DNA of 64,000 bases from Christiangramia flava JLT2011 (lineage in GTDB: Bacteria; Bacteroidota; Bacteroidia; Flavobacteriales; Flavobacteriaceae): NCBI RefSeq assembly GCF_001951155.1, contig NZ_CP016359.1, positions 3,434,001 through 3,498,000 on the forward strand, given 5' to 3'. A program made the translations under genes and the position numbers. Below are positions 1 to 64,000 of this stretch, piece by piece (positions within the stretch are counted from its first letter, which is position 1; every line of letters begins with the position of its first letter). The notes below the pieces were generated by a model. That model saw only the letters and a program-made list of their open reading frames with translations, was not told the origin of the DNA and made no database searches.

Positions 1-453
1 ACAATTAGGAAATATCTGATTGAAAAACTGAATTACCTTGATGCAGTTATCGGTTTGCCAGCTAATATATTTTACGGAACCAGTATTCCTACTTGTATTT
101 TGGTTATTAGTAAGTGTCGAGTTAATGATGATAACATTTTATTTATCGATGCATCCGAGAGCTATGAAAAAGATGGGAATAAAAATAAACTTACTGAAAC
201 CCATATAGAGAAAATAGTCGATACTTATCGAAAACGCCAAACTATAGATAAATTTAGCTATGTAGCTCCTCTGGAAGAAATACAAGAAAATGATTTCAAT
301 TTAAATATTCCTCGTTATGTTGACACATTTGAGGAAGAAGAACCTGTAGATATTAATGCTGTAATGAAGGAAATAAAAAGTCTGGAAGCTCAGAGAACAG
401 AATTGGATAAGGAGATTGAGGGGTATTTTCAGGAACTAGGTATAAATTTTTAG
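1..453 (+). CDS. hsdM: Type I restriction-modification DNA methyltransferase subunit HsdM, C-terminal part
   Basis: The reading frame is open from the first base, so this is the last ~150 residues of a protein that begins outside the window. HsdM is the N6-adenine methyltransferase subunit that joins HsdS to methylate, and HsdS plus HsdR to cut. The segment LPANIFYGTSIPTCILVI is a characteristic HsdM stretch following the NPPF catalytic region, which lies outside the window. The end is a predicted coiled coil (MKEIKSLEAQRTELDKEI), as usual for the contact with HsdS. hsdS follows after 37 bases and is probably co-transcribed. The family call is firm; the catalytic part cannot be checked here. 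Confidence 0.93.
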   Translation, partial: TIRKYLIEKLNYLDAVIGLPANIFYGTSIPTCILVISKCRVNDDNILFIDASESYEKDGNKNKLTETHIEKIVDTYRKRQTIDKFSYVAPLEEIQENDFNLNIPRYVDTFEEEEPVDINAVMKEIKSLEAQRTELDKEIEGYFQELGINF

Positions 454-490
454 TAGTAAAAATCCTTAATCTAAAAAAACCAGAATTTTA

Positions 491-1660
491 ATGTCTACTA
501 TGAAGGAAGAAGGTAAAAAAAACAATAATGTTCCAAATTTGAGATTTCCTGAGTTTAAGGAGGAATGGGTGAGAACACGTTTGGGTGATATAGCTGTATT
601 TAAAAAAGGTAAAGGAATCTCAAAAAATGATATTTCTATAGAGGGTAAAACAGATTGTATTCGGTATGGTGAACTTTATACATATTATGATGAGGTAATT
701 GAAGATGTTATTTCGACTACTAATTTGAATCCAGATAATTTAATACTTAGCGAGGAAAATGATATAATCATTCCTTCCTCCGGTGAGTCTTCTATTGAAA
801 TTGCAAAAGCTTCTTGTGTCCAAAAATCGGGTGTCGCGCTAGGAGGAGACCTAAATATTATAAAAACAAATAGTTATGGAAATTTTTTGGCGTATTACTT
901 AAATAATAAAAAAAAGAATAATATAGGTAGAATTGCACAAGGTTCTTCTGTTGTTCATTTATATGCAAAACAGCTCTCCAAATTAAATATTGCTTTGCCT
1001 ACAATAAATGAACAATATAAGATAGGCTCATTTTTGAATTTAATTGAGAAAAGGATAAAAGCCCAAATCAAAATAATTGAAAATTTAGAATCCTTAATGA
1101 AAGGTCTAGGAAAAAAGATTTTTAGCCAAAAGCTACGCTTTCATAATGTTGATGGGAATAGATGCAATGATTGGAAAAAAGTAAAACTGGAGGATGTTTT
1201 GGAAATCGGTAGCGGCAGGGATTATAAACATTTAAAGGAAGGTAATATCCCTGTATTTGGTACAGGAGGTTTTATGACTTCAGTTGAGGGATTTTTATAT
1301 GAGGGAGAAAGTGTAGGTATTGGACGAAAAGGTACTATTGACAAACCTGTTTTCTTGAAAGGTAAATTCTGGACTGTTGACACTCTGTTTTATACCCATT
1401 CATTTAAACAAGTATTTCCTAAATTCATTTATTATCTTTTCCTTCAAATAAATTGGAAAAAATACAATGAAGCTACGGGTGTACCAAGTTTATCAAAGAG
1501 TACAATTGAAAAGATAAAAATAAAAACTCCATGTTTGGCCGAACAAACTAAAATTTTAAAATTTCTTTCTTCTTTCGATGAAAAAATTAAATCAGAAAAA
1601 TACTTATTACAACAGTACAAGAAACAAAAGCAATACTTGCTTCAAAACATGTTTATATAA
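491..1660 (+). CDS. hsdS: Type I restriction-modification specificity subunit HsdS (expressed copy)
   Basis: HsdS of 389 aa that would recognise the DNA target of the type I enzyme. It has two target-recognition halves, each ending in a coiled-coil conserved region: TRD1 about residues 25-175 with helix EKRIKAQIKIIENLESL, TRD2 about 225-345 with helix FDEKIKSEKYLLQQYKKQ. The ATG at 491 gives a 13-residue constant leader; codon 14 (V14, of VPNLRFPE) is the first base of a 20-bp inverted repeat shared with the silent hsdS on the other strand. It lies downstream of hsdM and converges on the second hsdS, the two ends overlapping by 8 bases. It is very probably the ON copy of an inversion switch. 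Confidence 0.93.
   Translation: MSTMKEEGKKNNNVPNLRFPEFKEEWVRTRLGDIAVFKKGKGISKNDISIEGKTDCIRYGELYTYYDEVIEDVISTTNLNPDNLILSEENDIIIPSSGESSIEIAKASCVQKSGVALGGDLNIIKTNSYGNFLAYYLNNKKKNNIGRIAQGSSVVHLYAKQLSKLNIALPTINEQYKIGSFLNLIEKRIKAQIKIIENLESLMKGLGKKIFSQKLRFHNVDGNRCNDWKKVKLEDVLEIGSGRDYKHLKEGNIPVFGTGGFMTSVEGFLYEGESVGIGRKGTIDKPVFLKGKFWTVDTLFYTHSFKQVFPKFIYYLFLQINWKKYNEATGVPSLSKSTIEKIKIKTPCLAEQTKILKFLSSFDEKIKSEKYLLQQYKKQKQYLLQNMFI
530..549 (+). repeat. 20-bp inverted repeat, left copy, in active hsdS
   Basis: GTTCCAAATTTGAGATTTCC, codons 14-20 of the active hsdS. The reverse complement occurs perfectly at 2737-2756, and similarity continues into the next ~20 bases (PEFKEEW against PEYEDDW). A likely recombination site of an hsdS inversion. 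Confidence 0.85.
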
Positions 1661-2747
1661 ATAGGTGCTGTAGAAAATATTTTTTTTGTAAAATATATTG
1701 TTCCAAGATTTTATTTTCGAGTTCAATTTTTCTGTCAAGAGAAGATAATAAAGAGGCGGTTTTTTGCTGTTCTTCCTTACTAGGAACAGGAACTTTCAAT
1801 GATTTAATTATTTGAGCAGATAAGTTTCCTTGACCTCCTTGCAGGTAGGTTTTTAGAATCCGATTCTTATTCGTTCGTAGATAGTAAAGTAAGAAACCAT
1901 TATCTATATTTGTCTTAATGCAAAGAATGGCTTGGTTTATAGCTCCTTTAAACTTGGAAATTCCCACTTCTCCACTAGTAGCTCCATATAAGGCAAAAAT
2001 TAAATCTCCAGGTTCCACCATTTTTGCTGAAGAATTTTTCAATCCTTCATTAGAAATAAATTGTTCCGTTTTCTCGGCATTAATTTCTCCAGATTTTATG
2101 AAGGGAATATTCCCTTCATAGTAATTTTTCTTCGATGTTAGAGGAGTTCCTCCCGAGAAAAATTTTCCCATTTCTCCCAGTTTAAAAAATTTCCAGTCGT
2201 TTTTAAATTCAGGAAATTTCATTTTTTGTTTATATAACTTCTTGCTTAATGAATTTTTTAATACGGTTAAGTCCTTAATTATTTTGTTTTGGGTTTCAAT
2301 ACGTTTCTCTATAGCTGTGAGAAAAGAAGAGATTTTTTGTTGTTCTATAAATTTTGGAATTCTTTTTTTTAATGAGTGGACATCATTCCTATTTAATGTG
2401 GGAACAGTTGAGCCTGCGTTGTATCGCTCCAAGTGAAGGTTCAAATAGAAAAAGTAAATAAATTTAGGATAATTATTTTTGAAGTCTGTTACCCAGAGAG
2501 ATGTATTATGTGGCCAATAATCCCTTTCCACGTATGTGACCTTTCCAATAGTACCCGAACGTCCGGTTACGATTCCAGGTGCTTTTACTTTTGATTTTTT
2601 ATGGTGCCTTAAAATACCATTTGAATAAACCACGGGATATTTTCCCTTCTCTACTTTTTTTGTTGGTAAATCGAAACCCCTTTGTAAAGGAGCTATATCG
2701 ATAACTTTTTTCTCCTGCCAGTCATCCTCATACTCTGGAAATCTCAA
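1653..2747 (-). CDS. hsdS: Silent HsdS specificity cassette in inverted orientation, no own start codon
   Basis: Encodes a full two-TRD HsdS (about 364 aa) with TRDs different from the plus-strand copy: TRD1 around GFDLPTKKVEKGKYPVVYS, TRD2 around GEMGKFFSGGTPL. Conserved helices are EKRIETQNKIIKDL and DRKIELENKILEQY. The frame upstream of LRFPEYEDDW reads V-P-N then K, E, F and a TAA at 2766-2768, with no ATG; the TTG at 2747 sits inside the conserved segment and is an unlikely real start. The codons for VPNLRFP are the inverted repeat also present in the active hsdS, in the same phase. I infer a promoterless storage cassette expressed after DNA inversion, not an independently translated gene. 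Confidence 0.85.
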   Translation of the reverse strand: MRFPEYEDDWQEKKVIDIAPLQRGFDLPTKKVEKGKYPVVYSNGILRHHKKSKVKAPGIVTGRSGTIGKVTYVERDYWPHNTSLWVTDFKNNYPKFIYFFYLNLHLERYNAGSTVPTLNRNDVHSLKKRIPKFIEQQKISSFLTAIEKRIETQNKIIKDLTVLKNSLSKKLYKQKMKFPEFKNDWKFFKLGEMGKFFSGGTPLTSKKNYYEGNIPFIKSGEINAEKTEQFISNEGLKNSSAKMVEPGDLIFALYGATSGEVGISKFKGAINQAILCIKTNIDNGFLLYYLRTNKNRILKTYLQGGQGNLSAQIIKSLKVPVPSKEEQQKTASLLSSLDRKIELENKILEQYILQKKYFLQHLFI

Positions 2748-2756
2748 ATTTGGAAC
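2737..2756 (-). repeat. 20-bp inverted repeat, right copy, at the head of the silent hsdS
   Basis: Perfect reverse complement of 530-549. It starts on the first base of a codon (V) in both copies, so an exchange here keeps the reading frame. It lies 71 bases upstream of the tyrosine recombinase gene. Confidence 0.85.
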
Positions 2757-2796
2757 TTTCTCGAATTATTTTCCCAAAGGTTAAATAGTCATGTTT

Positions 2797-2804
2797 TAGA
2801 TTTG
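2797..2804 (+). promoter_or_regulatory. Candidate promoter -7 box for the recombinase gene
   Basis: TAGATTTG fits the Bacteroidota -7 consensus TAnnTTTG and lies 24 bases before the ATG at 2828. No convincing -33 TTG element is seen at the usual distance, so this is weak. Confidence 0.35.
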
Positions 2805-2827
2805 AAGTTTTAACATAAAATCAAGAA

Positions 2828-3754
2828 ATGACCAATCAAAAAACATTTTTAGAAATCAGTAAATGCTGGCAGCAAGAGAAAAAGCAACTTGTAAAAAAGT
2901 CTACTATCTCTGCTTATTTACTCTTAACAGAAAATCATCTTATACCGGTTTTTGGAGAAAATCGGCAGATTACGGAAGCTGAGGTACAGGAATTTGTATT
3001 TCAAAAATTAAAAGAAGGACTTAGCCAAAAATCTATTAAAGACATTCTAATCGTTCTAAAAATGATACTCAAATTCGGTTCAAAGAAGGGGTATTTGAAC
3101 TATGAACCTTTCGATATACAATTTCCTACTGTAAGGGATAATCAGCAGCTTGAAGTACTAAGTCGGGCAGATCAAAAAAAAATTATGAATCATATAAAGG
3201 ATCATTTTACCTTTCGAAACTTGGGAGTATATTTATGTTTAAGCACTGGTTTACGAATTGGTGAGGTTTGCGCTTTGCGGTGGGAAGATATAGACGTAAT
3301 TAATGGAATGGTAAGCATTAATAAAACAATTCAACGTATCTATTCTATTGAAAATGGTGTTCGTAAAACCGAATTAATTATTGATAGTCCTAAGACTAAG
3401 AATTCAATTCGAGAAATTCCTTTAAGTAGTGATTTATTAAGAATTCTAAAACCGATGAAGAAAGTAGTCAATAGTTCATTTTTTGTACTAACTAATGAGT
3501 CTAAACCCACTGAGCCTAGAACATACAGAAACTATTATAAGAACTTAATGAAGGATTTGGGAATCCCGCATTTAAAATTTCATGGTTTAAGACATAGTTT
3601 CGCAACCAGATGTATAGAAAGTAATTGCGATTATAAGACTGTGAGTGTACTTTTAGGACATTCTAACATAAGCACTACCTTGAATTTGTATGTTCATCCC
3701 AATACAGAACAGAAGAAAAAAGCAATTAATCAAATGTTCCGATCATTAAAATGA
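2828..3754 (+). CDS. Tyrosine recombinase, probable hsdS invertase
   Basis: Integrase of 308 aa of the phage/XerD class. It has an N-terminal SAM-like core-binding domain (about 1-105) and a catalytic domain. The catalytic residues are visible: R143 in TGLRIGEVCALRW, H252 and R255 in HGLRHSFATR, H278 in LGHSNISTTLNLY and the nucleophile Y288. It sits between the inverted hsdS cassette and hsdR, the position in which dedicated hsdS invertases are found in Bacteroides and Streptococcus type I loci. I therefore infer that it flips the 530-2756 segment. A mobile-element integrase is the alternative, but no cargo or att duplication is evident beside it. Confidence 0.88.
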   Translation: MTNQKTFLEISKCWQQEKKQLVKKSTISAYLLLTENHLIPVFGENRQITEAEVQEFVFQKLKEGLSQKSIKDILIVLKMILKFGSKKGYLNYEPFDIQFPTVRDNQQLEVLSRADQKKIMNHIKDHFTFRNLGVYLCLSTGLRIGEVCALRWEDIDVINGMVSINKTIQRIYSIENGVRKTELIIDSPKTKNSIREIPLSSDLLRILKPMKKVVNSSFFVLTNESKPTEPRTYRNYYKNLMKDLGIPHLKFHGLRHSFATRCIESNCDYKTVSVLLGHSNISTTLNLYVHPNTEQKKKAINQMFRSLK

Positions 3755-3827
3755 TTGATATGTTTTTCAAAATCTATTTCTAAAATTAATTATACCTTAC
3801 CACTATCAAATTTGAATACATCTAATA

Positions 3828-6668
3828 ATGACTACTGAACCAGAACAGGTTCTAGAAGGTAACCTTATTTCTCAATTGATTGGATTGGGATATAAATCTA
3901 TTCAGTTAAAAACAGAAGAAGACCTTTTAGAGAACCTGAAACTCCAGTTAGAAAAACATAATAATACCAGGCTTTCTCTGCTGGAATTTCAACAGGTATT
4001 GAATAAAATAAGTAAAGGGAATATCTTTGAAAGAGCGAAGATACTTCGTGACAAGGTAGATTTTACTAAGGATAACGGTGAGACCGGTTACCTAGAACTC
4101 ATAAACCAGGTTCAGTGGTGCAAGAATGAATATCAGGTTACCAACCAGATTAAAATGGAGGGTAAATATAAAAACCGTTATGATGTCACCATCCTCATAA
4201 ATGGACTTCCACTTTGTCAGATTGAGTTAAAAAGACGGGGTTTGGAAATGAAAGAAGCTTTTAACCAAACTAACCGTTACCAAAGACATAGTTTTCAAGC
4301 AGGGAAGGGATTGTTCCAGTACATTCAGCTTTTTGTAATAAGCAATGGAGTGAATTCAAAATATTATGCAAATAACCCTATAAAGGCGAGAAACTTTAAA
4401 CAAACTTTCTTTTGGGCAGATAAGGAAAACAAAAAGATCACACAGCTAAGCGACTTCGCTGATGTTTTCCTGGAGCCATGTCATCTCTCTAAGATGATCA
4501 CAAAATATATAGTGTTGAATGAAAGCCAAAAGATACTAATGGCTCTAAGGCCTTATCAATATTATGCTGTTGAGGCTATTGTTGAAAGAGTGAAGACCAG
4601 TAGGAAAAATGGTTATATATGGCATACTACCGGATCCGGGAAAACCCTAACCTCCTTTAAAACCAGCCAGATCTTAACAAATCTCCCAGAGGTTAAGAAA
4701 GTAGTTTTTGTAGTAGATCGAAAAGATTTGGATTACCAGACCATCAAAGAATTCAATCATTTTAGTAGCGGCAGTATTGACGGCACTAATGATACTAAAT
4801 CTTTGGTTAGTCAATTCAATGATGATACGAAAATCATAGTTACAACTATTCAGAAACTGAATACTTCCATTCATAAACAGTATTACAGAAAAAAGATGGA
4901 AAGGTTCAAAAATGAACGAATGGTATTCATTTTTGACGAATGTCATCGTAGTCAGTTTGGAGATACGCATAATAGAATAAAAAACTATTTTGAAGATGTA
5001 CAAATGTTCGGTTTTACCGGAACACCAATTTTTGCTGATAATGCAAATAGAAATGAACTGGGAAAGCGTACAACGAAAGATTTATTTGAAAAATGCCTGC
5101 ATAAATATGTTATTACCGATGCTATTCGGGATGGAAATGTTTTAAAATTCTCAATTGAATATATAAGCACTTTCAGAAAGAAAAATGAAGTGGTAGATAT
5201 TGATGTAGAGTCTATAGATAAGGCCGAGGTAATGGAGGCACCTAAGAGGTTGGAGGGTATTGTAGATTATATCATAAATAATCATTCTCGCAAAACGCAT
5301 GGGAAGCGATTCACCTCAATATTTTGCGTTGCCAATGTGGATACCTTAATTAAATATTATAAGCTCTTTAACCAGAAAAAGCTAAATGGAGAACATGACC
5401 TGAAAATTGGAACTATTTTTTCTTACCAGACTAATGAGGAAGATTCTGAAGCGACTGGAATGATAGAAACAGATCCGAGGGCACTACCAATAGCTGCTGA
5501 GGAAAATTCCGAATATGATAGTAAACATAGCAGGGAATATTTGGATGATTTCATACAGGATTATAACGAAATGTTTCAGCGAAACTATTCGACAAGTGAC
5601 TTTTATTCGTATTATAAAGATATTGGGAAACAGGTAAAAAACAAACAACTGGATGTTTTGCTTGTAGTGAATATGTTCCTTACCGGATTTGATAGTAAGA
5701 CACTTAATACTATTTACGTAGATAAGAATTTACGTTTTCACGGTTTAATTCAGGCCTATTCAAGAACAAATAGGATCCTTAACGAACTCAAATCGCAGGG
5801 TAACGTCGTATCTTTCCGGAATCTAAAAAAAGCAACTGATGAAGCCATCACATTATTTTCTAATAAGGATGCTATAGAAGATATTATTCTGCAACCTTAT
5901 GAGAATTACATCACTAAATTTGATGAGTCCGTTAGGAAATTATTAGAGATTGCTCCCACGGTTCAAGGTGTGAATGAACTACCTTCAGAAAACGAGGAAT
6001 TAGAATTTGTTACAGCTTTCCGTGAATTGCTCCGTATCAAAAATGTACTAACCACCTTTACTGAATTTGATTTTAGTGACCTCGATATTGATGAACAAAC
6101 ATTTGAGGATTATAAGAGTAAATATTTAGATATAAGAGATAAGGTTCGAAACCATAAAAGCAACGAGAAAGTTTCGATACTTGATGATATAGATTTCGAA
6201 GTGGAGCTTATTCACAGGGATGAGGTCAATGTAGTTTATATACTCACATTGTTGGCAGATCTAAAGGATTCCGGTCCTGCTGATCACGCTAAAAAGAAAA
6301 AACAGATTTCAGATTTGATGGCTTCTGAAACCCAATTGAGAAGTAAAAAGGAATTGATCGAAAGGTTTATTGCCGAAAACTTACCCCTTATAAGAGATCG
6401 TGAGAATATTCCTGAAGAGTTTGAATCTTTCTGGACCACTGAAAAACAAAAGGCATTAGAAGGCATCAGCAAGGAAGAGAACTTAGACCAGGCAAAATTA
6501 AACAGGGTCATAGCCAATTATCTTTTTACTGAAAAGAAACCCTTAAGAGATGAAGTAATTGATACAATGAATAAAAAACCCGGTCTTAGAGAACGAAAGA
6601 CTTCTTCAGAAAGAATTATAGATAAGATCAAAGGTTTTATTGAAACCTTTGTTAATGGGATGGGTTAG
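3828..6668 (+). CDS. hsdR: Type I restriction endonuclease subunit HsdR
   Basis: A motor and nuclease subunit of 946 aa. The N-terminal restriction nuclease has D118 (RYDVTI) and the E133-L-K135 triad (CQIELKRRG). The SF2 translocase follows: Walker A HTTGSGKT at 266-273, motif II D370-E-C-H (FDECHRSQFGD), motif III FGFTGTPI, and motif VI in LIQAYSRTNRI. The C-terminal helical part (about 700-946) would dock on the methylase. Length and all key residues are normal, so it should be active. It begins 73 bases after the recombinase, either in the same transcript or with its own promoter. Confidence 0.95.
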   Translation: MTTEPEQVLEGNLISQLIGLGYKSIQLKTEEDLLENLKLQLEKHNNTRLSLLEFQQVLNKISKGNIFERAKILRDKVDFTKDNGETGYLELINQVQWCKNEYQVTNQIKMEGKYKNRYDVTILINGLPLCQIELKRRGLEMKEAFNQTNRYQRHSFQAGKGLFQYIQLFVISNGVNSKYYANNPIKARNFKQTFFWADKENKKITQLSDFADVFLEPCHLSKMITKYIVLNESQKILMALRPYQYYAVEAIVERVKTSRKNGYIWHTTGSGKTLTSFKTSQILTNLPEVKKVVFVVDRKDLDYQTIKEFNHFSSGSIDGTNDTKSLVSQFNDDTKIIVTTIQKLNTSIHKQYYRKKMERFKNERMVFIFDECHRSQFGDTHNRIKNYFEDVQMFGFTGTPIFADNANRNELGKRTTKDLFEKCLHKYVITDAIRDGNVLKFSIEYISTFRKKNEVVDIDVESIDKAEVMEAPKRLEGIVDYIINNHSRKTHGKRFTSIFCVANVDTLIKYYKLFNQKKLNGEHDLKIGTIFSYQTNEEDSEATGMIETDPRALPIAAEENSEYDSKHSREYLDDFIQDYNEMFQRNYSTSDFYSYYKDIGKQVKNKQLDVLLVVNMFLTGFDSKTLNTIYVDKNLRFHGLIQAYSRTNRILNELKSQGNVVSFRNLKKATDEAITLFSNKDAIEDIILQPYENYITKFDESVRKLLEIAPTVQGVNELPSENEELEFVTAFRELLRIKNVLTTFTEFDFSDLDIDEQTFEDYKSKYLDIRDKVRNHKSNEKVSILDDIDFEVELIHRDEVNVVYILTLLADLKDSGPADHAKKKKQISDLMASETQLRSKKELIERFIAENLPLIRDRENIPEEFESFWTTEKQKALEGISKEENLDQAKLNRVIANYLFTEKKPLRDEVIDTMNKKPGLRERKTSSERIIDKIKGFIETFVNGMG

Positions 6669-6839
6669 ACCTTTTATACTTTATATTTTTTTGAAGGGAG
6701 GGAGCATTCTTAGTTTTAAAACCCGAGTTGAGCTTACCTTACCTGATATTTAATATACTTTTCAATATCGCTGTGAATATTAGGTAATGCTCGTAATTGA
6801 GTTTTATTTATAAGCATGGTGAATTCCATGTAATTTCCA

Positions 6840-7532
6840 TTAGCCTTCAATTATATTCCGCATACGTTGTTGTATGATTTCCATGCGCTCATCTGCCTCG
6901 CTGTAATACAAGCTACCATGAATGGCAGCAGAAATTTTACGATTGCTTTGTAAGAACTTTATTTTTTCCATTAAATATTCCTTTACCTCATTGTTGGCCT
7001 TTAGGATTTGCCTGTCTATATCACTGGTATAATTGAATAAATAGGTTATATCTTCCAGGTCGTGGCTGGCATAAATATCTTTTATGCCACGGTCGAGAAA
7101 AGCTTCCATTTTCGTTGCTAAAAAATAGGGAAGAGGGAGCACTTTTATAGTTACATCATCCAGGGTTATAGAAATAGCTTTTTCAAAGCCCTTGGCGAAC
7201 CATGGGTTGGATGGCGCCCATCCAATATTTTTTGTGGACATTACATCTACTTTTACGTCTTCATATCTGAACCTACAATTCACTGTGTCTTCAGCATTTT
7301 GAGTAAAGCCCTTGCTTATTAATGTTTCCCTAAGTTGTTCGAGTTTGGCAAAGGTGGCTAGTTGAAAAGTGAGGTCAATATCTTTGGTAGGCCTGATATC
7401 TTCGGCGGCAGGGTCATCTATATAGAGGCTTACCATCGCGCCGCCTACGTAAACTACTTCTTTATTCAAATCTCCTAAAGCTTCAGCTATTTTTACTGTG
7501 GCGGCTCTATTAATTAATGTATTCTTCAACAT
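6840..7532 (-). CDS. AbiEii-like nucleotidyltransferase, probable toxin of a two-gene module
   Basis: Protein of 230 aa with an MNT-type nucleotidyltransferase core: GG at 30-31 (YVGGAMVSLY), the D51-I-D53 metal pair (RPTKDIDLTF), and a third acidic D96 (VKVDVMS). A later conserved block is KMEAFLDRG, then SHDLEDI. This layout is typical of the AbiEii/AbiGii toxin and related stand-alone nucleotidyltransferases. The ATG overlaps the stop of the upstream HTH gene by 7 bases, so the two are translationally coupled, with the presumed regulator first. Toxin activity and substrate are not proven by sequence; a metabolic or resistance nucleotidyltransferase is less likely in this setting. Confidence 0.75.
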   Translation of the reverse strand: MLKNTLINRAATVKIAEALGDLNKEVVYVGGAMVSLYIDDPAAEDIRPTKDIDLTFQLATFAKLEQLRETLISKGFTQNAEDTVNCRFRYEDVKVDVMSTKNIGWAPSNPWFAKGFEKAISITLDDVTIKVLPLPYFLATKMEAFLDRGIKDIYASHDLEDITYLFNYTSDIDRQILKANNEVKEYLMEKIKFLQSNRKISAAIHGSLYYSEADERMEIIQQRMRNIIEG

Positions 7533-8044
7533 ATACGCTGCTCTAAGAATTCTAATGCTATATTTTTTTCGCGTGCTCTACCTGCACGTACAGCATCCAT
7601 TAAAGCCAGTATTTCATATAGGTTGGAATCTAAAACAATGGCTTGATTTACGCTTGGATACAGGGGTATTATACTTTGGCCTCTTGCTCTTCCTTTAGCA
7701 TAAGGCCACACAAATTTTTCATCACTCATTATTTCGGCAGCCAGTGGGGGGGCACTATGAGCAGTTGGAGTACCTCTTACAATAGCACCTGGATGTTGAG
7801 GGAAAACTACTGCGAGACCATACTTTATAAAATCAAAAAATAATTTGCGATTAACCTCTTTTCCTTTTTTGAAAAGGAGACCAGCATAAACAGATCTTGA
7901 AATAGAGCTGCTAATTTCTGATTGACTCATATATAAAGTCTGGGCTAATTCCATTTGAGTATAATCAGAGCCATCCTTGACAATTAATTTTGCCAGCACC
8001 AGCAAATCCTGAGGTTTTAGTTGATTTAAAGAAGGTTTGTTCAC
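7526..8044 (-). CDS. Helix-turn-helix protein, probable antitoxin/regulator of the nucleotidyltransferase
   Basis: Protein of 172 aa starting with GTG at 8044. Residues 12-60 form a MarR-like winged helix-turn-helix (LVLAKLIVKDG, then MELAQTLYMSQSEISSSI). The C-terminal half has a PQHPGAIVRGTPTAHSAPPL segment I do not recognise as an enzyme. It is first in a two-gene operon with the nucleotidyltransferase and overlaps it by 7 bases. Upstream lies an array of palindromic TATCGCGATA-like sites including a perfect 32-bp palindrome, suggesting autoregulation. It fills the place of AbiEi in AbiE modules but is not an obvious AbiEi by sequence; that role is inferred. Confidence 0.65.
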   Translation of the reverse strand: MNKPSLNQLKPQDLLVLAKLIVKDGSDYTQMELAQTLYMSQSEISSSISRSVYAGLLFKKGKEVNRKLFFDFIKYGLAVVFPQHPGAIVRGTPTAHSAPPLAAEIMSDEKFVWPYAKGRARGQSIIPLYPSVNQAIVLDSNLYEILALMDAVRAGRAREKNIALEFLEQRIC

Positions 8045-8108
8045 AATTATTGTATATCTCGATATGCAATAATATGCATTATATGCTTATAAAACAATAT
8101 ACAATAAA

Positions 8109-8140
8109 AAAATATCGCGTATCGCGATACGCGATATTTT
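8109..8140. promoter_or_regulatory. Perfect 32-bp palindrome, probable operator of the HTH/nucleotidyltransferase pair
   Basis: Each half reads AAAATATCGCGTATCG towards the centre (8124/8125), with no mismatch. It lies about 65 bases upstream of the GTG start of the minus-strand HTH gene. A related, imperfect ATATCTCGATAT occurs closer to the gene at about 8052-8063. Dimeric repressor binding is the likely use; cruciform or hairpin formation is possible. Confidence 0.6.
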
Positions 8141-8206
8141 GTAATACTGATATAAAATAACGAATTTCGTAAAATACCAGTCATTTGTCTTAGCATATGG
8201 GAGTAA

Positions 8207-8500
8207 TTCGAGATATGCATAAATAAACCCCTTGCCACTCACCTCGCCAGGCATACTTTTGCAACTACTATTATATTGACCAATGGAGTTCCGATTGAAT
8301 CTGTAAGTAAGATGCTGGGGCACCAAGATTTAAGAACCACCCAACATTATGCTAAGATTGTGAATAGAAAAATTAGTGATGATATGAAGGCTTTAAAATC
8401 ATACTTATTAAAAAAGAAGAGAATAAATATAAAATTAATAAAAAGAAAATGTGATAATTCAAAAAACTTATTTTTAAAGATATCTTTCAGATGTAGTTAG
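8207..8500 (+). pseudogene. Tyrosine recombinase remnant (C-terminal catalytic fragment)
   Basis: From about 8210 the frame reads EICINKPLATHLARHTFATT followed by NGVPIESVSKMLGHQDLRTT and QHYAKI, the C-terminal catalytic part of a Bacteroidota site-specific integrase (HxxR box, GHxxxxTT box and the active-site Tyr in QHYA). A stop precedes it at 8204-8206 and no N-terminal or first catalytic Arg region is present, so this is a decayed fragment. After QHYAKIVNRKISDDM the tail becomes Lys-rich and unlike the family. It is a footprint of an earlier mobile element inserted between the two defence modules. Confidence 0.8.
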
Positions 8501-8672
8501 TTGCTTGATTGAGGCCATATTTTCAATAGAGTTTCCAGATTAATCTTTACTTCTAAAATTTTCACGTAATTTGCTCTCAAATTACGCTTTAAACTTTAAA
8601 AGGATTAACTGAAATTCATTATAATTAGTAATCTATATATTTTCAAATAATATCGCATATAAAAAATAAATC

Positions 8673-9932
8673 ATGAGTTTAGTTAATTTACATCGGGATA
8701 TTGGAACTGCGAAAGATAACCGGAATAGCCCTATTCATGATTGGTATAGATTCACAGCCGGTTTTTCATATAAATTGGTTCAAAAAATTATCGAAGCCGA
8801 AAAACTAGGTTCAAAGGATTGCATATATGAAAGCTTTGCAGGTTGTGGCACTACTTTGGTTTCAGCTCAAAAAAATGGAATTAAAGCGGTTGGTAATGAA
8901 GGTCAGGAATTACTCTATAATGTTATCAAAGGAAAACTGGATTGGTCTGTTGATATTAGTAAAATTACTCGATTTTTAACCCAATTAGAAAGAGATTTAG
9001 ATAATGGAACCTACAAGGATAACTATCATGAATTGCTTAAGACATTATATTCCGAAAGCGATCTATATCAACTCTATTTTATTCGAGATTATATTAGTAA
9101 AAATGTAAGTGATGAGAGATTAACCTATTTTTTAAACTTGGCCCTTACTCAATCATTGCACAAAGTAAGTATACATCCGATCGCTATTCCGTATATTTCC
9201 AGAAGTAAGACCTTAAATAATTCTTTATCTGCTCTTGATACTTTCAAGAATACTGTAATTAAAATGAAAGAGGATCTAGAATTTGTAAAAGAAAAGGAAC
9301 TAACAACGGAAATATTTCTGCACGATTCCAGAAGAAAAAATGAAAATATTAATGATGGGTCATGTTCCATTTGTATAACCTCACCTCCATACTTAAACAA
9401 TTTGGATTATGGAGAAGTTTCCAAGGTTTGCTCTCATTTTTTTGGATTCACGAATGACTGGAATGAGATTACAGAAAAAGTAAGAAAAAACCTTGTTACT
9501 GGTGCGACCACTCATTATAAGGAGTCTGAATTTGAAATTGAGAAATGGAAACGTGAAGATTTTTATTTGAACAATAGAATAGTAATGGATAATATTCTAA
9601 AGGATATATTTAAAATCGAGACTATTAGTAAGACTCGCAAAGGCAAAAAAAGCTTTCACATTCTTGCATTATATTATTTTCAAGATATGTACCAAGTTTT
9701 TTTAGAGATGCGGAGAGTTTTAAGGAAGGGTAGTAAGGCCTATTTAGTTTTGGGAGATTCGGCTCCCTATGGAGTTTTTATAGATACCACTAAAGTTTTA
9801 GGTGAGATTGCAAAAAATTGTGGATTTAATAAGTTTGAAATTATAAAGATAAGAGAAAGGGGAACAAAATGGCAATCTCTTACCCATCGACATAATTTAA
9901 AATTATCAGAAAACATTTTATTGCTTGAATAG
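8673..9932 (+). CDS. DNA methyltransferase with SPPY motif, first gene of a four-gene putative defence operon
   Basis: A 419-aa beta-type amino-methyltransferase. The motif X-like segment HDWYRFTAGFSYKLV (22-36) precedes motif I (S-F-A-G-C-G-T-T, 54-61); motif IV is S237-P-P-Y in ITSPPYLNNLDYG, and a late conserved block has LVLGDSAPYGVF. SPPY is commonest in N4-cytosine methyltransferases, though N6-adenine cannot be excluded. The insert between motifs I and IV (about 62-235) is large and probably contains target recognition. The next gene starts inside its last codons (8-base overlap). It presumably marks self DNA for a restriction-like system with the downstream ATPase and nuclease; no standard restriction enzyme is adjacent. 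Confidence 0.9.
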   Translation: MSLVNLHRDIGTAKDNRNSPIHDWYRFTAGFSYKLVQKIIEAEKLGSKDCIYESFAGCGTTLVSAQKNGIKAVGNEGQELLYNVIKGKLDWSVDISKITRFLTQLERDLDNGTYKDNYHELLKTLYSESDLYQLYFIRDYISKNVSDERLTYFLNLALTQSLHKVSIHPIAIPYISRSKTLNNSLSALDTFKNTVIKMKEDLEFVKEKELTTEIFLHDSRRKNENINDGSCSICITSPPYLNNLDYGEVSKVCSHFFGFTNDWNEITEKVRKNLVTGATTHYKESEFEIEKWKREDFYLNNRIVMDNILKDIFKIETISKTRKGKKSFHILALYYFQDMYQVFLEMRRVLRKGSKAYLVLGDSAPYGVFIDTTKVLGEIAKNCGFNKFEIIKIRERGTKWQSLTHRHNLKLSENILLLE

Positions 9933-10941
9933 TACAATTGAGGACATATCAAGTTTACCTGTTATAAAACTTCCCATTTTGGATGACATTTTAGTATCCA
10001 AAACGTATAATAAAGGATGGTCGTATTCAAACGTTTATTATCTACAACCGATAAAAGACATTTATCTAATAATTAAAAATTACCCTCATACAAAGTTAGA
10101 TAATAGAAAAATTAGAGATGCTTATTTAAAAACGATACCAGATCTTAGCAATAAATGGTCAAAAAGAAAAAATCTTGAATATGTAAATGCATTAAGAAAT
10201 TTTGGATTAATTGATCAGGAAAATAAAATAATTAAAGAAGTTTTTGAGGATTCTGAAATTGGAGAAGAATTGTCACAAAATGATTTGTTAGATTTTCGAG
10301 ATATATTCTTTAGTTACTTCAGATTTAAAGAAATATCCAGTTGGTATCTATTTCCTTGTCAGGAAAATCATAATCGATTTGAATCTATTACTCTTAAAGA
10401 GCTTGTCCAGGATTCTATTCCATTGTTTGCCACTAAAGACGACAAATTTTTTAACAAAATTTTATTTAAATTAGAAAATATTCGTAATGTCTATGTTGTT
10501 GATGAGGATTTAACACATCTGATGAGATTCTTTGAGGTTTTTCTAAAATGGGGAACTACATTAGGTATAATGGATAAATTCAATCTAAACTCAATAAATT
10601 TGAAAACTCAAAATAATAAGGATATCACAATCTCTTATTTTATAAAGCCATTTAATTATTTTGACCTAAGAGCCTTTATAGAAAGAAAGAAATTCTGGAG
10701 TCGTCAAATTTTAATACCTGAATTGGTTTTTGAGATTGCCAAAGAATTTCGATATTCTGTTTTTGAAATAAAAAATTTCATAGTTCAACAAATTCTGGAA
10801 AACGATGAGTTGACTTATGAGAGAACTTCTGCAGTCTTTATTGTAAAAGGAAAAAATAGCGCGGAAAAAGTAAAGGCAGCAACTTATTTATATCCAATTA
10901 TTAATGATAGCTATGTTTCACATCTTATAATAAGGAAATGA
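9925..10941 (+). CDS. Unrecognised protein, second gene of the methyltransferase/ATPase/PIN operon
   Basis: I do not recognise this 338-aa protein. The only usable early start is TTG at 9925, inside the end of the methyltransferase gene, and its stop overlaps the ATPase start (ATGA), so translation is coupled on both sides. Residues 56-97 (KIRDAYLKTIPDLS, then NALRNFGLIDQENK) look like a winged-helix DNA-binding segment, and residues about 280-320 (VFEIAKEFRYSVFEIKNFI) could be a second one. No nuclease, helicase or transmembrane motif is evident. By position it may be the target-recognition or adaptor subunit between the methyltransferase and ATPase; this is inference only. Confidence 0.7.
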   Translation: MNSTIEDISSLPVIKLPILDDILVSKTYNKGWSYSNVYYLQPIKDIYLIIKNYPHTKLDNRKIRDAYLKTIPDLSNKWSKRKNLEYVNALRNFGLIDQENKIIKEVFEDSEIGEELSQNDLLDFRDIFFSYFRFKEISSWYLFPCQENHNRFESITLKELVQDSIPLFATKDDKFFNKILFKLENIRNVYVVDEDLTHLMRFFEVFLKWGTTLGIMDKFNLNSINLKTQNNKDITISYFIKPFNYFDLRAFIERKKFWSRQILIPELVFEIAKEFRYSVFEIKNFIVQQILENDELTYERTSAVFIVKGKNSAEKVKAATYLYPIINDSYVSHLIIRK

Positions 10942-12218
10942 CAATAGACATAAACGAAATTTTAAAAAATAGGGAAGACCAAAGCGACAAGGATAGATAT
11001 GAAAAATTAAATTTGAAATCTAACCCTTTTCCTAAATCAGGTACAGCAAATATTAACGAATCATCTGAGCAGACCAAGGCCCTTACCCCAATAGATGATA
11101 TTGTTCATCGCCAAATAGTAGATTATATTGCAGATTCCCTATATGCTTCTAATGAAGAAGACCAAAAATTAATTGGAACAATTACAGGAGATTATGGCAC
11201 AGGAAAAACTCAGTTACTATTATATGCAAAGTCTATTATTCAAAGTAAAAGTAAAAAAGCGTTTGCTATTTATATTAACAATCCAGGAACCACACTTTCT
11301 CAGCTAATAGGTTCTATAATTGAAAACATTGGTCAAGAGCAGTTTAAAAAATACTTATGGACCCAAGTTATAGATGAAATTAAAAACACTAATAATAACT
11401 ATAAAGTCCAGTTGTCGAAATTTTTAGCCAATCCACAAGGAAAAATGTTTGGTGATGAAAATGATCCATTTTCTGTAGAAAATGAAGCGAATCACAAAGC
11501 ATTTTTAGATGCGTTTCTGAATCAAATTAATAACAAGAAATCACGTTCGGAATTAAACGAAACTCTCAAAACAATTATCCTTCAGATTTTAGAAAAAAGA
11601 AACAATGATGCTGTTATAGCAGATTATTTCTATAACCTTATTGCGGAAGATTTTGGGGTAAGTAAAACATGGGAAACTATAACCTCAGGAACTGGCAAGT
11701 ATCTTAATAATAAGGTAGTCAAATTATTGAATGCAATTATTGATATTGTTCGGGATCAAGGCTTCGATAGGTTTTATCTTTTAGTCGACGAATTTGAAGA
11801 TATTACATCTGGTAGACTCACAAAAAAAGAAAGTGATTCCTATGCTTACAATTTGAGAGCATTAATTGATAAAGAGAGAAGATGGTGCTTATTAATTGCT
11901 TTAACCAGAACAGCATTAGAAGATATTAGAAAAATTTCTCCTCCATTAGCCGATAGATTAACTGATAGAGAAATAAATATTCAAAGACTTTCCGCTGACC
12001 AGTTCAGAAAACTGGTAATCAATTATCTGAACTTAAGTCGTGATTCAAGCGAAACATATGAACCTTTTACTGAGGAGGCTTTAGATTTAGTAAATAAATC
12101 TTCAGGAGAATTACCCCGATTGGCCTTAAGAAAACTACATTTTATTTTAGAGCGAGCTGCTGATGAAAAAGATATCAAATTAATTGATGTTGACTTTGCA
12201 AAAAGTCATTTACAATAA
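10938..12218 (+). CDS. P-loop ATPase (ORC/AAA-like), third gene of the putative defence operon
   Basis: ATPase of 426 aa. Walker A is G84-D-Y-G-T-G-K-T91, preceded by the NPFP segment (29-32) seen in ORC/TniB/BrxC-type ATPases. Walker B is LLVDEFEDI at about 284-292, followed by a sensor-like region (LLIALTRTALEDI) and an arginine-rich SPPLADRLTDREI. The C-terminal ~90 residues look like a lid plus winged helix (LPRLALRKLHFILERA). There are no helicase motifs, so it is more likely a switch or loader than a translocase. It overlaps the preceding gene by 4 bases and is 9 bases from the PIN-like gene. It resembles small ATPases of BREX-like and other multi-gene defence systems, without an exact match I can name. 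Confidence 0.85.
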   Translation: MTIDINEILKNREDQSDKDRYEKLNLKSNPFPKSGTANINESSEQTKALTPIDDIVHRQIVDYIADSLYASNEEDQKLIGTITGDYGTGKTQLLLYAKSIIQSKSKKAFAIYINNPGTTLSQLIGSIIENIGQEQFKKYLWTQVIDEIKNTNNNYKVQLSKFLANPQGKMFGDENDPFSVENEANHKAFLDAFLNQINNKKSRSELNETLKTIILQILEKRNNDAVIADYFYNLIAEDFGVSKTWETITSGTGKYLNNKVVKLLNAIIDIVRDQGFDRFYLLVDEFEDITSGRLTKKESDSYAYNLRALIDKERRWCLLIALTRTALEDIRKISPPLADRLTDREINIQRLSADQFRKLVINYLNLSRDSSETYEPFTEEALDLVNKSSGELPRLALRKLHFILERAADEKDIKLIDVDFAKSHLQ

Positions 12219-12227
12219 ATAGGCAAA

Positions 12228-13325
12228 ATGACAAAATTTAACACCGTAGATCCGGCATTTAAAATTAAAGTGGCCCTTGATACACAGTTATTAGCTTATT
12301 TAATTGATGACAGTTATCCAAGTTTTACAAGATTCTATGAATGCTTAAAAAATTCACCCTTTGTGGATATAGTTTGTTCTCGTTTTGTTACGTTCGAATA
12401 TATAGGAATTAGAAAATTAGAACATTATTTGCGTAAACTATATAGTTCAACTAATGGAAAAATGAACTTTAGTTCAGCGCTAAAATACCGTAACGAATTT
12501 AAAGCGCCAGAATTAGATTATGAGCAATGTTATGAATCCATAAAATTAGATATTGAAGCGGAACTTACAAAACTCAACGATGATTATGGCATCCAGTATG
12601 AGGACAATATATTGCATCAAGGCTTATGGCATCCACATCAAGAATTATTGTTGTCCTCACGTATTTCTAAAGAAGACTGTTTAGTTCTACTATCAAGTAT
12701 TTTTCCCCAGGATATGGTTAGAGAATCGCATTCAGTTTTTTTAACAAATGACAATCAATTTTATAAATCTTTTTGTGGAAAAAAAGGCTATAGAATGCAA
12801 GCCATTGATGAAGTATTTGATAATAATGGTCTGGTAAAACCTGAAACATTTAATATTAAAAAAATTAGCGCTCAAAACTCTGAAGTATTCAATCTAACCG
12901 AAACAATTGAAGATGATAAAGTAGATAATTTAGCGCTGAATTTTATCTTTGATCAAATTTGTATCAAAAATGAAAATTTAATTTTAGGTAAAACAATTAA
13001 ATGTGATTGTAGTAAGAACTTAAAAAAAACCATGCTGTGTTTTGAATTACTAGAAAATATTGAATTACCGGAAAAACTTTACACAGCAATTCTTTATAGG
13101 AATGATAAAGAACTTGATTTATATATTCATCATACTTCATTTAAGGACTTCCATAACGTGACTAGAATTGAAGAATTTCCTTACGTTGGAAATGGTAATT
13201 TATCATCCCGCCTTATAACATTGCTTATAAAAGCTAAAGATAGCTCGCCGATAGATGAAAACTTAATGACTTTATTAACAGCAAAGGATAACGTTATATT
13301 CGTTCATCCTGATAATTCAATTTAA
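12228..13325 (+). CDS. PIN-like nuclease, fourth gene of the putative defence operon
   Basis: Protein of 365 aa. The first ~185 residues have the acidic layout of a PIN/FEN-like nuclease: D18 in KVALDTQLLAYLID, E57 in VTFEYIGIRKLE, E149-D150 in SKEDCLVLLSSIF, and N174-D175 in VFLTNDNQFYKSF. The remaining ~180 residues are unrecognised, with C-D-C spacing (IKCDCSKN) and an EDKVDNLALNFIF segment, and may bind substrate or the ATPase. As last gene of a tight operon with a DNA methyltransferase and an ATPase it is the natural effector. RNA or DNA as substrate cannot be told from sequence; the PIN assignment is by pattern only. Confidence 0.72.
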   Translation: MTKFNTVDPAFKIKVALDTQLLAYLIDDSYPSFTRFYECLKNSPFVDIVCSRFVTFEYIGIRKLEHYLRKLYSSTNGKMNFSSALKYRNEFKAPELDYEQCYESIKLDIEAELTKLNDDYGIQYEDNILHQGLWHPHQELLLSSRISKEDCLVLLSSIFPQDMVRESHSVFLTNDNQFYKSFCGKKGYRMQAIDEVFDNNGLVKPETFNIKKISAQNSEVFNLTETIEDDKVDNLALNFIFDQICIKNENLILGKTIKCDCSKNLKKTMLCFELLENIELPEKLYTAILYRNDKELDLYIHHTSFKDFHNVTRIEEFPYVGNGNLSSRLITLLIKAKDSSPIDENLMTLLTAKDNVIFVHPDNSI

Positions 13326-13397
13326 TATTTATCGGAGTTGCCCTTTGTAGTATTTCAAAAAAATTAAAGAGTTCAGCATTAAATTTTCTAAACCAAA

Positions 13398-13688
13398 TCA
13401 TTTTCCGTCTAGCTTCCGATAGTAATCTTCAAAGTTAAAATCTATATCTAATAACTTAGCTGGAGAAACCCGCAAACCGATTGCAATATCTATCAAAGTC
13501 GTAAGTTGACAATCTATATTATTATTAGCAACATCACTTATACGTGCAGAGGTAGTGTTACATTTTTCCGATATCACATTATAAGGAGTATCTCCTTTTA
13601 AATCTTTCAATCTTCTAGCTATAAGAGCTTTTATTTCTTCTGTTTTGTTATCCTTCATGATCAGGTTTTCTGCAATTTGAAGGATCAT
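13398..13688 (-). CDS. Small XRE-type helix-turn-helix regulator
   Basis: Protein of 96 aa with one lambda-repressor-like helix-turn-helix (about 25-80): TPYNVISEKCNTTSARISDV, a turn, then LTTLIDIAIGLRVSPAKLLDI. No effector domain. An ATG 10 codons later is an alternative start. It converges on the PIN-like gene with a 72-base gap. The palindrome ATTACCGCATTCGGTAAT is centred about 20 bases upstream of its start and is a likely autoregulatory operator. It may control the neighbouring operon or the structured region on its other side; this is inference from position. Confidence 0.75.
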   Translation of the reverse strand: MILQIAENLIMKDNKTEEIKALIARRLKDLKGDTPYNVISEKCNTTSARISDVANNNIDCQLTTLIDIAIGLRVSPAKLLDIDFNFEDYYRKLDGK

Positions 13689-13700
13689 TAGAAAATTTTT

Positions 13701-13718
13701 ATTACCGCATTCGGTAAT
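13701..13718. promoter_or_regulatory. Operator-like palindrome upstream of the XRE regulator
   Basis: ATTACCG-CATT-CGGTAAT: 7-bp perfect arms around a 4-base spacer, 13 bases upstream of the XRE start codon and 17 bases upstream of a TATATTTG box on the plus strand. The position suits a dimeric HTH repressor acting on both directions. Confidence 0.5.
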
Positions 13719-13734
13719 ATTTAAATTATATTAT

Positions 13735-13742
13735 TATATTTG
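13735..13742 (+). promoter_or_regulatory. Candidate plus-strand -7 box reading into the structured non-coding region
   Basis: TATATTTG fits the Bacteroidota -7 consensus TAnnTTTG. A second match, TATTTTTG, lies at 13754-13761. No clear -33 TTG is present; the operator-like palindrome occupies that area. Transcription would start near 13750 and read into the hairpin region. Confidence 0.35.
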
Positions 13743-13749
13743 GTTAATA

Positions 13750-13940
13750 TTAATATTTTTGCGAAACTTCTTAAAGTAAAATATTAGAAGCATTCGCTTT
13801 GAATCTCGGATTGAAAACTGGTAATTTTTAAGGAACGAGATGATAAGTGTAAATGCTCACGACCCGGGCGTGGGCTTACTTGTCGTTCCAAGGTATACCA
13901 GTACCACAATCCGATAAGTTGAGTAACCACGCCTTTTTTT
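13750..13940 (+). ncRNA. Candidate structured non-coding RNA with two competing hairpins and a T-run
   Basis: No convincing protein is encoded. A long imperfect hairpin spans 13807-13913, with perfectly matched arm pairs CGGATTG/CAATCCG, CTGGTA/TACCAG and GGAACGA/TCGTTCC, and inner GTAA/TTAC and GCTCACG/CGTGGGC pairs. The inner right arm GGCGTGGGCTTAC (13867-13879) can instead pair with GTAACCACGCC (13923-13933), which is followed by seven T, giving a terminator. The two folds exclude each other. It could be a small RNA of about 190 nt, an attenuated leader, or a degenerate palindromic element. Pairing is seen directly; transcription is inferred. Confidence 0.4.
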
Positions 13941-14348
13941 ATGCGGTAACTTTTCTTTTTCAAAGCTTTTGTTTCTTCACAGAAGCTCGCATTCATTAAC
14001 TAAATAAAAAAATTTATTAATGGCCAGGGTGGCCGGCACTTTTATAAGTGTATTCATTAATTCCTGTAAACGGGACAGGGAATTTTACAATCCCGTGGGT
14101 TACTGCAGGGACCCTATTCCAGGCAGTAGTTGGGTGGGAAGCCTGCATTCCTCCAGTTGGGAAAGCGTGGCTGGGTATATAATATCAGGATAACAGGATG
14201 CTTTTTTTGCTCCAAAAATTTGTATTAGTCAGTTAAAAAAATGCTTAAAAGAAAAGAAAGATGAACACTCGTTTTGGCGGGTAAAAGCGAGAAAGCCTTC
14301 CCTTGAGATTGCAGTCCAACAGGGAAGGCCTAAGCTTAAATAAAACTA
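13941..14348. other. Gene-free leader region before susC
   Basis: About 400 bases without a credible gene, richer in G and C than the defence island to its left. It contains several small inverted repeats: ACGGGA/TCCCGT near 14070-14096, TACTGC/GCAGTA near 14100-14129, and GCCTTCCCT (14295-14303) with AGGGAAGGC (14321-14329). The last lies 20 bases before the susC ATG and has no T-run, so it looks like part of a structured 5' leader, not a terminator. The stretch ATATCAGGATAACAGG near 14184 faintly resembles a cobalamin-riboswitch box, but the full consensus is not there. I cannot assign a known RNA family. Confidence 0.4.
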
Positions 14349-17300
14349 ATGTTTCATTTTAACTACCGTAAAATTATGAAAAATTTTTACAGGCGGGGCA
14401 TGATCCTTATCATGTTCCTGTTAGCCATGGGCTTATTGGTAATTTTAGCCATGTCCCAGGCCAAGGCGGCAACGCCGTCATTTAAAATTCCTGCCCATTT
14501 CCAGCAGCAAGTTTCAGGGAAAGTAACCGGCCCTACGGGTAAACCGCTTCAAGGAGTAAGTGTTTTTATCAAAGATAAACCTATAGGGGTGGTCACCAAT
14601 GAAGAAGGAGAATATAATGTCCAGACAGCCAGTGGCGATACACTCGTTTTTAGCTATTTCGGGTTTAAATCCCAAGAAATACCGGTAGGTAATCAAACCC
14701 TTATTAATATCTCGTTACAAGAAGACGTATCCTCGCTGGATGAGGTCCAGATCAATGCCGGGTATTACAATACCACGGCCAGGAAGAGTACGGGTAACAT
14801 TTCACGTGTTAAGGCAGAAGAAATCGATAACCAGCCGGTGATAAGCCCGTTACAGGCTTTGCAGGGAAGAGTGGCAGGTCTCGAAGTGAGCGATCCCAAC
14901 GGGATTCCGGGCGTGGCACCTGTAGTTCGCATCAGGGGACAGAATAGCCTGCGAAACTCCCTAGGTGATAATGGGAACCTTCCTCTATATATCATAGACG
15001 GTATGCCGGTGAATTCAGGACCGGTGAACTCCATTAACCAGTTTATTGCAGGTACAGGCACAGATCCTTTAAGCGGTCTCAACCTTTCAAATATTGAGAG
15101 TATCGAGATCCTAAAGGATGCCGACGCTACAGCTATATATGGCTCTCGGGGTGCAAACGGAGTTATTTTAATTACCACAAAAGGAGGAAAGTTTACCGGT
15201 GGAAAAGATAGGGTTGAAGCAAGGGTTTATAGCGGAGTGAGCAGTGTCTCTAATTTTGTAGATCTTTTAGATACGCCCAGGTACCTGGAACTTAGAAGAC
15301 AGGCCTTTGAAAATGACGGCGTGGAGCCAACAGCTTCCAATGCAGGGGATCTTTTGGTGTGGGACCAGGATCGAAATACCGACTGGCAGGACGTACTATT
15401 CGGAAATTCGGCTCCCACATTTAATGCAAACTTAAATTATTCAGGTGGCGGGGAGAATACTTCCTTTAAAATAGGAGCTTCTTACTTTAAACAGGGTAGT
15501 GTATTCCCGGGAGATTATTCTTTCGAAAAGAAAACAGTGAATGTTTCGTTTAATCGGCAGTCAGAAAATAGGAAATTCCGTTTTAATTTTTCAGCCAATT
15601 ACGGGATCAATGATAATGATCTTTTCAGTAGTAATAACTTCGTTAGTACAGCGCTTAATTTACCACCCAATGCACCTGAATTATACCAGGAGGATGGGAG
15701 TTTAAACTGGGAAAATTCAACCTGGCAAAATCCGTTAGCCTCTTTACAGGGTGATGGCAGATCACTTTCAAATAATTTAATCGCTAACCTGGGATTGCAA
15801 TACGAGCTATTTGAAGGCTTGACTCTTAAAGCTAATTTGGGATATACTTTTCTTAACAGTAGGGAAGATATTTTACTTCCCAGGGAAATTTATGACCCGG
15901 CTGCCTGGAATTTCGTATCCAATCGTTCCCAGCATTCCTTTGTAAATAGAAGATCCTGGATAGCAGAACCTCAGTTGGTTTATAATAAAAGCATTGGTAA
16001 TAATAATTTAGATGTCCTTATTGGCACCACTTTCCAGGAAAATGAAGATTCAAATCATATAATTAATGCCACAGGGTATGCCAACAATCACCTGATTGGT
16101 AACCTGGATGCAGCAGATGCCTTAAGCATAGGTAAAGACCAAACCCAGGAGTATAAATATCAGGCTGTTTTTGCACGTTTGGGCTATAACTGGAAGGAAA
16201 CCTATTTCCTTAACTTAACAGGAAGAAGGGACGGGTCTTCACGTTTTGGACCCAGCAACCGGTTTGCCAATTTTGGCGCTATAGGAGGGGCCTGGATATT
16301 CTCAAACAGTCAATTTGTACAGGACCATCTTCGCTTCTTAAGTTTTGGAAAACTTAGGGGAAGCTATGGTGTCACGGGAAATGATCAAATAGGTGATTAT
16401 CGCTACCTGGAGACCTATCAGTCTACTCCCGGGCCCGGAGGCTTATACCCGGTGCGGCTTACCAATCCGTTCTTTTCATGGGAAACTAATAAAAAGATCG
16501 AGGCGGCCGTGGAACTTGGTTTCCTGAAAGACCGAATAAATTTAAACCTGAGCTGGTATAGGAACAGATCTTCAAACCAGCTTGTGGGGTATAATCTTCC
16601 TGCTATCACAGGTTTTAATACTGTGGAGGCAAATCTACCGGCCACGGTCCAGAATACAGGTTTGGAGATTGAATTTTCCACATTGAATATGCAAACGGAT
16701 GCGTTTCAATGGAGAAGTTCTTTCAATCTTACGCTGCCTTCGAATAAATTAATCAGGTTTGATGATCTTGAAGAAAGTGCTTATGCCAATGCATATAGAA
16801 TAGGCAAGCCGTTAAATCTTGCGAATGTTTATGAGTTTGAAGGGATAGACCCGGAAACAGGGTTTTTTCAGGTTCGCGATGTGAACGAAGATGGGCGATA
16901 CGATTTTGACGACCGGGTAATTTCAAAAGATCTGGGAAGAGAATATTATGGAGGTTTTAATAATCAGTTTAACTACAAAGGCTTTTCCCTGAACTTTTTA
17001 CTTGAATTTGTCAAACAACAGGGCAGGCGATATTATAGAGGAGTGCCGGGCTTTTTAGGAAATGTTAACCAGGGAAGTGTTGATGGAAGAGACGGCTTTA
17101 TACAAAGGCCAACTCAGTCAATTACAGGTTTTATCGCTTATAATAATGCCATGTCCAGTGATTATGGTATTGTAGATGCTTCCTATGTGCGATTAAAAAC
17201 TCTTTCTTTGGGATACCAGCTTCCTAAATCTATTCTACAAAATACTTCATTAACAGGCATACAATTCTTCCTGCACGGTCAAAATCTTTTAACGATAACA

Positions 17301-17390
17301 GATTATGAGGGTCTCGACCCGCAAAGTCCGGGATCATTAGCCCTTCCTGTACTTCAAAGTATCACGGGTGGAATACAAATAAATTTATAA
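14349..17390 (+). CDS. SusC/RagA-type TonB-linked outer membrane transporter
   Basis: Outer membrane importer of 1013 aa. A signal sequence (hydrophobic MILIMFLLAMGLLVILAM then QAKA, about 18-40) is followed by a carboxypeptidase-like regulatory domain (QVSGKVTGPTGKPLQGVSV, about 49-130). Then come the TonB plug with the SusC signature (PLYIIDGMPV; IESIEILKDADATAIYGSRG, about 140-280) and a large beta-barrel. It pairs with the SusD gene 11 bases downstream; the substrate is taken up as a SusCD complex. The neighbouring peptidase gene, not glycosidases, points to a peptide or protein substrate. The start at 14349 versus an internal ATG at 14376 is unresolved; the latter leaves a normal signal peptide. 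Confidence 0.95.
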   Translation: MFHFNYRKIMKNFYRRGMILIMFLLAMGLLVILAMSQAKAATPSFKIPAHFQQQVSGKVTGPTGKPLQGVSVFIKDKPIGVVTNEEGEYNVQTASGDTLVFSYFGFKSQEIPVGNQTLINISLQEDVSSLDEVQINAGYYNTTARKSTGNISRVKAEEIDNQPVISPLQALQGRVAGLEVSDPNGIPGVAPVVRIRGQNSLRNSLGDNGNLPLYIIDGMPVNSGPVNSINQFIAGTGTDPLSGLNLSNIESIEILKDADATAIYGSRGANGVILITTKGGKFTGGKDRVEARVYSGVSSVSNFVDLLDTPRYLELRRQAFENDGVEPTASNAGDLLVWDQDRNTDWQDVLFGNSAPTFNANLNYSGGGENTSFKIGASYFKQGSVFPGDYSFEKKTVNVSFNRQSENRKFRFNFSANYGINDNDLFSSNNFVSTALNLPPNAPELYQEDGSLNWENSTWQNPLASLQGDGRSLSNNLIANLGLQYELFEGLTLKANLGYTFLNSREDILLPREIYDPAAWNFVSNRSQHSFVNRRSWIAEPQLVYNKSIGNNNLDVLIGTTFQENEDSNHIINATGYANNHLIGNLDAADALSIGKDQTQEYKYQAVFARLGYNWKETYFLNLTGRRDGSSRFGPSNRFANFGAIGGAWIFSNSQFVQDHLRFLSFGKLRGSYGVTGNDQIGDYRYLETYQSTPGPGGLYPVRLTNPFFSWETNKKIEAAVELGFLKDRINLNLSWYRNRSSNQLVGYNLPAITGFNTVEANLPATVQNTGLEIEFSTLNMQTDAFQWRSSFNLTLPSNKLIRFDDLEESAYANAYRIGKPLNLANVYEFEGIDPETGFFQVRDVNEDGRYDFDDRVISKDLGREYYGGFNNQFNYKGFSLNFLLEFVKQQGRRYYRGVPGFLGNVNQGSVDGRDGFIQRPTQSITGFIAYNNAMSSDYGIVDASYVRLKTLSLGYQLPKSILQNTSLTGIQFFLHGQNLLTITDYEGLDPQSPGSLALPVLQSITGGIQINL

Positions 17391-17401
17391 ACCATACAAT
17401 T

Positions 17402-18808
17402 ATGAAAATCAATAAAATAGTAGGGGGACTCATCCTTTTTGCAGGTATTCTCTTTATGAGTTCATGCGAAGACTTTTTAGAAGTTGACACTCCCAATTAC
17501 ATGTTAGACAGTAAGGCTGTCTTTACAAATGACGAGACAGCTAAAACAGCATTGCAGGGGATGTTTAACCAGTTATTCAATACCAGCTTTGCCAACGGGG
17601 GTAGTCAATCGGTTAGTTTTCTTGGAGCACTTTCAGCGGATACTTATTCATTAACTACCATTACCCAGGATCTGGTGGAATTTCACCAGAACCAGCTATC
17701 TCCCGGAAATAGTTCGAATCTCACTTTATGGGCTGGAGCTTATAATATTATTTACCAGGCAAATGCCTTGTTAAATGGGGTAGAAGGAAATAATTCATTA
17801 AATGAGGAAATAATAAGTGAAATTGAAGGAAGCGCTAAATTTGTACGTGCCTTCACTTACTTTTACCTTATAAATCTTTATGGAGAAGTGCCCTTAATCC
17901 TGGACACTAACTATGAAGAAAACTCAATTGCTTCCAGAACTTCGACAGAAGTCATTCGTAGTCAAATATTAAATGATTTAGAAGATTCAGCATTGCTGCT
18001 AAATGAAGATTATCCCGCGAATGAACGTACCCGGGTGAATCGATTTGCAGTTTTCGCATTACTGGCAAAAGTGCATTTGTACTTAGGCAACTGGCAGGAG
18101 GCCGAGAGCTATAGCACAGGGGTGATAGAGGCTTCTTCTCGCTATGAACTTCTGGAAAATCTTAACGAAGTCTTTTTAGCCAATAGTCGTGAGGCCATCT
18201 GGCAAATATCTCCAATAGGCTGGGGCAATAGTTTTACCCATACCCGTGATGGCAATTTATTGACTAAAACTCCAACTTCTTATAACCTAGTAATGCTATC
18301 AGAAAGCTTAGTGGATATATTTTCAAAAGAAGAAGATGCACGATACGAAAGCTGGATTAATCCTTTTGCGGCTGAGAGTGATACTCTCTACTATCCTAAT
18401 AAATATAAGATCCAATATGATGCTTCCGGCGGCCCCATTGCAGAGTATTCCATGGTACTTCGCGTTGCCGAGCAATACTTAATCCGTGCCGAGGCAAGAG
18501 CAAGAATGGAAAATTTATCAGGTGCCATAGAGGATTTAAATAAAATAAAATCCAGGGCAGGTATAGCGACTATTGAATCGACAGAGAACATAACAGCAAT
18601 GGAACTGATTGCTGAAGTCTTATTAGAAAGAAGAAGAGAGCTATTTAGTGAATGGGGGCACCGATGGTTTGATTTACATCGATTCGGGGAAACTGAAGTT
18701 TTAGAAGACAAAGAGAATTCACAGTGGACGGTATCCGCAAATCTTTTTCCCATTCCTTTTGAAGAACGAACAAAAAATCCAAACCTCACCCAGAACCCCG
18801 GCTATTAA
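17402..18808 (+). CDS. SusD/RagB-type nutrient-binding outer membrane lipoprotein
   Basis: Protein of 468 aa with a lipoprotein signal: hydrophobic LILFAGILFMSSC, lipobox cysteine near residue 22, then EDFLEVDTP, the usual SusD start. TPR-like helices (GSAKFVRAFTYFYLINLYGEVPLILD) and the C-terminal SusD signature (LLERRRELFSEWGHRWFDLHRFG) are present; the end NLTQNPGY is typical. It caps the SusC barrel on the cell surface and binds the ligand. It lies between susC and the M16 peptidase gene with gaps of 11 and 12 bases, so the three form one operon. Confidence 0.95.
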   Translation: MKINKIVGGLILFAGILFMSSCEDFLEVDTPNYMLDSKAVFTNDETAKTALQGMFNQLFNTSFANGGSQSVSFLGALSADTYSLTTITQDLVEFHQNQLSPGNSSNLTLWAGAYNIIYQANALLNGVEGNNSLNEEIISEIEGSAKFVRAFTYFYLINLYGEVPLILDTNYEENSIASRTSTEVIRSQILNDLEDSALLLNEDYPANERTRVNRFAVFALLAKVHLYLGNWQEAESYSTGVIEASSRYELLENLNEVFLANSREAIWQISPIGWGNSFTHTRDGNLLTKTPTSYNLVMLSESLVDIFSKEEDARYESWINPFAAESDTLYYPNKYKIQYDASGGPIAEYSMVLRVAEQYLIRAEARARMENLSGAIEDLNKIKSRAGIATIESTENITAMELIAEVLLERRRELFSEWGHRWFDLHRFGETEVLEDKENSQWTVSANLFPIPFEERTKNPNLTQNPGY

Positions 18809-18820
18809 CATCCTTTAAAT

Positions 18821-21655
18821 ATGAAAAAAATAAATATAATCCTGTTTATATTTTTGACTCAGTTTCTTACAGCACAGGAGATTGAAGATGGTAATAATAT
18901 TGATCTTACAAGCAGTGAAATTAGGACTGGACAATTGGAAAATGGTTTTCGCTATTTCATCAAACCAATAGAGGGGAACGAGGAAAAAATTCATGTTGAC
19001 TTGATAGTTAGGGCAGGTTCCCGCCAGGAAGATGAAGATCAGTATAACTTAGCTCATTTGTTAGAGCACCTATCTTTTATGGCCACTGAAAATTTTCCTG
19101 ATTTAAGATATAATCCTGATTTTTATTCACAACTTAATATGAAACCGCAGGATCTGAGGGCGACGATAGGCGGAGAAAAGGCATACTACAGTTTTCGTTA
19201 TCCAAAGGAGGTGACTAAAGCCCTTGATACGGCACTTTCAATTTATCATGATATCGCTTCCGGAAAAATTTTATTTAAAGAGGAGGCAGTCGAGGGGGAG
19301 CGGAAAGCCATTTATCAAGAGAAAATTGATTCGAGGGATCCTGGTATGGTGTACCCTGAATGGAAAATATTTTATTATTTAACGGGGTGCAATGATGCTC
19401 CTCATCCAAAAGATACAAAAGCTGCAATCATGAATTCTTCAACGGCAGCATTAAAACGATATTATCATGACTGGTACAGGCCCAATCTTATGGGTCTGGT
19501 AGTAATAGGAAATATGGAGAACGTTGATCAAATTGAAAAGAAAATCAAGGAAAAATTTGAAGATCTTGCAGTTAGAGGAGAGGTCAGGCCAAGAAAAGAC
19601 TGTGACCAAAATTACCTTGATAGTCCGGGGAAATTTATTATTCAGCCATCAACTTCTATAGTCACTAAAGAGTTGGTACCAAAAACCAGTATTCAATTTT
19701 ATTTTCGTAATCCTGATATTTACTTTGAAGATTTTAAACTTGAAGAAAATGATCTGCTGTGGGAACTCCTGTCTGCCATGATAGATAAAAGATTGAAGAA
19801 TGAACAATTGGAGTATGGTGTAGATTATTCTACCACAATCTTCCCTGATGGAGACCTGTCCGCAATAAGATTAGTCATCAAATCCAGAGATTCCTTTGAA
19901 GAAGTGGTTCGTAAAGTTTACAGTGTGCTAGCAGGAATTTCCAAATATGGATTTAAGAATGATGAATGGGAATTCATAGTAGGTAATAAAATTGAATATT
20001 TAAAGGAGTTGGATCATAATTCGATGGCCGCGTGGGCTGAGGCACTAGAAAAAATAATAGTAGAAGATGAGTCATTGTCCACTAGTAGAAACCTTAGCCA
20101 AATTGAGTTTTTAAAAAATCTGAAATTAGAAACAATCAACAATTTAATTAGTTCAAATAACTGGCATCCTACCGATATAGCTATTATTCTACCGGAGAAC
20201 ATAGATAGAAATTTGTTTACGCGACCCAGGATTGAGAAATGGATTGATGATGGGTTAGAGAACCCGGTTCAATATAAGCCAATAACAGCCCCATTTCAAT
20301 TAATGTCTCCAGACCAAGTTTCGAGTTTGGATGAAGCTAAAATTTTAGACAGAACGTTTGGGGAGTATAATGAAGACATTATTGTACTGGAGAACGGCTT
20401 AAAAATCATTTTTAAAGATCTAGAACCTGAGAAAGGTAGATACAAAGATAAAATAATGGTCCACGGGTTCAGTCCTTATGGAGCTGACTGTCTTGATTCA
20501 AAGAAAATAGAAACCATGATTTCCCCGCTCATTATCCATAATTCTGGTGCTGGGGACTATAATAAGTTCGAAGTTGAAAAATTACTTTCCAAGACGAGTT
20601 TTCCTTTTGGGATTGTAGATTATATAGATCCAGATGAGACAGGTGTAAAGGCCGAAGTCATCAGCGAGGATATGGAATTATTACTTCAATTGATTTATCT
20701 CTCTTTCACCAGCCCGCGATTTGATAAAGATGCATTTGAAGACTGGAAACTGGAAGAGGAGCGAAGCTCAAGGAGAAGTTTAAACCCTAACTATGATTTT
20801 CTTGATTTTATTAATAGGGAAAATAATATTCTACAAATTCCACGAGGTGGAAAACGTTTCCAGCATAGCCTACAGGTTAATTATAGAAATGCTTATAGGA
20901 AATACAAAGCCTTACATACTAATGCGAGAGATTTCACTTTTATAATAACTGGAGACTTTAAAAAGAAAGATATTCTGCCTATGCTTCAAAAGTATTTGGG
21001 CAATCTTCCAAATACAAAGAATTCTATGCAATGCCCGGAATCGCAAGAAAGTAAAATGAGCTCCACGACATCGAATACCAAATTGAGACATTTTCAAATA
21101 CCTTATAAAGTAGATAATCATTTATTGTCTATTCAATTTAAAAGTAAATTAAAATCGAGAGATTTTAGAGAAGAGGTGCAAATAGAATTATTAAAACAAG
21201 CTCTGGATCTTAAATCAAAAGGATTGCGTTTCAACAAAAATCTTGGTATTTATTTTTCGGCAGGAACTGCCAACGTAGATTTTGAAAATAACACCGTTCG
21301 GTTTCAAATTTTACTGGATAGTAATAAAGAAGATTTTGAAAAAGCCCTTAAGGGAAGTAAGGATTACTTCCATGACTTAAGAACAGAACTTGTCTCAGAG
21401 AACTTCTTGCGAACCGTTAAGAACTCGGCTTATCTTCCTAAATGGGGAGCTAGATATAAAAATACAAATTTAGCCGTGCAGAGAAGGCTTTATGATCATT
21501 ATAGACATGATCTGGATAAAGCCGAAATAGAAGAAGTAGAACAATATCTTAACCAGTTTAGTGCTAATGATTTAAAAAAGACAGCCTTGAAATATTTAAG
21601 AGAGGAAGACCGGTTAATTTTAACTGGCAATTCTGATAAAACCTTAAAATTATAA
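18821..21655 (+). CDS. Secreted M16-family zinc metallopeptidase (pitrilysin-like)
   Basis: Peptidase of 944 aa with an N-terminal signal peptide (IILFIFLTQFLTAQ). The inverted zinc motif HxxEH is intact (H79-L-L-E-H83), and the third zinc ligand E160 stands exactly 76 residues after H83 in VEGERKAIYQ, as in the family. Later repeats of the M16 fold follow (RYYHDWYRPNLMGLVVIGN near 211; a second pair of inactive domains from about 520), giving the usual four-domain length. Third gene of the susC-susD operon, probably acting in the periplasm or at the outer membrane on peptides entering or leaving through SusCD. A bidirectional terminator follows. Confidence 0.92.
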   Translation: MKKINIILFIFLTQFLTAQEIEDGNNIDLTSSEIRTGQLENGFRYFIKPIEGNEEKIHVDLIVRAGSRQEDEDQYNLAHLLEHLSFMATENFPDLRYNPDFYSQLNMKPQDLRATIGGEKAYYSFRYPKEVTKALDTALSIYHDIASGKILFKEEAVEGERKAIYQEKIDSRDPGMVYPEWKIFYYLTGCNDAPHPKDTKAAIMNSSTAALKRYYHDWYRPNLMGLVVIGNMENVDQIEKKIKEKFEDLAVRGEVRPRKDCDQNYLDSPGKFIIQPSTSIVTKELVPKTSIQFYFRNPDIYFEDFKLEENDLLWELLSAMIDKRLKNEQLEYGVDYSTTIFPDGDLSAIRLVIKSRDSFEEVVRKVYSVLAGISKYGFKNDEWEFIVGNKIEYLKELDHNSMAAWAEALEKIIVEDESLSTSRNLSQIEFLKNLKLETINNLISSNNWHPTDIAIILPENIDRNLFTRPRIEKWIDDGLENPVQYKPITAPFQLMSPDQVSSLDEAKILDRTFGEYNEDIIVLENGLKIIFKDLEPEKGRYKDKIMVHGFSPYGADCLDSKKIETMISPLIIHNSGAGDYNKFEVEKLLSKTSFPFGIVDYIDPDETGVKAEVISEDMELLLQLIYLSFTSPRFDKDAFEDWKLEEERSSRRSLNPNYDFLDFINRENNILQIPRGGKRFQHSLQVNYRNAYRKYKALHTNARDFTFIITGDFKKKDILPMLQKYLGNLPNTKNSMQCPESQESKMSSTTSNTKLRHFQIPYKVDNHLLSIQFKSKLKSRDFREEVQIELLKQALDLKSKGLRFNKNLGIYFSAGTANVDFENNTVRFQILLDSNKEDFEKALKGSKDYFHDLRTELVSENFLRTVKNSAYLPKWGARYKNTNLAVQRRLYDHYRHDLDKAEIEEVEQYLNQFSANDLKKTALKYLREEDRLILTGNSDKTLKL

Positions 21656-21668
21656 ATAGCTAAAAAAA

Positions 21669-21689
21669 GCCCCGGGTAAATACCGGGGC
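21669..21689. terminator. Bidirectional intrinsic terminator after the M16 peptidase gene
   Basis: GCCCCGG and CCGGGGC arms with a GTAAATA loop, preceded by an A-run. It lies between the convergent peptidase and small secreted protein genes; the T-run is better on the minus strand. Confidence 0.75.
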
Positions 21690-21706
21690 TACCTTTCTAA
21701 GAATAT

Positions 21707-21979
21707 TTATTCGGAAAGAATATATACTCCGCTACCATCTTTTTTTGGTGTCTGTAAATCAGAGGTTGTATATACCTGATGAATTGTTCCAAGATCATCG
21801 GTGAAGCTCACCTTACAGAGTTCCTGGGTGCCTGAATTACAGGGGTCAGTTTGGAGTTGATATGGCATATTATTCCTTTCAACCCAGCCATTAGACTGTA
21901 CATCTGCCTTATTAGCAAAGGCCAGTCCTACTGCCATTACCAATGCCATTACTGGCATTAAGGATTTAAAAATTTTCAT
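21707..21979 (-). CDS. Small secreted protein, DUF6520-like, with two cysteines
   Basis: Precursor of 90 aa: basic start MKIFK, hydrophobic stretch to about residue 22 (VMALVMAVGLAFA), then a ~68-residue mature part. The mature part has two cysteines, C47 and C55 (TDPCNSGTQELC), which could form a small disulfide loop, and the IHQVYTTSDLQTPK ending that I associate with the flavobacterial DUF6520 family. Function of that family is unknown to me. It lies next to a MauE/DoxX-like gene, a common partner, and faces the SusCD-peptidase operon. Possibly an exported signalling or antagonistic peptide; no direct evidence. Confidence 0.75.
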   Translation of the reverse strand: MKIFKSLMPVMALVMAVGLAFANKADVQSNGWVERNNMPYQLQTDPCNSGTQELCKVSFTDDLGTIHQVYTTSDLQTPKKDGSGVYILSE

Positions 21980-22062
21980 GATAATACAATTTTAATTAAA
22001 CAATGTGCCTGTTCCAATTTGGTGTCCAGGCGTTCTATCCTAGCATTGCGCAATACTATTTC

Positions 22063-22494
22063 TTAAAAAGCTTTATGTCTATTGGATTCTAAATACATGC
22101 CCATCGCACCTAATAACAAAAAGCCAATATTAAATATCAAATGCTCGTTCCATGTGAGATCATTTATAATTCCTCCACAGGAGCAGGGTATTTCCTGGCT
22201 AAATAGTAATATCCCTGCTATGTAGATGGTAAAAAGAAGCATTAGAATAAAGGCTAAATAAATACCTGTTTTCCGGTATGATTTGCTTATCAAAAGCCCG
22301 GCTGTGGTCAATTCTAATACCGGTAGGAGTACGGAAATCAATTGCGCCTGAATCTCTCCACGTATAACCGGGCTATTTAATAATCTGTCATAGAATGTTT
22401 GGTAATCTATTAATTTGAAAAGAGCTGCATATAGGAATAATACTATAAATGCATATCGGGTAAACTCTCTTATAAATTCCTTCCAACCAATCAT
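22063..22494 (-). CDS. MauE/DoxX-like redox-associated membrane protein
   Basis: Integral membrane protein of 143 aa with four predicted helices (about 14-30, 50-70, 78-99 and 118-134), the layout of the MauE/DoxX group. A cysteine pair C104-S-C106-G-G (IPCSCGGI) sits in the loop before the last helix, suggesting thiol-disulfide chemistry on the outer face of the inner membrane. It is upstream of, and probably co-transcribed with, the small two-cysteine secreted protein, so a role in forming or protecting that disulfide is reasonable inference. Confidence 0.8.
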   Translation of the reverse strand: MIGWKEFIREFTRYAFIVLFLYAALFKLIDYQTFYDRLLNSPVIRGEIQAQLISVLLPVLELTTAGLLISKSYRKTGIYLAFILMLLFTIYIAGILLFSQEIPCSCGGIINDLTWNEHLIFNIGFLLLGAMGMYLESNRHKAF

Positions 22495-22589
22495 TTTCTT
22501 TTCTCTTTATCATGAAGTAAAATTGGAGAATAAAACTTGTCGAAAGCGAACAATTTGTTATCAAAAAAGGAGGAATTTTACTAGTTAAC

Positions 22590-23486
22590 TTATTTTTTAT
22601 AAGTTCTTGGTGAAATTCCCGTGATGATTTTAAAAGTTTTTGAAAATTGAGGGTAGGTAGAAAATCCCATTTTTTCTGCTATCTCGGTTAAGAATAAATC
22701 TGTATTAGCGATAAGGATTTTACTACGTTCAATTCGTTTCTCCCTGTGGAGTTGAAAAGGAGTTAATCCATATACTTCTTTAAAGCCTACCTTTATTTTA
22801 TGCTCGTTAGTATTGAAAAGTGAAGCTAAATCGTAGTAAGAAATTAATGGCTTTTCAAGATGATTCTCTATATAAGAATGTATATCCTGAAAAAGTTGCT
22901 GATCCCAAATTGAAATAGTATCATTAGATTTAATTTCTGGAACATTGAAAAGGTTGTTCTGCTCCAAATTGGGTTGGGAAGAATAAACCAAATAAAACTC
23001 AGACTTTTTGCAAGTAACTTTTGCTATTACCGAATGTAGACTAAACTGTAATGATTTTTGAAATGAATAATTCAGGGGAAGAATTAAAAACCATTGTTTT
23101 TTGTCTTTAAGATTAATAATACTTTTACTCCACTGATTTTTGGACTCCTCGGTAAGAAAGGCTGAAAATTTTTCTCCCTCAGGTAAATTTTCAAATTTTT
23201 CTTTAAGATATTCCATTTCAGATTGAAAGTGAACAATCCTGTAATCTGAATCCAGTAGGAAACATGCTGTTTGAATCTTTACAAATTCACGATCCTTATT
23301 AAGCCAAAGGAACTGATTTCTATTCTTTTTTAATTTCTGAACGGTTAAGTTTAAAAGAAGCATCAGACCTTCCAACTCATCATGACGATTGGTGCATTCT
23401 ATTTGAAAGTCAAAATTTCCTTTAGCCATTTCGAGAAGCATTCGATAAATGGCCTGGAGGCTTTCTCTATTGAACTCACGATCCAT
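22590..23486 (-). CDS. AraC-family transcription regulator with HAMP/PAS-like N-terminus
   Basis: Regulator of 298 aa. The C-terminal ~100 residues are an AraC-type double helix-turn-helix (DLASLFNTNEHKIKVGFKE; second half EIAEKMGFSTYPQFSKTF, ending GISPRTYKK). The N-terminus is unusual: residues 12-60 (MAKGNFDFQIECTNRHDELE, then LLLNLTVQKLKK) resemble a HAMP-type helical pair without a transmembrane segment, followed by a PAS-like region (CFLLDSDYRIVHFQ). It lies between the MauE-like gene and a small STAS-like gene on the same strand and likely controls this cluster. Confidence 0.85.
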   Translation of the reverse strand: MDREFNRESLQAIYRMLLEMAKGNFDFQIECTNRHDELEGLMLLLNLTVQKLKKNRNQFLWLNKDREFVKIQTACFLLDSDYRIVHFQSEMEYLKEKFENLPEGEKFSAFLTEESKNQWSKSIINLKDKKQWFLILPLNYSFQKSLQFSLHSVIAKVTCKKSEFYLVYSSQPNLEQNNLFNVPEIKSNDTISIWDQQLFQDIHSYIENHLEKPLISYYDLASLFNTNEHKIKVGFKEVYGLTPFQLHREKRIERSKILIANTDLFLTEIAEKMGFSTYPQFSKTFKIITGISPRTYKK

Positions 23487-23497
23487 GATATTTTCAT

Positions 23498-23872
23498 TTA
23501 TTTTTTCTTTTGTTTCTTTTTCAGAAAATTTAAAGCCTGAAATTTATTTTCGAAAACTGCTGTTGGGATTTCCTGTTTATGAGTTTCTACATAAAATTTA
23601 CTGAGTAGAAAGGAGCGCGGATTTTTGGTGAGAAAAGCTAATGCTTTGATAAGGAGACTACCTTCTCTTGAGAGATACTCTAATGTTTCAATGTTTGATT
23701 TTAAAATTCCACTAGGATCACATAGAACCGGGAATGCTTTATTCTTTTGAAGTCCCATGCGGTCTGACACCACTCTCTTAGCTTCTTTCAGATTTAAAAT
23801 GAGATTAGGTTTATATTCAAGAAAAAGAATATTGTCCTTAATCCAAATTCGTGCATACCTGTTTTCGAACAT
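23498..23872 (-). CDS. Small STAS-like protein (DUF7793-like), partner of the AraC regulator
   Basis: Protein of 124 aa, soluble, with the pattern of a STAS-like domain often found in flavobacteria: ARIWIKDNILFLEYKPNLIL, alternating beta strands and helices (CDPSGILK, then FLTKNPRSFLLSKFYV), and a Lys-rich end. No catalytic motif. It is 11 bases upstream of the AraC gene, first in that minus-strand group, so it may be a regulatory partner. Family name is from memory and tentative. Confidence 0.65.
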   Translation of the reverse strand: MFENRYARIWIKDNILFLEYKPNLILNLKEAKRVVSDRMGLQKNKAFPVLCDPSGILKSNIETLEYLSREGSLLIKALAFLTKNPRSFLLSKFYVETHKQEIPTAVFENKFQALNFLKKKQKKK

Positions 23873-24488
23873 TATTTTAAATCTTAGAGGTTGATCGTAT
23901 AAATCAGATTATTAATTGAAATTAGTTATATGGTAAAACCCACTAATTGTCTATTACCAGTTTAATGTAGGCAAAGGTTCTATAAACAATTAGTACCTAG
24001 AGCCAAAATCCTTGTCTTAATAATGTAATTTGAAGTTAAATATTTTTGATAAGGAATAGATTTAAATGAAATTCATGAATTTAGGCTTAAGCATTAATGA
24101 TTTTTTTTGGAACTAAGAGGAAATTATTCTGTATCTAAAATACTATGTCCATTAGAATAGAATGATCATTTTGTGTACTGCAGTTCGATCACCTAGAAAT
24201 TCGATATACCCTTATTCACTTGCCTATTATAATTTAAGAAAGCGGCAAGGGGAGGAGGATTGAAAAAAAATAAATGATACTTTTCGCTTCAGCAACTTTT
24301 TACACAAGTATAGATTAAATGAATAGGTGAGAAAGATGGATAATTTTGTTTCAGAAAAAATTTATCCATTCATGACATTTTTTTCTAGAATTAAATTTGA
24401 TAGAAAATGAAATTAAAGCGCACCAGACTAAATTAACGGTAAGAAATTTGACCATTCTGTACTTATTCTGTACTAAGTGAAAAAAACA
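23873..24488. other. Gene-free AT-rich region before tRNA-Met
   Basis: About 600 bases in which I see no credible gene or RNA. The only pattern noted is a close direct repeat ATTCTGTACT at 24454-24463 and 24465-24474, near the tRNA end. It may contain the promoter for the minus-strand AraC group. Confidence 0.5.
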
Positions 24489-24512
24489 AAGGCTCTCGAT
24501 TTCTCGAAAGCC
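24489..24512 (-). terminator. Intrinsic terminator of tRNA-Met
   Basis: On the minus strand AGGCTTTCGA and TCGAGAGCCT form a 10-bp stem closed by a GAAA tetraloop, followed by TTGTTTTTTT. It lies directly downstream of the tRNA. Confidence 0.85.
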
Positions 24513-24524
24513 TTGATTTTACTA

Positions 24525-24599
24525 GTAGCGAGACCGAGATTTGAACTCGGGACCTCCGGGTTATGAATCCGACGCTCTAACCAACTGAGCTACCTCGCC
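24525..24599 (-). tRNA. tRNA-Met (anticodon CAT)
   Basis: The minus strand folds as a cloverleaf: acceptor GGCGAGG with TCTCGCT, D-stem GCTC/GAGC around AGTTGGTTA, anticodon loop TTCATAA, and T-arm CCGAG-TTCAAAT-CTCGG. The CAT anticodon in this body with a paired first acceptor position fits elongator Met; a tRNA-Ile2 with modified C cannot be excluded. No CCA appears to be encoded (the next bases are CT). Confidence 0.93.
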
Positions 24600-24789
24600 A
24601 TAACTTTCATTAAGAAACCTGAAATTCGCTCAGGCCTTGATTCACGTACGCTTTCGGCTTTTTGTGAATGCGGGTGCAAATATAAAATTAATTTATTTTG
24701 ACACAAATATTATTTTGAGAAATATTTATTTTGATTTCTTTTAATCTTTCCAATTAATATCTATATTGCCCGAAACTAATTAATCAAAA

Positions 24790-25176
24790 ATGGAAGAAAA
24801 GGTAAAATACGAAATGGAGTTTCCTATCCAGGCCTCTCCTTCATTACTCTACCAATATATCTCAACACCCTCGGGTTTAAGCGAGTGGTATGCCGATAAT
24901 GTTAATTCCCGAGGGGAATTTTTCACTTTTATATGGGAAGGAAGTGAAGAAAAAGCAAAGCTGGTTAGCAAAAAGAGCGATGAAAGAATCAAATTTAAAT
25001 GGGTTGATGAAGAAGACACTCCTTATTTTTTTGAACTTCGTATCCAGGTTGATGATATTACCAAAGACGTATCGTTAATGATTACCGATTTTGCCGAAGA
25101 AGATGAAATTGAGGAAGGAAAAATGTTATGGGATAACATGATATCCGATTTAAAACAGATCCTTGGATCGGTTTAA
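24790..25176 (+). CDS. START/SRPBCC-like domain protein
   Basis: Small soluble protein of 128 aa with an AHSA1/START-like helix-grip fold: an initial strand (YEMEFPIQASPSLLYQYI), the typical SGLSEWYADNV turn, then strands FFTFIWEG, RIKFKWV and VSLMITDFAEE, and a C-terminal helix (KMLWDNMISDLKQIL). Bacteroidota carry a conserved copy of unknown ligand and role. It stands alone between tRNA-Met (divergent) and a strong terminator, so it is probably monocistronic. Confidence 0.85.
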   Translation: MEEKVKYEMEFPIQASPSLLYQYISTPSGLSEWYADNVNSRGEFFTFIWEGSEEKAKLVSKKSDERIKFKWVDEEDTPYFFELRIQVDDITKDVSLMITDFAEEDEIEEGKMLWDNMISDLKQILGSV

Positions 25177-25200
25177 AAATCCTAATAGAAATAGTAAATT

Positions 25201-25227
25201 AGCCCCTCCAAAAAAGGGGCTTTTTTT
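25201..25227 (+). terminator. Intrinsic terminator abutting the next start codon
   Basis: AGCCCCT and AGGGGCT arms with a 7-base loop followed by seven T. The T-run ends directly at the ATG of the aminotransferase gene (25228). Confidence 0.8.
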
Positions 25228-26073
25228 ATGATCAATATTAACGGACAGCTTTTAGAGAACGAGCAGGCGCATCTTACAGTTACCAATAGAGGCTTTGCCT
25301 ATGGAGATTCAGTTTTTGAAACCATCAGGGTCATCAATGGCAAAATCGTATTCTGGGAAGATCACTATTTTCGGCTTATGGCCTCAATGCGGATCATGAG
25401 AATGGAAATTCCCTCAAATTTCTCTCCCGAATTTCTGGAACAGGAAATTCTTAAGATAGTGGAAAGAAATCAACTTTCAGATAAAACTGCACGGGTAAAA
25501 CTTTCAGTTTACAGGAATGAGGGAGGTTTTTATACTCCTGAAACGCGGGAAGTGGGGTATGTCATCGCTGCAACACCTATGAAAACCCCGTTTTATGTTC
25601 TGAGCGAAGATTTTTATGAGATCGAACTCTTTAAAGATCATTATGTCACCAGCGGTTTGCTTTCTACGATTAAATCGAACAACAGGGCGATCAATGTACT
25701 TGGAAGTATCTATGCGAAAGAAAATGATTATCAGAACTGTTTACTGATCAATGAAAAAAAGAATGTCGTGGAAGCGCTTAACGGAAATTTATTTCTGATC
25801 AAGGGGCAAAGCATTAAAACACCTCCTTTGGCAGAAGGTGCCCTAAATGGCATTATTCGAAAGCAGGTTTTAGAAATTCTGAAGAAATCTGAAGATTACA
25901 AAATTGAGGAAGATTCTATCTCACCGTTTGAATTACAAAAAGCTGACGAATTATTTATAACCAACGTAGCTGTAGGAATTCAACCGGTACATAAATACCG
26001 TAAGAAAGAATTTCAGGTAAAGGTTGCAAAGGAAATAATAGGAAAGCTCAACGCTAAAGCCAGACTCGCCTAA
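25228..26073 (+). CDS. Class IV aminotransferase (aminodeoxychorismate lyase/branched-chain type)
   Basis: PLP enzyme of 281 aa. The start (INGQLLENEQAHLTVTNRGF, then AYGDSVFETIRV) is characteristic of the PabC/IlvE/Dat group, and the PLP lysine is in GLLSTIKSNNRAINVLG. The closing block DELFITNVAVGIQPV is also conserved. In Bacteroidota this form is usually named as the PabC-like enzyme of folate synthesis or a branched-chain aminotransferase; I cannot separate them by eye. The gene begins directly at the end of a terminator T-run, leaving almost no leader. It converges with yqgE, the stops one base apart. Confidence 0.88.
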   Translation: MININGQLLENEQAHLTVTNRGFAYGDSVFETIRVINGKIVFWEDHYFRLMASMRIMRMEIPSNFSPEFLEQEILKIVERNQLSDKTARVKLSVYRNEGGFYTPETREVGYVIAATPMKTPFYVLSEDFYEIELFKDHYVTSGLLSTIKSNNRAINVLGSIYAKENDYQNCLLINEKKNVVEALNGNLFLIKGQSIKTPPLAEGALNGIIRKQVLEILKKSEDYKIEEDSISPFELQKADELFITNVAVGIQPVHKYRKKEFQVKVAKEIIGKLNAKARLA

Positions 26074-26074
26074 A

Positions 26075-26635
26075 TTAATTGTAGGATGGGTTTTCTGGTG
26101 AGTTAGACCAAAGCATGTATTCACCGCCCAATTCCAGCATCATCTCTTTCCAGAAGGAATTATATGGTTTCTCTAAAAGACTGGTGTGGTCTTCATTTTT
26201 GGTCACAACCCAGGAATGCGAATTCAGCTCTTCTTCTAACTGGTTGGCATCCCAACCGGAATAACCTAAAAAGAATTTAATCTGCGTTTCATCGATTTGT
26301 GCATCGGCAATCAGGTCGATCACTGCTTCAAAATTACCACCCCAGTAAATACCATTAGCAATCTCAATGCTATCTGGAATAAGATCTGGAATTTTATGAA
26401 TGAAGTACAGATTATCCTGTTCTACGGGGCCACCGTTATAAACACTGAAATCACCCTGAATATCAGGAATAAGATCTTTGAGTGAAAAATCGAGAATTTT
26501 ATTTAAGATAAATCCTACAGATCCATTTTCCGAATGATCGGCAAGCAACACCACGGAACGATTGAAAGAAACGTCACCTATGATAGAAGGTTCCGCTACT
26601 AAGAGGTGGCCTTTGGTAGGTTTTAACGCGATCAT
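26075..26635 (-). CDS. YqgE/AlgH family protein (DUF179)
   Basis: Protein of 186 aa with the family signature at the start (MIALKPTKGHLLVAEPSI, then FNRSVVLLADHSENGSVGFI) and FFLGYSGWDANQLEEEL later. A longer frame opens at 26683, but the ATG at 26635 gives the usual MIALKP start and is preferred. The family is widespread and of unclear biochemical role, linked genetically to regulation. It is downstream of HU on the same strand, separated by the HU terminator. Confidence 0.9.
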   Translation of the reverse strand: MIALKPTKGHLLVAEPSIIGDVSFNRSVVLLADHSENGSVGFILNKILDFSLKDLIPDIQGDFSVYNGGPVEQDNLYFIHKIPDLIPDSIEIANGIYWGGNFEAVIDLIADAQIDETQIKFFLGYSGWDANQLEEELNSHSWVVTKNEDHTSLLEKPYNSFWKEMMLELGGEYMLWSNSPENPSYN

Positions 26636-26710
26636 TGCAGCAGTCTTTTTAACTAAACTAAAAATTTCATTCAAATAATGCAATATTGTTGCAGAAATTT
26701 TAAATAAAAA

Positions 26711-26732
26711 AAGCCTTTCCGGAGAAAGGCTT
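26711..26732 (-). terminator. Intrinsic terminator of the HU gene
   Basis: On the minus strand AAGCCTTTC and GAAAGGCTT pair around TCCG and are followed by a T-run (26704-26710 as A on the plus strand). Confidence 0.8.
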
Positions 26733-26755
26733 TGATTTTTTACGAATGCAGATTC

Positions 26756-27028
26756 TTAATTTACAGCTTTTTGTAAATCAGCTCCGGCTTTAAACTTCAC
26801 TACATTTTTAGCAGCAATTTTGATAGTTTTTCCGGTTTGTGGGTTTCTTCCTTCACGTGCTGCTCTTTTAGATACAGACCATGATCCAAATCCTACTAGA
26901 GATACTCTATCTCCTTTTTTAAGAGACTTCTCGATGTTTTCAAGGAAAGATTCTAATGCTTTTTTAGCTGCTGCTTTAGAAATTCCAGCGTTCTCAGCCA
27001 TTGCGTCGATTAAATCTGTTTTGTTCAT
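26756..27028 (-). CDS. hup: HU-family DNA-binding protein
   Basis: Nucleoid protein of 90 aa. [20 protein letters not shown] starts the helical dimerisation half; [21 protein letters not shown] is the DNA-binding arm signature; it ends in [13 protein letters not shown]. Length and motifs are standard. It bends DNA without sequence specificity and also aids site-specific recombination. Monocistronic, with its own terminator. Confidence 0.97.
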
Positions 27029-27214
27029 AATTTGAATTTTAAAATTAATTGTTGGTTAAACATTCTGTTAAACTGGTATACAAATTTATACGGAATTCTC
27101 GGCCACGCAAGTACTGGCAAGGGAAATGCCCGTATTTGTTGATAACTTCAGTTATTTGTTAATAAAGATAATTGTTTTTTATTAAAATGCAACGAAATCA
27201 GTGTTAATAAGGCT

Positions 27215-28162
27215 TCAGCGCATTTTTGCGTCACTCGCGAAATTGAATCCGTTCAAAAGCGATTTACTATCCATTTTTCGCTTTCCGGGTAACTGAATTT
27301 CCTTTACGATAACATACCCGTTTTTAGCTGCGACTTTAATTTGTTGAGCATTTACGTTAACTGATCCGGCGGGAGAATGGTGTTCCTGGTACATCTTGCC
27401 CACTCCAAATATCTTTACCCGTAACTCGTCGGTAGAATTTTCGAGGTAGCACCACGCTCCGGGATATGGGTTGAGTCCCCGGATGTGGTTATAGATATGA
27501 TCTACGGTATCATTCCAGTCTATTTTTGTGTTTTCAGGATTTAATTTTGGAGCGGGAAGGAGCTCACCAGTTTCCTTTTGTTGCTGGGTTTCTAACTTGT
27601 TTTTGGCAATTTGCTGAAGCGTTTTTACGACCAGCCCGGCACCAATTTCCTGTAAACGATCATGAAGCTCACCCACGGTTTCTTCCGGATGAATTTTTGT
27701 TTCTTTCTGAAGGATGATATTTCCTGTGTCAATCTTTTCGTCGATAAAAAAAGTTGTTACACCGGTTTTCTTTTCACCGTTGATCACGGCCCAATTAATA
27801 GGTGCCGCACCGCGATATTGTGGTAGTAAGGAGGCATGTAAATTAAAAGTTCCATATTTCGGAAGTTTCCAGACGCTCTCGGGAAGCATCCTGAAAGCAA
27901 CCACCACACTCACATCAATATCAAGGCTTTTCAGCTCTTCTAAAAATTCTTCAGATTTCAGGTTGGTGGGTTGGAGTATGTTCAATCCGTGTTTTGAAGC
28001 GTAGGTTTTTACAGCACTCTCATTTATTTTCCTACCTCTTCCGGCAGGCCTGTCTGGAGCGGTTACCACGCCCACCACATTCATTTTTTCTTTAAGGATA
28101 GCATCCAGGCTTTGCACCGCGAAATCAGGTGTGCCCATAAAAAGGATTCTAAGATTTTTCAT
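27215..28162 (-). CDS. fmt: Methionyl-tRNA formyltransferase
   Basis: Enzyme of 315 aa that formylates initiator Met-tRNA. Formyltransferase domain: ILFMGTPDFAVQSLDAI at the start, the catalytic and folate-binding FNLHASLLPQYRGAAPINWA with Asn and His, and DTGNIILQ. The C-terminal OB-like domain begins near residue 205 (KIDWN, then IRGLNPYPGAWC). The start overlaps the recQ stop by 14 bases, so it is read in one transcript with recQ. Confidence 0.96.
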   Translation of the reverse strand: MKNLRILFMGTPDFAVQSLDAILKEKMNVVGVVTAPDRPAGRGRKINESAVKTYASKHGLNILQPTNLKSEEFLEELKSLDIDVSVVVAFRMLPESVWKLPKYGTFNLHASLLPQYRGAAPINWAVINGEKKTGVTTFFIDEKIDTGNIILQKETKIHPEETVGELHDRLQEIGAGLVVKTLQQIAKNKLETQQQKETGELLPAPKLNPENTKIDWNDTVDHIYNHIRGLNPYPGAWCYLENSTDELRVKIFGVGKMYQEHHSPAGSVNVNAQQIKVAAKNGYVIVKEIQLPGKRKMDSKSLLNGFNFASDAKMR

Positions 28163-30059
28163 TTTTGGTCAATTCGTATTTATTCGATGCTTGCTTTGTG
28201 AGAATGTCTTTTTCCAAAAGCAAACCTATTACTTTTAAAACAGATTCTTCTGGAAATGCTGATTTATCTACCAGTTCCCGGGAGCTCGCAGGGCCTTGTT
28301 TCAATCTATTCTTTATTTCCAGATAAATATTGTTCATGATCTCCCGGTTCCAATTCTTCGGGTCTTTTAAGCAAATATGGCATTTCCCGCATGGCTCAGG
28401 TTTTTTCTCATCAAAATATCTCAACAACTGTAGCTGCCGGCATTCGCGGTCATTTTTTACAAATTCAAGTACCTGCGCGATCTTTTCTTTTTTTGAGTCA
28501 TTATAAGACCTGATGAATTTGGAAAAAGGGTTTAAAGTAGCATCATCTTCTCGCGGTTGTAAAAGGGTGATGACCATATCGTGCCGGGAAATATTGAAAT
28601 CTAGAATATCCTGTTTTTGCAATTCCTCCAGTAAAACCTGCACATTTTCTTCCGAAATTTGAGCTTTATCGCTGATCATTCCCAGGCTCACCGGTATTTC
28701 ATTCTCAAAGATTCCCCCGTAATTCCGTAGAAGGGCTTTCAATAAGTGATCGTATTTGGGGTTTTGATCCATGAAAAATTCCAGTTTCCCACCGGAAATA
28801 AGAATATGAATAAAAGATTTTTTATGATAGTTTGCCGTAAGCCGGAGAATTCCGGCTCGATCCATCAGCTGCAGTGCATTGTAGGTCTTCTGAAAATGAA
28901 AACGATACTGGTTACAAAATTCTGAAAAGTTCAGGTCATAATCTGTTTGTGAACCTTCTCCATAAGCAATACTAAAAAACGCCATCAGTTTTTTGTAAAC
29001 CAGTTTCACTTCGTTGAGATCTGGCAAATTATGCAAGAACTGGTTTTTTAATACCGGAATATCACCATCATTTGTTAAAAGGATTGCTTTGGAAGGTTGC
29101 CCGTCGCGGCCGGCTCTTCCGGCTTCCTGGAAATACGCCTCCAGACTTTCCGGGAGGTCCCAGTGAACCACGCAACCCACATTTGCCTTATCGATTCCCA
29201 TCCCAAAAGCAGTAGTGGCCACCATGACTCTTTTTTCCTCGCTTAGCCATTGCTGGAATCGCTTCTGTTTCACTTCGTTTTTCAGTCCACCGTGATAGGT
29301 AGCTGCAGGGATTCCCTGTTTATTCAGGAAGCGGGCTATTTCTTCCGTAGCATTTCTGCTGCGCACATAAACAATAGAAGATAGTTTATGAACCAGTTTG
29401 GTTAGGCGATGGTATTTATCTTCCGTTTTTACCACTTCATACAGCAGATTTTTGCGCTCGAAGCTGCTCCGATGAATCTGCGGATCTTTCAGCTGTAATT
29501 GCTCACAGATATCCAGCGCGACTTTTTGGGTTGCAGTAGCGGTAAATGCTGCAAAAGTAACTTCAGGAAGCACTTCTCTCAAAAGATCAATTTCGCGATA
29601 AGCAGGCCGGAAATCGTGGCCCCACTGGGAAATACAATGTGCCTCATCAATAGCGATGAGACTGATGTTCATTTGTTTCAGACGTTCCAAAATGAGCTCC
29701 TGCTGAAGCCGTTCCGGAGACAGGTACAGAAATTTATAATTGCCAAATACACAATTATCCAGTTCTCGAATAAGATCATCTGGCGAAATCCCACCAATGA
29801 GCGCTTTAGCCTTGATATTTTTTTGCTGGAGATGCATAACCTGGTCTTCCATCAATGAGACCAGGGGCGAAACCACCAGGCAAAGTCCCTCACGCATCAT
29901 GGTTGGCACCTGAAAGCAGATTGATTTTCCGCCACCGGTGGGGAACAGGGTTAGGCTGTCACGATTGTGCAGGATGCTGGAAATCACTTCCCATTGCATT
30001 GGCCTGAACTCGTCGTGACCCCAGTATTTTCTAAGTATTTCTAAAGCTTCATCCTGCAA
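28149..30059 (-). CDS. recQ: RecQ-type ATP-dependent DNA helicase
   Basis: Helicase of 636 aa. Q-motif region FRPMQWEVISSIL, Walker A TGGGKS at 41-46, the DEAH box in AIDEAHCISQWGHDFR, and motif VI QEAGRAGRDG are intact. The zinc-binding region is present (CRQLQLLRYF, then CGKCHIC), followed by a winged helix; no clear HRDC domain, so it is the short RecQ form. Unwinds DNA in recombination and fork repair. It is between the NTPase gene (6-base gap) and fmt (overlap). Confidence 0.95.
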   Translation of the reverse strand: MQDEALEILRKYWGHDEFRPMQWEVISSILHNRDSLTLFPTGGGKSICFQVPTMMREGLCLVVSPLVSLMEDQVMHLQQKNIKAKALIGGISPDDLIRELDNCVFGNYKFLYLSPERLQQELILERLKQMNISLIAIDEAHCISQWGHDFRPAYREIDLLREVLPEVTFAAFTATATQKVALDICEQLQLKDPQIHRSSFERKNLLYEVVKTEDKYHRLTKLVHKLSSIVYVRSRNATEEIARFLNKQGIPAATYHGGLKNEVKQKRFQQWLSEEKRVMVATTAFGMGIDKANVGCVVHWDLPESLEAYFQEAGRAGRDGQPSKAILLTNDGDIPVLKNQFLHNLPDLNEVKLVYKKLMAFFSIAYGEGSQTDYDLNFSEFCNQYRFHFQKTYNALQLMDRAGILRLTANYHKKSFIHILISGGKLEFFMDQNPKYDHLLKALLRNYGGIFENEIPVSLGMISDKAQISEENVQVLLEELQKQDILDFNISRHDMVITLLQPREDDATLNPFSKFIRSYNDSKKEKIAQVLEFVKNDRECRQLQLLRYFDEKKPEPCGKCHICLKDPKNWNREIMNNIYLEIKNRLKQGPASSRELVDKSAFPEESVLKVIGLLLEKDILTKQASNKYELTKNEKS

Positions 30060-30065
30060 TGCAGT

Positions 30066-30599
30066 CTAAATATTATTCAAAATGAATTCTGTACGTTCCT
30101 GAACGCTAGTTTTAGGAACTTCTACAGGTTTATAGCCGTATCGCTCGTAGGTTTTATAAAGATAAGTTGAAATTCGCTTGGCTTCTTCAAAATTCTCATA
30201 ACGTTCGTTGTCACTTTGGTAAATTTCTTTCCACGGTGGCAAAATGAAAACTTTGTCATACTGGTTTTCCAGGCAGGTTTCATCGAACATGCTGGGGTAA
30301 TGCGTATCGAAATAATCCATATATGCCGTCACATCTGGCAGCCCGCGATCGATGAATATATGATCGGAATCTATTAAATCTGCCTCTTTGAACTGGTTCA
30401 GCCTGCCTTCAAGTAACTTTTCGCTGAATAGTAGGGGTTTTACCAGGAATAATTGTTCAATTCCTTCTTTTTGAGCCTGTAAGGTGACTTCCCTGGATAC
30501 TTCATGCAAGCATTTTTCTCCTCTCGCTTCCAGGTCATGGATGATGGAAGACTTGCCGGTACCGGGGCCACCGGTAATTACGATTTTCTTTGCTTTCAC
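30066..30599 (-). CDS. AAA_28-like P-loop NTPase/kinase-like protein
   Basis: Protein of 177 aa. Walker A is GGPGTGKSS (10-18). A later HIFIDRGLPDVTAYMDYF is typical of small AAA_28/thymidylate-kinase-like NTPases, and RYENFEEAKRISTYLYKTYE is a conserved C-terminal block. The substrate is unknown; such proteins are sometimes annotated as nucleotide or nicotinamide-riboside kinase-like. First gene of the minus-strand NTPase-recQ-fmt run, divergent from the DUF493 gene. Confidence 0.82.
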   Translation of the reverse strand: MKAKKIVITGGPGTGKSSIIHDLEARGEKCLHEVSREVTLQAQKEGIEQLFLVKPLLFSEKLLEGRLNQFKEADLIDSDHIFIDRGLPDVTAYMDYFDTHYPSMFDETCLENQYDKVFILPPWKEIYQSDNERYENFEEAKRISTYLYKTYERYGYKPVEVPKTSVQERTEFILNNI

Positions 30600-30680
30600 G
30601 CGGCAAATTTCGGCAATTGAATTTGATTATAAAAATGCGATGATTCCTTGTATCTTTGCTCAAAAAGAAGGAAGAGCGAA

Positions 30681-30974
30681 ATGAGCACGACAAACGATCC
30701 CGAAGAATTTTACGCCAAATTAAAGAAACAGCTACAGGACACAGCGATGTGGCCATCAGAATATCTTTACAAATTTATCGTTCCTACACAAGAGGATAAG
30801 ATTCAGCAAATAGAAGATATTTTTGATAACCTGGGAGCCGTGATCGAAACCAAGCAATCTAAAAACGGGAAATACACCAGTGTTTCCATCAATGTGCGGA
30901 TGAAGAACCCGGATGCGGTAATCGCGAAATATAAGGAAGTAGCCGAAAAAGTGGAGGGCGTGATTTCCCTTTAA
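30681..30974 (+). CDS. DUF493 (YbeD-like) family protein
   Basis: Small ferredoxin-like-fold protein of 97 aa: YLYKFIVPTQEDKIQQIEDI, then KNGKYTSVSINVRMKNPDAV are conserved in DUF493/YbeD. ATG at 30681 gives the standard length; an upstream in-frame ATG at 30648 would add residues unlike the family. Role unclear (regulatory, ACT-like). Divergent from the NTPase gene. Confidence 0.88.
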   Translation: MSTTNDPEEFYAKLKKQLQDTAMWPSEYLYKFIVPTQEDKIQQIEDIFDNLGAVIETKQSKNGKYTSVSINVRMKNPDAVIAKYKEVAEKVEGVISL

Positions 30975-31071
30975 AATTCAGAAGCTGCTTTTTTGCAGTT
31001 CTTGCATTTAATTTAGTATTTTGCAATCAGGAGAAAATTCTTCATAATTATCACCCTAATTAATTTCAATT

Positions 31072-31710
31072 TTGACAAACGCATTAGAATATAACTCTGA
31101 GAGGAGTGCGCTTATCATACCGGAATACGGTCGACATCTTCAGAAAATGGTCGAACATGCCGTAAGTATCGAAGATGATAAAGAGCGTAATAAAGTGGCA
31201 CAATCCATCATCGCGGTAATGGGAAATATGAACCCACACCTGCGGGATGTGCCCGATTTTCAGCATAAACTATGGGATCAGTTATTCATCATCAGTGATT
31301 TCAAACTGGATGTGGATAGCCCTTTCCCAAAACCAACCCGGGAATTACTGGCTGAACGACCAGACAGGCTGGATTACCCTGAAAATAATGCTAAATATCG
31401 TTTCTACGGAAACAATATTAAAAGAATGATTGACGAGGTGAAAGACTGGGAAGAAGGACCTCTGAAAGAGGCTATCGTTCTTAGTATTGGTAACCACATG
31501 AAGAAATCTTACCTGAACTGGAACAGGGATTCGGTTGATGATAAAGTGATCTTTGATCACCTGAAAGATCTTAGCAATGGCAAGTTGAACCTGAAAAATG
31601 TGGATGAAGATCTCAGTGAAGCTGCAGACCTTGTTCGTGGTGGCAAAAGAAAATATACCAAAAACAACAATTCAAAAAAAGGCGGTCGTCGCGGCCGTAA
31701 ACGTCATTAA
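31072..31710 (+). CDS. DUF4290 family protein
   Basis: Protein of 212 aa, conserved in Bacteroidota. It opens with EYNSERSALIIPEYGRHLQK and contains IIAVMGNMNPHLRD, then DFQHKLWDQLFIISDF, the family hallmark; it ends in a strongly basic Lys/Arg-rich tail (GGRRGRKRH), suggesting nucleic acid or ribosome contact. The start is TTG at 31072; no ATG is available upstream of the conserved region. murA follows after 13 bases, probably as one transcript. Function unknown. Confidence 0.88.
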   Translation: MTNALEYNSERSALIIPEYGRHLQKMVEHAVSIEDDKERNKVAQSIIAVMGNMNPHLRDVPDFQHKLWDQLFIISDFKLDVDSPFPKPTRELLAERPDRLDYPENNAKYRFYGNNIKRMIDEVKDWEEGPLKEAIVLSIGNHMKKSYLNWNRDSVDDKVIFDHLKDLSNGKLNLKNVDEDLSEAADLVRGGKRKYTKNNNSKKGGRRGRKRH

Positions 31711-31723
31711 ACCTCACTAATTA

Positions 31724-33037
31724 ATGGGAACATTTCAGATTGAAGGAGGGCACAGGCTCAGCGGGGAGATCATTCCGCAGGGAGCCAAGAACGAAGCCCT
31801 TCAAATTCTTTGTGCCGTTTTATTAACCGACGAAAAAGTCCAGATCAATAACATCCCAGACATCATTGATGTCAATAAACTCATCAACCTCCTGCGCAAT
31901 TTGGGCGTAAAGGTGGAGAAAATCGGGAAAGGGAGTTACTCGTTCCAGAGCGATGACCTGAATATGGACTATCTGAGCAGCGAGCAGTTCAAAAAAGATG
32001 GTGGAGGCCTTCGAGGTTCCATCATGATCGTGGGGCCGCTTTTAGGGCGCTTCGGAAAAGGTTATATCCCAAAACCCGGAGGGGATAAGATCGGCCGAAG
32101 GAGACTGGATACCCATTTTGAAGGTTTCATGAAACTGGGTGCCGATTTTCGTTACAACCGGGAAGAACGATTTTATGGTGTTGAAGCACCTAATGGATTA
32201 AAAGGAGATTTCATGTTGCTGGAAGAAGCTTCAGTAACGGGAACCGCTAATATCGTGATGGCCGCTGTGCTGGCTGAAGGAACAACAAGCATCTACAATG
32301 CCGCCTGCGAACCCTATCTTCAGCAGCTTTGCAATATGCTGAATGCTATGGGAGCAAAAATCAGCGGAGTAGGTTCAAACCTTTTGACCATCGAAGGGGT
32401 TAAAAAACTGGGAGGCTGTGAACACCGTATCCTGCCTGATATGATTGAAATTGGTTCCTGGATCGGCCTGGCTGCGATGACCCAAAGTGATATTACTATT
32501 AAAGATGTTCGGTGGGATATGCTGGGTATCATTCCCACAACTTTTGCAAAACTCGGAATAAAACTGGAGAGAGTAGGAGATGACATTCATATTCCTGCGC
32601 ATACCAACGGATATGAGGTGCAAAGTTTTATTGATGGTTCCATTATGAACATTAGTGACGCTCCATGGCCAGGGTTTACTCCTGATCTTTTAAGTATCAT
32701 GTTGGTGGTGGCTACTCAGGCAAGAGGTAGCGTACTCATTCACCAGAAAATGTTCGAAAGCAGGTTGTTCTTCGTGGATAAGCTAATCGATATGGGTGCC
32801 AAGATCATTCTATGCGATCCACACCGTGCAACTGTGATTGGCCATGATTTTAAATCACAATTAAAGGCCACTACGATGACTTCTCCGGATATTCGTGCGG
32901 GTGTAAGTTTATTGATCGCTGCACTTTCCGCAAAAGGGACTTCTACGATTCACAATATCGAACAAATTGATCGCGGATATGAAAATATTGAAGGTAGGCT
33001 GAAAGCTATTGGAGCAAAAATTCAACGACTGGACTAG
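31724..33037 (+). CDS. murA: UDP-N-acetylglucosamine 1-carboxyvinyltransferase with Asp at the fosfomycin-target position
   Basis: First committed enzyme of peptidoglycan synthesis, 437 aa, EPT fold with two inside-out barrels. Visible family marks: GEIIPQGAKNEALQI near the start, GGGLRGSIMIVGPLL, EEASVTGTANIVMAA, and DIRAGVSLLIAAL near the end. The active-site loop, usually PGGC(A/S)IG, reads PGGDKIGRR with D121 in place of Cys (Cys115 in E. coli). Cys-to-Asp enzymes of other bacteria stay active and resist fosfomycin, so the same is expected here. Follows the DUF4290 gene and ends at a strong terminator. Confidence 0.96.
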   Translation: MGTFQIEGGHRLSGEIIPQGAKNEALQILCAVLLTDEKVQINNIPDIIDVNKLINLLRNLGVKVEKIGKGSYSFQSDDLNMDYLSSEQFKKDGGGLRGSIMIVGPLLGRFGKGYIPKPGGDKIGRRRLDTHFEGFMKLGADFRYNREERFYGVEAPNGLKGDFMLLEEASVTGTANIVMAAVLAEGTTSIYNAACEPYLQQLCNMLNAMGAKISGVGSNLLTIEGVKKLGGCEHRILPDMIEIGSWIGLAAMTQSDITIKDVRWDMLGIIPTTFAKLGIKLERVGDDIHIPAHTNGYEVQSFIDGSIMNISDAPWPGFTPDLLSIMLVVATQARGSVLIHQKMFESRLFFVDKLIDMGAKIILCDPHRATVIGHDFKSQLKATTMTSPDIRAGVSLLIAALSAKGTSTIHNIEQIDRGYENIEGRLKAIGAKIQRLD

Positions 33038-33064
33038 TTAATTTCCAAATGATGAAACATAAAA

Positions 33065-33088
33065 AAAGCTGTTCGTTCGAACAGCTTT
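33065..33088. terminator. Bidirectional intrinsic terminator after murA
   Basis: AAAGCTGTTC and GAACAGCTTT, a perfect 10-bp stem with a 4-base loop, flanked by A and T runs. Serves murA (plus) and the convergent gene (minus). Confidence 0.85.
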
Positions 33089-33111
33089 TTTAGTTTTCTG
33101 TATATAGTATA

Positions 33112-34575
33112 TTACACTTTCTCAGTGTCTGCTTTCTTTTTGTTTTCCTGGTAGTGAAACAGGTTCTTTTCCTTGATCATTTTCGTGGTTTTCTCCGGAA
33201 GCATATCTTCCCAACCATCTTTTCCTTCGGTGATCATTTTCAGGACTTCTCTGGAATACACGTCCAGGATTTCCGGGTTGTAGTTCTTAATATCTTCAAC
33301 CCGACCATTGTATTTGAAGAATTTGTATAATTCTTTCATTCGTGGATGAACTTTAAGCCCGTCGCTATCGATAATTTCTCCGGTATCTGGATCTTTCAGC
33401 GGATACAGGTACACTTTCAGGTCTTTGAAGAATAATTTTCCAAAAGCCTCCAGAATTCCGCCGCTCAGGTGGCGGTAGTATTTCTCATCGAATACGTCAA
33501 CCAGATTCTGGACACCCATGGTTAAGCCCATTCGCTGTTTCGAATATCTGCTGAAATATTCTACCACGCGATAATATTCCTGGAAATTGGAGATCATAAC
33601 GGTTTGGCCAAGGGAACACAGCAATTCTGCCCGGTCCATAAAGTCTCTTTCGTCAATTTCCCCTTCTGCACGAAGGTTGGAAAGGGTAATTTCAAAAATG
33701 ATCTCAGTAGTTTCTTCGGAAACCTTACTTTCTTTAAAGAACAATTCTTTCGAACGTTCATACATATCCATATTCACTTTGGTCACGGGGCGGAAACTTC
33801 CGCGGAGCGCCAAAATGTTCTTTTTGTAAAGTATTTTCGCCGGAAGCACGTTGTTTCCGTCAGGTCCAAACATCACCGCCTCGGTCATACCATTTTTAAC
33901 CAGTTGCAGACTCATGAGCCTGTTATCTACATTTTCAAATCTCGGTCCTGAGAAATTGATGGTGTCGATCTCGATCTGGTCCTTATCGATATGATCATAG
34001 AGATAGCGAAGTAATTTTTTGGGGTTGTCATATTTGTAATAGGCGCCGTAGATCAGGTTTACGCCAAGAATCCCAAGCGTGTTCTGTTGGTGTCTGGCGT
34101 CATTTTCATGAAAACGAACATGAAGAATGATTTCGTTATAATCTTCTTTAGGATCTACCTGGTACCTGATTCCAACCCAGCCATGACCTTTGTATTTTTT
34201 GGCAAAATCAATGGTTGCAACGGTATTGGCGTAGGTAAAAAAGAGTTTGTTTGGGTGTTTATCGCGGGAAATTCGCTCTTCGATTAGTTTGGTTTCGTGT
34301 GCCAGCATTTTTTTTAGTCTGGACTCGGTCACGTAACGGCGATCATCCTCAACTCCATAGATCGCATCACTAAAATCCTTATCGTAGGCGCTCATTGCCT
34401 TTGCAATCGTGCCTGATGCGCCACCAGCACGGAAAAAGTTTCTCACCGTTTCCTGTCCTGCACCAATTTCAGAAAACGTCCCGTAGATATTTTCGTTCAG
34501 ATTGATGCGAAGGGCTTTACTGTTTATGGAAGGAACATTTTCAAATTCCTTATCGCCCATTATGGTGATTGGCAT
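33112..34575 (-). CDS. Conserved Bacteroidota protein, often auto-named nicotinate-nucleotide adenylyltransferase
   Basis: Protein of about 487 aa. The ATG at 34575 (MPITIMGDKEFE) is preferred over a frame opening at 34710 whose first 45 residues look non-coding and overlap the divergent gene. It contains RNFFRAGGASGTIAKAMSAY, IYGVEDDRRYVTESRLKK and RFENVDNRLMSLQLVKNG. I recall close relatives carrying the adenylyltransferase name, but no HxGH nucleotidyltransferase motif is visible, so that function is doubtful. Divergent from a metallo-beta-lactamase-fold gene. Confidence 0.7.
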   Translation of the reverse strand: MPITIMGDKEFENVPSINSKALRINLNENIYGTFSEIGAGQETVRNFFRAGGASGTIAKAMSAYDKDFSDAIYGVEDDRRYVTESRLKKMLAHETKLIEERISRDKHPNKLFFTYANTVATIDFAKKYKGHGWVGIRYQVDPKEDYNEIILHVRFHENDARHQQNTLGILGVNLIYGAYYKYDNPKKLLRYLYDHIDKDQIEIDTINFSGPRFENVDNRLMSLQLVKNGMTEAVMFGPDGNNVLPAKILYKKNILALRGSFRPVTKVNMDMYERSKELFFKESKVSEETTEIIFEITLSNLRAEGEIDERDFMDRAELLCSLGQTVMISNFQEYYRVVEYFSRYSKQRMGLTMGVQNLVDVFDEKYYRHLSGGILEAFGKLFFKDLKVYLYPLKDPDTGEIIDSDGLKVHPRMKELYKFFKYNGRVEDIKNYNPEILDVYSREVLKMITEGKDGWEDMLPEKTTKMIKEKNLFHYQENKKKADTEKV

Positions 34576-34679
34576 AATTTTTCTTTTAGATGAACATTGC
34601 TTTTTGTGTATGTCAAAAGTACTAAAAGCGGGAGGTATACAAAAAAATATGCCTACTTTTGTGCTAAAAATAACATCGT

Positions 34680-35441
34680 TTGGAAGTAAGGTTTTTAGGC
34701 ACAGGCACATCGCAGGGAATCCCGATTATCGGAAGTGATCACCCGGTATGCCAAAGCGACGACCCCAAAGACAAACGCCTGCGTGTTTCGGTACTCGTCA
34801 CGTGGAATCATAAGAACATTTTAATAGATTGTGGCCCCGATTTCAGGCAGCAAATGCTGGCCGCGAATGTGCGGCACCTCGATGCCATCCTATACACACA
34901 CGAACACAACGATCATACCGCCGGTTTAGATGACATCAGGCCATTTTTCTTTCGTCAGGGAGATATTCCTATTTATGCCCGCGAAAGTGTCCTGAAAGCT
35001 CTTCGGAAGCGTTTTGATTATATATTCACTACAGAAAATAAATATCCCGGAGCTCCGGGAGTGCAGGAAAACCTGATTTCCAACGAACCTTTTTCCTTTC
35101 ACGGTTTAACGATCACTCCGGTGGAATTCATGCATAACCGTTTGCCGGTATTTGGCTACCGAATGGAAGATTTTGCTTACCTCACAGATATCAAAAGTAT
35201 TTCTCCTTCAGAAACTGAAAAGTTGCAGGATTTGAAGGTTTTGGTCGTTAGTGCACTCAGAATTGAGCCGCATCACTCGCATTTTAACCTGGAAGAAGCC
35301 CTGGAATTCATTGAATTGGTGCAACCTCAAAAAGCTTATCTAACACATATCAGCCATCTGCTGGGCTTTCACGAAGAAGTTGAAAAACAGCTTCCTGAAA
35401 ATGTCCACCTGGCTTACGATAATTTAAAAATCACGATATAA
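34680..35441 (+). CDS. Metallo-beta-lactamase-fold hydrolase (PhnP-like phosphodiesterase group)
   Basis: Protein of 253 aa. The start VRFLGTGTSQGIPIIG and metal motif YTHEHNDHTAGLDDIRPF (HxHxDH) place it in the metallo-beta-lactamase superfamily; the later SALRIEPHHSHFNLEEALE and LTHISHLLGFH supply further ligands. The group includes PhnP cyclic phosphodiesterases and tRNase Z-like enzymes; the exact substrate is unknown. Translation starts at TTG 34680, the codon giving the conserved N-terminus. The next gene begins 1 base after its stop. Confidence 0.87.
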   Translation: MEVRFLGTGTSQGIPIIGSDHPVCQSDDPKDKRLRVSVLVTWNHKNILIDCGPDFRQQMLAANVRHLDAILYTHEHNDHTAGLDDIRPFFFRQGDIPIYARESVLKALRKRFDYIFTTENKYPGAPGVQENLISNEPFSFHGLTITPVEFMHNRLPVFGYRMEDFAYLTDIKSISPSETEKLQDLKVLVVSALRIEPHHSHFNLEEALEFIELVQPQKAYLTHISHLLGFHEEVEKQLPENVHLAYDNLKITI

Positions 35442-35442
35442 T

Positions 35443-35943
35443 ATGCGCAACCGGATCCTGATGTACCTGTTTATCTTCAGTTTATTATTCAGCATTTTTA
35501 TTTATGTGAATGATAAACGAATTCTCGATGACAAGCAGGAGAAAATAGCGGCTTTGGAAAACAGGCTGGAGCAACTAAAGGAACAGAACCGTGATCTGGA
35601 AGCTTCTGGCAATACAGCTGAACGCGATTTTCAGCTGGAGGGTAATGAAAGTGCTTTGACTTATTTCGATAAACTGGGGATCGATACAAAAGATCTAAGC
35701 CAGAGGATCGAAGATGAGATGATTAGCCAGAACAAAAGTGTGGAGGACAATCCACTGGTTCCGTATGATGGAATTAATGGGCCAATTCGCATCAATAAGG
35801 TTCATGTCTTGAACCACAAATGGGCTATTGCCGAATTTACAGATGGAAAATACTGGGGAGAAGTAATTTTCAGCTACACCGTAACTCCAGAGGGCGGCTA
35901 TGAGTTCACTTCAGAAAAAAGTTTCCTGTATCCCAAAGATTAG
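35443..35943 (+). CDS. Membrane-anchored coiled-coil protein of unknown function
   Basis: Protein of 166 aa that I cannot assign. One N-terminal transmembrane segment (ILMYLFIFSLLFSIFIYV, 5-22) is followed by a coiled coil (residues 31-55: EKIAALENRLEQLKEQNRDL) and a C-terminal globular part from about 75 with many beta-like stretches (KWAIAEFTDGKYWGEVIFSY). Probably anchored in the inner membrane facing the periplasm. Immediately downstream of the metallo-hydrolase gene and convergent with the esterase, the ends overlapping by 4 bases. Confidence 0.75.
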   Translation: MRNRILMYLFIFSLLFSIFIYVNDKRILDDKQEKIAALENRLEQLKEQNRDLEASGNTAERDFQLEGNESALTYFDKLGIDTKDLSQRIEDEMISQNKSVEDNPLVPYDGINGPIRINKVHVLNHKWAIAEFTDGKYWGEVIFSYTVTPEGGYEFTSEKSFLYPKD

Positions 35944-36596
35944 ATGCGTTTCTTCAACCAGGAATTGAATTCATGAAAATTCTGGGGTGCCACACCATGA
36001 CCTACAGGAAATTCAGAATACTGTACCGGGATCTGTAATTTTTCAAGAAAGGGTTTGGTCTTTCTGGCCCAATCCACCGGAATCACCTGGTCTACGGAAC
36101 CATGAGAACTGTAAATTTCCAGTTTTGAAAAATCATTATGCTGGTAGCCATCCTTCAGAATATCCTGATTAATGTACCCGCTTAGGGCCACCACATTTTT
36201 AATCATTTCCGGATAGGAGAGTGCGACGGCATAGCTGAGAATACTTCCCTGGCTAAAACCTAACAGGTTTATATTTTCAGCATCCAGGTTATAAGCTTCA
36301 ATAGATTCCTGAACAAAATCCCTGATCAGGTCCCTGGATTGAATTGCCTGCTGGTCATCACTGAACTTTCCCTGGCTGTCATCAAAATAAATCGCATACC
36401 ATGCATTTCCGTAAGGTTGCATTTGGTAAGGTGCTTTTGCCGAAATAATAAACAATTCATCCGGCAGTTGTTCCGCAAACGAAAACAGGTCGTTTTCATC
36501 ACTTCCGTAGCCGTGAAACAGGAACAGGGCAGGAGCTTTTGGAGATTGTATTCTGGGTTTTCTTACGAGGTGTTCGAGAGAAAAATGTGTCATCAT
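35940..36596 (-). CDS. Alpha/beta hydrolase, phospholipase/carboxylesterase family
   Basis: Serine hydrolase of 218 aa. Oxyanion loop LFLFHGYGSDENDLF; nucleophile elbow G-F-S-Q-G in NLLGFSQGSILSYAVALSY; the acid lies in SHGSVDQVIPVDWA and the base in FPVGHGVAPQNFHEF. Cytoplasmic, no signal peptide. The substrate is likely a short acyl ester or lysophospholipid. Its start overlaps the end of the upstream membrane-protein gene by 4 bases, so it belongs to the pyrC-like/membrane protein/hydrolase run. Confidence 0.9.
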   Translation of the reverse strand: MMTHFSLEHLVRKPRIQSPKAPALFLFHGYGSDENDLFSFAEQLPDELFIISAKAPYQMQPYGNAWYAIYFDDSQGKFSDDQQAIQSRDLIRDFVQESIEAYNLDAENINLLGFSQGSILSYAVALSYPEMIKNVVALSGYINQDILKDGYQHNDFSKLEIYSSHGSVDQVIPVDWARKTKPFLEKLQIPVQYSEFPVGHGVAPQNFHEFNSWLKKRI

Positions 36597-36916
36597 GAAA
36601 TTGTGCTAAACCATTTTTGAAATAAAGGCCCTATAACAGGAATTGGTCTTTCTTCACCTTTAAGTGCGTGAACGATTCCAAAAAGCCATAAAACAAAGAA
36701 AAAAACATAAAAAGCAATGACAATAGAACCGCTGTCAAAAAAACCGAGTAAAGCTGCCAGAATGTAAAACAGGATGTGCACGCCAAAAGCCTGGCGAATA
36801 TGGAAACTGCCTAAAGGATCCTTGCCGTCCAGGTTCATGAAATAGGCAATGATCGTTCCTACAATGGTAAGATAAGCTACGATCGCAACTGTTTTACCGC
36901 TAGTTTTTTCTTCCAT
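36593..36916 (-). CDS. Small membrane protein (DUF4870-like)
   Basis: About 107 aa from the ATG at 36916 (MEEKTSGKTVAIVAYLTI); a frame opening at 36958 would run into the preceding gene. Three predicted transmembrane helices: VAIVAYLTIVGTIIAYF, HILFYILAALLGFF and IVIAFYVFFFVLWLFGIVHA, with a conserved loop SFHIRQAFG. Resembles the Tic20/DUF4870-like small membrane family. Function unknown. It starts one base after the end of the dihydroorotase-like gene. Confidence 0.8.
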   Translation of the reverse strand: MEEKTSGKTVAIVAYLTIVGTIIAYFMNLDGKDPLGSFHIRQAFGVHILFYILAALLGFFDSGSIVIAFYVFFFVLWLFGIVHALKGEERPIPVIGPLFQKWFSTIS

Positions 36917-36917
36917 T

Positions 36918-38171
36918 TTATTCGTTGATTTGGTAAGAATTCTCGGTAATGATACCAATCACTTTTCCTTTCAAAGTCTTATTTAGAAAAATACTGTTTT
37001 TTGAGGTAGAGTATATATGCTCCCTGCCAAATTTATATTCTTCACCGGGAACGAAAAGACTCAGGTCTGCCTTAACATTTTCCGCTATTGGTTCAGAAGG
37101 TATTCCAAACCTGTTTTTTCCGGCGGTTAACATTTCGATCACTTTTTCAGTTTCGAGAACAGTAGACAAAGCACCAAAAGCCGATTCCAGCCCAATTGTA
37201 CCGAACATCGCATTATCAAATTCCACTTTTTTATGCTCCACATCTATTGGGTCGTGATCGCTGGTCACCATATCAATGCTTCCGTTTTTAACGGCTTCTA
37301 CCAGCGCCTGGCGATCTTCAGAGGTGCGCAGTGGTGGTAAAACCTTGAAATTGGCATCAAATTCCTTCAGTTCCTGGTCATCCAGCAGCAGCTGATGTAC
37401 GGCAACACTGCAACTAACATCAAGGCCTTTTTGTTTGGCTTCGCTGATCAATTCCGCAGCTTTTGCCGTAGAGATCGTAGGAATATGAAGCTTTCCGCCG
37501 GTATATTCGAGGATGTAGAGGTCCCTGGCAATTTGTAATTCTTCGGCAAGGTTTGGAATGCCTTTTAATCCTAATGAAGTAGAGGTGTGGTGTTCATTCA
37601 CGATCCCATTGCCCGCGATTTTCTTCTCCAGTGGAAAACTTTGCACGAGGGCGTTGAAATTCTGGGCGTATTGCAGGGCGATCTTAAGCAAATTTGGATT
37701 GGAAACAGGCGATTTATAATCACCAAAACTTACTGCCCCGGCATCCTGCATGTCCAGTAACTCGGCAAGATCAATACCTTCACTCTTCAAACTTAGCGCT
37801 CCAACGGGGTATAATTTAACTGCATGTCCCGCGGCTTTGCTTTTTACTGAAAATATCCCGGAAGAATGATCAAGTACCGGAAAGCTGTTTGGGTTCAGGG
37901 CAACTGCCGTAAAACCTGATCTGGCCGCCGTATCAAGACCGTTTGAAATAGTTTCCCGATCTTCAAAACCAGGCTCCCCAAAACTCACACTGCTGTCAAA
38001 CCAACCCTGTGAAACATGCAGATTTGGGATATCGATCTTTCGGTCATAGTCCGCCTCCAGGTCATTTCCAATTTTACTGATTTTTCCGTTTTCAATCAGG
38101 ATATCTACCGTTTTTCCGTGGTGAGAGGAGGCTGGGTCTACAATTTTCGCTGATTTCAGTAGTAGTTTCAT
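36918..38171 (-). CDS. Dihydroorotase homologue lacking the metal-binding histidines
   Basis: Amidohydrolase-fold protein of 417 aa whose overall pattern is that of class I dihydroorotase (TAARSGFTAVALNPNSFP; EHHTSTSLGLKGIPNLAEEL; VTSDHDPIDVEHKK). The usual D-x-H-x-H-x-R-E-P-G metal and substrate motif reads D59-S-S-V-S-F-G-E-P-G: both metal histidines are Ser and the substrate Arg is Gly. The Asp of TSDHDP is retained. By analogy with non-catalytic dihydroorotase-like partners of aspartate carbamoyltransferase it may be structural, or it may use another mechanism. First gene start overlaps the BatA-like gene by 4 bases. Confidence 0.85.
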   Translation of the reverse strand: MKLLLKSAKIVDPASSHHGKTVDILIENGKISKIGNDLEADYDRKIDIPNLHVSQGWFDSSVSFGEPGFEDRETISNGLDTAARSGFTAVALNPNSFPVLDHSSGIFSVKSKAAGHAVKLYPVGALSLKSEGIDLAELLDMQDAGAVSFGDYKSPVSNPNLLKIALQYAQNFNALVQSFPLEKKIAGNGIVNEHHTSTSLGLKGIPNLAEELQIARDLYILEYTGGKLHIPTISTAKAAELISEAKQKGLDVSCSVAVHQLLLDDQELKEFDANFKVLPPLRTSEDRQALVEAVKNGSIDMVTSDHDPIDVEHKKVEFDNAMFGTIGLESAFGALSTVLETEKVIEMLTAGKNRFGIPSEPIAENVKADLSLFVPGEEYKFGREHIYSTSKNSIFLNKTLKGKVIGIITENSYQINE

Positions 38172-40072
38172 TTAAAGAATTTTATCAGGAGCATTTCTAG
38201 TGCTAAAAAGATCAGAGCAAAAATAACAAACCATTTCCAAAGCGAAGTGATCTCGCGGGCATCATTTGTAGTTTCCAGATAAGTTTGAACGGAATCAAAA
38301 AGCGTTACATTTTTAAACTGCGCGATATCCAGGTATTGCAAATCACTTTCCTTCCTGGAGTAGTTAAAACTCAGGGTGCTTATTTTTTGATCCTGAAGCG
38401 TAACTGAATAATTTCCAGCTTGAAGGTCGTTTTGCGTGAGTTGCAAATCGATACGTTTTCCAACATTCTGCTGAAGCGGGATCATATTGAAATCACCATT
38501 ATCTAGGTGCGCCGCGGCATCTGTCTGATTTTGAAGCGGGATCGAAATGTTGTTTTTTTGGTTTAAGTTATAATACAGTTCAGCAGGTTTGAGGGATTGT
38601 AAACCAAACTGGTAAAAAATGGGGACGATGAGGGGAGAATTCTGAAAATTGGAATTTTTAAGATTCAGTGGCGCTGCAAATTCATACATATGGTTGGCAG
38701 ACTGCCTTAAAAAACTGTTCCCGTTTTCGTATTCGAGTATCGCATTGTTTCCCGGAATCTTAAAGTTTTTCAGGGTTTTTGGGTATTCAAAGTTCTGAGT
38801 GCGGTTCTCAAAAACGCCTTCGAAAAGAGGATGGTCAAAATTGATCTTTGAAATCAGTTTTTCCGTGTTTTCTTCTTCGGAATAATTACCGCTAAAAAGA
38901 GACACGGAGTTCGTGCCTTCTGACGGAATAAAAACCAGCGACGCTCCTTCTTCTGAAAGTTTTCGAAGATTTGCCCACAAACTTTGAGAAATAAGATCGG
39001 CCTCATTCAGAATAACCAGATTTGCAGATGTAAGCGCATTAAAGTCGATTTGATCAGGCTGGAACGACTGAAAGGAAAATTCAGGTTCTGTATAGATCTT
39101 TCGAAGAAAAGTATCCTCAGCATTTCCGAGTGCCACGACTTGGATCTGCCGATTGGGTTTAAGGTCGAAAAAAAGCTGATTATCGTAGGTCAAACCATCA
39201 TCTTCAATGCTCACAAAACCGTGTTCCAGTAATTCGTTGGTCAACCGAAAAGACACTTCAGCAAGGCTATCCTTAAATATTATGGCATTTCGACCCAGGA
39301 GTTGCTCACCGTCGAAAACAGCAACGCTGACAGGCTCCTGGGTCATGAAATTAGAATGGAGCAGGACTTTTAAGTTCACCTGTTGTGGATTGGTATTTTC
39401 AATAAATGCAGAATCTATCGAGATATTTTGAATGACCGTGTTTTCCGGTTTGATCAAATTTGTTTTGAAAGCCGTTGTTTCCAATTCTTCCGGATCACCC
39501 ATATTTTTCTGAAGATCAGAGATCAACACGAAGTGCTGCTGATCTGCCGGGTGAGACTGGAAAAATTCCGAAGCTTTTAGCTGAAGATCCTTTAAATTAT
39601 AAGTTCTGGATGTTAACGAAACGTCCTGCAAAGCCTCCTGAAGTTCAGCTGAACCTAAATCGTAGTAATCGTCCTGGTTCGTAAAAAAGGAAAAATCAGC
39701 AGAATTCCCGGCTCTTTTATAAAGCTGGTTAACCGCTAGTTGAAATGCGTTGTTTTTGCCTTGAATGTTTTGGTTGCTGAAAGAATTATCGAGATAAAAC
39801 AGGGTGGAGACCGTTTCTTCGGCGGTTTCGCTGGCGGGTAGGTAGGGTTTTGCAAAAGCGAGGATGAGACAGGCAAAAAGCAGCATCCGGGTAATTAGTA
39901 TCAATATCTTTTTGAGTCGGGAACTTTTCCGGGTTTCCTGGATGACCTTTTTCAGGAATTTGACGTTGGTAAATTCCTGTTTCTGAAAACGGCGGAGCCT
40001 AAAGAGGTGAACGATCAACGGAATTGCCAGTAAAATCAGGGCATACAATAATTCCGGATGTTCAAATTTCAT
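38168..40072 (-). CDS. BatA-like N-terminal domain membrane protein with vWA-like region
   Basis: Protein of 634 aa. The N-terminus is the aerotolerance-regulator (BatA) domain: FEHPELLYALILLAIPLIVH, FRLRRFQKQEFTNVKFL, then a second helix LILITRMLLFACLILAFAKP. A vWA-like fold follows (LFYLDNSFSNQN, residues about 88-210) without a full DxSxS metal site, and then a long periplasmic-type beta-rich region. The protein ends with a transmembrane helix (LWKWFVIFALIFLALEMLLI). Common in Bacteroidota beside dihydroorotase; role unknown. Upstream of, and coupled with, the dihydroorotase-like gene. Confidence 0.87.
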   Translation of the reverse strand: MKFEHPELLYALILLAIPLIVHLFRLRRFQKQEFTNVKFLKKVIQETRKSSRLKKILILITRMLLFACLILAFAKPYLPASETAEETVSTLFYLDNSFSNQNIQGKNNAFQLAVNQLYKRAGNSADFSFFTNQDDYYDLGSAELQEALQDVSLTSRTYNLKDLQLKASEFFQSHPADQQHFVLISDLQKNMGDPEELETTAFKTNLIKPENTVIQNISIDSAFIENTNPQQVNLKVLLHSNFMTQEPVSVAVFDGEQLLGRNAIIFKDSLAEVSFRLTNELLEHGFVSIEDDGLTYDNQLFFDLKPNRQIQVVALGNAEDTFLRKIYTEPEFSFQSFQPDQIDFNALTSANLVILNEADLISQSLWANLRKLSEEGASLVFIPSEGTNSVSLFSGNYSEEENTEKLISKINFDHPLFEGVFENRTQNFEYPKTLKNFKIPGNNAILEYENGNSFLRQSANHMYEFAAPLNLKNSNFQNSPLIVPIFYQFGLQSLKPAELYYNLNQKNNISIPLQNQTDAAAHLDNGDFNMIPLQQNVGKRIDLQLTQNDLQAGNYSVTLQDQKISTLSFNYSRKESDLQYLDIAQFKNVTLFDSVQTYLETTNDAREITSLWKWFVIFALIFLALEMLLIKFFK

Positions 40073-40117
40073 GAAGATGATCTTTCTTCCAAAGATAGAA
40101 AATGAATTCAGAAAACC

Positions 40118-41320
40118 TTAGATCCTTTTTACGCTGAATTTAAAACTGCTGCCTTCGCCGGGTTTCGACTCCACGTGAATCTTTCCGCCCATGGATTCCA
40201 CCAGTTTCTTTACGGTGGCCAGCCCGATCCCGCTTCCCATATTTCCGTCGCGATCAGCGGTTTCCAGCGTGGTGAAAAGATTAAAAATATCGTCCAGTTT
40301 TTCTTTAGCAATGCCTTTACCATTGTCTTTAACCTCAAAGAAATAGTGTGTTTCATTTTTACTAAACGCAATATCGACCTTCCTGGAGTCTTTGTCGTTG
40401 TACTTCAGCGCATTCCCGATCAGGTTCATAAATATCTGCGTTAGTGCGGCCTTGTTCACGTTGTTCAGCATGATATCATCAGGATAGGTGATGTGAATAT
40501 CATCTGCCACCTGGTACAGATCTACAATGCCTTTGAGCATTTTGTGCAGGTCTACATTGGTGTAGTCTTTCTGAAGCACATGGTCACTTCGGTAAAAACT
40601 CAAAATCCCGTCTATATAATTCCGAAGAGAATACGAAGATTCGACCAGGAATTGCAGGTACTGCGAGGTTTCTTCATCAAATTTCCCTTTATTTTCATCC
40701 TTCAGCAGCTCACTTAAGGAAATTATATTGGCTAAAGGTGATTTGAGATCGTGCGACACCAGGCTGGCAAATCGTTCGAGTTCCTGGTATTTTTCTTTTA
40801 GTTTGACCTGAACTTCGTAAAGCTTTTTCTTCTGTTTCCGAAATTCGAAGAGATTCAGGGTTTGCTCGGCCAGTGCAAACAATGCCTTTTTCTGAATTTC
40901 ATCCAGATCACGTTCTTTAGTGTCTAAAACGCAGAGTACGGCTATGGCATGTCCCTGGAAATTGTACAACGGAATGCCGGCGTAAAACGAATAATCCTGA
41001 TCATAAACACCTTTGGAAGATTCAAAAAGCTGGGGATATTCCGATCTTTTCAGAATAACTATATCGGTGTCCTGATGAATGGCATAGTCACAAAAAGAAT
41101 GTTTTCGCGAGGTCTCACAATGCTGAATGCCCAGTGCAGATTTGTTCCAGATTCGATCTTTATCTACCACGCTGATCTTAGCCACCGGTGTATCGCAAAC
41201 TGTGGAAGCTAAAAAGGTAAGATTATCATAATCGCTGTCTGGGCCGGTATTCAAAATGGCATATTCCTTTAACGCCGCCCGACGCAATTTTTCATTGAAT
41301 GGTACTATTTTATGTTGCAT
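40118..41320 (-). CDS. GAF-domain sensor histidine kinase (copy 1)
   Basis: Cytoplasmic kinase of 400 aa: N-terminal GAF domain (about 20-165, with SVVDKDRIWNKSALGI and HSFCDYAIHQ), a coiled-coil linker, HisKA with phospho-acceptor H190 in LVSHDLKSPLANI, and HATPase_c with N-box NLIGNALKYND and G-boxes DNGKGIA and GSGIGLATVKKLVESMGGKI. No transmembrane segment and no receiver domain; no response regulator gene is adjacent. Tandem with a close paralogue 62 bases upstream. The stimulus is unknown. Confidence 0.92.
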   Translation of the reverse strand: MQHKIVPFNEKLRRAALKEYAILNTGPDSDYDNLTFLASTVCDTPVAKISVVDKDRIWNKSALGIQHCETSRKHSFCDYAIHQDTDIVILKRSEYPQLFESSKGVYDQDYSFYAGIPLYNFQGHAIAVLCVLDTKERDLDEIQKKALFALAEQTLNLFEFRKQKKKLYEVQVKLKEKYQELERFASLVSHDLKSPLANIISLSELLKDENKGKFDEETSQYLQFLVESSYSLRNYIDGILSFYRSDHVLQKDYTNVDLHKMLKGIVDLYQVADDIHITYPDDIMLNNVNKAALTQIFMNLIGNALKYNDKDSRKVDIAFSKNETHYFFEVKDNGKGIAKEKLDDIFNLFTTLETADRDGNMGSGIGLATVKKLVESMGGKIHVESKPGEGSSFKFSVKRI

Positions 41321-41382
41321 TGCCCCAAATACATGAGGCGGTAAGATATGTATTTAAAAACTGAATTTATTATAAAAATTTC

Positions 41383-42600
41383 CTAATGTACTGGTATAGG
41401 TCTCTTTATGGTGAATTTGAAAAGCGTTCCTTTACCTTCTTCGGAATCGAGACTAATACTGCCCTGCATACTTTCTACCAGTTTTTTTACAGTGGAAAGG
41501 CCAATGCCGTGACCTTTTCGTCCCTGCCGATCGGTATCTGCCACGATCGTGAACAGATTAAAAATACTTTCCTGTTTGTCTTTTGGAATTCCAATTCCGT
41601 TATCATGAATACTGAAGTGGAAGAATTCACGGCTCTCTGTACAATCTATATCAATAATGATCTTATCACTGGAATTGTATTTCAAACTGTTGCTGATCAG
41701 GTTCATAAATATTTGTCCCAGTGCGGCACTGTTCCCCTCGATGAGCAAATTACTGTCTGGCAGGTTGATCTCACAGTTGTCCTCGATCTGAAGCAGGTCA
41801 ATAATATCCTCCAGCAGATCGTTCAAATGGAATTCCTCGTAATCTTCGTTGATATTTTTGCTGGAATAATGATCCAGAATTCCTGAAATATAGTCGCTCA
41901 ACGTCAAACCGGATTGTTTGAGGTGATTTAAATACTCAAGACCATCTGAATCGAGACGATCACCATATTTGGCCTTCATAATATCAGCAGTGAGGATCAT
42001 ATTGGCCAAAGGCATTTTCAGGTCATGAGAAACCGTGCTGGCAAATTCCTGGAGAATACGGTTATTTTCGTTTAGATCATCTTTTAATTGCTCGAGGGCC
42101 CTGTTCTTGTTGTGGTATTCGTATAACAGTTCCACCTGTTTTCCTAAAGCCCTTAAGGCCGTTCGCTGAGCGTCTGTTAGCTGTTTTTGTTTATTATCCA
42201 GTACACATAAAGTACCCAGTGGAAGTCCATCAGTATCCAGAATTGGGACGCCGGCGTAAAATTTTATATTGGTTGCAGCATCTGTAACTAAAGGATTTTC
42301 AATAAAACGAAGGTCTTTCGTAGTATCGGTTACCTCCATTATTTCCTGGGGCTTGAGAATCGCATGACCGCAAAAGGAAGTTTCGCGCGGACTACCTTCC
42401 ATGTTTGTCCCAACCTTTGATTTAAACCACTGTCTGTTTTCATCCAAAAGCGTTATCAATGCTATTGGAGAATCACAAATATGGCTGGCCAGTGCCGTAA
42501 TACTATCATAAGATTCTTCTGGAAGCGAATCTAAAAGTTCCAGTTTTCGCACGGCAGTAAGCCTAATATCTTCATTATCAGGTTTTTTAGGAACAATCAT
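41383..42600 (-). CDS. GAF-domain sensor histidine kinase (copy 2)
   Basis: Kinase of 405 aa with the same order as its neighbour: GAF (VTLLDENRQWFKSKVG, with SFCGHAILKPQ and FYAGVPI), HisKA with H192 in TVSHDLKMPLANM, and HATPase_c (NLISNSLKYNS; DNGIGIPKDKQ; GHGIGLSTVKKLVESMQGSI). The GAF region is of the type seen in cyanobacterial-phytochrome-like or redox-sensing cytosolic kinases. Probably a tandem duplication with copy 1, diverged in the sensor half. No cognate regulator beside it. Confidence 0.92.
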   Translation of the reverse strand: MIVPKKPDNEDIRLTAVRKLELLDSLPEESYDSITALASHICDSPIALITLLDENRQWFKSKVGTNMEGSPRETSFCGHAILKPQEIMEVTDTTKDLRFIENPLVTDAATNIKFYAGVPILDTDGLPLGTLCVLDNKQKQLTDAQRTALRALGKQVELLYEYHNKNRALEQLKDDLNENNRILQEFASTVSHDLKMPLANMILTADIMKAKYGDRLDSDGLEYLNHLKQSGLTLSDYISGILDHYSSKNINEDYEEFHLNDLLEDIIDLLQIEDNCEINLPDSNLLIEGNSAALGQIFMNLISNSLKYNSSDKIIIDIDCTESREFFHFSIHDNGIGIPKDKQESIFNLFTIVADTDRQGRKGHGIGLSTVKKLVESMQGSISLDSEEGKGTLFKFTIKRPIPVH

Positions 42601-42652
42601 GGGCTAGCAATTTCTTTGTTAAAGAAAACTAAATTTAATGATAATATTCAAA

Positions 42653-43423
42653 TTAAAAGAGTTGTTTTTCGTTAGCGCCAATTCCGAAGAGCGCAAAATC
42701 ATATTTCACCGGGTCTTGAGGGTCAAACTTTCGCAGCTTCTTATCTAATTCGGCCAGTGCCTTGGCATCATTCTGTTTCCGCTTAAGAATCTTCAGCTTT
42801 CTTGCAACATTTCCGGAATGTACATCCAGGGGACAGGATAAAAGGGCGGGAGAGAGGCTTTTCCATATTCCGAAATCCACGCCAGCCTGGTCATCGCGAA
42901 CCATCCACCTCAGGAACATGTTGATTCTTTTTGCGGCGGAATTTTTTAAAGGATCACTTACATGCTTTTCCGTTCTTTTCTGATGCGGTAAACTGAAGAA
43001 TATTTTTTTGAATTCATGAATGGCAGGCTGCAGGGTGGCGCCTTGTGCATGACTCTTAAAAACCGATTCTAAGCCATTGTTATTATGATATATATGCCTT
43101 AATGCCTGAACAAAATATTTAAGATCTTCTGAATTGAAGGTACGGTGCACAAAACCCTCGAAATTGTCCAGATCCTGGTCCTGGTAATTCATAATAAAAT
43201 CAAACGGACTCTCATCCATCAGCCTCATCATTTTCGACGCATTTGTGAGGATGCTTTTACGATTTCCCCAGGCGATGGTAGCGGTCAAAAAACCTGCAAT
43301 TTCAATGTCTTCTTTTTTGGTAAAACGGTGAGGAATCTGGATGGGATCATCCAGGATAAATTCTGGTTTATTGTATTGTTCTGCTTTATGATCGAGGAAT
43401 TCTTTGATCTCGGCCTGTGTCAA
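42653..43423 (-). CDS. TIGR02757/DUF2400 family protein
   Basis: Protein of 256 aa conserved in Bacteroidota. Signatures: PIQIPHRFTKKEDIEIAGFL, ATIAWGNRKSILTNASKMM, and the C-terminal KRINMFLRWMVRDDQAGVDF, then LDVHSGNVARKLKILKRKQND. The RWMVR-D-DVH layout resembles helix-hairpin-helix DNA glycosylases, but activity is not established. Soluble. 11 bases downstream of the ABC ATPase gene, so probably one transcript. Confidence 0.88.
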   Translation of the reverse strand: MTQAEIKEFLDHKAEQYNKPEFILDDPIQIPHRFTKKEDIEIAGFLTATIAWGNRKSILTNASKMMRLMDESPFDFIMNYQDQDLDNFEGFVHRTFNSEDLKYFVQALRHIYHNNNGLESVFKSHAQGATLQPAIHEFKKIFFSLPHQKRTEKHVSDPLKNSAAKRINMFLRWMVRDDQAGVDFGIWKSLSPALLSCPLDVHSGNVARKLKILKRKQNDAKALAELDKKLRKFDPQDPVKYDFALFGIGANEKQLF

Positions 43424-43434
43424 AACTTTAATTT

Positions 43435-44097
43435 TTAATGAACAATTGCACCATCAACCATCGTCAGCTTACGGTCTGCCATATCTGCCAAATCCTCGTT
43501 ATGCGTCACGATCACAAAGGTTTGATCGAATTCTTCTCGCAAGCGGAAAAACAATTTATGAAGGTTTTCTGCTGATTCGCTGTCGAGGTTCCCGGAAGGT
43601 TCGTCAGCAAAGATTACCGCAGGATTATTGATCAGGCTTCGCGCTACGGCAATACGCTGTTGCTCCCCGCCGCTGAGTTCACCGGGTTTATGAGAGGCAC
43701 GGTTCTGTAAACCCAGGAATCCCAAAAGTTCCATAGCCCTTTTTTCAGCATCTTTTTTAGAAGTGTTGCTGATGAAAGCAGGGATACAGATATTTTCCAG
43801 TGCGGTAAACTCTGGTAAAAGCTGGTGAAACTGAAAAATAAAGCCAATATTCCGGTTGCGGAAACGGCTCAGTTCCTTGGAAGATAGACTGTAAATATCA
43901 GTTCCATTAATGGCCAGTTCGGTGCCATCATTTCGGCTGGGGCGGTCCAGTGTTCCCAGGATTTGCAGTAAAGTGGTCTTTCCTGCTCCGGAAGCACCAA
44001 CTATCGAAACAATTTCTGATTTTTTTATGTGGAGATCCACGCTTTTCAATACATGCAGGTCTCCGTAATATTTATGAATGTTCTTTGCCAGGATCAT
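43435..44097 (-). CDS. LolD-like ABC transporter ATP-binding protein
   Basis: ATPase of 220 aa. Walker A G-A-S-G-A-G-K-T at 34-41, Q-loop in [19 protein letters not shown], signature LSGGEQQR, Walker [13 protein letters not shown] and switch His in [11 protein letters not shown]. The [15 protein letters not shown] block and length fit the LolD/MacB-type family that drives lipoprotein release or mechanotransmission. The permease partner is not in the neighbourhood. Downstream is the TIGR02757 gene. Confidence 0.93.
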
Positions 44098-44148
44098 TTT
44101 TGCGGTATGAGTTTCCGAAAATAGTTAAAAACGCGTGCATTGCCAAGA

Positions 44149-46575
44149 TCAGCCGTTCAATAAGTTTCGAACCTGGTTGTAATCTATATAATAAACCACC
44201 CGCAGACTGATGTTGTGCCTGGCAGGGCGCTGGAACAAATTGTCCAGACTGTTGAAATAATCAAGCTCGCTTAACCGGTCCTGGTTGAAAATGGAATTAC
44301 GGTACAGTAACACCGCTTCACTACCGGGCGCAAATTGCCAGCGATAACTGAAATCGAGGTTCCAGATGTTGAAATTGGTATTGGGGTCACTGGCAGGGTC
44401 GTAACCATTCGCAGCAACGAGTCCGTTTCGCTGCAGGTATCCGAACTGGTCTTCAGCAAAAGTTGCGGTAGACCAAAAATTCCTGAAACTTAAGTTGAGT
44501 CCCTGCTTGGAATTGAAGTTGTAATTGGCCTTAATGGAATTTTCAATGCTGTTTTGGTCGCGATTGCCGAAGATGATTTCAGGAACTTCAATGGCCACAA
44601 AACTTTGACGGTTGATTTGAGAAAAATATCCGAAACTATAAACCATATTAAACCGGTCATTGAAACGGAAACGCGGCGAGATCTTCAGGTCCAGGATCTG
44701 CCTTTCAGATTGGAAGTAATCTTCCAGGTAAAAACGTACATCATAAGCAAATTTCTTTCGGTAGTCTGAAGAAATCCAGGCGTTCACACCGCCACTTTTA
44801 CCATATTCCACGAATCTCCCGTCAATTCTTGGCTCAAAATAATCACGGAACTTTCCATTGATTTCGAGGCTTCCGCCGAAAGCAAAACGCTCGCGTGTCA
44901 TGGCAAAGAAGCTTCCACCGGAACCGGTAAACACGGCATCGTCTGGGCGGTAACGCCGAAGATGCTTTCCGTATAAACTGATGCGGTAATTATTGAAATT
45001 TCCCTGAGGTTCAAAGATCTGGTAGGAACTTTCCCAGTAAAAATTATTGTAATTATTGATCTGGCTGATACCCAGATCATTGATGTTATAGGTTTCATTA
45101 GCAAATTCGTGAGATACTCCATAGCGAATGTGCCCCTTGGTCCTGGAGACCTCCAGCTCTGATGCAAAACCAGTTAGGTCCTGGCCGGGCTGGATGATGT
45201 TACTCACAGTAGCCTGTCCCTGAAAATTGAAGGAATTTGCCTTGTTGTAGACATCAAATAAAAATCCGGTTGTATTCGCATCTCTGAAATTCCCATTTCG
45301 GGTAACATTGGTGTTAATCAGGGAAATGGAGGAATTTTTATTAAACCGCTGGTCCAGTACCAGGATGTTATAATTCGCAAATGGTTCCGTAATGCGGGTC
45401 CGGGTTTCCCCAGTAAGACTGTCGCGGTAGACCGCCTCGGTTTTATTGGTAATGGCATTGAAGAATCCAACACCCAACCCGCGATCGGTACGACCGGAAA
45501 TTTTTAAGGCATTCAGAAGATCAGTCTTATCGGGGTTTTCAATGATTTCTTCATTTTCCAGCTTCTCCCGCTGGGCGTCGTTAAAACCAATAGGGGTATT
45601 CCCGATCCTACGGGAATAAAAAAGATTTCCTTTGGTGAATAGTTCAGTGCCTTCCGTAAAAAAAGCTCGGTTTTCACCAAATATCTGTTCAAACGGACCA
45701 AGATTGAGCTCCACGGCGTCATAAGCGGTCTGACCAAAATCTGGTACCAGCGTCATATCCAGGGTAAAAGACTCGTTGATGCCGTATTTTAGATCCATTC
45801 CGGCGCTAAAATTGAAATCTGTATTACCATCAAAATGATCCACATAAGCTGAAGTGTAAGGGTAGAGGCTAAGACGCACCGGGGGATCAATGTTAGAGAG
45901 ACCGCTAAGCAAACCGTTATACTGCGTGAATTCACCGGTTGATTTATCGATGTAGTTCCAAACGTAAGTTTTATTTAGATGGGTGATCTCCCGGGCCATC
46001 TGCATACCCCATTCCTGTACCTCTTTCTTCGGAAACCTTAAAGCAGCATAAGGAATTCTGATCTCCACATACCAGCCGTTTGTATCCTGAGTGATCTGCG
46101 ATTCCCACACCACATTATAGGCGTAATCTTCGTTCTCACCGGTCATCCTGGCATCAGCCTGTGTTCCGGCAGCGGTCACGATAAAACGGGTTTGATTCTC
46201 GCCATCGTCATAAGTATTCAGGTCGATCAGGAAAAACTCAGCCTGATTGATATTGTCTCGCTGGGTGAACTGCTTCATGACTTTTCCCGGATCTTTTTCA
46301 AAAAGAGCAGCTGCTATATAAACAGCTTCATTATCGTATGCGAGTTGAATTTCAGTACGGTGATCCGGAGGAGCAGCATCGCCATCACCCGGTTCCACCA
46401 TTACAAAATTGGAGGTTATTGGAACAGCTTTCCAGATTTCATCGTTCAAAAGCCCATCAATTTTTGGCGGCTTGGTAATCTTTTGAATGGTATAATTCCT
46501 TCTGTCCTTATTTTGAGAAAATGTGAGAAAAGATGAAAAAATAAGGAGAATTAGCAGGTAATTTTTGGAGATCAT
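44149..46575 (-). CDS. DUF5916 outer-membrane-type protein with CBM9-like N-terminal domain
   Basis: Secreted protein of 808 aa. Signal peptide (NYLLILLIFSSFLTFSQ), then a CBM9-like sugar-binding-fold domain (about 30-215: KPPKIDGLLNDEIWKAVPIT to IRIPYAALRF), then a long beta-barrel-like DUF5916 region with ENRAFFTEGTELFTKGNLFY and many aromatic-ended strands, finishing in RVVYYIDYNQVRNLLNG. Likely in the outer membrane. Function unknown; frequent in Flavobacteriia. Divergent from msrA. Confidence 0.88.
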   Translation of the reverse strand: MISKNYLLILLIFSSFLTFSQNKDRRNYTIQKITKPPKIDGLLNDEIWKAVPITSNFVMVEPGDGDAAPPDHRTEIQLAYDNEAVYIAAALFEKDPGKVMKQFTQRDNINQAEFFLIDLNTYDDGENQTRFIVTAAGTQADARMTGENEDYAYNVVWESQITQDTNGWYVEIRIPYAALRFPKKEVQEWGMQMAREITHLNKTYVWNYIDKSTGEFTQYNGLLSGLSNIDPPVRLSLYPYTSAYVDHFDGNTDFNFSAGMDLKYGINESFTLDMTLVPDFGQTAYDAVELNLGPFEQIFGENRAFFTEGTELFTKGNLFYSRRIGNTPIGFNDAQREKLENEEIIENPDKTDLLNALKISGRTDRGLGVGFFNAITNKTEAVYRDSLTGETRTRITEPFANYNILVLDQRFNKNSSISLINTNVTRNGNFRDANTTGFLFDVYNKANSFNFQGQATVSNIIQPGQDLTGFASELEVSRTKGHIRYGVSHEFANETYNINDLGISQINNYNNFYWESSYQIFEPQGNFNNYRISLYGKHLRRYRPDDAVFTGSGGSFFAMTRERFAFGGSLEINGKFRDYFEPRIDGRFVEYGKSGGVNAWISSDYRKKFAYDVRFYLEDYFQSERQILDLKISPRFRFNDRFNMVYSFGYFSQINRQSFVAIEVPEIIFGNRDQNSIENSIKANYNFNSKQGLNLSFRNFWSTATFAEDQFGYLQRNGLVAANGYDPASDPNTNFNIWNLDFSYRWQFAPGSEAVLLYRNSIFNQDRLSELDYFNSLDNLFQRPARHNISLRVVYYIDYNQVRNLLNG

Positions 46576-46698
46576 TAATTGATAGATGAATTTTATGCAA
46601 ATGTATCATTGAGTTATGTATTGCGCAACCAAAAGCCTAAATTCACGTTAAAGAAAATATTTCTGTCTAACATTATATTACTTTTGTTAAACAATTTT

Positions 46699-47259
46699 AT
46701 GGAAGAAAATTTCAAATCCCGAAAATTAGAAACCGCTACACTCGCAGGAGGCTGCTTTTGGTGTACAGAAGCCGTTTTTCAAAGACTTGATGGCGTAGAG
46801 AAAGTAACTTCCGGTTTTTCGGGAGGAACGATTAAAAATCCGGCATATCGCGAGATCATCACTGGCCGTACTGGTCATGCCGAGGCTATACAGATCAGTT
46901 TTGACCCCGATATCATTAGTTTCAACGAATTGCTTCTCATATTTTTTGCTACGCACGATCCAACTACTTTGAACAGGCAGCAAAACGATGTGGGCACGCA
47001 ATACCGCAGTGCCATTTTTTATCATTCCGAAGAACAGGAAATGCAGGCGCGCGAAATCATCGATAAATTGGAGGCGGAAAAGGTGTTTAAAGATCTGATA
47101 GTGACTGAAGTAACCGAATTTTCTGCATTTTATAAAGCGGAAGAAGAACACCAGGATTTTTATAATCAGCACCGGCAGCAACCTTACTGCCAGTTTATAA
47201 TAGACCCGAAAATTACCAAATTGAACAAACTTTTTTCAGATAAACTCAAAAAGAACTAA
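46699..47259 (+). CDS. msrA: Peptide-methionine (S)-S-oxide reductase
   Basis: Repairs oxidised methionine, 186 aa. The active-site motif [11 protein letters not shown] has the catalytic C19; [23 protein letters not shown] and [20 protein letters not shown] are family hallmarks. The ATG at 46699 is chosen: the frame is open from 46579, but the extra 40 residues are unlike the family and include a hydrophobic AT-rich stretch. Its stop overlaps the folE start (TAATG), so the two are coupled. Confidence 0.95.
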
Positions 47260-47855
47260 TGTCTTATTCCTATTTTGAACAATATGACGATGAACGCACT
47301 GATAAGCTCCGTGAAAGTTTCAGTGAGATCATTCAAAATGTAGGCGAGAATCCAGATCGGGAGGGAGTGCTTAAAACACCCGAACGCGCCGCCAAAGCCA
47401 TGCAGTTTCTCACGCAGGGTTATACCATGGATGCCGAAAAGATCCTTCAAAAAGCCATTTTTCATGAGAAATATGATGAAATGGTGGTCGTAAAAGACAT
47501 CGAGCTGTATTCCCTTTGTGAACACCATATGCTGCCATTCTTTGGAAAAGCCCATATCGCTTATATTCCGAACGGAAAGATCGTAGGTTTAAGCAAATTA
47601 CCCAGAGTGGTAGATGTTTTCGCTCGAAGGCTTCAGGTTCAGGAACGCTTAACGCATGACATCCTGGAATGCCTGAATAAAACACTTCAGCCGCAGGGCG
47701 TTGCCGTGGTCATCGAAGCCGTACATATGTGTATGATGATGCGTGGCGTGCAGAAGCAAAACAGTGCGACAACAACTTCCGGTTTCCGCGGACAATTTGA
47801 GAAGCAGGAAACACGAAACGAATTTCTGAAGCTTATCAGTTCTGATCTGCGCTAG
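47259..47855 (+). CDS. folE: GTP cyclohydrolase I
   Basis: Enzyme of 198 aa that makes dihydroneopterin triphosphate for folate and pterins. Zinc ligands in [11 protein letters not shown] and a third cysteine in [17 protein letters not shown]; the substrate block [20 protein letters not shown] is intact, as is EAVHMCMM. Length is normal. Coupled to msrA by a one-base stop/start overlap. Confidence 0.97.
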
Positions 47856-47899
47856 AATCTGGCACCTTATTTGCTTTATTCTGAGTAAAAATCAGAAAA

Positions 47900-48205
47900 A
47901 TGAAAAAATTACTTTACAATAAAAAATTCCTGAAGGGTTTGATGCTGGACGGAATTGGTATGGTGACGGTAGCAATTCCTTTTGTGGGACCTTTTCTGGA
48001 TTTAGCCTGGGCACCTTATGCGGCCAAGAAAATGAGTGAAATGTATCCCGGAAGAAAAGGGAAACTGGCCTCAGTGCTGGTGTTCCTTGAAGAAATCCTG
48101 CCTGGAACCGATATCATTCCCACTTTTACACTGATGTATCTTTACACCTATGTTTGGAAGAAGAAGCCTTTGACCCCACAGGTTATTGAAGTAGAAAGCT
48201 ACTAA
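47900..48205 (+). CDS. Small conserved protein of unknown function
   Basis: Protein of 101 aa I cannot name. Hydrophobic stretches LMLDGIGMVTVAIPFVGPFL and IIPTFTLMYLYTYVW suggest two membrane segments, with a basic loop (MYPGRKGKLASV) and a conserved-looking EEILPGTDIIPT. It follows folE after 44 bases and ends at a strong terminator. Confidence 0.75.
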   Translation: MKKLLYNKKFLKGLMLDGIGMVTVAIPFVGPFLDLAWAPYAAKKMSEMYPGRKGKLASVLVFLEEILPGTDIIPTFTLMYLYTYVWKKKPLTPQVIEVESY

Positions 48206-48214
48206 AATTATAAA

Positions 48215-48238
48215 AAAGGCTGCCATTTGGCAGCCTTT
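48215..48238. terminator. Bidirectional intrinsic terminator
   Basis: AAAGGCTGCC and GGCAGCCTTT, a perfect 10-bp stem with ATTT loop and flanking A/T runs, between the small conserved gene and the convergent TonB receptor gene. Confidence 0.88.
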
Positions 48239-48257
48239 TTCGTTTTTACAGTTTTCC

Positions 48258-50510
48258 TCAAATATCCCAGCGAACTGAAATTTTGATATTTCGGCCAATA
48301 TTCGGGATACCATCCATTTTCAACCTGGAAAGATGCGAGACATAAGTCTTGTTCAGAAGGTTGTTTCCGCTAAGACTGAATTGCAGCTTTTGTTTTCCGA
48401 GATTGATACTGGAACCAAAACCTGCGCTTAACAGGGAATATCCACCCGTTCGGGTCTCAAAATAACCAATTTCCTCTTTGTCAAAAACATTCTTCAGGCT
48501 GGTGAAAATGTATTTATCCAGCAATGTTTTTCCTCCCTGGAATTCGGTGCGAAGCGTGGTCGTGAGAGCGCTGGCGGGAATAAGCGGAAGATAGTCGTCT
48601 CCGCGTTTTCCGGTCACGGTCTCAAAAGTTCCCTCTACATGCAACCAGTCCAGTGGGTGAGGGTGGAAGTGGTAACCAGCCTCTCCACCATACAATACGG
48701 CATTGTCTTGAATGTAACGGTATACGTTTTCACCATCCACAATTTCATCGGTAGGGCTGATAAAAATATAATCAGCGATTCCGTTTCGGAAGGCATTGAT
48801 GTATGCTTCAAAATGTTCATTTCGCCACTCCAGTGCGAGGTCTACCTGAAAATTCTGCTCATTGGTGAGATTTGCATTACCTATTTCATAACGATTCGCT
48901 CCGTTGTGGGAACCATTAGAAGTCAGTTCTGCCAGGTTGGGCGCGCGGAAACCGGTTGCCAGGTTTAGCCTGGCGGTAAGCTGATCTGAAAATGAATATT
49001 TGGTACCGAAAGCGGCATTAAAACTGGAAAAATTACGGTCGATTTCCGGAAACAGCTCTTCACCCGAAACATCCTCTGTTTTCAAACTGCGATGATCATA
49101 ACGTAAGCCTCCCTGGAAATCCCATTTTGGGAGATGATAATGGGCGGTAGTAAAGACCCCTACGTCGTTGGTAACGGCATTAGGAATCAGCATTTCTTCT
49201 CCAAAATTCTCATTCTGCTGATGCATGCCCTGGCTGCCGGCCACCAATTGCAGGTTTCCGAAATCAGGGAAATTATACTTCAGGTTGTAACTGAAGGTAG
49301 AAAGGTGCATCTCCAGAGCCGGGTGCAGTTCTTCTCCTTCGTGCTCCTCATGATCTTCAGTTTCTTCAGATCCTTCTTCTTCATGATGATGCTCATCTTC
49401 GAATTCCTTGCGATTATTGAACTGGTAACCCAATTTCGCATCAATCGTGGAATTCTTCAGAAAGATCCTATTGTCCAGGCTCAACACATGATTATCAATA
49501 TTCTGAAAGGGCAGCATGGGTTCTTTGGAAAGCGATTGCACACCCATTTCCTCTGGGATCCCAATTTCTGACCTATTGAAATTATAACGCAAATCAGCCT
49601 TATATTTCGAATTCTGGAACCCGGTTCCCAATTTCAGGTCTCGTTCCTTAAACCGCGTGTTGGTAACTCTAAGACCGTCACCGCCCTCATAGTCACTGTG
49701 GGCCGAAAGGCTTCCGCGGGCCATGAACTTCCATTGATCCCCGGAGGTGCCAACCATCGCACTTTCCTGGTAACCATTAGTATTACTGAAGTAGTCGCTC
49801 ATAAAATTTGCCTGGAAGGAATTGGCGGCGGCATACGACTCTGGATTGAGATACAGAACTCCGCCAATGGCGTCACTTCCGTATAACAGGGAAGCAGGAC
49901 CTTTGATCACTTCCACGCTCCCAATCCCCATAGAATTGATGCCAAGGCCGTGCTCATCTCCAAATTGCTGGTTTTCTAGCCGGACTCCCTGGGTGTAGAC
50001 CAGGACGCGGTTTGAGCTTAAGCCTCGAATAACAGGTTTGCCAATCCCGACACCTGTGGTAATGCTCTCCACACCCGGAATTTGTGTAACCCCTTCGGCC
50101 AGGGAAACGGCCCCTCTTTTTTGCAAATCTGAGACCGATTCTCGTTCGACTTTCATCACATTCTGACTTTGCAGCTGGTGAAAAGGAGTGGAAACGATCA
50201 CTTCTTCCATTTCTACTGCGGAAGGCTTCAATTGAAAATCCACCGCATCGGAAGGCAGGCTGATCTGCTGATTGATGCTCGTGTAACCAATCGAGGAAAT
50301 AACCAGCCTGAAATTTCCTTCCGGAAGGTTGGAAATACTGAAACGGCCGTCATCGCCCGTAACAGCGCCTTTTTCGATTTCTGGAAAATAAATATTGGCA
50401 CTGAAAACCGGATCCCCGGTTTCAGCATCGGTAATGGTTCCCGAGAAAGTATTCTGGGAATAAATGCTAGATGTCACTGCAAATAGCAGCAACCATAATA
50501 TGTTTTTCAT
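48258..50510 (-). CDS. TonB-dependent outer membrane receptor with His/Glu-rich segment, probable metal uptake
   Basis: Receptor of 750 aa. Signal peptide (ILWLLLFAVTSSIYSQ), carboxypeptidase-like regulatory domain (FSGTITDAETGDPVFSANIY, about 22-100), TonB plug (VIRGLSSNRVLVYTQGVRLE; GSVEVIKGPASLLYGSDAIG) and barrel, ending IKISVRWDI. Around residues 370-397 an extracellular-loop-like stretch is packed with His and Glu (EDEHHHEEEGSEETEDHEEH), as in zinc receptors such as ZnuD. Metal, perhaps zinc, is therefore the likely cargo. The His-rich small protein gene directly upstream supports this. Confidence 0.9.
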   Translation of the reverse strand: MKNILWLLLFAVTSSIYSQNTFSGTITDAETGDPVFSANIYFPEIEKGAVTGDDGRFSISNLPEGNFRLVISSIGYTSINQQISLPSDAVDFQLKPSAVEMEEVIVSTPFHQLQSQNVMKVERESVSDLQKRGAVSLAEGVTQIPGVESITTGVGIGKPVIRGLSSNRVLVYTQGVRLENQQFGDEHGLGINSMGIGSVEVIKGPASLLYGSDAIGGVLYLNPESYAAANSFQANFMSDYFSNTNGYQESAMVGTSGDQWKFMARGSLSAHSDYEGGDGLRVTNTRFKERDLKLGTGFQNSKYKADLRYNFNRSEIGIPEEMGVQSLSKEPMLPFQNIDNHVLSLDNRIFLKNSTIDAKLGYQFNNRKEFEDEHHHEEEGSEETEDHEEHEGEELHPALEMHLSTFSYNLKYNFPDFGNLQLVAGSQGMHQQNENFGEEMLIPNAVTNDVGVFTTAHYHLPKWDFQGGLRYDHRSLKTEDVSGEELFPEIDRNFSSFNAAFGTKYSFSDQLTARLNLATGFRAPNLAELTSNGSHNGANRYEIGNANLTNEQNFQVDLALEWRNEHFEAYINAFRNGIADYIFISPTDEIVDGENVYRYIQDNAVLYGGEAGYHFHPHPLDWLHVEGTFETVTGKRGDDYLPLIPASALTTTLRTEFQGGKTLLDKYIFTSLKNVFDKEEIGYFETRTGGYSLLSAGFGSSINLGKQKLQFSLSGNNLLNKTYVSHLSRLKMDGIPNIGRNIKISVRWDI

Positions 50511-50543
50511 AAATGATTTTTTAAAAGATGTATACAGGTTTTT

Positions 50544-50864
50544 CTAGGTAAACCTGGCTGGCGGACCGCGTAGATCGTAGCAAAGCGGTTCATGATCTTC
50601 TAAAAATTCGTAAGGTGTAACTGTGATTTCCCTGGTGATCTTCGGAATGAAAACCGGGAATTCCAAAAAGCTTATTTCGAGTGCTGGATTGCTGTGATAT
50701 TTGTACAGATCACAATCCAGGTCTTTTGCGTGAAAATGTTTTTTAGCGTAATGATGGCAAAGATGATGCTCGTGACCCGAAAAGATATGGGAGAAACTCA
50801 CAAGGCCCGGCATTAAAACCAGGAAAGCTCCAAATATTAAAAATAAGTGCTTTAACTGCTTCAT
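50544..50864 (-). CDS. His-rich small exported protein beside the metal receptor
   Basis: Protein of 106 aa. An N-terminal hydrophobic segment (LKHLFLIFGAFLVLMPGLVSF, 4-24) could be a signal peptide or anchor. It is followed by a metal-ligand-like cluster HIFSGHEHHLCHHYAKKHFH and two more cysteines (DLDCDLYKY; EPLCYDLRG). I know no family name. It is 33 bases upstream of the TonB receptor and overlaps the preceding membrane gene by 4 bases, so it is probably part of the same metal-acquisition operon, perhaps a periplasmic metal-binding partner. Confidence 0.75.
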   Translation of the reverse strand: MKQLKHLFLIFGAFLVLMPGLVSFSHIFSGHEHHLCHHYAKKHFHAKDLDCDLYKYHSNPALEISFLEFPVFIPKITREITVTPYEFLEDHEPLCYDLRGPPARFT

Positions 50865-51172
50865 GAGATCAACTTCAGCAATTTAAAGATTCCCATTCGC
50901 TCGAGCATTTTCTTTTCAAAACCCCAAAAAAACCGGAACTGTCCAAAAATCCATCCAAATGCTACCAGTAAAACCTGGTAAATAGGGAAAATGAGCAAAA
51001 TCCTGATAGGCCAGTAGATGCTCCAGTGATGTTCTTCAGAAGAAATCCCGATAAATTCACAAAGCGGGCCCGCCAGTTTCGCGGAAGTTGAACCGGTAAT
51101 GGCAAAAACAATGAAAATAACCAGCAGTTGCCAGTTAGAATCGATTCCCCATCGCTCTTTCAACTTTCCCAT
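50861..51172 (-). CDS. Small membrane protein (DUF6787-like)
   Basis: Protein of 103 aa with two predicted transmembrane helices (WQLLVIFIVFAITGSTSAKL and IRILLIFPIYQVLLVAFGWI) and a conserved ending GQFRFFWGFEKKMLERMG. Common in Bacteroidota; function unknown; family name tentative. First gene of the minus-strand group leading to the His-rich protein and TonB receptor. Confidence 0.8.
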   Translation of the reverse strand: MGKLKERWGIDSNWQLLVIFIVFAITGSTSAKLAGPLCEFIGISSEEHHWSIYWPIRILLIFPIYQVLLVAFGWIFGQFRFFWGFEKKMLERMGIFKLLKLIS

Positions 51173-51199
51173 AGCGCAAAAATAACAAAAGTGATCTTT

Positions 51200-51625
51200 T
51201 TAAATGCGTGTAGGAACACTAAATCGTTGATTGTATTGTTGGCTGAAGTATACAAAGTAATTGTAAAGCAGGTAATTCACCTCATATCCATAATCTATCG
51301 AAGGGTCATAATTGATCTCCTGAACGTATAAATTAGGATTGTAAGCATTTGGCTGTCGTACACGTTGGTTATATTCCGAAACCAAAAACTGGTTCTTATT
51401 TTCTAAATATGGTTGAGAGTAGTAACCGCGAGGCTTTGCATACGAATTGATAAATAAATTAAAGCCAGGTTCAATAATGATGATTTCGTACTCGAGACTG
51501 TCGTTCGCAATTCGCACCGTATCCTGTTCAGCATTGGCGATTCGGTCTTTGTTATAATTTCCACCCAATGAACCACAACCGGTCACGAAAAGAAGTAATA
51601 AAGCTATGTAGAGTAAATTTTTCAT
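51200..51625 (-). CDS. Lipoprotein (DUF6146-like)
   Basis: Lipoprotein of 141 aa: signal with lipobox (YIALLLLFVTGCGSLGG, Cys near 17). The mature part is rich in Tyr and Asn, with YEIIIIEPGFNLFINSYAKP, and ends VNYLLYNYFVYFSQQYNQRF. Flavobacterial lipoprotein family of unknown function; the DUF name is from memory. Own promoter likely; 27 bases before the next minus-strand gene. Confidence 0.78.
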   Translation of the reverse strand: MKNLLYIALLLLFVTGCGSLGGNYNKDRIANAEQDTVRIANDSLEYEIIIIEPGFNLFINSYAKPRGYYSQPYLENKNQFLVSEYNQRVRQPNAYNPNLYVQEINYDPSIDYGYEVNYLLYNYFVYFSQQYNQRFSVPTRI

Positions 51626-51659
51626 ATTTCAAATGTAATAAAGTACGGTTTAAAATGTC

Positions 51660-52253
51660 CTATCTTCCGCCGGCGTAACCTCCCAGAATACTCTCGTCAT
51701 CCTCATTCTCATCGCTTCCCAAGGCAATTTCCTCTTCCGTGTGAATCAGGTTTCCAGAGTCATCGTGCTGCGTGAAAAGTTTTGCAACATCCTGTTCATA
51801 TACTGCATTCACGCCGGAAAGACTGTCGAGCAGCTTACAGTGGTCTTCCCGTTTCAGGTTTTTCCTGGACGAGATTTGAGAAAGGATGGCAAAAATGAGT
51901 CCGCAGGAAATCTTGAGAATTTTTTCAAGCGATTTTTCTGAAATGCCCAGATCCCGGCTTAAAGCTATTATTTTCTCCTGCCTGGCAGAAGAGAACATGT
52001 TTGCAAAGACTTTCTCGCCTGTTTCTTTTAGCTTCGGAAGATTGGTCAACTGAATTTTTTCCAGTTCTGAAGCGAATTCTTTAGAATGATTGGTTCCCTG
52101 GTCGCATTTGCTTCGGTGAACGCTTAGAACAAAAGGCAGTGTAAAGATATATGCCCTGTGAATTTCTTTTGGATTCAATCCAGTTTCTTCACCTGTCTTT
52201 TCCATTAATTCATTTCCCACGTGGGTTCGAAAAATATCCAGAATATTTGCCAT
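51660..52253 (-). CDS. Conserved protein with DUF937-like helical region
   Basis: Soluble protein of 197 aa. The start (ILDIFRTHVGNELMEKTGEE) and the segment LSRDLGISEKSLEKILKISC, then GLIFAILSQISSRKN resemble the helical DUF937/YidB-like family. The C-terminus is acidic and ends GGYAGGR. Function unknown. The gene stands between the lipoprotein gene and serA on the same strand, separated from serA by a terminator. Confidence 0.65.
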   Translation of the reverse strand: MANILDIFRTHVGNELMEKTGEETGLNPKEIHRAYIFTLPFVLSVHRSKCDQGTNHSKEFASELEKIQLTNLPKLKETGEKVFANMFSSARQEKIIALSRDLGISEKSLEKILKISCGLIFAILSQISSRKNLKREDHCKLLDSLSGVNAVYEQDVAKLFTQHDDSGNLIHTEEEIALGSDENEDDESILGGYAGGR

Positions 52254-52317
52254 AACCTTGTTTTATACCGAAAGGTACCAAGATTAAACAGGGAAATGCT
52301 TTAAAGAAATAATAAAA

Positions 52318-52344
52318 AAACCGGCAATTTCTAGTTACCGGTTT
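52318..52344 (-). terminator. Probable terminator after serA
   Basis: On the minus strand AAACCGG and CCGGTTT pair around a 13-base loop and are followed by a T-run. It lies 24 bases beyond the serA stop. Confidence 0.6.
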
Positions 52345-52367
52345 CCATCTTAAAGAATTTGAGCATT

Positions 52368-53315
52368 TTACCTGTATTCCAGTATTTTTCTGGCCAGCTC
52401 AATTCCAATTCGTTCCTGAGCTTCCAGGGTACAGGCTCCGATATGCGGACTTAGCGAAATGCTTTCGTTCATCAACAGGCGAATTTCAGGTGTTGGCTCA
52501 TTTTCATACACATCAAGTGCGGCAAACCAAACCTTTTCATCTTCTATAGCGTCTAAAAGTGCCTTTTCATCAATTACTCCGCCACGGGCTGTATTGATAA
52601 TGCCAACACCGTTTTTCATTTGGGCAATTTCCTCTTTCCCGATCACCGGCTCATCCTGTGAGGGCACGTGAAGCGTAATAAAATCTGAATGCCTGATCAG
52701 ATCTTCCACCGGTTCAGTCTTGATTGGGATTTTGATGCTCTGATGATTGTAAAATTCCAGTTCGATTTCTGCTTCGCCCACTTCATGGTCGCTGGCTATG
52801 ACCTTCATTCCAATGCCCAGCGCAATTTTGGCTACTTCACGACCAATCCTTCCGAAACCAATGACCCCAAGGGTCTTACCCCGAAGTTCCATTCCTTTGG
52901 AATACGATTTTTTGAGTTCTTTAAACCTGCTGTCTCCTTCCAAAGGCATATTCCTATTGGCGTGGTATAATTGGCGAACACCTCCAAAAAGGTGCGCGAA
53001 AACCAGTTCTGCCACCGAGCTGGACGAAGCATCGGGTGTATTGAAAACCTTGATGCCCTTGCTTTCGGCATATTGTACATCAATATTATCCAGGCCAACT
53101 CCGCCACGCCCAATCATTTTCAGGTTTGGGCATTTATTGATAAGCTCTTTTCTGACCTTTGTGGCACTTCTCACTAATAGCGCATCAATCTGGTTGTTAT
53201 TAATAAAATCTGCCAGCTGGGAATCGGCTACTTTTTTCACGATTACCTCGACTTTATTTTCTTCCAGAAGTTTGATCCCGCTTTGGGAAATACCGTCATT
53301 GGCGAGTACTTTCAT
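52368..53315 (-). CDS. serA: D-3-phosphoglycerate dehydrogenase
   Basis: Oxidises 3-phosphoglycerate in serine synthesis, 315 aa. Substrate domain GRGGVGLDNIDVQYAESKGI, Rossmann motif LGVIGFGRIGREVAKIAL, and catalytic Arg/Glu/His blocks (INTARGGVIDEKALLDAI; ALDVYENEPTPE; LSPHIGACTLEAQERI). It lacks the C-terminal ACT domain, so it is the short form without classic serine feedback. It starts directly after the serC stop with no gap; the two are one operon. Confidence 0.95.
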   Translation of the reverse strand: MKVLANDGISQSGIKLLEENKVEVIVKKVADSQLADFINNNQIDALLVRSATKVRKELINKCPNLKMIGRGGVGLDNIDVQYAESKGIKVFNTPDASSSSVAELVFAHLFGGVRQLYHANRNMPLEGDSRFKELKKSYSKGMELRGKTLGVIGFGRIGREVAKIALGIGMKVIASDHEVGEAEIELEFYNHQSIKIPIKTEPVEDLIRHSDFITLHVPSQDEPVIGKEEIAQMKNGVGIINTARGGVIDEKALLDAIEDEKVWFAALDVYENEPTPEIRLLMNESISLSPHIGACTLEAQERIGIELARKILEYR

Positions 53316-54380
53316 TTATGCTTTATTTTCTAATTCTTTCATTACATCAACTACCACCTGAACGCTTTCCAGCGGCAGGGCATTATACATGGAAGCCCTG
53401 TAACCGCCAACGCTGCGGTGGCCATTGAGACCGTTTACGCCGGCAGCCTTCCAGGCATCATCGAAACGATCCTTCAAAGAATCATTCGTAATATTGAATG
53501 TTGCGTTCATCGGTGAGCGATCTTCCCTGGCTGCGAAGCCTTTAAAGAGTGGGTTGCGATCTATCTCTGCGTACAATAATTCGGCCTTTTCATCATTTCG
53601 CTTTTCCATCGCCGCAATACCACCATTTTTTTTGATCCACCTAAGCGTTAACAGCGAAACATACACCGCATAAACAGCGGGAGTGTTGAACATGGAATCT
53701 TTGCTGATATGTACTGCATAATCCATCATCGAAGGAATTTTTCGGTCTACCTTTCCTAAAATATCTTCTTTGACAACTACCAGGGTTGTTCCCGCCGGAC
53801 CCATGTTTTTCTGAGCTCCGGCATAGATCAGGTCAAATTTTGAAAAATCCAGACTTCTGGAAAAAATATCACTGCTCATATCACACACCATACTTTTGGA
53901 GGTGTTGGGAAAACTTTTCATCTGGGTTCCGAAGATCGTATTGTTGGAAGTACAATGAAAATAATCAGCATCGTCCGGGATAGAAAATGTTTTCGGTATA
54001 TAATTGAAGTTTTGATCTTTAGAAGATGCCACTTCAATTATTTCTCCAAAAAGTTCCGCTTCCTTGATCGCTTTAGAAGACCAGGTCCCGGTATTCAGGT
54101 AAGCGGCTTTTTTATTCAGCAAATTGTACGCGGTCATCAGGAATTGCATACTGGCACCTCCCTGCAAAAACAGCGCTTTATAACCTTTGTTATTTAAACC
54201 AAGCAGCTCCAGAGCCAGTTCCCTCGCTTCTTCCATCACCGATACAAAGCCGGCACTGCGATGGGAAATTTCCATGATAGACAATCCGGAATTGTTGAAA
54301 TCAAGAATGGCTTCGGAAGCTTCCTGAAAAACTTCCTGCGGAAGGATGCAGGGTCCTGCACTGAAATTATGCTTTTTCAT
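53316..54380 (-). CDS. serC: Phosphoserine aminotransferase
   Basis: PLP enzyme of 354 aa for the second step of serine synthesis. HNFSAGPCILPQEV at the start and GLSIMEISHRSAGFVSVMEE are diagnostic; the PLP lysine is in LIYAGAQKNMGPAGTTLVVV; the end has GHRSVGGYRASMYNALPLE. Immediately upstream of serA, 72 bases after the acyl-CoA reductase gene on the same strand. Confidence 0.96.
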   Translation of the reverse strand: MKKHNFSAGPCILPQEVFQEASEAILDFNNSGLSIMEISHRSAGFVSVMEEARELALELLGLNNKGYKALFLQGGASMQFLMTAYNLLNKKAAYLNTGTWSSKAIKEAELFGEIIEVASSKDQNFNYIPKTFSIPDDADYFHCTSNNTIFGTQMKSFPNTSKSMVCDMSSDIFSRSLDFSKFDLIYAGAQKNMGPAGTTLVVVKEDILGKVDRKIPSMMDYAVHISKDSMFNTPAVYAVYVSLLTLRWIKKNGGIAAMEKRNDEKAELLYAEIDRNPLFKGFAAREDRSPMNATFNITNDSLKDRFDDAWKAAGVNGLNGHRSVGGYRASMYNALPLESVQVVVDVMKELENKA

Positions 54381-54452
54381 AAAAGTTGGTTTTATAGCAC
54401 AAAGATGGCAAAAAAGCCCTGAAAAGCTGTTAGGAAAACGATAATTTGAAAC

Positions 54453-55511
54453 TTATAAGCTCGCCAGGAATGCAATGGTGTCTACATCATCAGCATAATC
54501 CCATAGCTGCGGTTTCTGGGTTTGCCCAAACGCGACCGAATCTGCTGTTTGCTCCCTGGAAACGATACATTGTAATTGCTCCCGGTTTTCTTTCAGCTTT
54601 TGCTTCAGGTCTTCTTCCGAAGTATAAAATTCATAAAATAGCGTGGCAATTGGAGAACCAAAGCTACTGTCTTCCTTCAGCATCAAAAAGCCATTTTCCA
54701 GCAATTGGAATTCGCTCATGAGGTATACCGCCTTGTTATAATCGTAGTTATTGGCGTATTTATCACGGTTGATGATGGGATTCCAGTCGTAGATCGCCTC
54801 GAAGAATTGATCAAAATGGTAATTTTCAGGAACGTATAATTTGGAAACATTTCGGCAACCGAGTCCGTAATACCTGAAAATATCTTCACCCAGCGCCTGG
54901 AGCTCTTCGGAAGTTTCCTTACCGGAAAGAATGGCTACGGAATTCCTGTTCTTGCGGATAATTGCCGGCTTTTTTTTGAAGTAATATTCAAAATAACGCG
55001 CCGTATTATTGCTGCCGGTAGCGATCACCGCATCAAAACCCTGAAGCTGTTCTTTAGTGAACTGAATGCGATTCTCGTAACGACTGTCGAGTTTCATCAA
55101 ATATTTTGCAATAACCGGCATTAAAAGCTGGTCGTTGCTGGACTGGCGTATCTGAACCGAATGATTGGCCACGAGCACCGAAATAAAGTCATGAATCCCT
55201 ACCAGCGGAATATTGCCGGCCATCACGATTCCCACCGTTTTTCCGCCACTTTTGGAAAGGTCGTATTCATCGAGCCACAATTTCAGGTTACGCGTGGTTA
55301 AAGCTTTGCTCCACTGCTGAAGGGCAAAACACACATTTTCTCTATTGAACCAACCATTATGATGAATCGAAGCATCTATTTTTGCGTTCATTTCGTCAAA
55401 AAGTTCTTCATTGAATCGCACCTCTTCCTGCTGCGCAGTGCCTTCAGCCCTGAATTGCCCAAGGAATTTGCCCAATTCGGCGAGATGAGACTTATGATCA
55501 TCTAATGTCAT
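54453..55511 (-). CDS. Acyl-CoA reductase (LuxC-like)
   Basis: Protein of 352 aa of the aldehyde-dehydrogenase-like LuxC family: GIVMAGNIPLVGIHDFISVL and the ATGSNNTARYFEYYF/KKPAIIRKNRNSVAIL blocks are conserved, and the likely thiol nucleophile is in RYYGLGCRNVSKLYVPE. In Bacteroidota this gene commonly lies beside ferredoxin and serC/serA, as here, and its physiological acyl substrate is not established. Divergent from the ferredoxin gene. Confidence 0.88.
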   Translation of the reverse strand: MTLDDHKSHLAELGKFLGQFRAEGTAQQEEVRFNEELFDEMNAKIDASIHHNGWFNRENVCFALQQWSKALTTRNLKLWLDEYDLSKSGGKTVGIVMAGNIPLVGIHDFISVLVANHSVQIRQSSNDQLLMPVIAKYLMKLDSRYENRIQFTKEQLQGFDAVIATGSNNTARYFEYYFKKKPAIIRKNRNSVAILSGKETSEELQALGEDIFRYYGLGCRNVSKLYVPENYHFDQFFEAIYDWNPIINRDKYANNYDYNKAVYLMSEFQLLENGFLMLKEDSSFGSPIATLFYEFYTSEEDLKQKLKENREQLQCIVSREQTADSVAFGQTQKPQLWDYADDVDTIAFLASL

Positions 55512-55607
55512 GTGAGTTTGGTTAAGAGTTTTTCACGTGTTAAATTTGTGAGTGCGAAAATAAAGCTTCCACGGCTGAAAACCATAAATATTCCTAAAAG
55601 GCTGCTT

Positions 55608-55615
55608 TATTTTTG
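55608..55615 (+). promoter_or_regulatory. Candidate -7 box of the ferredoxin gene
   Basis: TATTTTTG fits TAnnTTTG and is 34 bases before the ATG at 55650. No clear -33 element is seen. Confidence 0.35.
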
Positions 55616-55649
55616 GTTCAGTAATTAAATTTACAAATAAAAGAGAGCT

Positions 55650-56000
55650 ATGGCAATTGTAATAACCGATGAATGTATAAACTGCGGGGCTTGCGAACCC
55701 GAGTGCCCGAATACCGCGATCTACGAAGGAGCTGATGACTGGAGATATGCTGATGGTACCGATCTGGAAGGAAATGTAGTACTTCCAAACGGGCACGAAG
55801 CAAACGCGGAAGAACCCCAGGAACCAATAAGTGATGAGATCTATTATATCGTACCCGATAAGTGTACCGAATGTAAAGGTTTCCATGAGGAACCACAATG
55901 CGCGGCTGTTTGCCCGGTAGACTGTTGTGTGCCTGATGATGATCACGTGGAGAGCGAAGAAGAATTGCTGGAAAAGCAACGTTTTATGCACCACGAATAA
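55650..56000 (+). CDS. 2[4Fe-4S] ferredoxin (YfhL-like)
   Basis: Electron carrier of 116 aa. First cluster [12 protein letters not shown] (C9, C12, C15, C19); second cluster [18 protein letters not shown] with the longer C-x8-C spacing typical of YfhL/Alvin-type ferredoxins; extra acidic tail. Cytoplasmic. Divergent from acyl-CoA reductase, which may be a redox partner; this is inference from conserved neighbourhood. Confidence 0.94.
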
Positions 56001-56016
56001 CGATCCTTAACTGAAT

Positions 56017-56047
56017 AAACAATCCCCGTACTAAGCGGGGATTGTTT
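56017..56047. terminator. Bidirectional intrinsic terminator
   Basis: AAACAATCCCCG and CGGGGATTGTTT, a 12-bp stem with a 7-base loop, between the convergent ferredoxin and SRPBCC genes. Confidence 0.88.
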
Positions 56048-56049
56048 GT

Positions 56050-56631
56050 TTACCGAAAAGCCATTTCTGATTGAGTTTCACCTGAAGATCCTCCAGATTC
56101 CACCAGTTTCTTGAGGTTGCTCATAGCCGCTTCAAAATCGGGTCCCACCATCTCATCCATATTCATGAAAAGATTAAGCACGTTCATTGGGCGTGGGGAA
56201 ACCGACTCAAATCCATAAGTCACCCTAGTCGACCCAGAGCCAGTTTCATCCAGCTGCACATAAGCATCAGCTTTAGATTCGTATGGAGTGAGAAAGCGTA
56301 ATTCAGATTCGATCCTGGAAGGTGCCTGGATCGAAGTGATCTCCTGTTCGCCTTTCCCTACGGTTTCTGGGTCGCCATCCCAAGAATAAACTGAACCCAC
56401 TTTTCCTTCAGTTCCGCGGTACTCCAGTTTCATATCGGGATCTTTTTCAGCCCAGGGGCTCCATTGGTGCATATCTTCGAGAGAATTTACATATTCCCAA
56501 ACCGTTTCCCGGGGCGCATCGATAGTGATGGAGCGGCTTACTTTAACTTCAGTTGGAGCTACAAACGCTAGGATGGCAATGATGACGATGATCACCGCCA
56601 GAAAAATGAGGAGGTACTTTAAAAATTTCAT
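56050..56631 (-). CDS. Membrane-anchored SRPBCC (polyketide cyclase-like) protein
   Basis: About 193 aa from the ATG at 56631, which gives MKFLKYLLIFLAVIIVIIAI, an N-terminal transmembrane anchor; a frame from 56670 adds 13 residues of no clear value. The rest is a START/SRPBCC helix-grip domain (ITIDAPRETVWEYVNSLEDM, HQWSPWAEKDPDM; FMNMDEMVGPDFEAAMSNLK). Such proteins bind hydrophobic ligands; ligand unknown. It is downstream of the AraC-type gene on the same strand. Confidence 0.87.
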   Translation of the reverse strand: MKFLKYLLIFLAVIIVIIAILAFVAPTEVKVSRSITIDAPRETVWEYVNSLEDMHQWSPWAEKDPDMKLEYRGTEGKVGSVYSWDGDPETVGKGEQEITSIQAPSRIESELRFLTPYESKADAYVQLDETGSGSTRVTYGFESVSPRPMNVLNLFMNMDEMVGPDFEAAMSNLKKLVESGGSSGETQSEMAFR

Positions 56632-56699
56632 GCTTGGAAGGTATTTAGTAGTTCTATTAAAAATAGACAATTTTCACCATACCTCCTCAGGAAATCCTG

Positions 56700-57578
56700 T
56701 CAGGAAACCAGGAACCTCAGTTCATTGCGGTAAGTAGAAGGTGATTTTCCAGTGAATTTGCGGAATTGTTTATTAAAATGACTGAAATTATTGAAACCGC
56801 TTTCAAAACAAACCTCTGTAATGCTGATTTGTTTTTCATGTAGCAATTTTGCAGCATGCGCCAGGCGATATTCGTTCACAAAACGCGTAAAAGTCTTACC
56901 CGTGATTTTTTTGAAATAGCGGCAAAAGGCCGGTGTCGTCATATTCACTTTATTGCTGATCTCTTCCAAGGGGATAGATTGCTGAAATTCCTCTTTTACA
57001 AAATTGAATACCACGTTTATGCGGTCGTTATCCTGTAATTCGGTTTCCAGGATAAATCCCTGTGCATTGAGAATGGTATATTTCTCGGTTTGTTCTAGGG
57101 CTTTGAAGATTTCTAGTAAGGATAGGAGCCGGTGGAAAGGATCCAGGTTTTTAAGGTTTTCGATCTTTTTGCCAATTTCGCGTTTCGTATCACCGTGAAA
57201 CACAATTCCTTTTTTAGCCCGCTCGAAGAGATTTTGCAGAGAACGCATTTCAGTTAAAGTAAAAAAACCTTCTCCAAGGAAATCCGGTTTCATTTGAAGT
57301 ACGGTTTCACACTCATGACCGGTAAGGCTATCAGTAAAAGCACAATGCGGAAGGTTGGAGCCAATGAGGATCAGGTCTCCATTTCTGTAATAGGAAATAT
57401 GGCTCCCGATTTGCCGTTTTCCCGAACCACCATTTACATACACCAGTTCGATCTCCGGATGATAATGCCAGAAACTGTAGTTTTTATTGGAAGAGTTGGT
57501 GTAATAGGTGCGCAGGGAAAAGGAACTGCCAAATCCCGGCTCAATCTTTTCTAGGGTAGGTTTGGAAAGTACGGCCAT
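56700..57578 (-). CDS. AraC-family regulator with cupin sensor domain
   Basis: Regulator of 292 aa. N-terminal cupin-like ligand domain (FWHYHPEIELVYVNGGSGKR; GDLILIGSNLPHCAF, about 30-110) and C-terminal AraC double helix-turn-helix (EEISNKVNMTTPAFCRYFKK; EVCFESGFNNFSHFNKQFRK, ending GKSPSTYRNEL). Cupin AraC proteins usually sense sugars or small metabolites. Divergent from the secreted-protein gene at 57796, so it may control that gene. Confidence 0.92.
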   Translation of the reverse strand: MAVLSKPTLEKIEPGFGSSFSLRTYYTNSSNKNYSFWHYHPEIELVYVNGGSGKRQIGSHISYYRNGDLILIGSNLPHCAFTDSLTGHECETVLQMKPDFLGEGFFTLTEMRSLQNLFERAKKGIVFHGDTKREIGKKIENLKNLDPFHRLLSLLEIFKALEQTEKYTILNAQGFILETELQDNDRINVVFNFVKEEFQQSIPLEEISNKVNMTTPAFCRYFKKITGKTFTRFVNEYRLAHAAKLLHEKQISITEVCFESGFNNFSHFNKQFRKFTGKSPSTYRNELRFLVS

Positions 57579-57745
57579 CAGCTTCGGGTTTGTACTAAAT
57601 TACTCTGATTTTCTGAGGTGGGTGGTTTGCAAATTTACCTATAAAATGTGGAATATTAACCGAAAACGTTTTTATAGCAGTTTTTGACATCAATAAAGCA
57701 TAGAAATTGGTTTATACAGCTGTATCGTTTTAGTCTTTTTCGGTC

Positions 57746-57753
57746 TAAGTTTG
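57746..57753 (+). promoter_or_regulatory. Candidate -7 box of the secreted-protein gene
   Basis: TAAGTTTG fits TAnnTTTG and lies 43 bases before the ATG at 57796. No clear -33 TTG is seen. Confidence 0.4.
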
Positions 57754-57795
57754 AATCATATTAATCTCAGTTCTAACCCTTAAAAACCTAAGATT

Positions 57796-58380
57796 ATGAA
57801 AAAAGCAATCAGTACCCTAGTAGCGGTTTTCAGTTTGTTAATGACCGCTAATGTCAATGCAGCCGATGGGCTGGATTTGAAGATCAGCGAACAGCAAAAC
57901 CTGGTTGTAAATCTCCAGGACGTTGAAGATAATGCTGTTTTGAGTTTGATGGACGCTCGTGGAGAGGTGATCTTTAAAGATCGTTTCCTGAATGAGAAGA
58001 ACTATTCCAAAACCCTTTCATTTCAAAACCTGCCAGATGGAAACTATACGTTGAGCCTGGATAAGACTTTTACGATTTCCACTTCGGTGATCAAAAAGAA
58101 AGGAAATGAACTGCTGGTAAAACACGAGAATTACGAGTTCGTTTTTAAACCGGTCTTCAAGACTTACGGTAAAAAAGTATTGGTTTACATGGCCAATCCA
58201 ACCGAAACTACTGCCGAGATTCTGATTTTCGACAAAGCCGGCGAGCAAATTGGCCAGTTAAAGACTAAGGATTTGGTATTAAAGAAGACTTTTGATTTTA
58301 AGACGGTACCTTCCGGAGAATACATCGTAAAAGTGAAATACGGTGAACATGTTTTCGAAGAGACCGTGAAACTTGGATAG
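57796..58380 (+). CDS. Secreted beta-rich protein of unknown function
   Basis: Protein of 194 aa. Signal peptide (ISTLVAVFSLLMTANVNAA), then two tandem immunoglobulin-like or Por-secretion-tail-like modules with the same plan: LKISEQQNLVVNLQDVEDNA to LPDGNYTLSLD, and YGKKVLVYMANPTETTAEIL to VPSGEYIVKVKYG. They resemble the type IX C-terminal sorting fold, but the protein has no separate catalytic part. It is probably periplasmic or surface-exposed. Divergent from the cupin AraC regulator; ends at a terminator. Confidence 0.8.
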   Translation: MKKAISTLVAVFSLLMTANVNAADGLDLKISEQQNLVVNLQDVEDNAVLSLMDARGEVIFKDRFLNEKNYSKTLSFQNLPDGNYTLSLDKTFTISTSVIKKKGNELLVKHENYEFVFKPVFKTYGKKVLVYMANPTETTAEILIFDKAGEQIGQLKTKDLVLKKTFDFKTVPSGEYIVKVKYGEHVFEETVKLG

Positions 58381-58412
58381 TTTCAAAAAACAGATACATT
58401 AAAGCCACAAAA

Positions 58413-58436
58413 AAAGCCCGGATCTTTCCGGGCTTT
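58413..58436. terminator. Bidirectional intrinsic terminator
   Basis: AAAGCCCGGA and TCCGGGCTTT, a perfect 10-bp stem with TCTT loop and A/T flanks, between convergent genes. Confidence 0.88.
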
Positions 58437-58455
58437 TTCCATTTTAAAATTCAAA

Positions 58456-59739
58456 CTATCGCTCATCTTCAAAATTTCTTTTGATCTTATCGATAGCATT
58501 CTGAATGGATTTGTCTGGTTCAATAATATTATTGCTACCCCAGAAATTCGTGTCGTAAAATCCTGAAACATCATCCACCATGACAATATTAGGCCTGATG
58601 AGCGATTCTGTTTGCCGGAAGTCTTCACCCGCGTAATTTTCAAGATCGGTCACGACCATCTCGCTATTGATCTTATAACGGGAATTAAAAATTTTTCTTT
58701 TCCAGTTCACCACGTATTCCATTTCGGCTTTACCGTAGGCATAGCGCCACTTACCGTTATTTTGGGCATAATCTACCTCGTAGTTCAGCTCCACAGGATA
58801 AACCTTGGAACCGTTCGGTTTTTTCTTCACAAACATTTCCTGCGCCTTGCTGCGATCATCCACATTCAGGCTATAATCGGCTTTGACCAGGGTGGAAGTT
58901 TCCGCATCAATAAAGAGCTTGCCAAAATACCACGGATCGCTGTGATCAATTTCACGGAAGTCAACCACATAAGTATAGCGATCATTGATTTTGGTTGGAT
59001 CGTCAAAAGAGAATTCATACGATTCCAGCATTCCCGGGCGCAGCACATATTCGGTGTACTTCATCATATCCAGATACAGCGTATTGAATGGCCCGCCTTT
59101 CAGTTTCATGGCCACCGTGTCCAGTTTGTCATAATCGGTACTTTTTCGAGCTTTGTAAATAGATACAAGGTCTTTTTTTGCACTGTTATATGGCGTTTTG
59201 TAGATTTTCAGTACCGCTTCGGAAAGACTTACGTCACTCCAGCCTTTTTTGATGGTTTCGCGGTAGAAAGAAGTCATCAAACTTTCATCATTAAAATAAT
59301 TTTCGTCCTTTTTCGTCAGCATTTCCTTGACCAGCAATTTAGCGTCGGTCGCCTGATAAAGACTGATTTCTGAAAGTTCTTCCACTGTTTCCTCGAGTTC
59401 GATACGCGTGTCCTGAGGTTTGAAATAGGTTAGCGGAAGAGTCTTGCTTTGAAAGCCCAAAACTGAAATGGTCACCGTGGCTTCTACCAGGTCTTCCGGA
59501 ACTTTGAGGGAAAACTTCCCGTCTTCGTTGGTGATGGTAGAAATATTGCTATTGTTTAACGCTAAAAAAGCAGAAGCAATTCCCCGGCCATTGCTCGAGT
59601 TCACCACTTCACCACGATATTCCACATAATCTTCAGCTTTGGGTTGAAAAGCAAAGCTATATGCCGAAAAGAGCAGCATGGCGATTAGCGCCAGAATGCT
59701 GCTGTTTCGGCTGTAGGGAAATATGCCAGTATTTTTCAT
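58456..59739 (-). CDS. Secreted protein with carboxypeptidase-like regulatory domain
   Basis: Protein of 427 aa. Signal region (ILALIAMLLFSAYSFA, about 15-30) then a CarboxypepD_reg-like beta sandwich (YRGEVVNSSNGRGIASAFLA to VLGFQSKTLPLTY, about 40-110). A long C-terminal part follows (ATDAKLLVKEMLTKKDENYF, with MTSFYRETIKKG and YTYVVDFREI) as in many Bacteroidota outer-surface proteins of unknown role. No peptidase motif. It ends with EPDKSIQNAIDKIKRNFE. Monocistronic. Confidence 0.84.
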   Translation of the reverse strand: MKNTGIFPYSRNSSILALIAMLLFSAYSFAFQPKAEDYVEYRGEVVNSSNGRGIASAFLALNNSNISTITNEDGKFSLKVPEDLVEATVTISVLGFQSKTLPLTYFKPQDTRIELEETVEELSEISLYQATDAKLLVKEMLTKKDENYFNDESLMTSFYRETIKKGWSDVSLSEAVLKIYKTPYNSAKKDLVSIYKARKSTDYDKLDTVAMKLKGGPFNTLYLDMMKYTEYVLRPGMLESYEFSFDDPTKINDRYTYVVDFREIDHSDPWYFGKLFIDAETSTLVKADYSLNVDDRSKAQEMFVKKKPNGSKVYPVELNYEVDYAQNNGKWRYAYGKAEMEYVVNWKRKIFNSRYKINSEMVVTDLENYAGEDFRQTESLIRPNIVMVDDVSGFYDTNFWGSNNIIEPDKSIQNAIDKIKRNFEDER

Positions 59740-59904
59740 AAGCCTTTGAATTTTAGATTGATACTAAACTTATACAATATAATTAATTTCCGGCGTAATT
59801 TGATGTGAACAACTCATAATTTGATGCGAGACTTTACGGATAATTCAGAATTTGAAACCGCACACATTTTTTCGCTAATTTTAAGGCTTAGCGATACCAT
59901 CTTT

Positions 59905-61200
59905 ATGAAAAACCTATTTTACTGCTGCTGCTTCCTGTTTCTCCAAATAGGAATGGCCCAAAACGATTTTACGGAAACAACACCCGAAGTTCTGGGGATT
60001 TCTTCGGAAAGACTTGAAAAGATAAGCGCTATGCTGCAGGAATCTGTTACAGAAAAACAAATTCCCGGCGCTGTGGCCCTGATCGCCCGAAACGGCAAAT
60101 TTGCTTACTGGAAATCTTTTGGACAGGCGAATGCCTCTGGAAAAGGACTGGAACGGGATGCCATTTTCCGCATTGCTTCGCAAACCAAGGCAATTACAGC
60201 CACGGCAGTAATGATTCTCTGGGAGGAAGGGAAATTCCAGCTGGATGATCCCATTTCGAAATATATTCCGGAATTCAGCAATCCTCAGCTTTTGGAAAGT
60301 TTTGATGAGGAAGACAGTACTTTTACCACCAAACCGGCAGGGAAGGAGATTACGATCAGGCATTTGCTTACTCATACTTCCGGCCTTGGCTATGGGATGA
60401 TCGATGGGGATGAACAATTCAGAAAGATCTATAGCAAAGCTGGCGTGACCGATCTCTTCACTACGGAAAAGATTAGTATTGGGGAAAGCGTAGAAAAACT
60501 CGCCAAATTACCTTTACATCATGTTCCAGGTGAAAAATGGACCTATTCCGAAGGTTTAGATGTGCTTGGTTATTTTATTGAAGTGGTCTCCGGTAAAGCT
60601 TTTGACGAATTTCTGAAAGAACGAATCTTTGAGCCACTGGGAATGAACGATACTTATTTTTATCTTCCGCAGGAAAAAGCTGGTAGGCTGGTGGCCGTGC
60701 AGGAAAAAGTTCAGGGAAAATGGAAGAATTTTGGATTGACTTTCTACGATCCAGATTACCCGAAAAAAGGCGCCAAATCTTTTTTCTCTGGCGGTGCGGG
60801 CCTGAGTAGTACGGCAAATGACTATGCCCGGTTCCTGCAAATGTACTTAAATAAAGGTTCCTTCAATGGGAAACACATTCTCAGCCCAACCACCGTTCGA
60901 ACTATAATGAGCGAACAGGTGACCGATCTTTTTGGCGGACCTGAGAATTTCTACGGACTCGCTTTTGGCATGATCAATCAAAAGGCAGTGACTAAGGGAG
61001 GCCAGGGGAGTGCCGGCACGTTCGATTGGGGTGGATATTTTAACACCCAGTATTTTGCTGATCCTGAAACCAATACTATTGGGATTCTAATGAAGCAAAC
61101 TCAGGGAGACCTAAATGATGAGACGGCCTGGAAATTCCGCCAGATGGTTTTTTCCAGCATCGTGGAACTAGAGCCGGAACAACCAAAAAATGAAAGATAA
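59905..61200 (+). CDS. Class C beta-lactamase-fold serine hydrolase, secreted
   Basis: Hydrolase of 431 aa from the ATG at 59905, which gives a signal peptide (NLFYCCCFLFLQIGMAQ); a frame from 59821 adds 28 residues of no signal-like character. Catalytic S92-x-x-K95 in FRIASQTKAITATAV, the Y-x-x motif in WTYSEGLDVLGYFIEVVSG, and a KGGQGSAGTFDWGGYFNT block near the third motif. HLLTHTSGLGYG is diagnostic of the family. It may be an esterase or D-Ala peptidase-like enzyme; lactamase activity is not implied. Overlaps the next gene by 11 bases. Confidence 0.9.
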   Translation: MKNLFYCCCFLFLQIGMAQNDFTETTPEVLGISSERLEKISAMLQESVTEKQIPGAVALIARNGKFAYWKSFGQANASGKGLERDAIFRIASQTKAITATAVMILWEEGKFQLDDPISKYIPEFSNPQLLESFDEEDSTFTTKPAGKEITIRHLLTHTSGLGYGMIDGDEQFRKIYSKAGVTDLFTTEKISIGESVEKLAKLPLHHVPGEKWTYSEGLDVLGYFIEVVSGKAFDEFLKERIFEPLGMNDTYFYLPQEKAGRLVAVQEKVQGKWKNFGLTFYDPDYPKKGAKSFFSGGAGLSSTANDYARFLQMYLNKGSFNGKHILSPTTVRTIMSEQVTDLFGGPENFYGLAFGMINQKAVTKGGQGSAGTFDWGGYFNTQYFADPETNTIGILMKQTQGDLNDETAWKFRQMVFSSIVELEPEQPKNER

Positions 61201-61918
61201 TTTTTCCGGGCATTCCAGTGATTACGCAAAATTTCGACCGGAATATCCGGCCGAGGTCTATACTTTTTTAAAAGAAAACCTTTCAGGATCTGATTGCGCC
61301 TGGGATTGTGGAACGGGTAACGGCCAAGTAGCCTCCCGTCTTGCAGATTTTTTCAATCTGGTTGAGGCGACCGATATCAGCCAGCCACAATTAAAAAATG
61401 CCATTCAGAAAAATGCAATTCATTACTCCCTTCAGCCTGCTGAAAAGGTGAATTTTCCAGATGCTGTTTTTGACCTGGTCATTTGCGGGCAATCGGTTCA
61501 CTGGTTCGATTTTGCAGCATTTTTTTCCGAGGCAACAAGATGTCTGAAAAAAGGAGGATTATTGGCATTGATGGGTTACGGGCTCATTCGCGGCAACCAA
61601 GCTTTTAACCAGGTCATGGATCATTTTTATAATAATATTATAGGTCCATACTGGGATCCCGAGCGGCGCCACCTGGATAATGAATATCAGGATATTCCCT
61701 TTCCTTTCGAGGAAATTCCAGCTCCGAAACTCGATTTATCTTTAAAATGGGATATAACCCATTTGCTGGGGTATCTGCGAACCTGGTCGGCAGTTAAGCA
61801 TTATGAAAAAGCCCATGGGAAAGATCCGGTGCAAATCGTGGAAAAAGACCTCAGAAATTCCTTCGAAAATTTAGGAAGCGTTAAATTCCCCATAATTTTG
61901 AGAGCCGGTAGAGCCTGA
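61190..61918 (+). CDS. Class I SAM-dependent methyltransferase
   Basis: Protein of 242 aa: SDYAKFRPEYPAEVYTFLKE, SAM motif I AWDCGTGNGQVASRLADF, EATDISQPQLKNA, and post-motif FDLVICGQSVHWFDFAAFF. This is the small-molecule type (UbiE/TMT1A-like) with VHWFD; the methyl acceptor is unknown. Starts inside the end of the serine hydrolase gene, so the two are coupled. Confidence 0.9.
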   Translation: MKDNFSGHSSDYAKFRPEYPAEVYTFLKENLSGSDCAWDCGTGNGQVASRLADFFNLVEATDISQPQLKNAIQKNAIHYSLQPAEKVNFPDAVFDLVICGQSVHWFDFAAFFSEATRCLKKGGLLALMGYGLIRGNQAFNQVMDHFYNNIIGPYWDPERRHLDNEYQDIPFPFEEIPAPKLDLSLKWDITHLLGYLRTWSAVKHYEKAHGKDPVQIVEKDLRNSFENLGSVKFPIILRAGRA

Positions 61919-62028
61919 ATTGCCCCGTTTCAAGCTATTTTAGCCCGCATGATTACAAAAGCGTATGGTCGTGGCACGAAATATGGTCCAACTGCCAGCG
62001 TTATAAGATTGCTATAAACCAACAACTT

Positions 62029-63225
62029 ATGAGAAAATACCAATTATTGATAATTGCCTTTTTTTTAGGAATTTCTACCTCTTTTGCCCAGATCTATTCA
62101 GAAGATCAGGCCTCCAATGTTACAGATGAAGTCCTCAAGGAGTTGAATAGGGAACGGGCATTGCTCAGCCAAAACCTGGAATTTCGTATCAAGGAGATCG
62201 ATTCCAAGATTAACACTCTGGATGAAAGCATCAAAAACACTAATTCGGCTTCCGAAAAAGTAGAAAAACTACTGGAGCGCGTAAAATTTCTGGAAGAGAG
62301 ACAGGAAGAGATCGACAAAAACACCGTCAGTGTTTACAAATACAATTATAGTTCTGCAGTACTGAACCTGGCTTCGATGGAACGCGAGATCAAACCGCTT
62401 AACCTTTTCAATACTTCCCGGGAGTTCTATTCCACGCTGGACCGCATCAGTAACCCGATGAATTATGAAGGTTACCAGCAATGGTTTGGAAAATTTCAGA
62501 ATTTCGTAAAGGAAGAACAGGAAGAAAACGCACGTCTTGCTGCATTGAATCACATGATCCAGATCACCGGGAACCTTGCTGAAGGAACGCCATTTACCGG
62601 TGTTTTCGCAGGAAGTTTGTTTGACGGGATCAGTACTTTTATCAATTCCCTGAACCGAAGAGATAAGGAGCTGAAAAAACAAAGTATGGAAATGCTGAAA
62701 TTGACCACTTCTATTTCTCAGTTTACCCATGATAAAGACCTCATCGAAACTGAATGGCAGGGTATCAATAAAAGTCTGAATGAGCTGAAGGACCTTCAGA
62801 ATGAAGCGATGGAAGATAATCTGGTCGATATGCTGGGGATCAACATGAAAGATTTCCAGGAACATTTTACCAATGAAACCGATGCAAAGAAACGAACACA
62901 ATATATGCTGGATATCTCCAAGATCGCGGAAAATAAGATCGTGGAAGAGCGCAGTAAGAATCCTGAAAACTGGAAACAGGAATACCACGACCAGATGCTA
63001 CAGGTGCAGAATTTGAAGATCCGTTTCGGGATGCTGACATTCAGAATACTGGAAAACCTCAACAAATACGAGAAGCTTATCGATAAATACGATGAAGATC
63101 CTTATTTGAAGGAGGAAATGAAGCAATTACGATTAAAGCTCGACCTGGTGCGAAACAGTTTTGAATCTACCTTCAATCCCCAGGAATACATCAAAGCCAG
63201 TAACGAAATGTACATCGTGGAATAA
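62029..63225 (+). CDS. Secreted coiled-coil protein of unknown function
   Basis: Protein of 398 aa. Signal peptide (YQLLIIAFFLGISTSFAQ). Residues 45-105 (IKEIDSKINTLDESIKN to FLEERQEEIDKN) and parts of 215-270 and 345-385 (ILENLNKYEKLIDKYDED; MKQLRLKLDLVRNSFE) are coiled coils, with a Gly-rich possibly membrane-active patch between (GNLAEGTPFTGVFAGSLFDG). No family I recognise. Monocistronic by spacing; convergent with the kinase-like gene. Confidence 0.82.
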   Translation: MRKYQLLIIAFFLGISTSFAQIYSEDQASNVTDEVLKELNRERALLSQNLEFRIKEIDSKINTLDESIKNTNSASEKVEKLLERVKFLEERQEEIDKNTVSVYKYNYSSAVLNLASMEREIKPLNLFNTSREFYSTLDRISNPMNYEGYQQWFGKFQNFVKEEQEENARLAALNHMIQITGNLAEGTPFTGVFAGSLFDGISTFINSLNRRDKELKKQSMEMLKLTTSISQFTHDKDLIETEWQGINKSLNELKDLQNEAMEDNLVDMLGINMKDFQEHFTNETDAKKRTQYMLDISKIAENKIVEERSKNPENWKQEYHDQMLQVQNLKIRFGMLTFRILENLNKYEKLIDKYDEDPYLKEEMKQLRLKLDLVRNSFESTFNPQEYIKASNEMYIVE

Positions 63226-63230
63226 GCGTA

Positions 63231-64000
63231 TTATTTGCGGTGATATTTCACAATAGCCTTAATCCCCCTGAGTGGAATAATAACCCATTCAGGGCGATTT
63301 CTCAGCTCATAACTCAACTCGTATAGCGCCTTTTCCAGCAAAAAGGTATGCATCAAAATGCGGAAATCTTCCCGGCTGGCCGGCACAAAATCGGCATTTT
63401 CAGCATTCTCGAAATAACCTTTCAGGAATAACCTGCTTATATAGTAATGCCAGTCTTCTGCCCAGGTTTCAAGTTTTCCCTCTTTGCGTTGCTGGTCGAA
63501 TTCTGAAGAAAGAATACTGCTGTAAGTCACATAATGGAAGGAGCGGATCATAGCCGCCAAATCGCGCATCGCGGAACGCCTGATCCTTCTCTCGCTAAAT
63601 GACCTGGAAGGATCCCCTTCAAAACTGTTCATAATATATTCTTTCCCGGTCCAGAGAATCTGTTTCAGGTGGTAATCGCCGTGAGTCCTGATCTTCATCA
63701 CGGGAATCTTGTGGTCATAAATATCTTTGAAACAATTGAGAATTTCTTCACGCATCCTGATAACTTCGCGGGCTTCCTGCTGAACATCTTCCGGCAGTTC
63801 TCCCATTTGCGTTTTTAGATGCTGCAAACTGGTCCTGGTAAGTGTTTGCAGTCCAGAAAACAGCGAGCGCTGGTAATGCAGGGAAGATTCTTCCTTGTCA
63901 AAATCTTCATCGCGAGTGTCTTCTGAAAGTTTTTTGTGTAGTTCTGCCGTGAATTTGCCAAGCTGGTGTACACGGTCTGGGACGATCACCCCCAGGAGTT
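63231..64000 (-). CDS. Maltokinase-like domain, partial (probably trehalose synthase/maltokinase fusion C-terminus)
   Basis: The frame runs off the right edge, so the N-terminus is missing. The segment IRTHGDYHLKQILWTGKEYI, the SFEGDPSRSFSERRIRRSAM block and RDLAAMIRSFHYVTYSSI match the C-terminal part of maltokinase as found fused to trehalose synthase. The HGDYH catalytic Asp and His are intact, but the usual D-F-E metal-binding Asp reads N-S-F-E-G-D, a deviation from the family. Expected role: maltose-1-phosphate formation for glycogen-like polymer or trehalose metabolism. Confidence 0.85.
   Translation of the reverse strand, partial: LLGVIVPDRVHQLGKFTAELHKKLSEDTRDEDFDKEESSLHYQRSLFSGLQTLTRTSLQHLKTQMGELPEDVQQEAREVIRMREEILNCFKDIYDHKIPVMKIRTHGDYHLKQILWTGKEYIMNSFEGDPSRSFSERRIRRSAMRDLAAMIRSFHYVTYSSILSSEFDQQRKEGKLETWAEDWHYYISRLFLKGYFENAENADFVPASREDFRILMHTFLLEKALYELSYELRNRPEWVIIPLRGIKAIVKYHRK

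What the first reader, a model, noticed from the sequence alone, without database searches (positions are those of the whole stretch)
8673..13325. Four-gene operon: SPPY methyltransferase, unknown protein, ORC-like ATPase, PIN-like nuclease
Seen: overlaps of 8 and 4 bases and a 9-base gap bind the genes into one unit inside an AT-rich island that also has a type I system and a toxin-antitoxin-like pair. The methyltransferase has motif I (SFAGCGTT) and S-P-P-Y; the ATPase has GDYGTGKT and LLVDEFED; the last gene has PIN-like acidic residues D18, E57, E149/D150, D175. Known: methylation plus ATPase plus nuclease is the logic of restriction and of BREX-, DISARM- and MADS-type systems, but none I know has exactly these four. 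Inference: self-marking by methylation, sensing by ATPase/adaptor, killing or cleavage by the PIN-like protein.
Basis: partly seen in the sequence, partly recalled or inferred. Interest (0 to 1): 0.85.

Follow-up and report, generated by a model that had tools for sequence, protein, structure and literature searches.

The report
Four-gene probable self-marking defence cassette
Four genes found together in every copy examined look like a compact bacterial immune system: one would mark the cell's own DNA with methyl groups, two would inspect DNA using ATP, and a PIN-type nuclease would act when unmarked DNA is found; the exact set appears undescribed, but its function is untested.

Summary
Window 8673-13325 carries four coupled genes: an SPPY-type DNA methyltransferase, a protein above no family cut-off ("B"), a 426-aa ORC/BrxD-like ATPase and a PIN nuclease. 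All four occur in the same order in 14 of 14 loci found with B and in 3 of 3 other genomes found with the ATPase. In a draw of 296 genomes of the phylum, the close methyltransferase and the PIN protein were found in the same four genomes only.

Structure prediction changes the reading of B: it resembles the DNA-recognition module of the type IIS enzyme FokI and, more weakly, BpuJI and BrxA. The PIN call is confirmed: VapC-like fold, invariant catalytic residues, plus a C-terminal beta-barrel.

Best reading: a rare, mobile, ATP-dependent, restriction-like defence system with Ssp/BREX-like logic, using base methylation and a PIN effector. The operon has no PglZ, phosphorothioation genes or PD-(D/E)XK domain, so I do not file it under BREX, Ssp or type IIS. 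I found it named in no library or paper that I searched. Open: anti-phage activity itself, the methylated base and site, whether B guides methylation or restriction, and whether PIN cuts RNA or DNA.

The parts
8673..9932 (+). SPPY-type DNA methyltransferase (419 aa), motif I FAGCGTT before TSPPYLNNLDYGEVSKV; predicted self-marking enzyme (m4C judged more likely than m6A)
   Evidence: Pfam N6_N4_Mtase 6.4e-7, 30 bits over cut-off 26.7; PADLOC MTase_II PDLC03306 4.4e-44; both motifs invariant in the window and 14 loci
9925..10941 (+). Protein B (338 aa, TTG start): predicted tandem/triple winged-helix DNA-recognition subunit
10938..12218 (+). ORC/Cdc6-like AAA ATPase (426 aa), closest to BrxD/BrxC models; Walker A GDYGTGKT, Walker B LLVDEFED
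   Evidence: Pfam AAA_22 1e-8, BrxC_BrxD 2.5e-7, both over cut-off; PADLOC BrxD matches 31 of 34 family members; motif residues invariant in 34 rows
12228..13325 (+). PIN-domain nuclease (residues ~13-224) with a C-terminal beta-barrel (~253-362); predicted effector
8207..8430 (+). Remnant of a tyrosine recombinase C-terminus just upstream of the operon
   Evidence: 37 aligned columns, 43% identical to the integrase at 2828-3754, E 4e-5 in a two-sequence comparison

Best explanation
A horizontally moved, ATP-dependent, restriction-like defence cassette. (1) The methyltransferase marks a short site in host DNA, probably as N4-methylcytosine. (2) Protein B, a FokI/BrxA-type tandem winged-helix protein, binds the same site or its unmethylated form. 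(3) The ORC/BrxD-like ATPase assembles on B-bound DNA and uses ATP to license the response. (4) The PIN protein is the effector, recruited perhaps through its beta-barrel; it cuts the invader's DNA or, as most VapC-like PIN enzymes do (recalled), RNA, which would stop the infected cell. Shown: gene set, order, co-occurrence, coevolution, conserved catalytic motifs, predicted folds. Inferred: every functional step, including that this is defence.
For: All four genes in order in 14 of 14 loci found with B and in 3 of 3 non-own genomes found with the ATPase. In 296 genomes the methyltransferase scores 668-708 bits in 4 and then drops to 93 bits; PIN is found in the same 4 and in none of the other 292 (at most 6 candidates per genome scored in each). 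B, ATPase and PIN identities correlate at r 0.94-0.97 and with the methyltransferase at 0.76-0.83; 0 of 2000 permutations reached any of the six values (12 of 15 loci). Reader fold. PIN fold and invariant catalytic residues. ATPase. Defence neighbours: type I RM and PDC-M21 in the window, AbiE 13 bases upstream in L007-L010, AbiL/PDC-M38-like genes at L006 and L012, a PADLOC type IV enzyme near L015. In G356 the four genes lie between conjugation genes. Patchy: 4 of 395 genomes of the phylum including own, only own among 198 relatives. Published logic: SspB shares FokI's triple wHTH and SspC is a Cdc6/Orc ATPase (PMC10853773 section 19).
Confidence: 0.6

Rival explanations
1. B and the ATPase belong to the modification side, as SspB/SspC do: they load the methyltransferase onto DNA, and the PIN protein alone senses state and kills.
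For: SspABCD makes the phosphorothioate mark, SspB (FokI-type wHTH) included (paper section and passages); all four genes are present in every locus.
Confidence: 0.2
2. Addiction module or mobile-element stabiliser: the methyltransferase and PIN act as antidote and toxin that punish loss of the element, with little anti-phage role.
For: VapC-like PIN fold; cargo of a conjugative element in G356.
Against: Toxin-antitoxin pairs do not need a DNA reader and an ORC-like ATPase (recalled); several loci have defence genes next to them.
Confidence: 0.12
3. Epigenetic or DNA-repair/replication regulator unrelated to defence.
For: At L002, L003 and L011 the six neighbours scanned are not convincing defence genes; ORC-like ATPases also act in replication (recalled).
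Against: Very patchy distribution, an AT-rich island here and a conjugative element in G356, and a nuclease with an invariant active site.
Confidence: 0.08

Closest known systems
SspABCD-SspE / SspFGH phosphorothioate systems
   Same: Modification plus a FokI-type triple wHTH protein (SspB) plus a Cdc6/Orc ATPase (SspC) plus a separate effector (PMC10853773 section 19; PMC8092258 passages)
   Different: Base methyltransferase instead of sulfur chemistry; PIN nuclease instead of SspE or SspFGH; two SspC models reach only 1 of 34 ATPase family members each, weakly (best E 0.0084)
BREX and DUF499-centred BREX-related systems
   Same: Methyltransferase, ORC/Cdc6 ATPase and, in BREX, a BrxA-type HTH reader (PMC12839542 sections 20, 28); ATPase nearest to BrxD models
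   Different: No PglZ, large BrxC or helicase among the four proteins; small methyltransferase; NCBIfam BrxD score 28.1 against a cut-off of 350
Type IIS restriction enzymes FokI and BpuJI
   Same: Predicted fold of the DNA-recognition module
   Different: Reader is a separate protein without a nuclease family match; ATPase and PIN added
MADS
   Same: mad8 model matches 19 of 34 ATPase family members; that MADS has a methyltransferase (mad2) is recalled, though the mad2 model does match methyltransferases
   Different: No mad model for B or for the window's PIN protein; four genes, not eight (size recalled)
McrBC-like operon with methyltransferases on Cryobacterium plasmid pA28BH1
   Same: A distantly related methyltransferase beside a small ATPase and other genes in one operon
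   Different: ATPase is AAA_5; last protein matches McrBC below cut-off (19.1 against 23.9 bits); no similarity found outside the methyltransferases

Membership tests
PIN-domain nucleases (VapC-like) | PIN fold | tested here: met
PIN-domain nucleases (VapC-like) | Conserved acidic active site | tested here: met
   D18, E57, E149, D150, D175 invariant in 86 aligned sequences
ORC/Cdc6 (BrxC/BrxD) ATPases | P-loop ATPase of this family with intact Walker A and B | tested here: met
   G84, G87, G89, K90, T91, D284, E285 invariant in 34 rows; PF10923 30.4 bits over cut-off 22.2
FokI/BrxA/SspB-type wHTH readers | Tandem winged-helix fold | tested here: inconclusive
FokI/BrxA/SspB-type wHTH readers | Binds DNA | not testable with these tools
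   Needs a binding assay
BREX | PglZ present in the system | tested here: not met
   None of the four window proteins matches PglZ; one of 34 ATPase family members touches a PglZ model at E 0.0091, which I take as P-loop noise
BREX | Large BrxC ATPase and PglX/BrxX methyltransferase | tested here: not met
   ATPase 426 aa, methyltransferase 419 aa of a PADLOC type II family; the usual sizes of BrxC and PglX are recalled
Ssp phosphorothioate systems | Sulfur-transfer genes in the operon | tested here: not met
   No such match among the four proteins
Type IIS restriction enzymes | Reader fused to PD-(D/E)XK nuclease | tested here: not met
   B is 338 aa without a nuclease family over a cut-off
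MADS | mad gene set | tested here: not met
   Of the four window proteins only the ATPase matches a mad model (mad8, E 0.021), which showed 25 of 27 rows for the methyltransferase
N4-cytosine methyltransferases | SPPY motif and m4C product | tested here: inconclusive
   Motif met; product not testable. A 23.5% identical gene lies on D. radiodurans pCP1; the abstract of PMC10855626 reports an m4C enzyme, M.DraR1, in that species; that the two are the same gene is recalled
Anti-phage defence system | Protects cells from phage | not testable with these tools
   Needs plating experiments

The most novel reading that the evidence does not exclude
A restriction-modification system whose effector is an RNase: a DNA reader plus ORC-like ATPase detects unmethylated foreign DNA and switches on a VapC-like PIN enzyme that cuts cellular RNA, so the cell is shut down instead of the invader's DNA being cut. 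Self-marking on DNA would then gate a suicide response.
Probability: 0.35. Interest if true: 0.82.

Novelty: new variant of a known kind. Interest (0 to 1): 0.62.

Why it matters
It would show that the modification + wHTH reader + ORC ATPase core of Ssp and BREX-like systems can be paired with base methylation and a PIN nuclease, in only four small genes. The compact size makes it a practical model for the open question of how ORC-type ATPases in such systems turn recognition of unmarked DNA into an attack.

Tried and rejected
BREX, Ssp, MADS and type IIS were each considered and fail a tested feature (see Membership tests).

Cryobacterium plasmid operon (methyltransferase-methyltransferase-unknown-ATPase-unknown): looked like a sister system, but similarity was found only between the methyltransferases; the rest resembles McrBC. 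Rejected as homologue.

Sequence-level link of B to BrxA or DUF4007: hhalign probabilities under 1%. The alignments were small: of 13 DUF4007 and 15 BrxA loci held, I tried 10 and 10, and 4 and 5 gave an ORF by my crude picking. FokI_D1 family search: none of 296 genomes and none of 14 controls, so it says nothing. SspB was not among the 50 rows listed, which does not exclude it.

A fifth conserved gene: in an all-against-all comparison of flanking ORFs no group spanned more than 4 of the 14 loci. AbiE genes in the near-identical L007-L010 and AbiL/PDC-M38-like genes at L006/L012 are the recurrent ones that I could name. Flanks of L004, L005 and L014 were not scanned against families.

Empty insertion site: tried through 19 relatives of G384; apart from G384 itself only distant homologues (35% identity or less) of the flanking gene, so no comparison. 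Promoter and terminator scan: no more than shuffles (27 against 26.7; 2 against 1.5). Viral contigs with B: none. Plasmids with the ATPase: 4 halophile records at 21-28% identity annotated as BREX ATP-binding; with PIN: none.

Literature: ten searches. Seen: PMC12839542 abstract, sections 20, 28, 29, 33 and passages; PMC10853773 section 19 and passages; PMC9240713, PMC13092281, PMC8092258 and PMC12988326 passages; PMC10855626 abstract and outline; all others as search listings only. No bioRxiv is held and most subscription papers are missing; the original MADS paper was not in the listings.

Full report
The operon. Four ORFs on the + strand at 8673-9932, 9925-10941, 10938-12218 and 12228-13325 overlap by 8 and 4 bases and are then 9 bases apart. 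They lie in AT-rich DNA (GC 0.29-0.31). Upstream are two HsdS genes in opposite orientation, an integrase, HsdR, an AbiEii-like pair classed by PADLOC as PDC-M21A/B, and a recombinase remnant at 8207-8430. Downstream lie a TonB receptor, SusD and an M16 peptidase.

Conservation of the set. A scan of genome contigs (one genome per species) with the B alignment returned 14 loci. All 14 carry methyltransferase, B, ATPase and PIN in that order on one strand. One (L004) has ATPase and PIN each split into two frames, and L007-L010 are near-identical, so about 11 cases are distinct. By record title 13 are Bacteroidota and one is labelled Acidobacteria. A search with the ATPase found 4 of 395 genomes of the window's phylum including the own one; the other 3 all have the four genes. 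In a draw of 296 genomes 95 have some methyltransferase match, but the score is 668-708 bits in G000, G356, G384 and G208 and at most 93 bits in the other 91. PIN occurs in exactly those four of 296. In both searches only up to 6 candidates per genome were scored, and the draws overlap, so they are not independent samples. Among 198 relatives only the own genome matches. In the protein searches, contigs of 163972, 230342, 578888, 132468, 96585, 40158, 31662 and 12508 bases appear in the B, ATPase and PIN lists alike.

Coevolution. For 12 of 15 loci (L004, L008, L010 left out as split or near-identical; the similar pair L007/L009 kept) mean pairwise identity is 58% for the methyltransferase, 43% ATPase, 35% B and 32% PIN. 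Identity matrices correlate at 0.94-0.97 among B, ATPase and PIN and at 0.76-0.83 with the methyltransferase; none of 2000 permutations reached any observed value. I read this as B, ATPase and PIN being one working unit that changes faster than the marking enzyme.

The methyltransferase. Motif I precedes SPPY with a long stretch between, and both motifs are invariant in the window and 14 loci. It matches a PADLOC type II family over nearly its full length. On plasmids 28 records match, all below 60%; the best-ranked is 30% identical (10 of 28 rows seen). One on D. radiodurans pCP1 is 23.5% identical; the abstract of PMC10855626 reports an m4C methyltransferase, M.DraR1, in that species. That the pCP1 gene is that enzyme, and that SPPY is commoner in N4-cytosine enzymes, is recalled, not tested.

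The ATPase. AAA_22 and BrxC_BrxD above Pfam cut-offs; among 34 family members PADLOC BrxD matches 31, mad8 19, DpdH 13, each of two SspC models 1; Walker residues and R340 invariant in 34 rows. No solved relative by sequence.

Mobility and neighbours. In G356 the cassette sits between genes whose plasmid relatives are annotated MobB relaxase and coupling protein on one side and TraM on the other, so it appears to be cargo of a conjugative element there. AbiE genes end 13 bases upstream in L007-L010 (family scan of L007 only; the others by similarity), AbiL/PDC-M38-like genes lie upstream in L006 and L012, and a PADLOC type IV enzyme lies 417 bases downstream of L015's cassette. Six genes scanned at L002, L003 and L011 gave no convincing defence match; a weak PsyrT match in L003 is a PRPP synthetase by Pfam. 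An HNH protein lies beside L013. Flanks of L004, L005 and L014 were not scanned.

Mechanism and placement. The parts fit 'mark self, read DNA, license with ATP, attack'. The nearest published logic is Ssp (SspB reader, SspC Cdc6/Orc ATPase; PMC10853773 section 19) and BREX with BrxA readers (PMC12839542 section 20). In the three passages of the latter paper that name PIN, it appears as a less common backup RNase or as a partner of OLD-type ATPases. The four-gene set has neither PglZ nor sulfur genes. DefensePredictor reports two PIN-containing systems, DS-3 and DS-5, of one and two proteins (PMC13092281 passages), so a PIN effector in defence has precedent, though not in this setting. I could not decide between RNA and DNA as target; that most VapC-like PIN enzymes act on RNA is recalled.

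Verdict. A real, coherent, rare system; new variant of a known kind; function inferred only.

Noticed in passing
window 491-6668: Two HsdS genes in opposite orientation followed by a phage-type integrase and HsdR: looks like an invertible type I specificity locus.
   Followed up: no
window 6840-8044 (-): AbiEii-like nucleotidyltransferase with a partner that has only a weak MarR-like match; PADLOC candidate system PDC-M21B/A (E 3e-56 and 3e-44).
   Followed up: partly
window 13398-13688 (-): Small protein convergent with the operon that looks like an XRE-type regulator by eye; no Pfam family at E 0.001.
   Followed up: no
L076 3574-13255: In G356 the four-gene cassette is inserted between mobilisation genes and tra genes of a conjugative element.
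   Followed up: partly
L075 1377-7611: Cryobacterium plasmid pA28BH1 operon with two methyltransferases, an unknown protein, an AAA_5 ATPase and a weakly McrBC-like protein: possibly a restriction system of its own.
   Followed up: partly
L004 10396-12418: ATPase and PIN genes each split in two frames in a MAG chromosome: decayed or an assembly error, while methyltransferase and B stay open.
   Followed up: no
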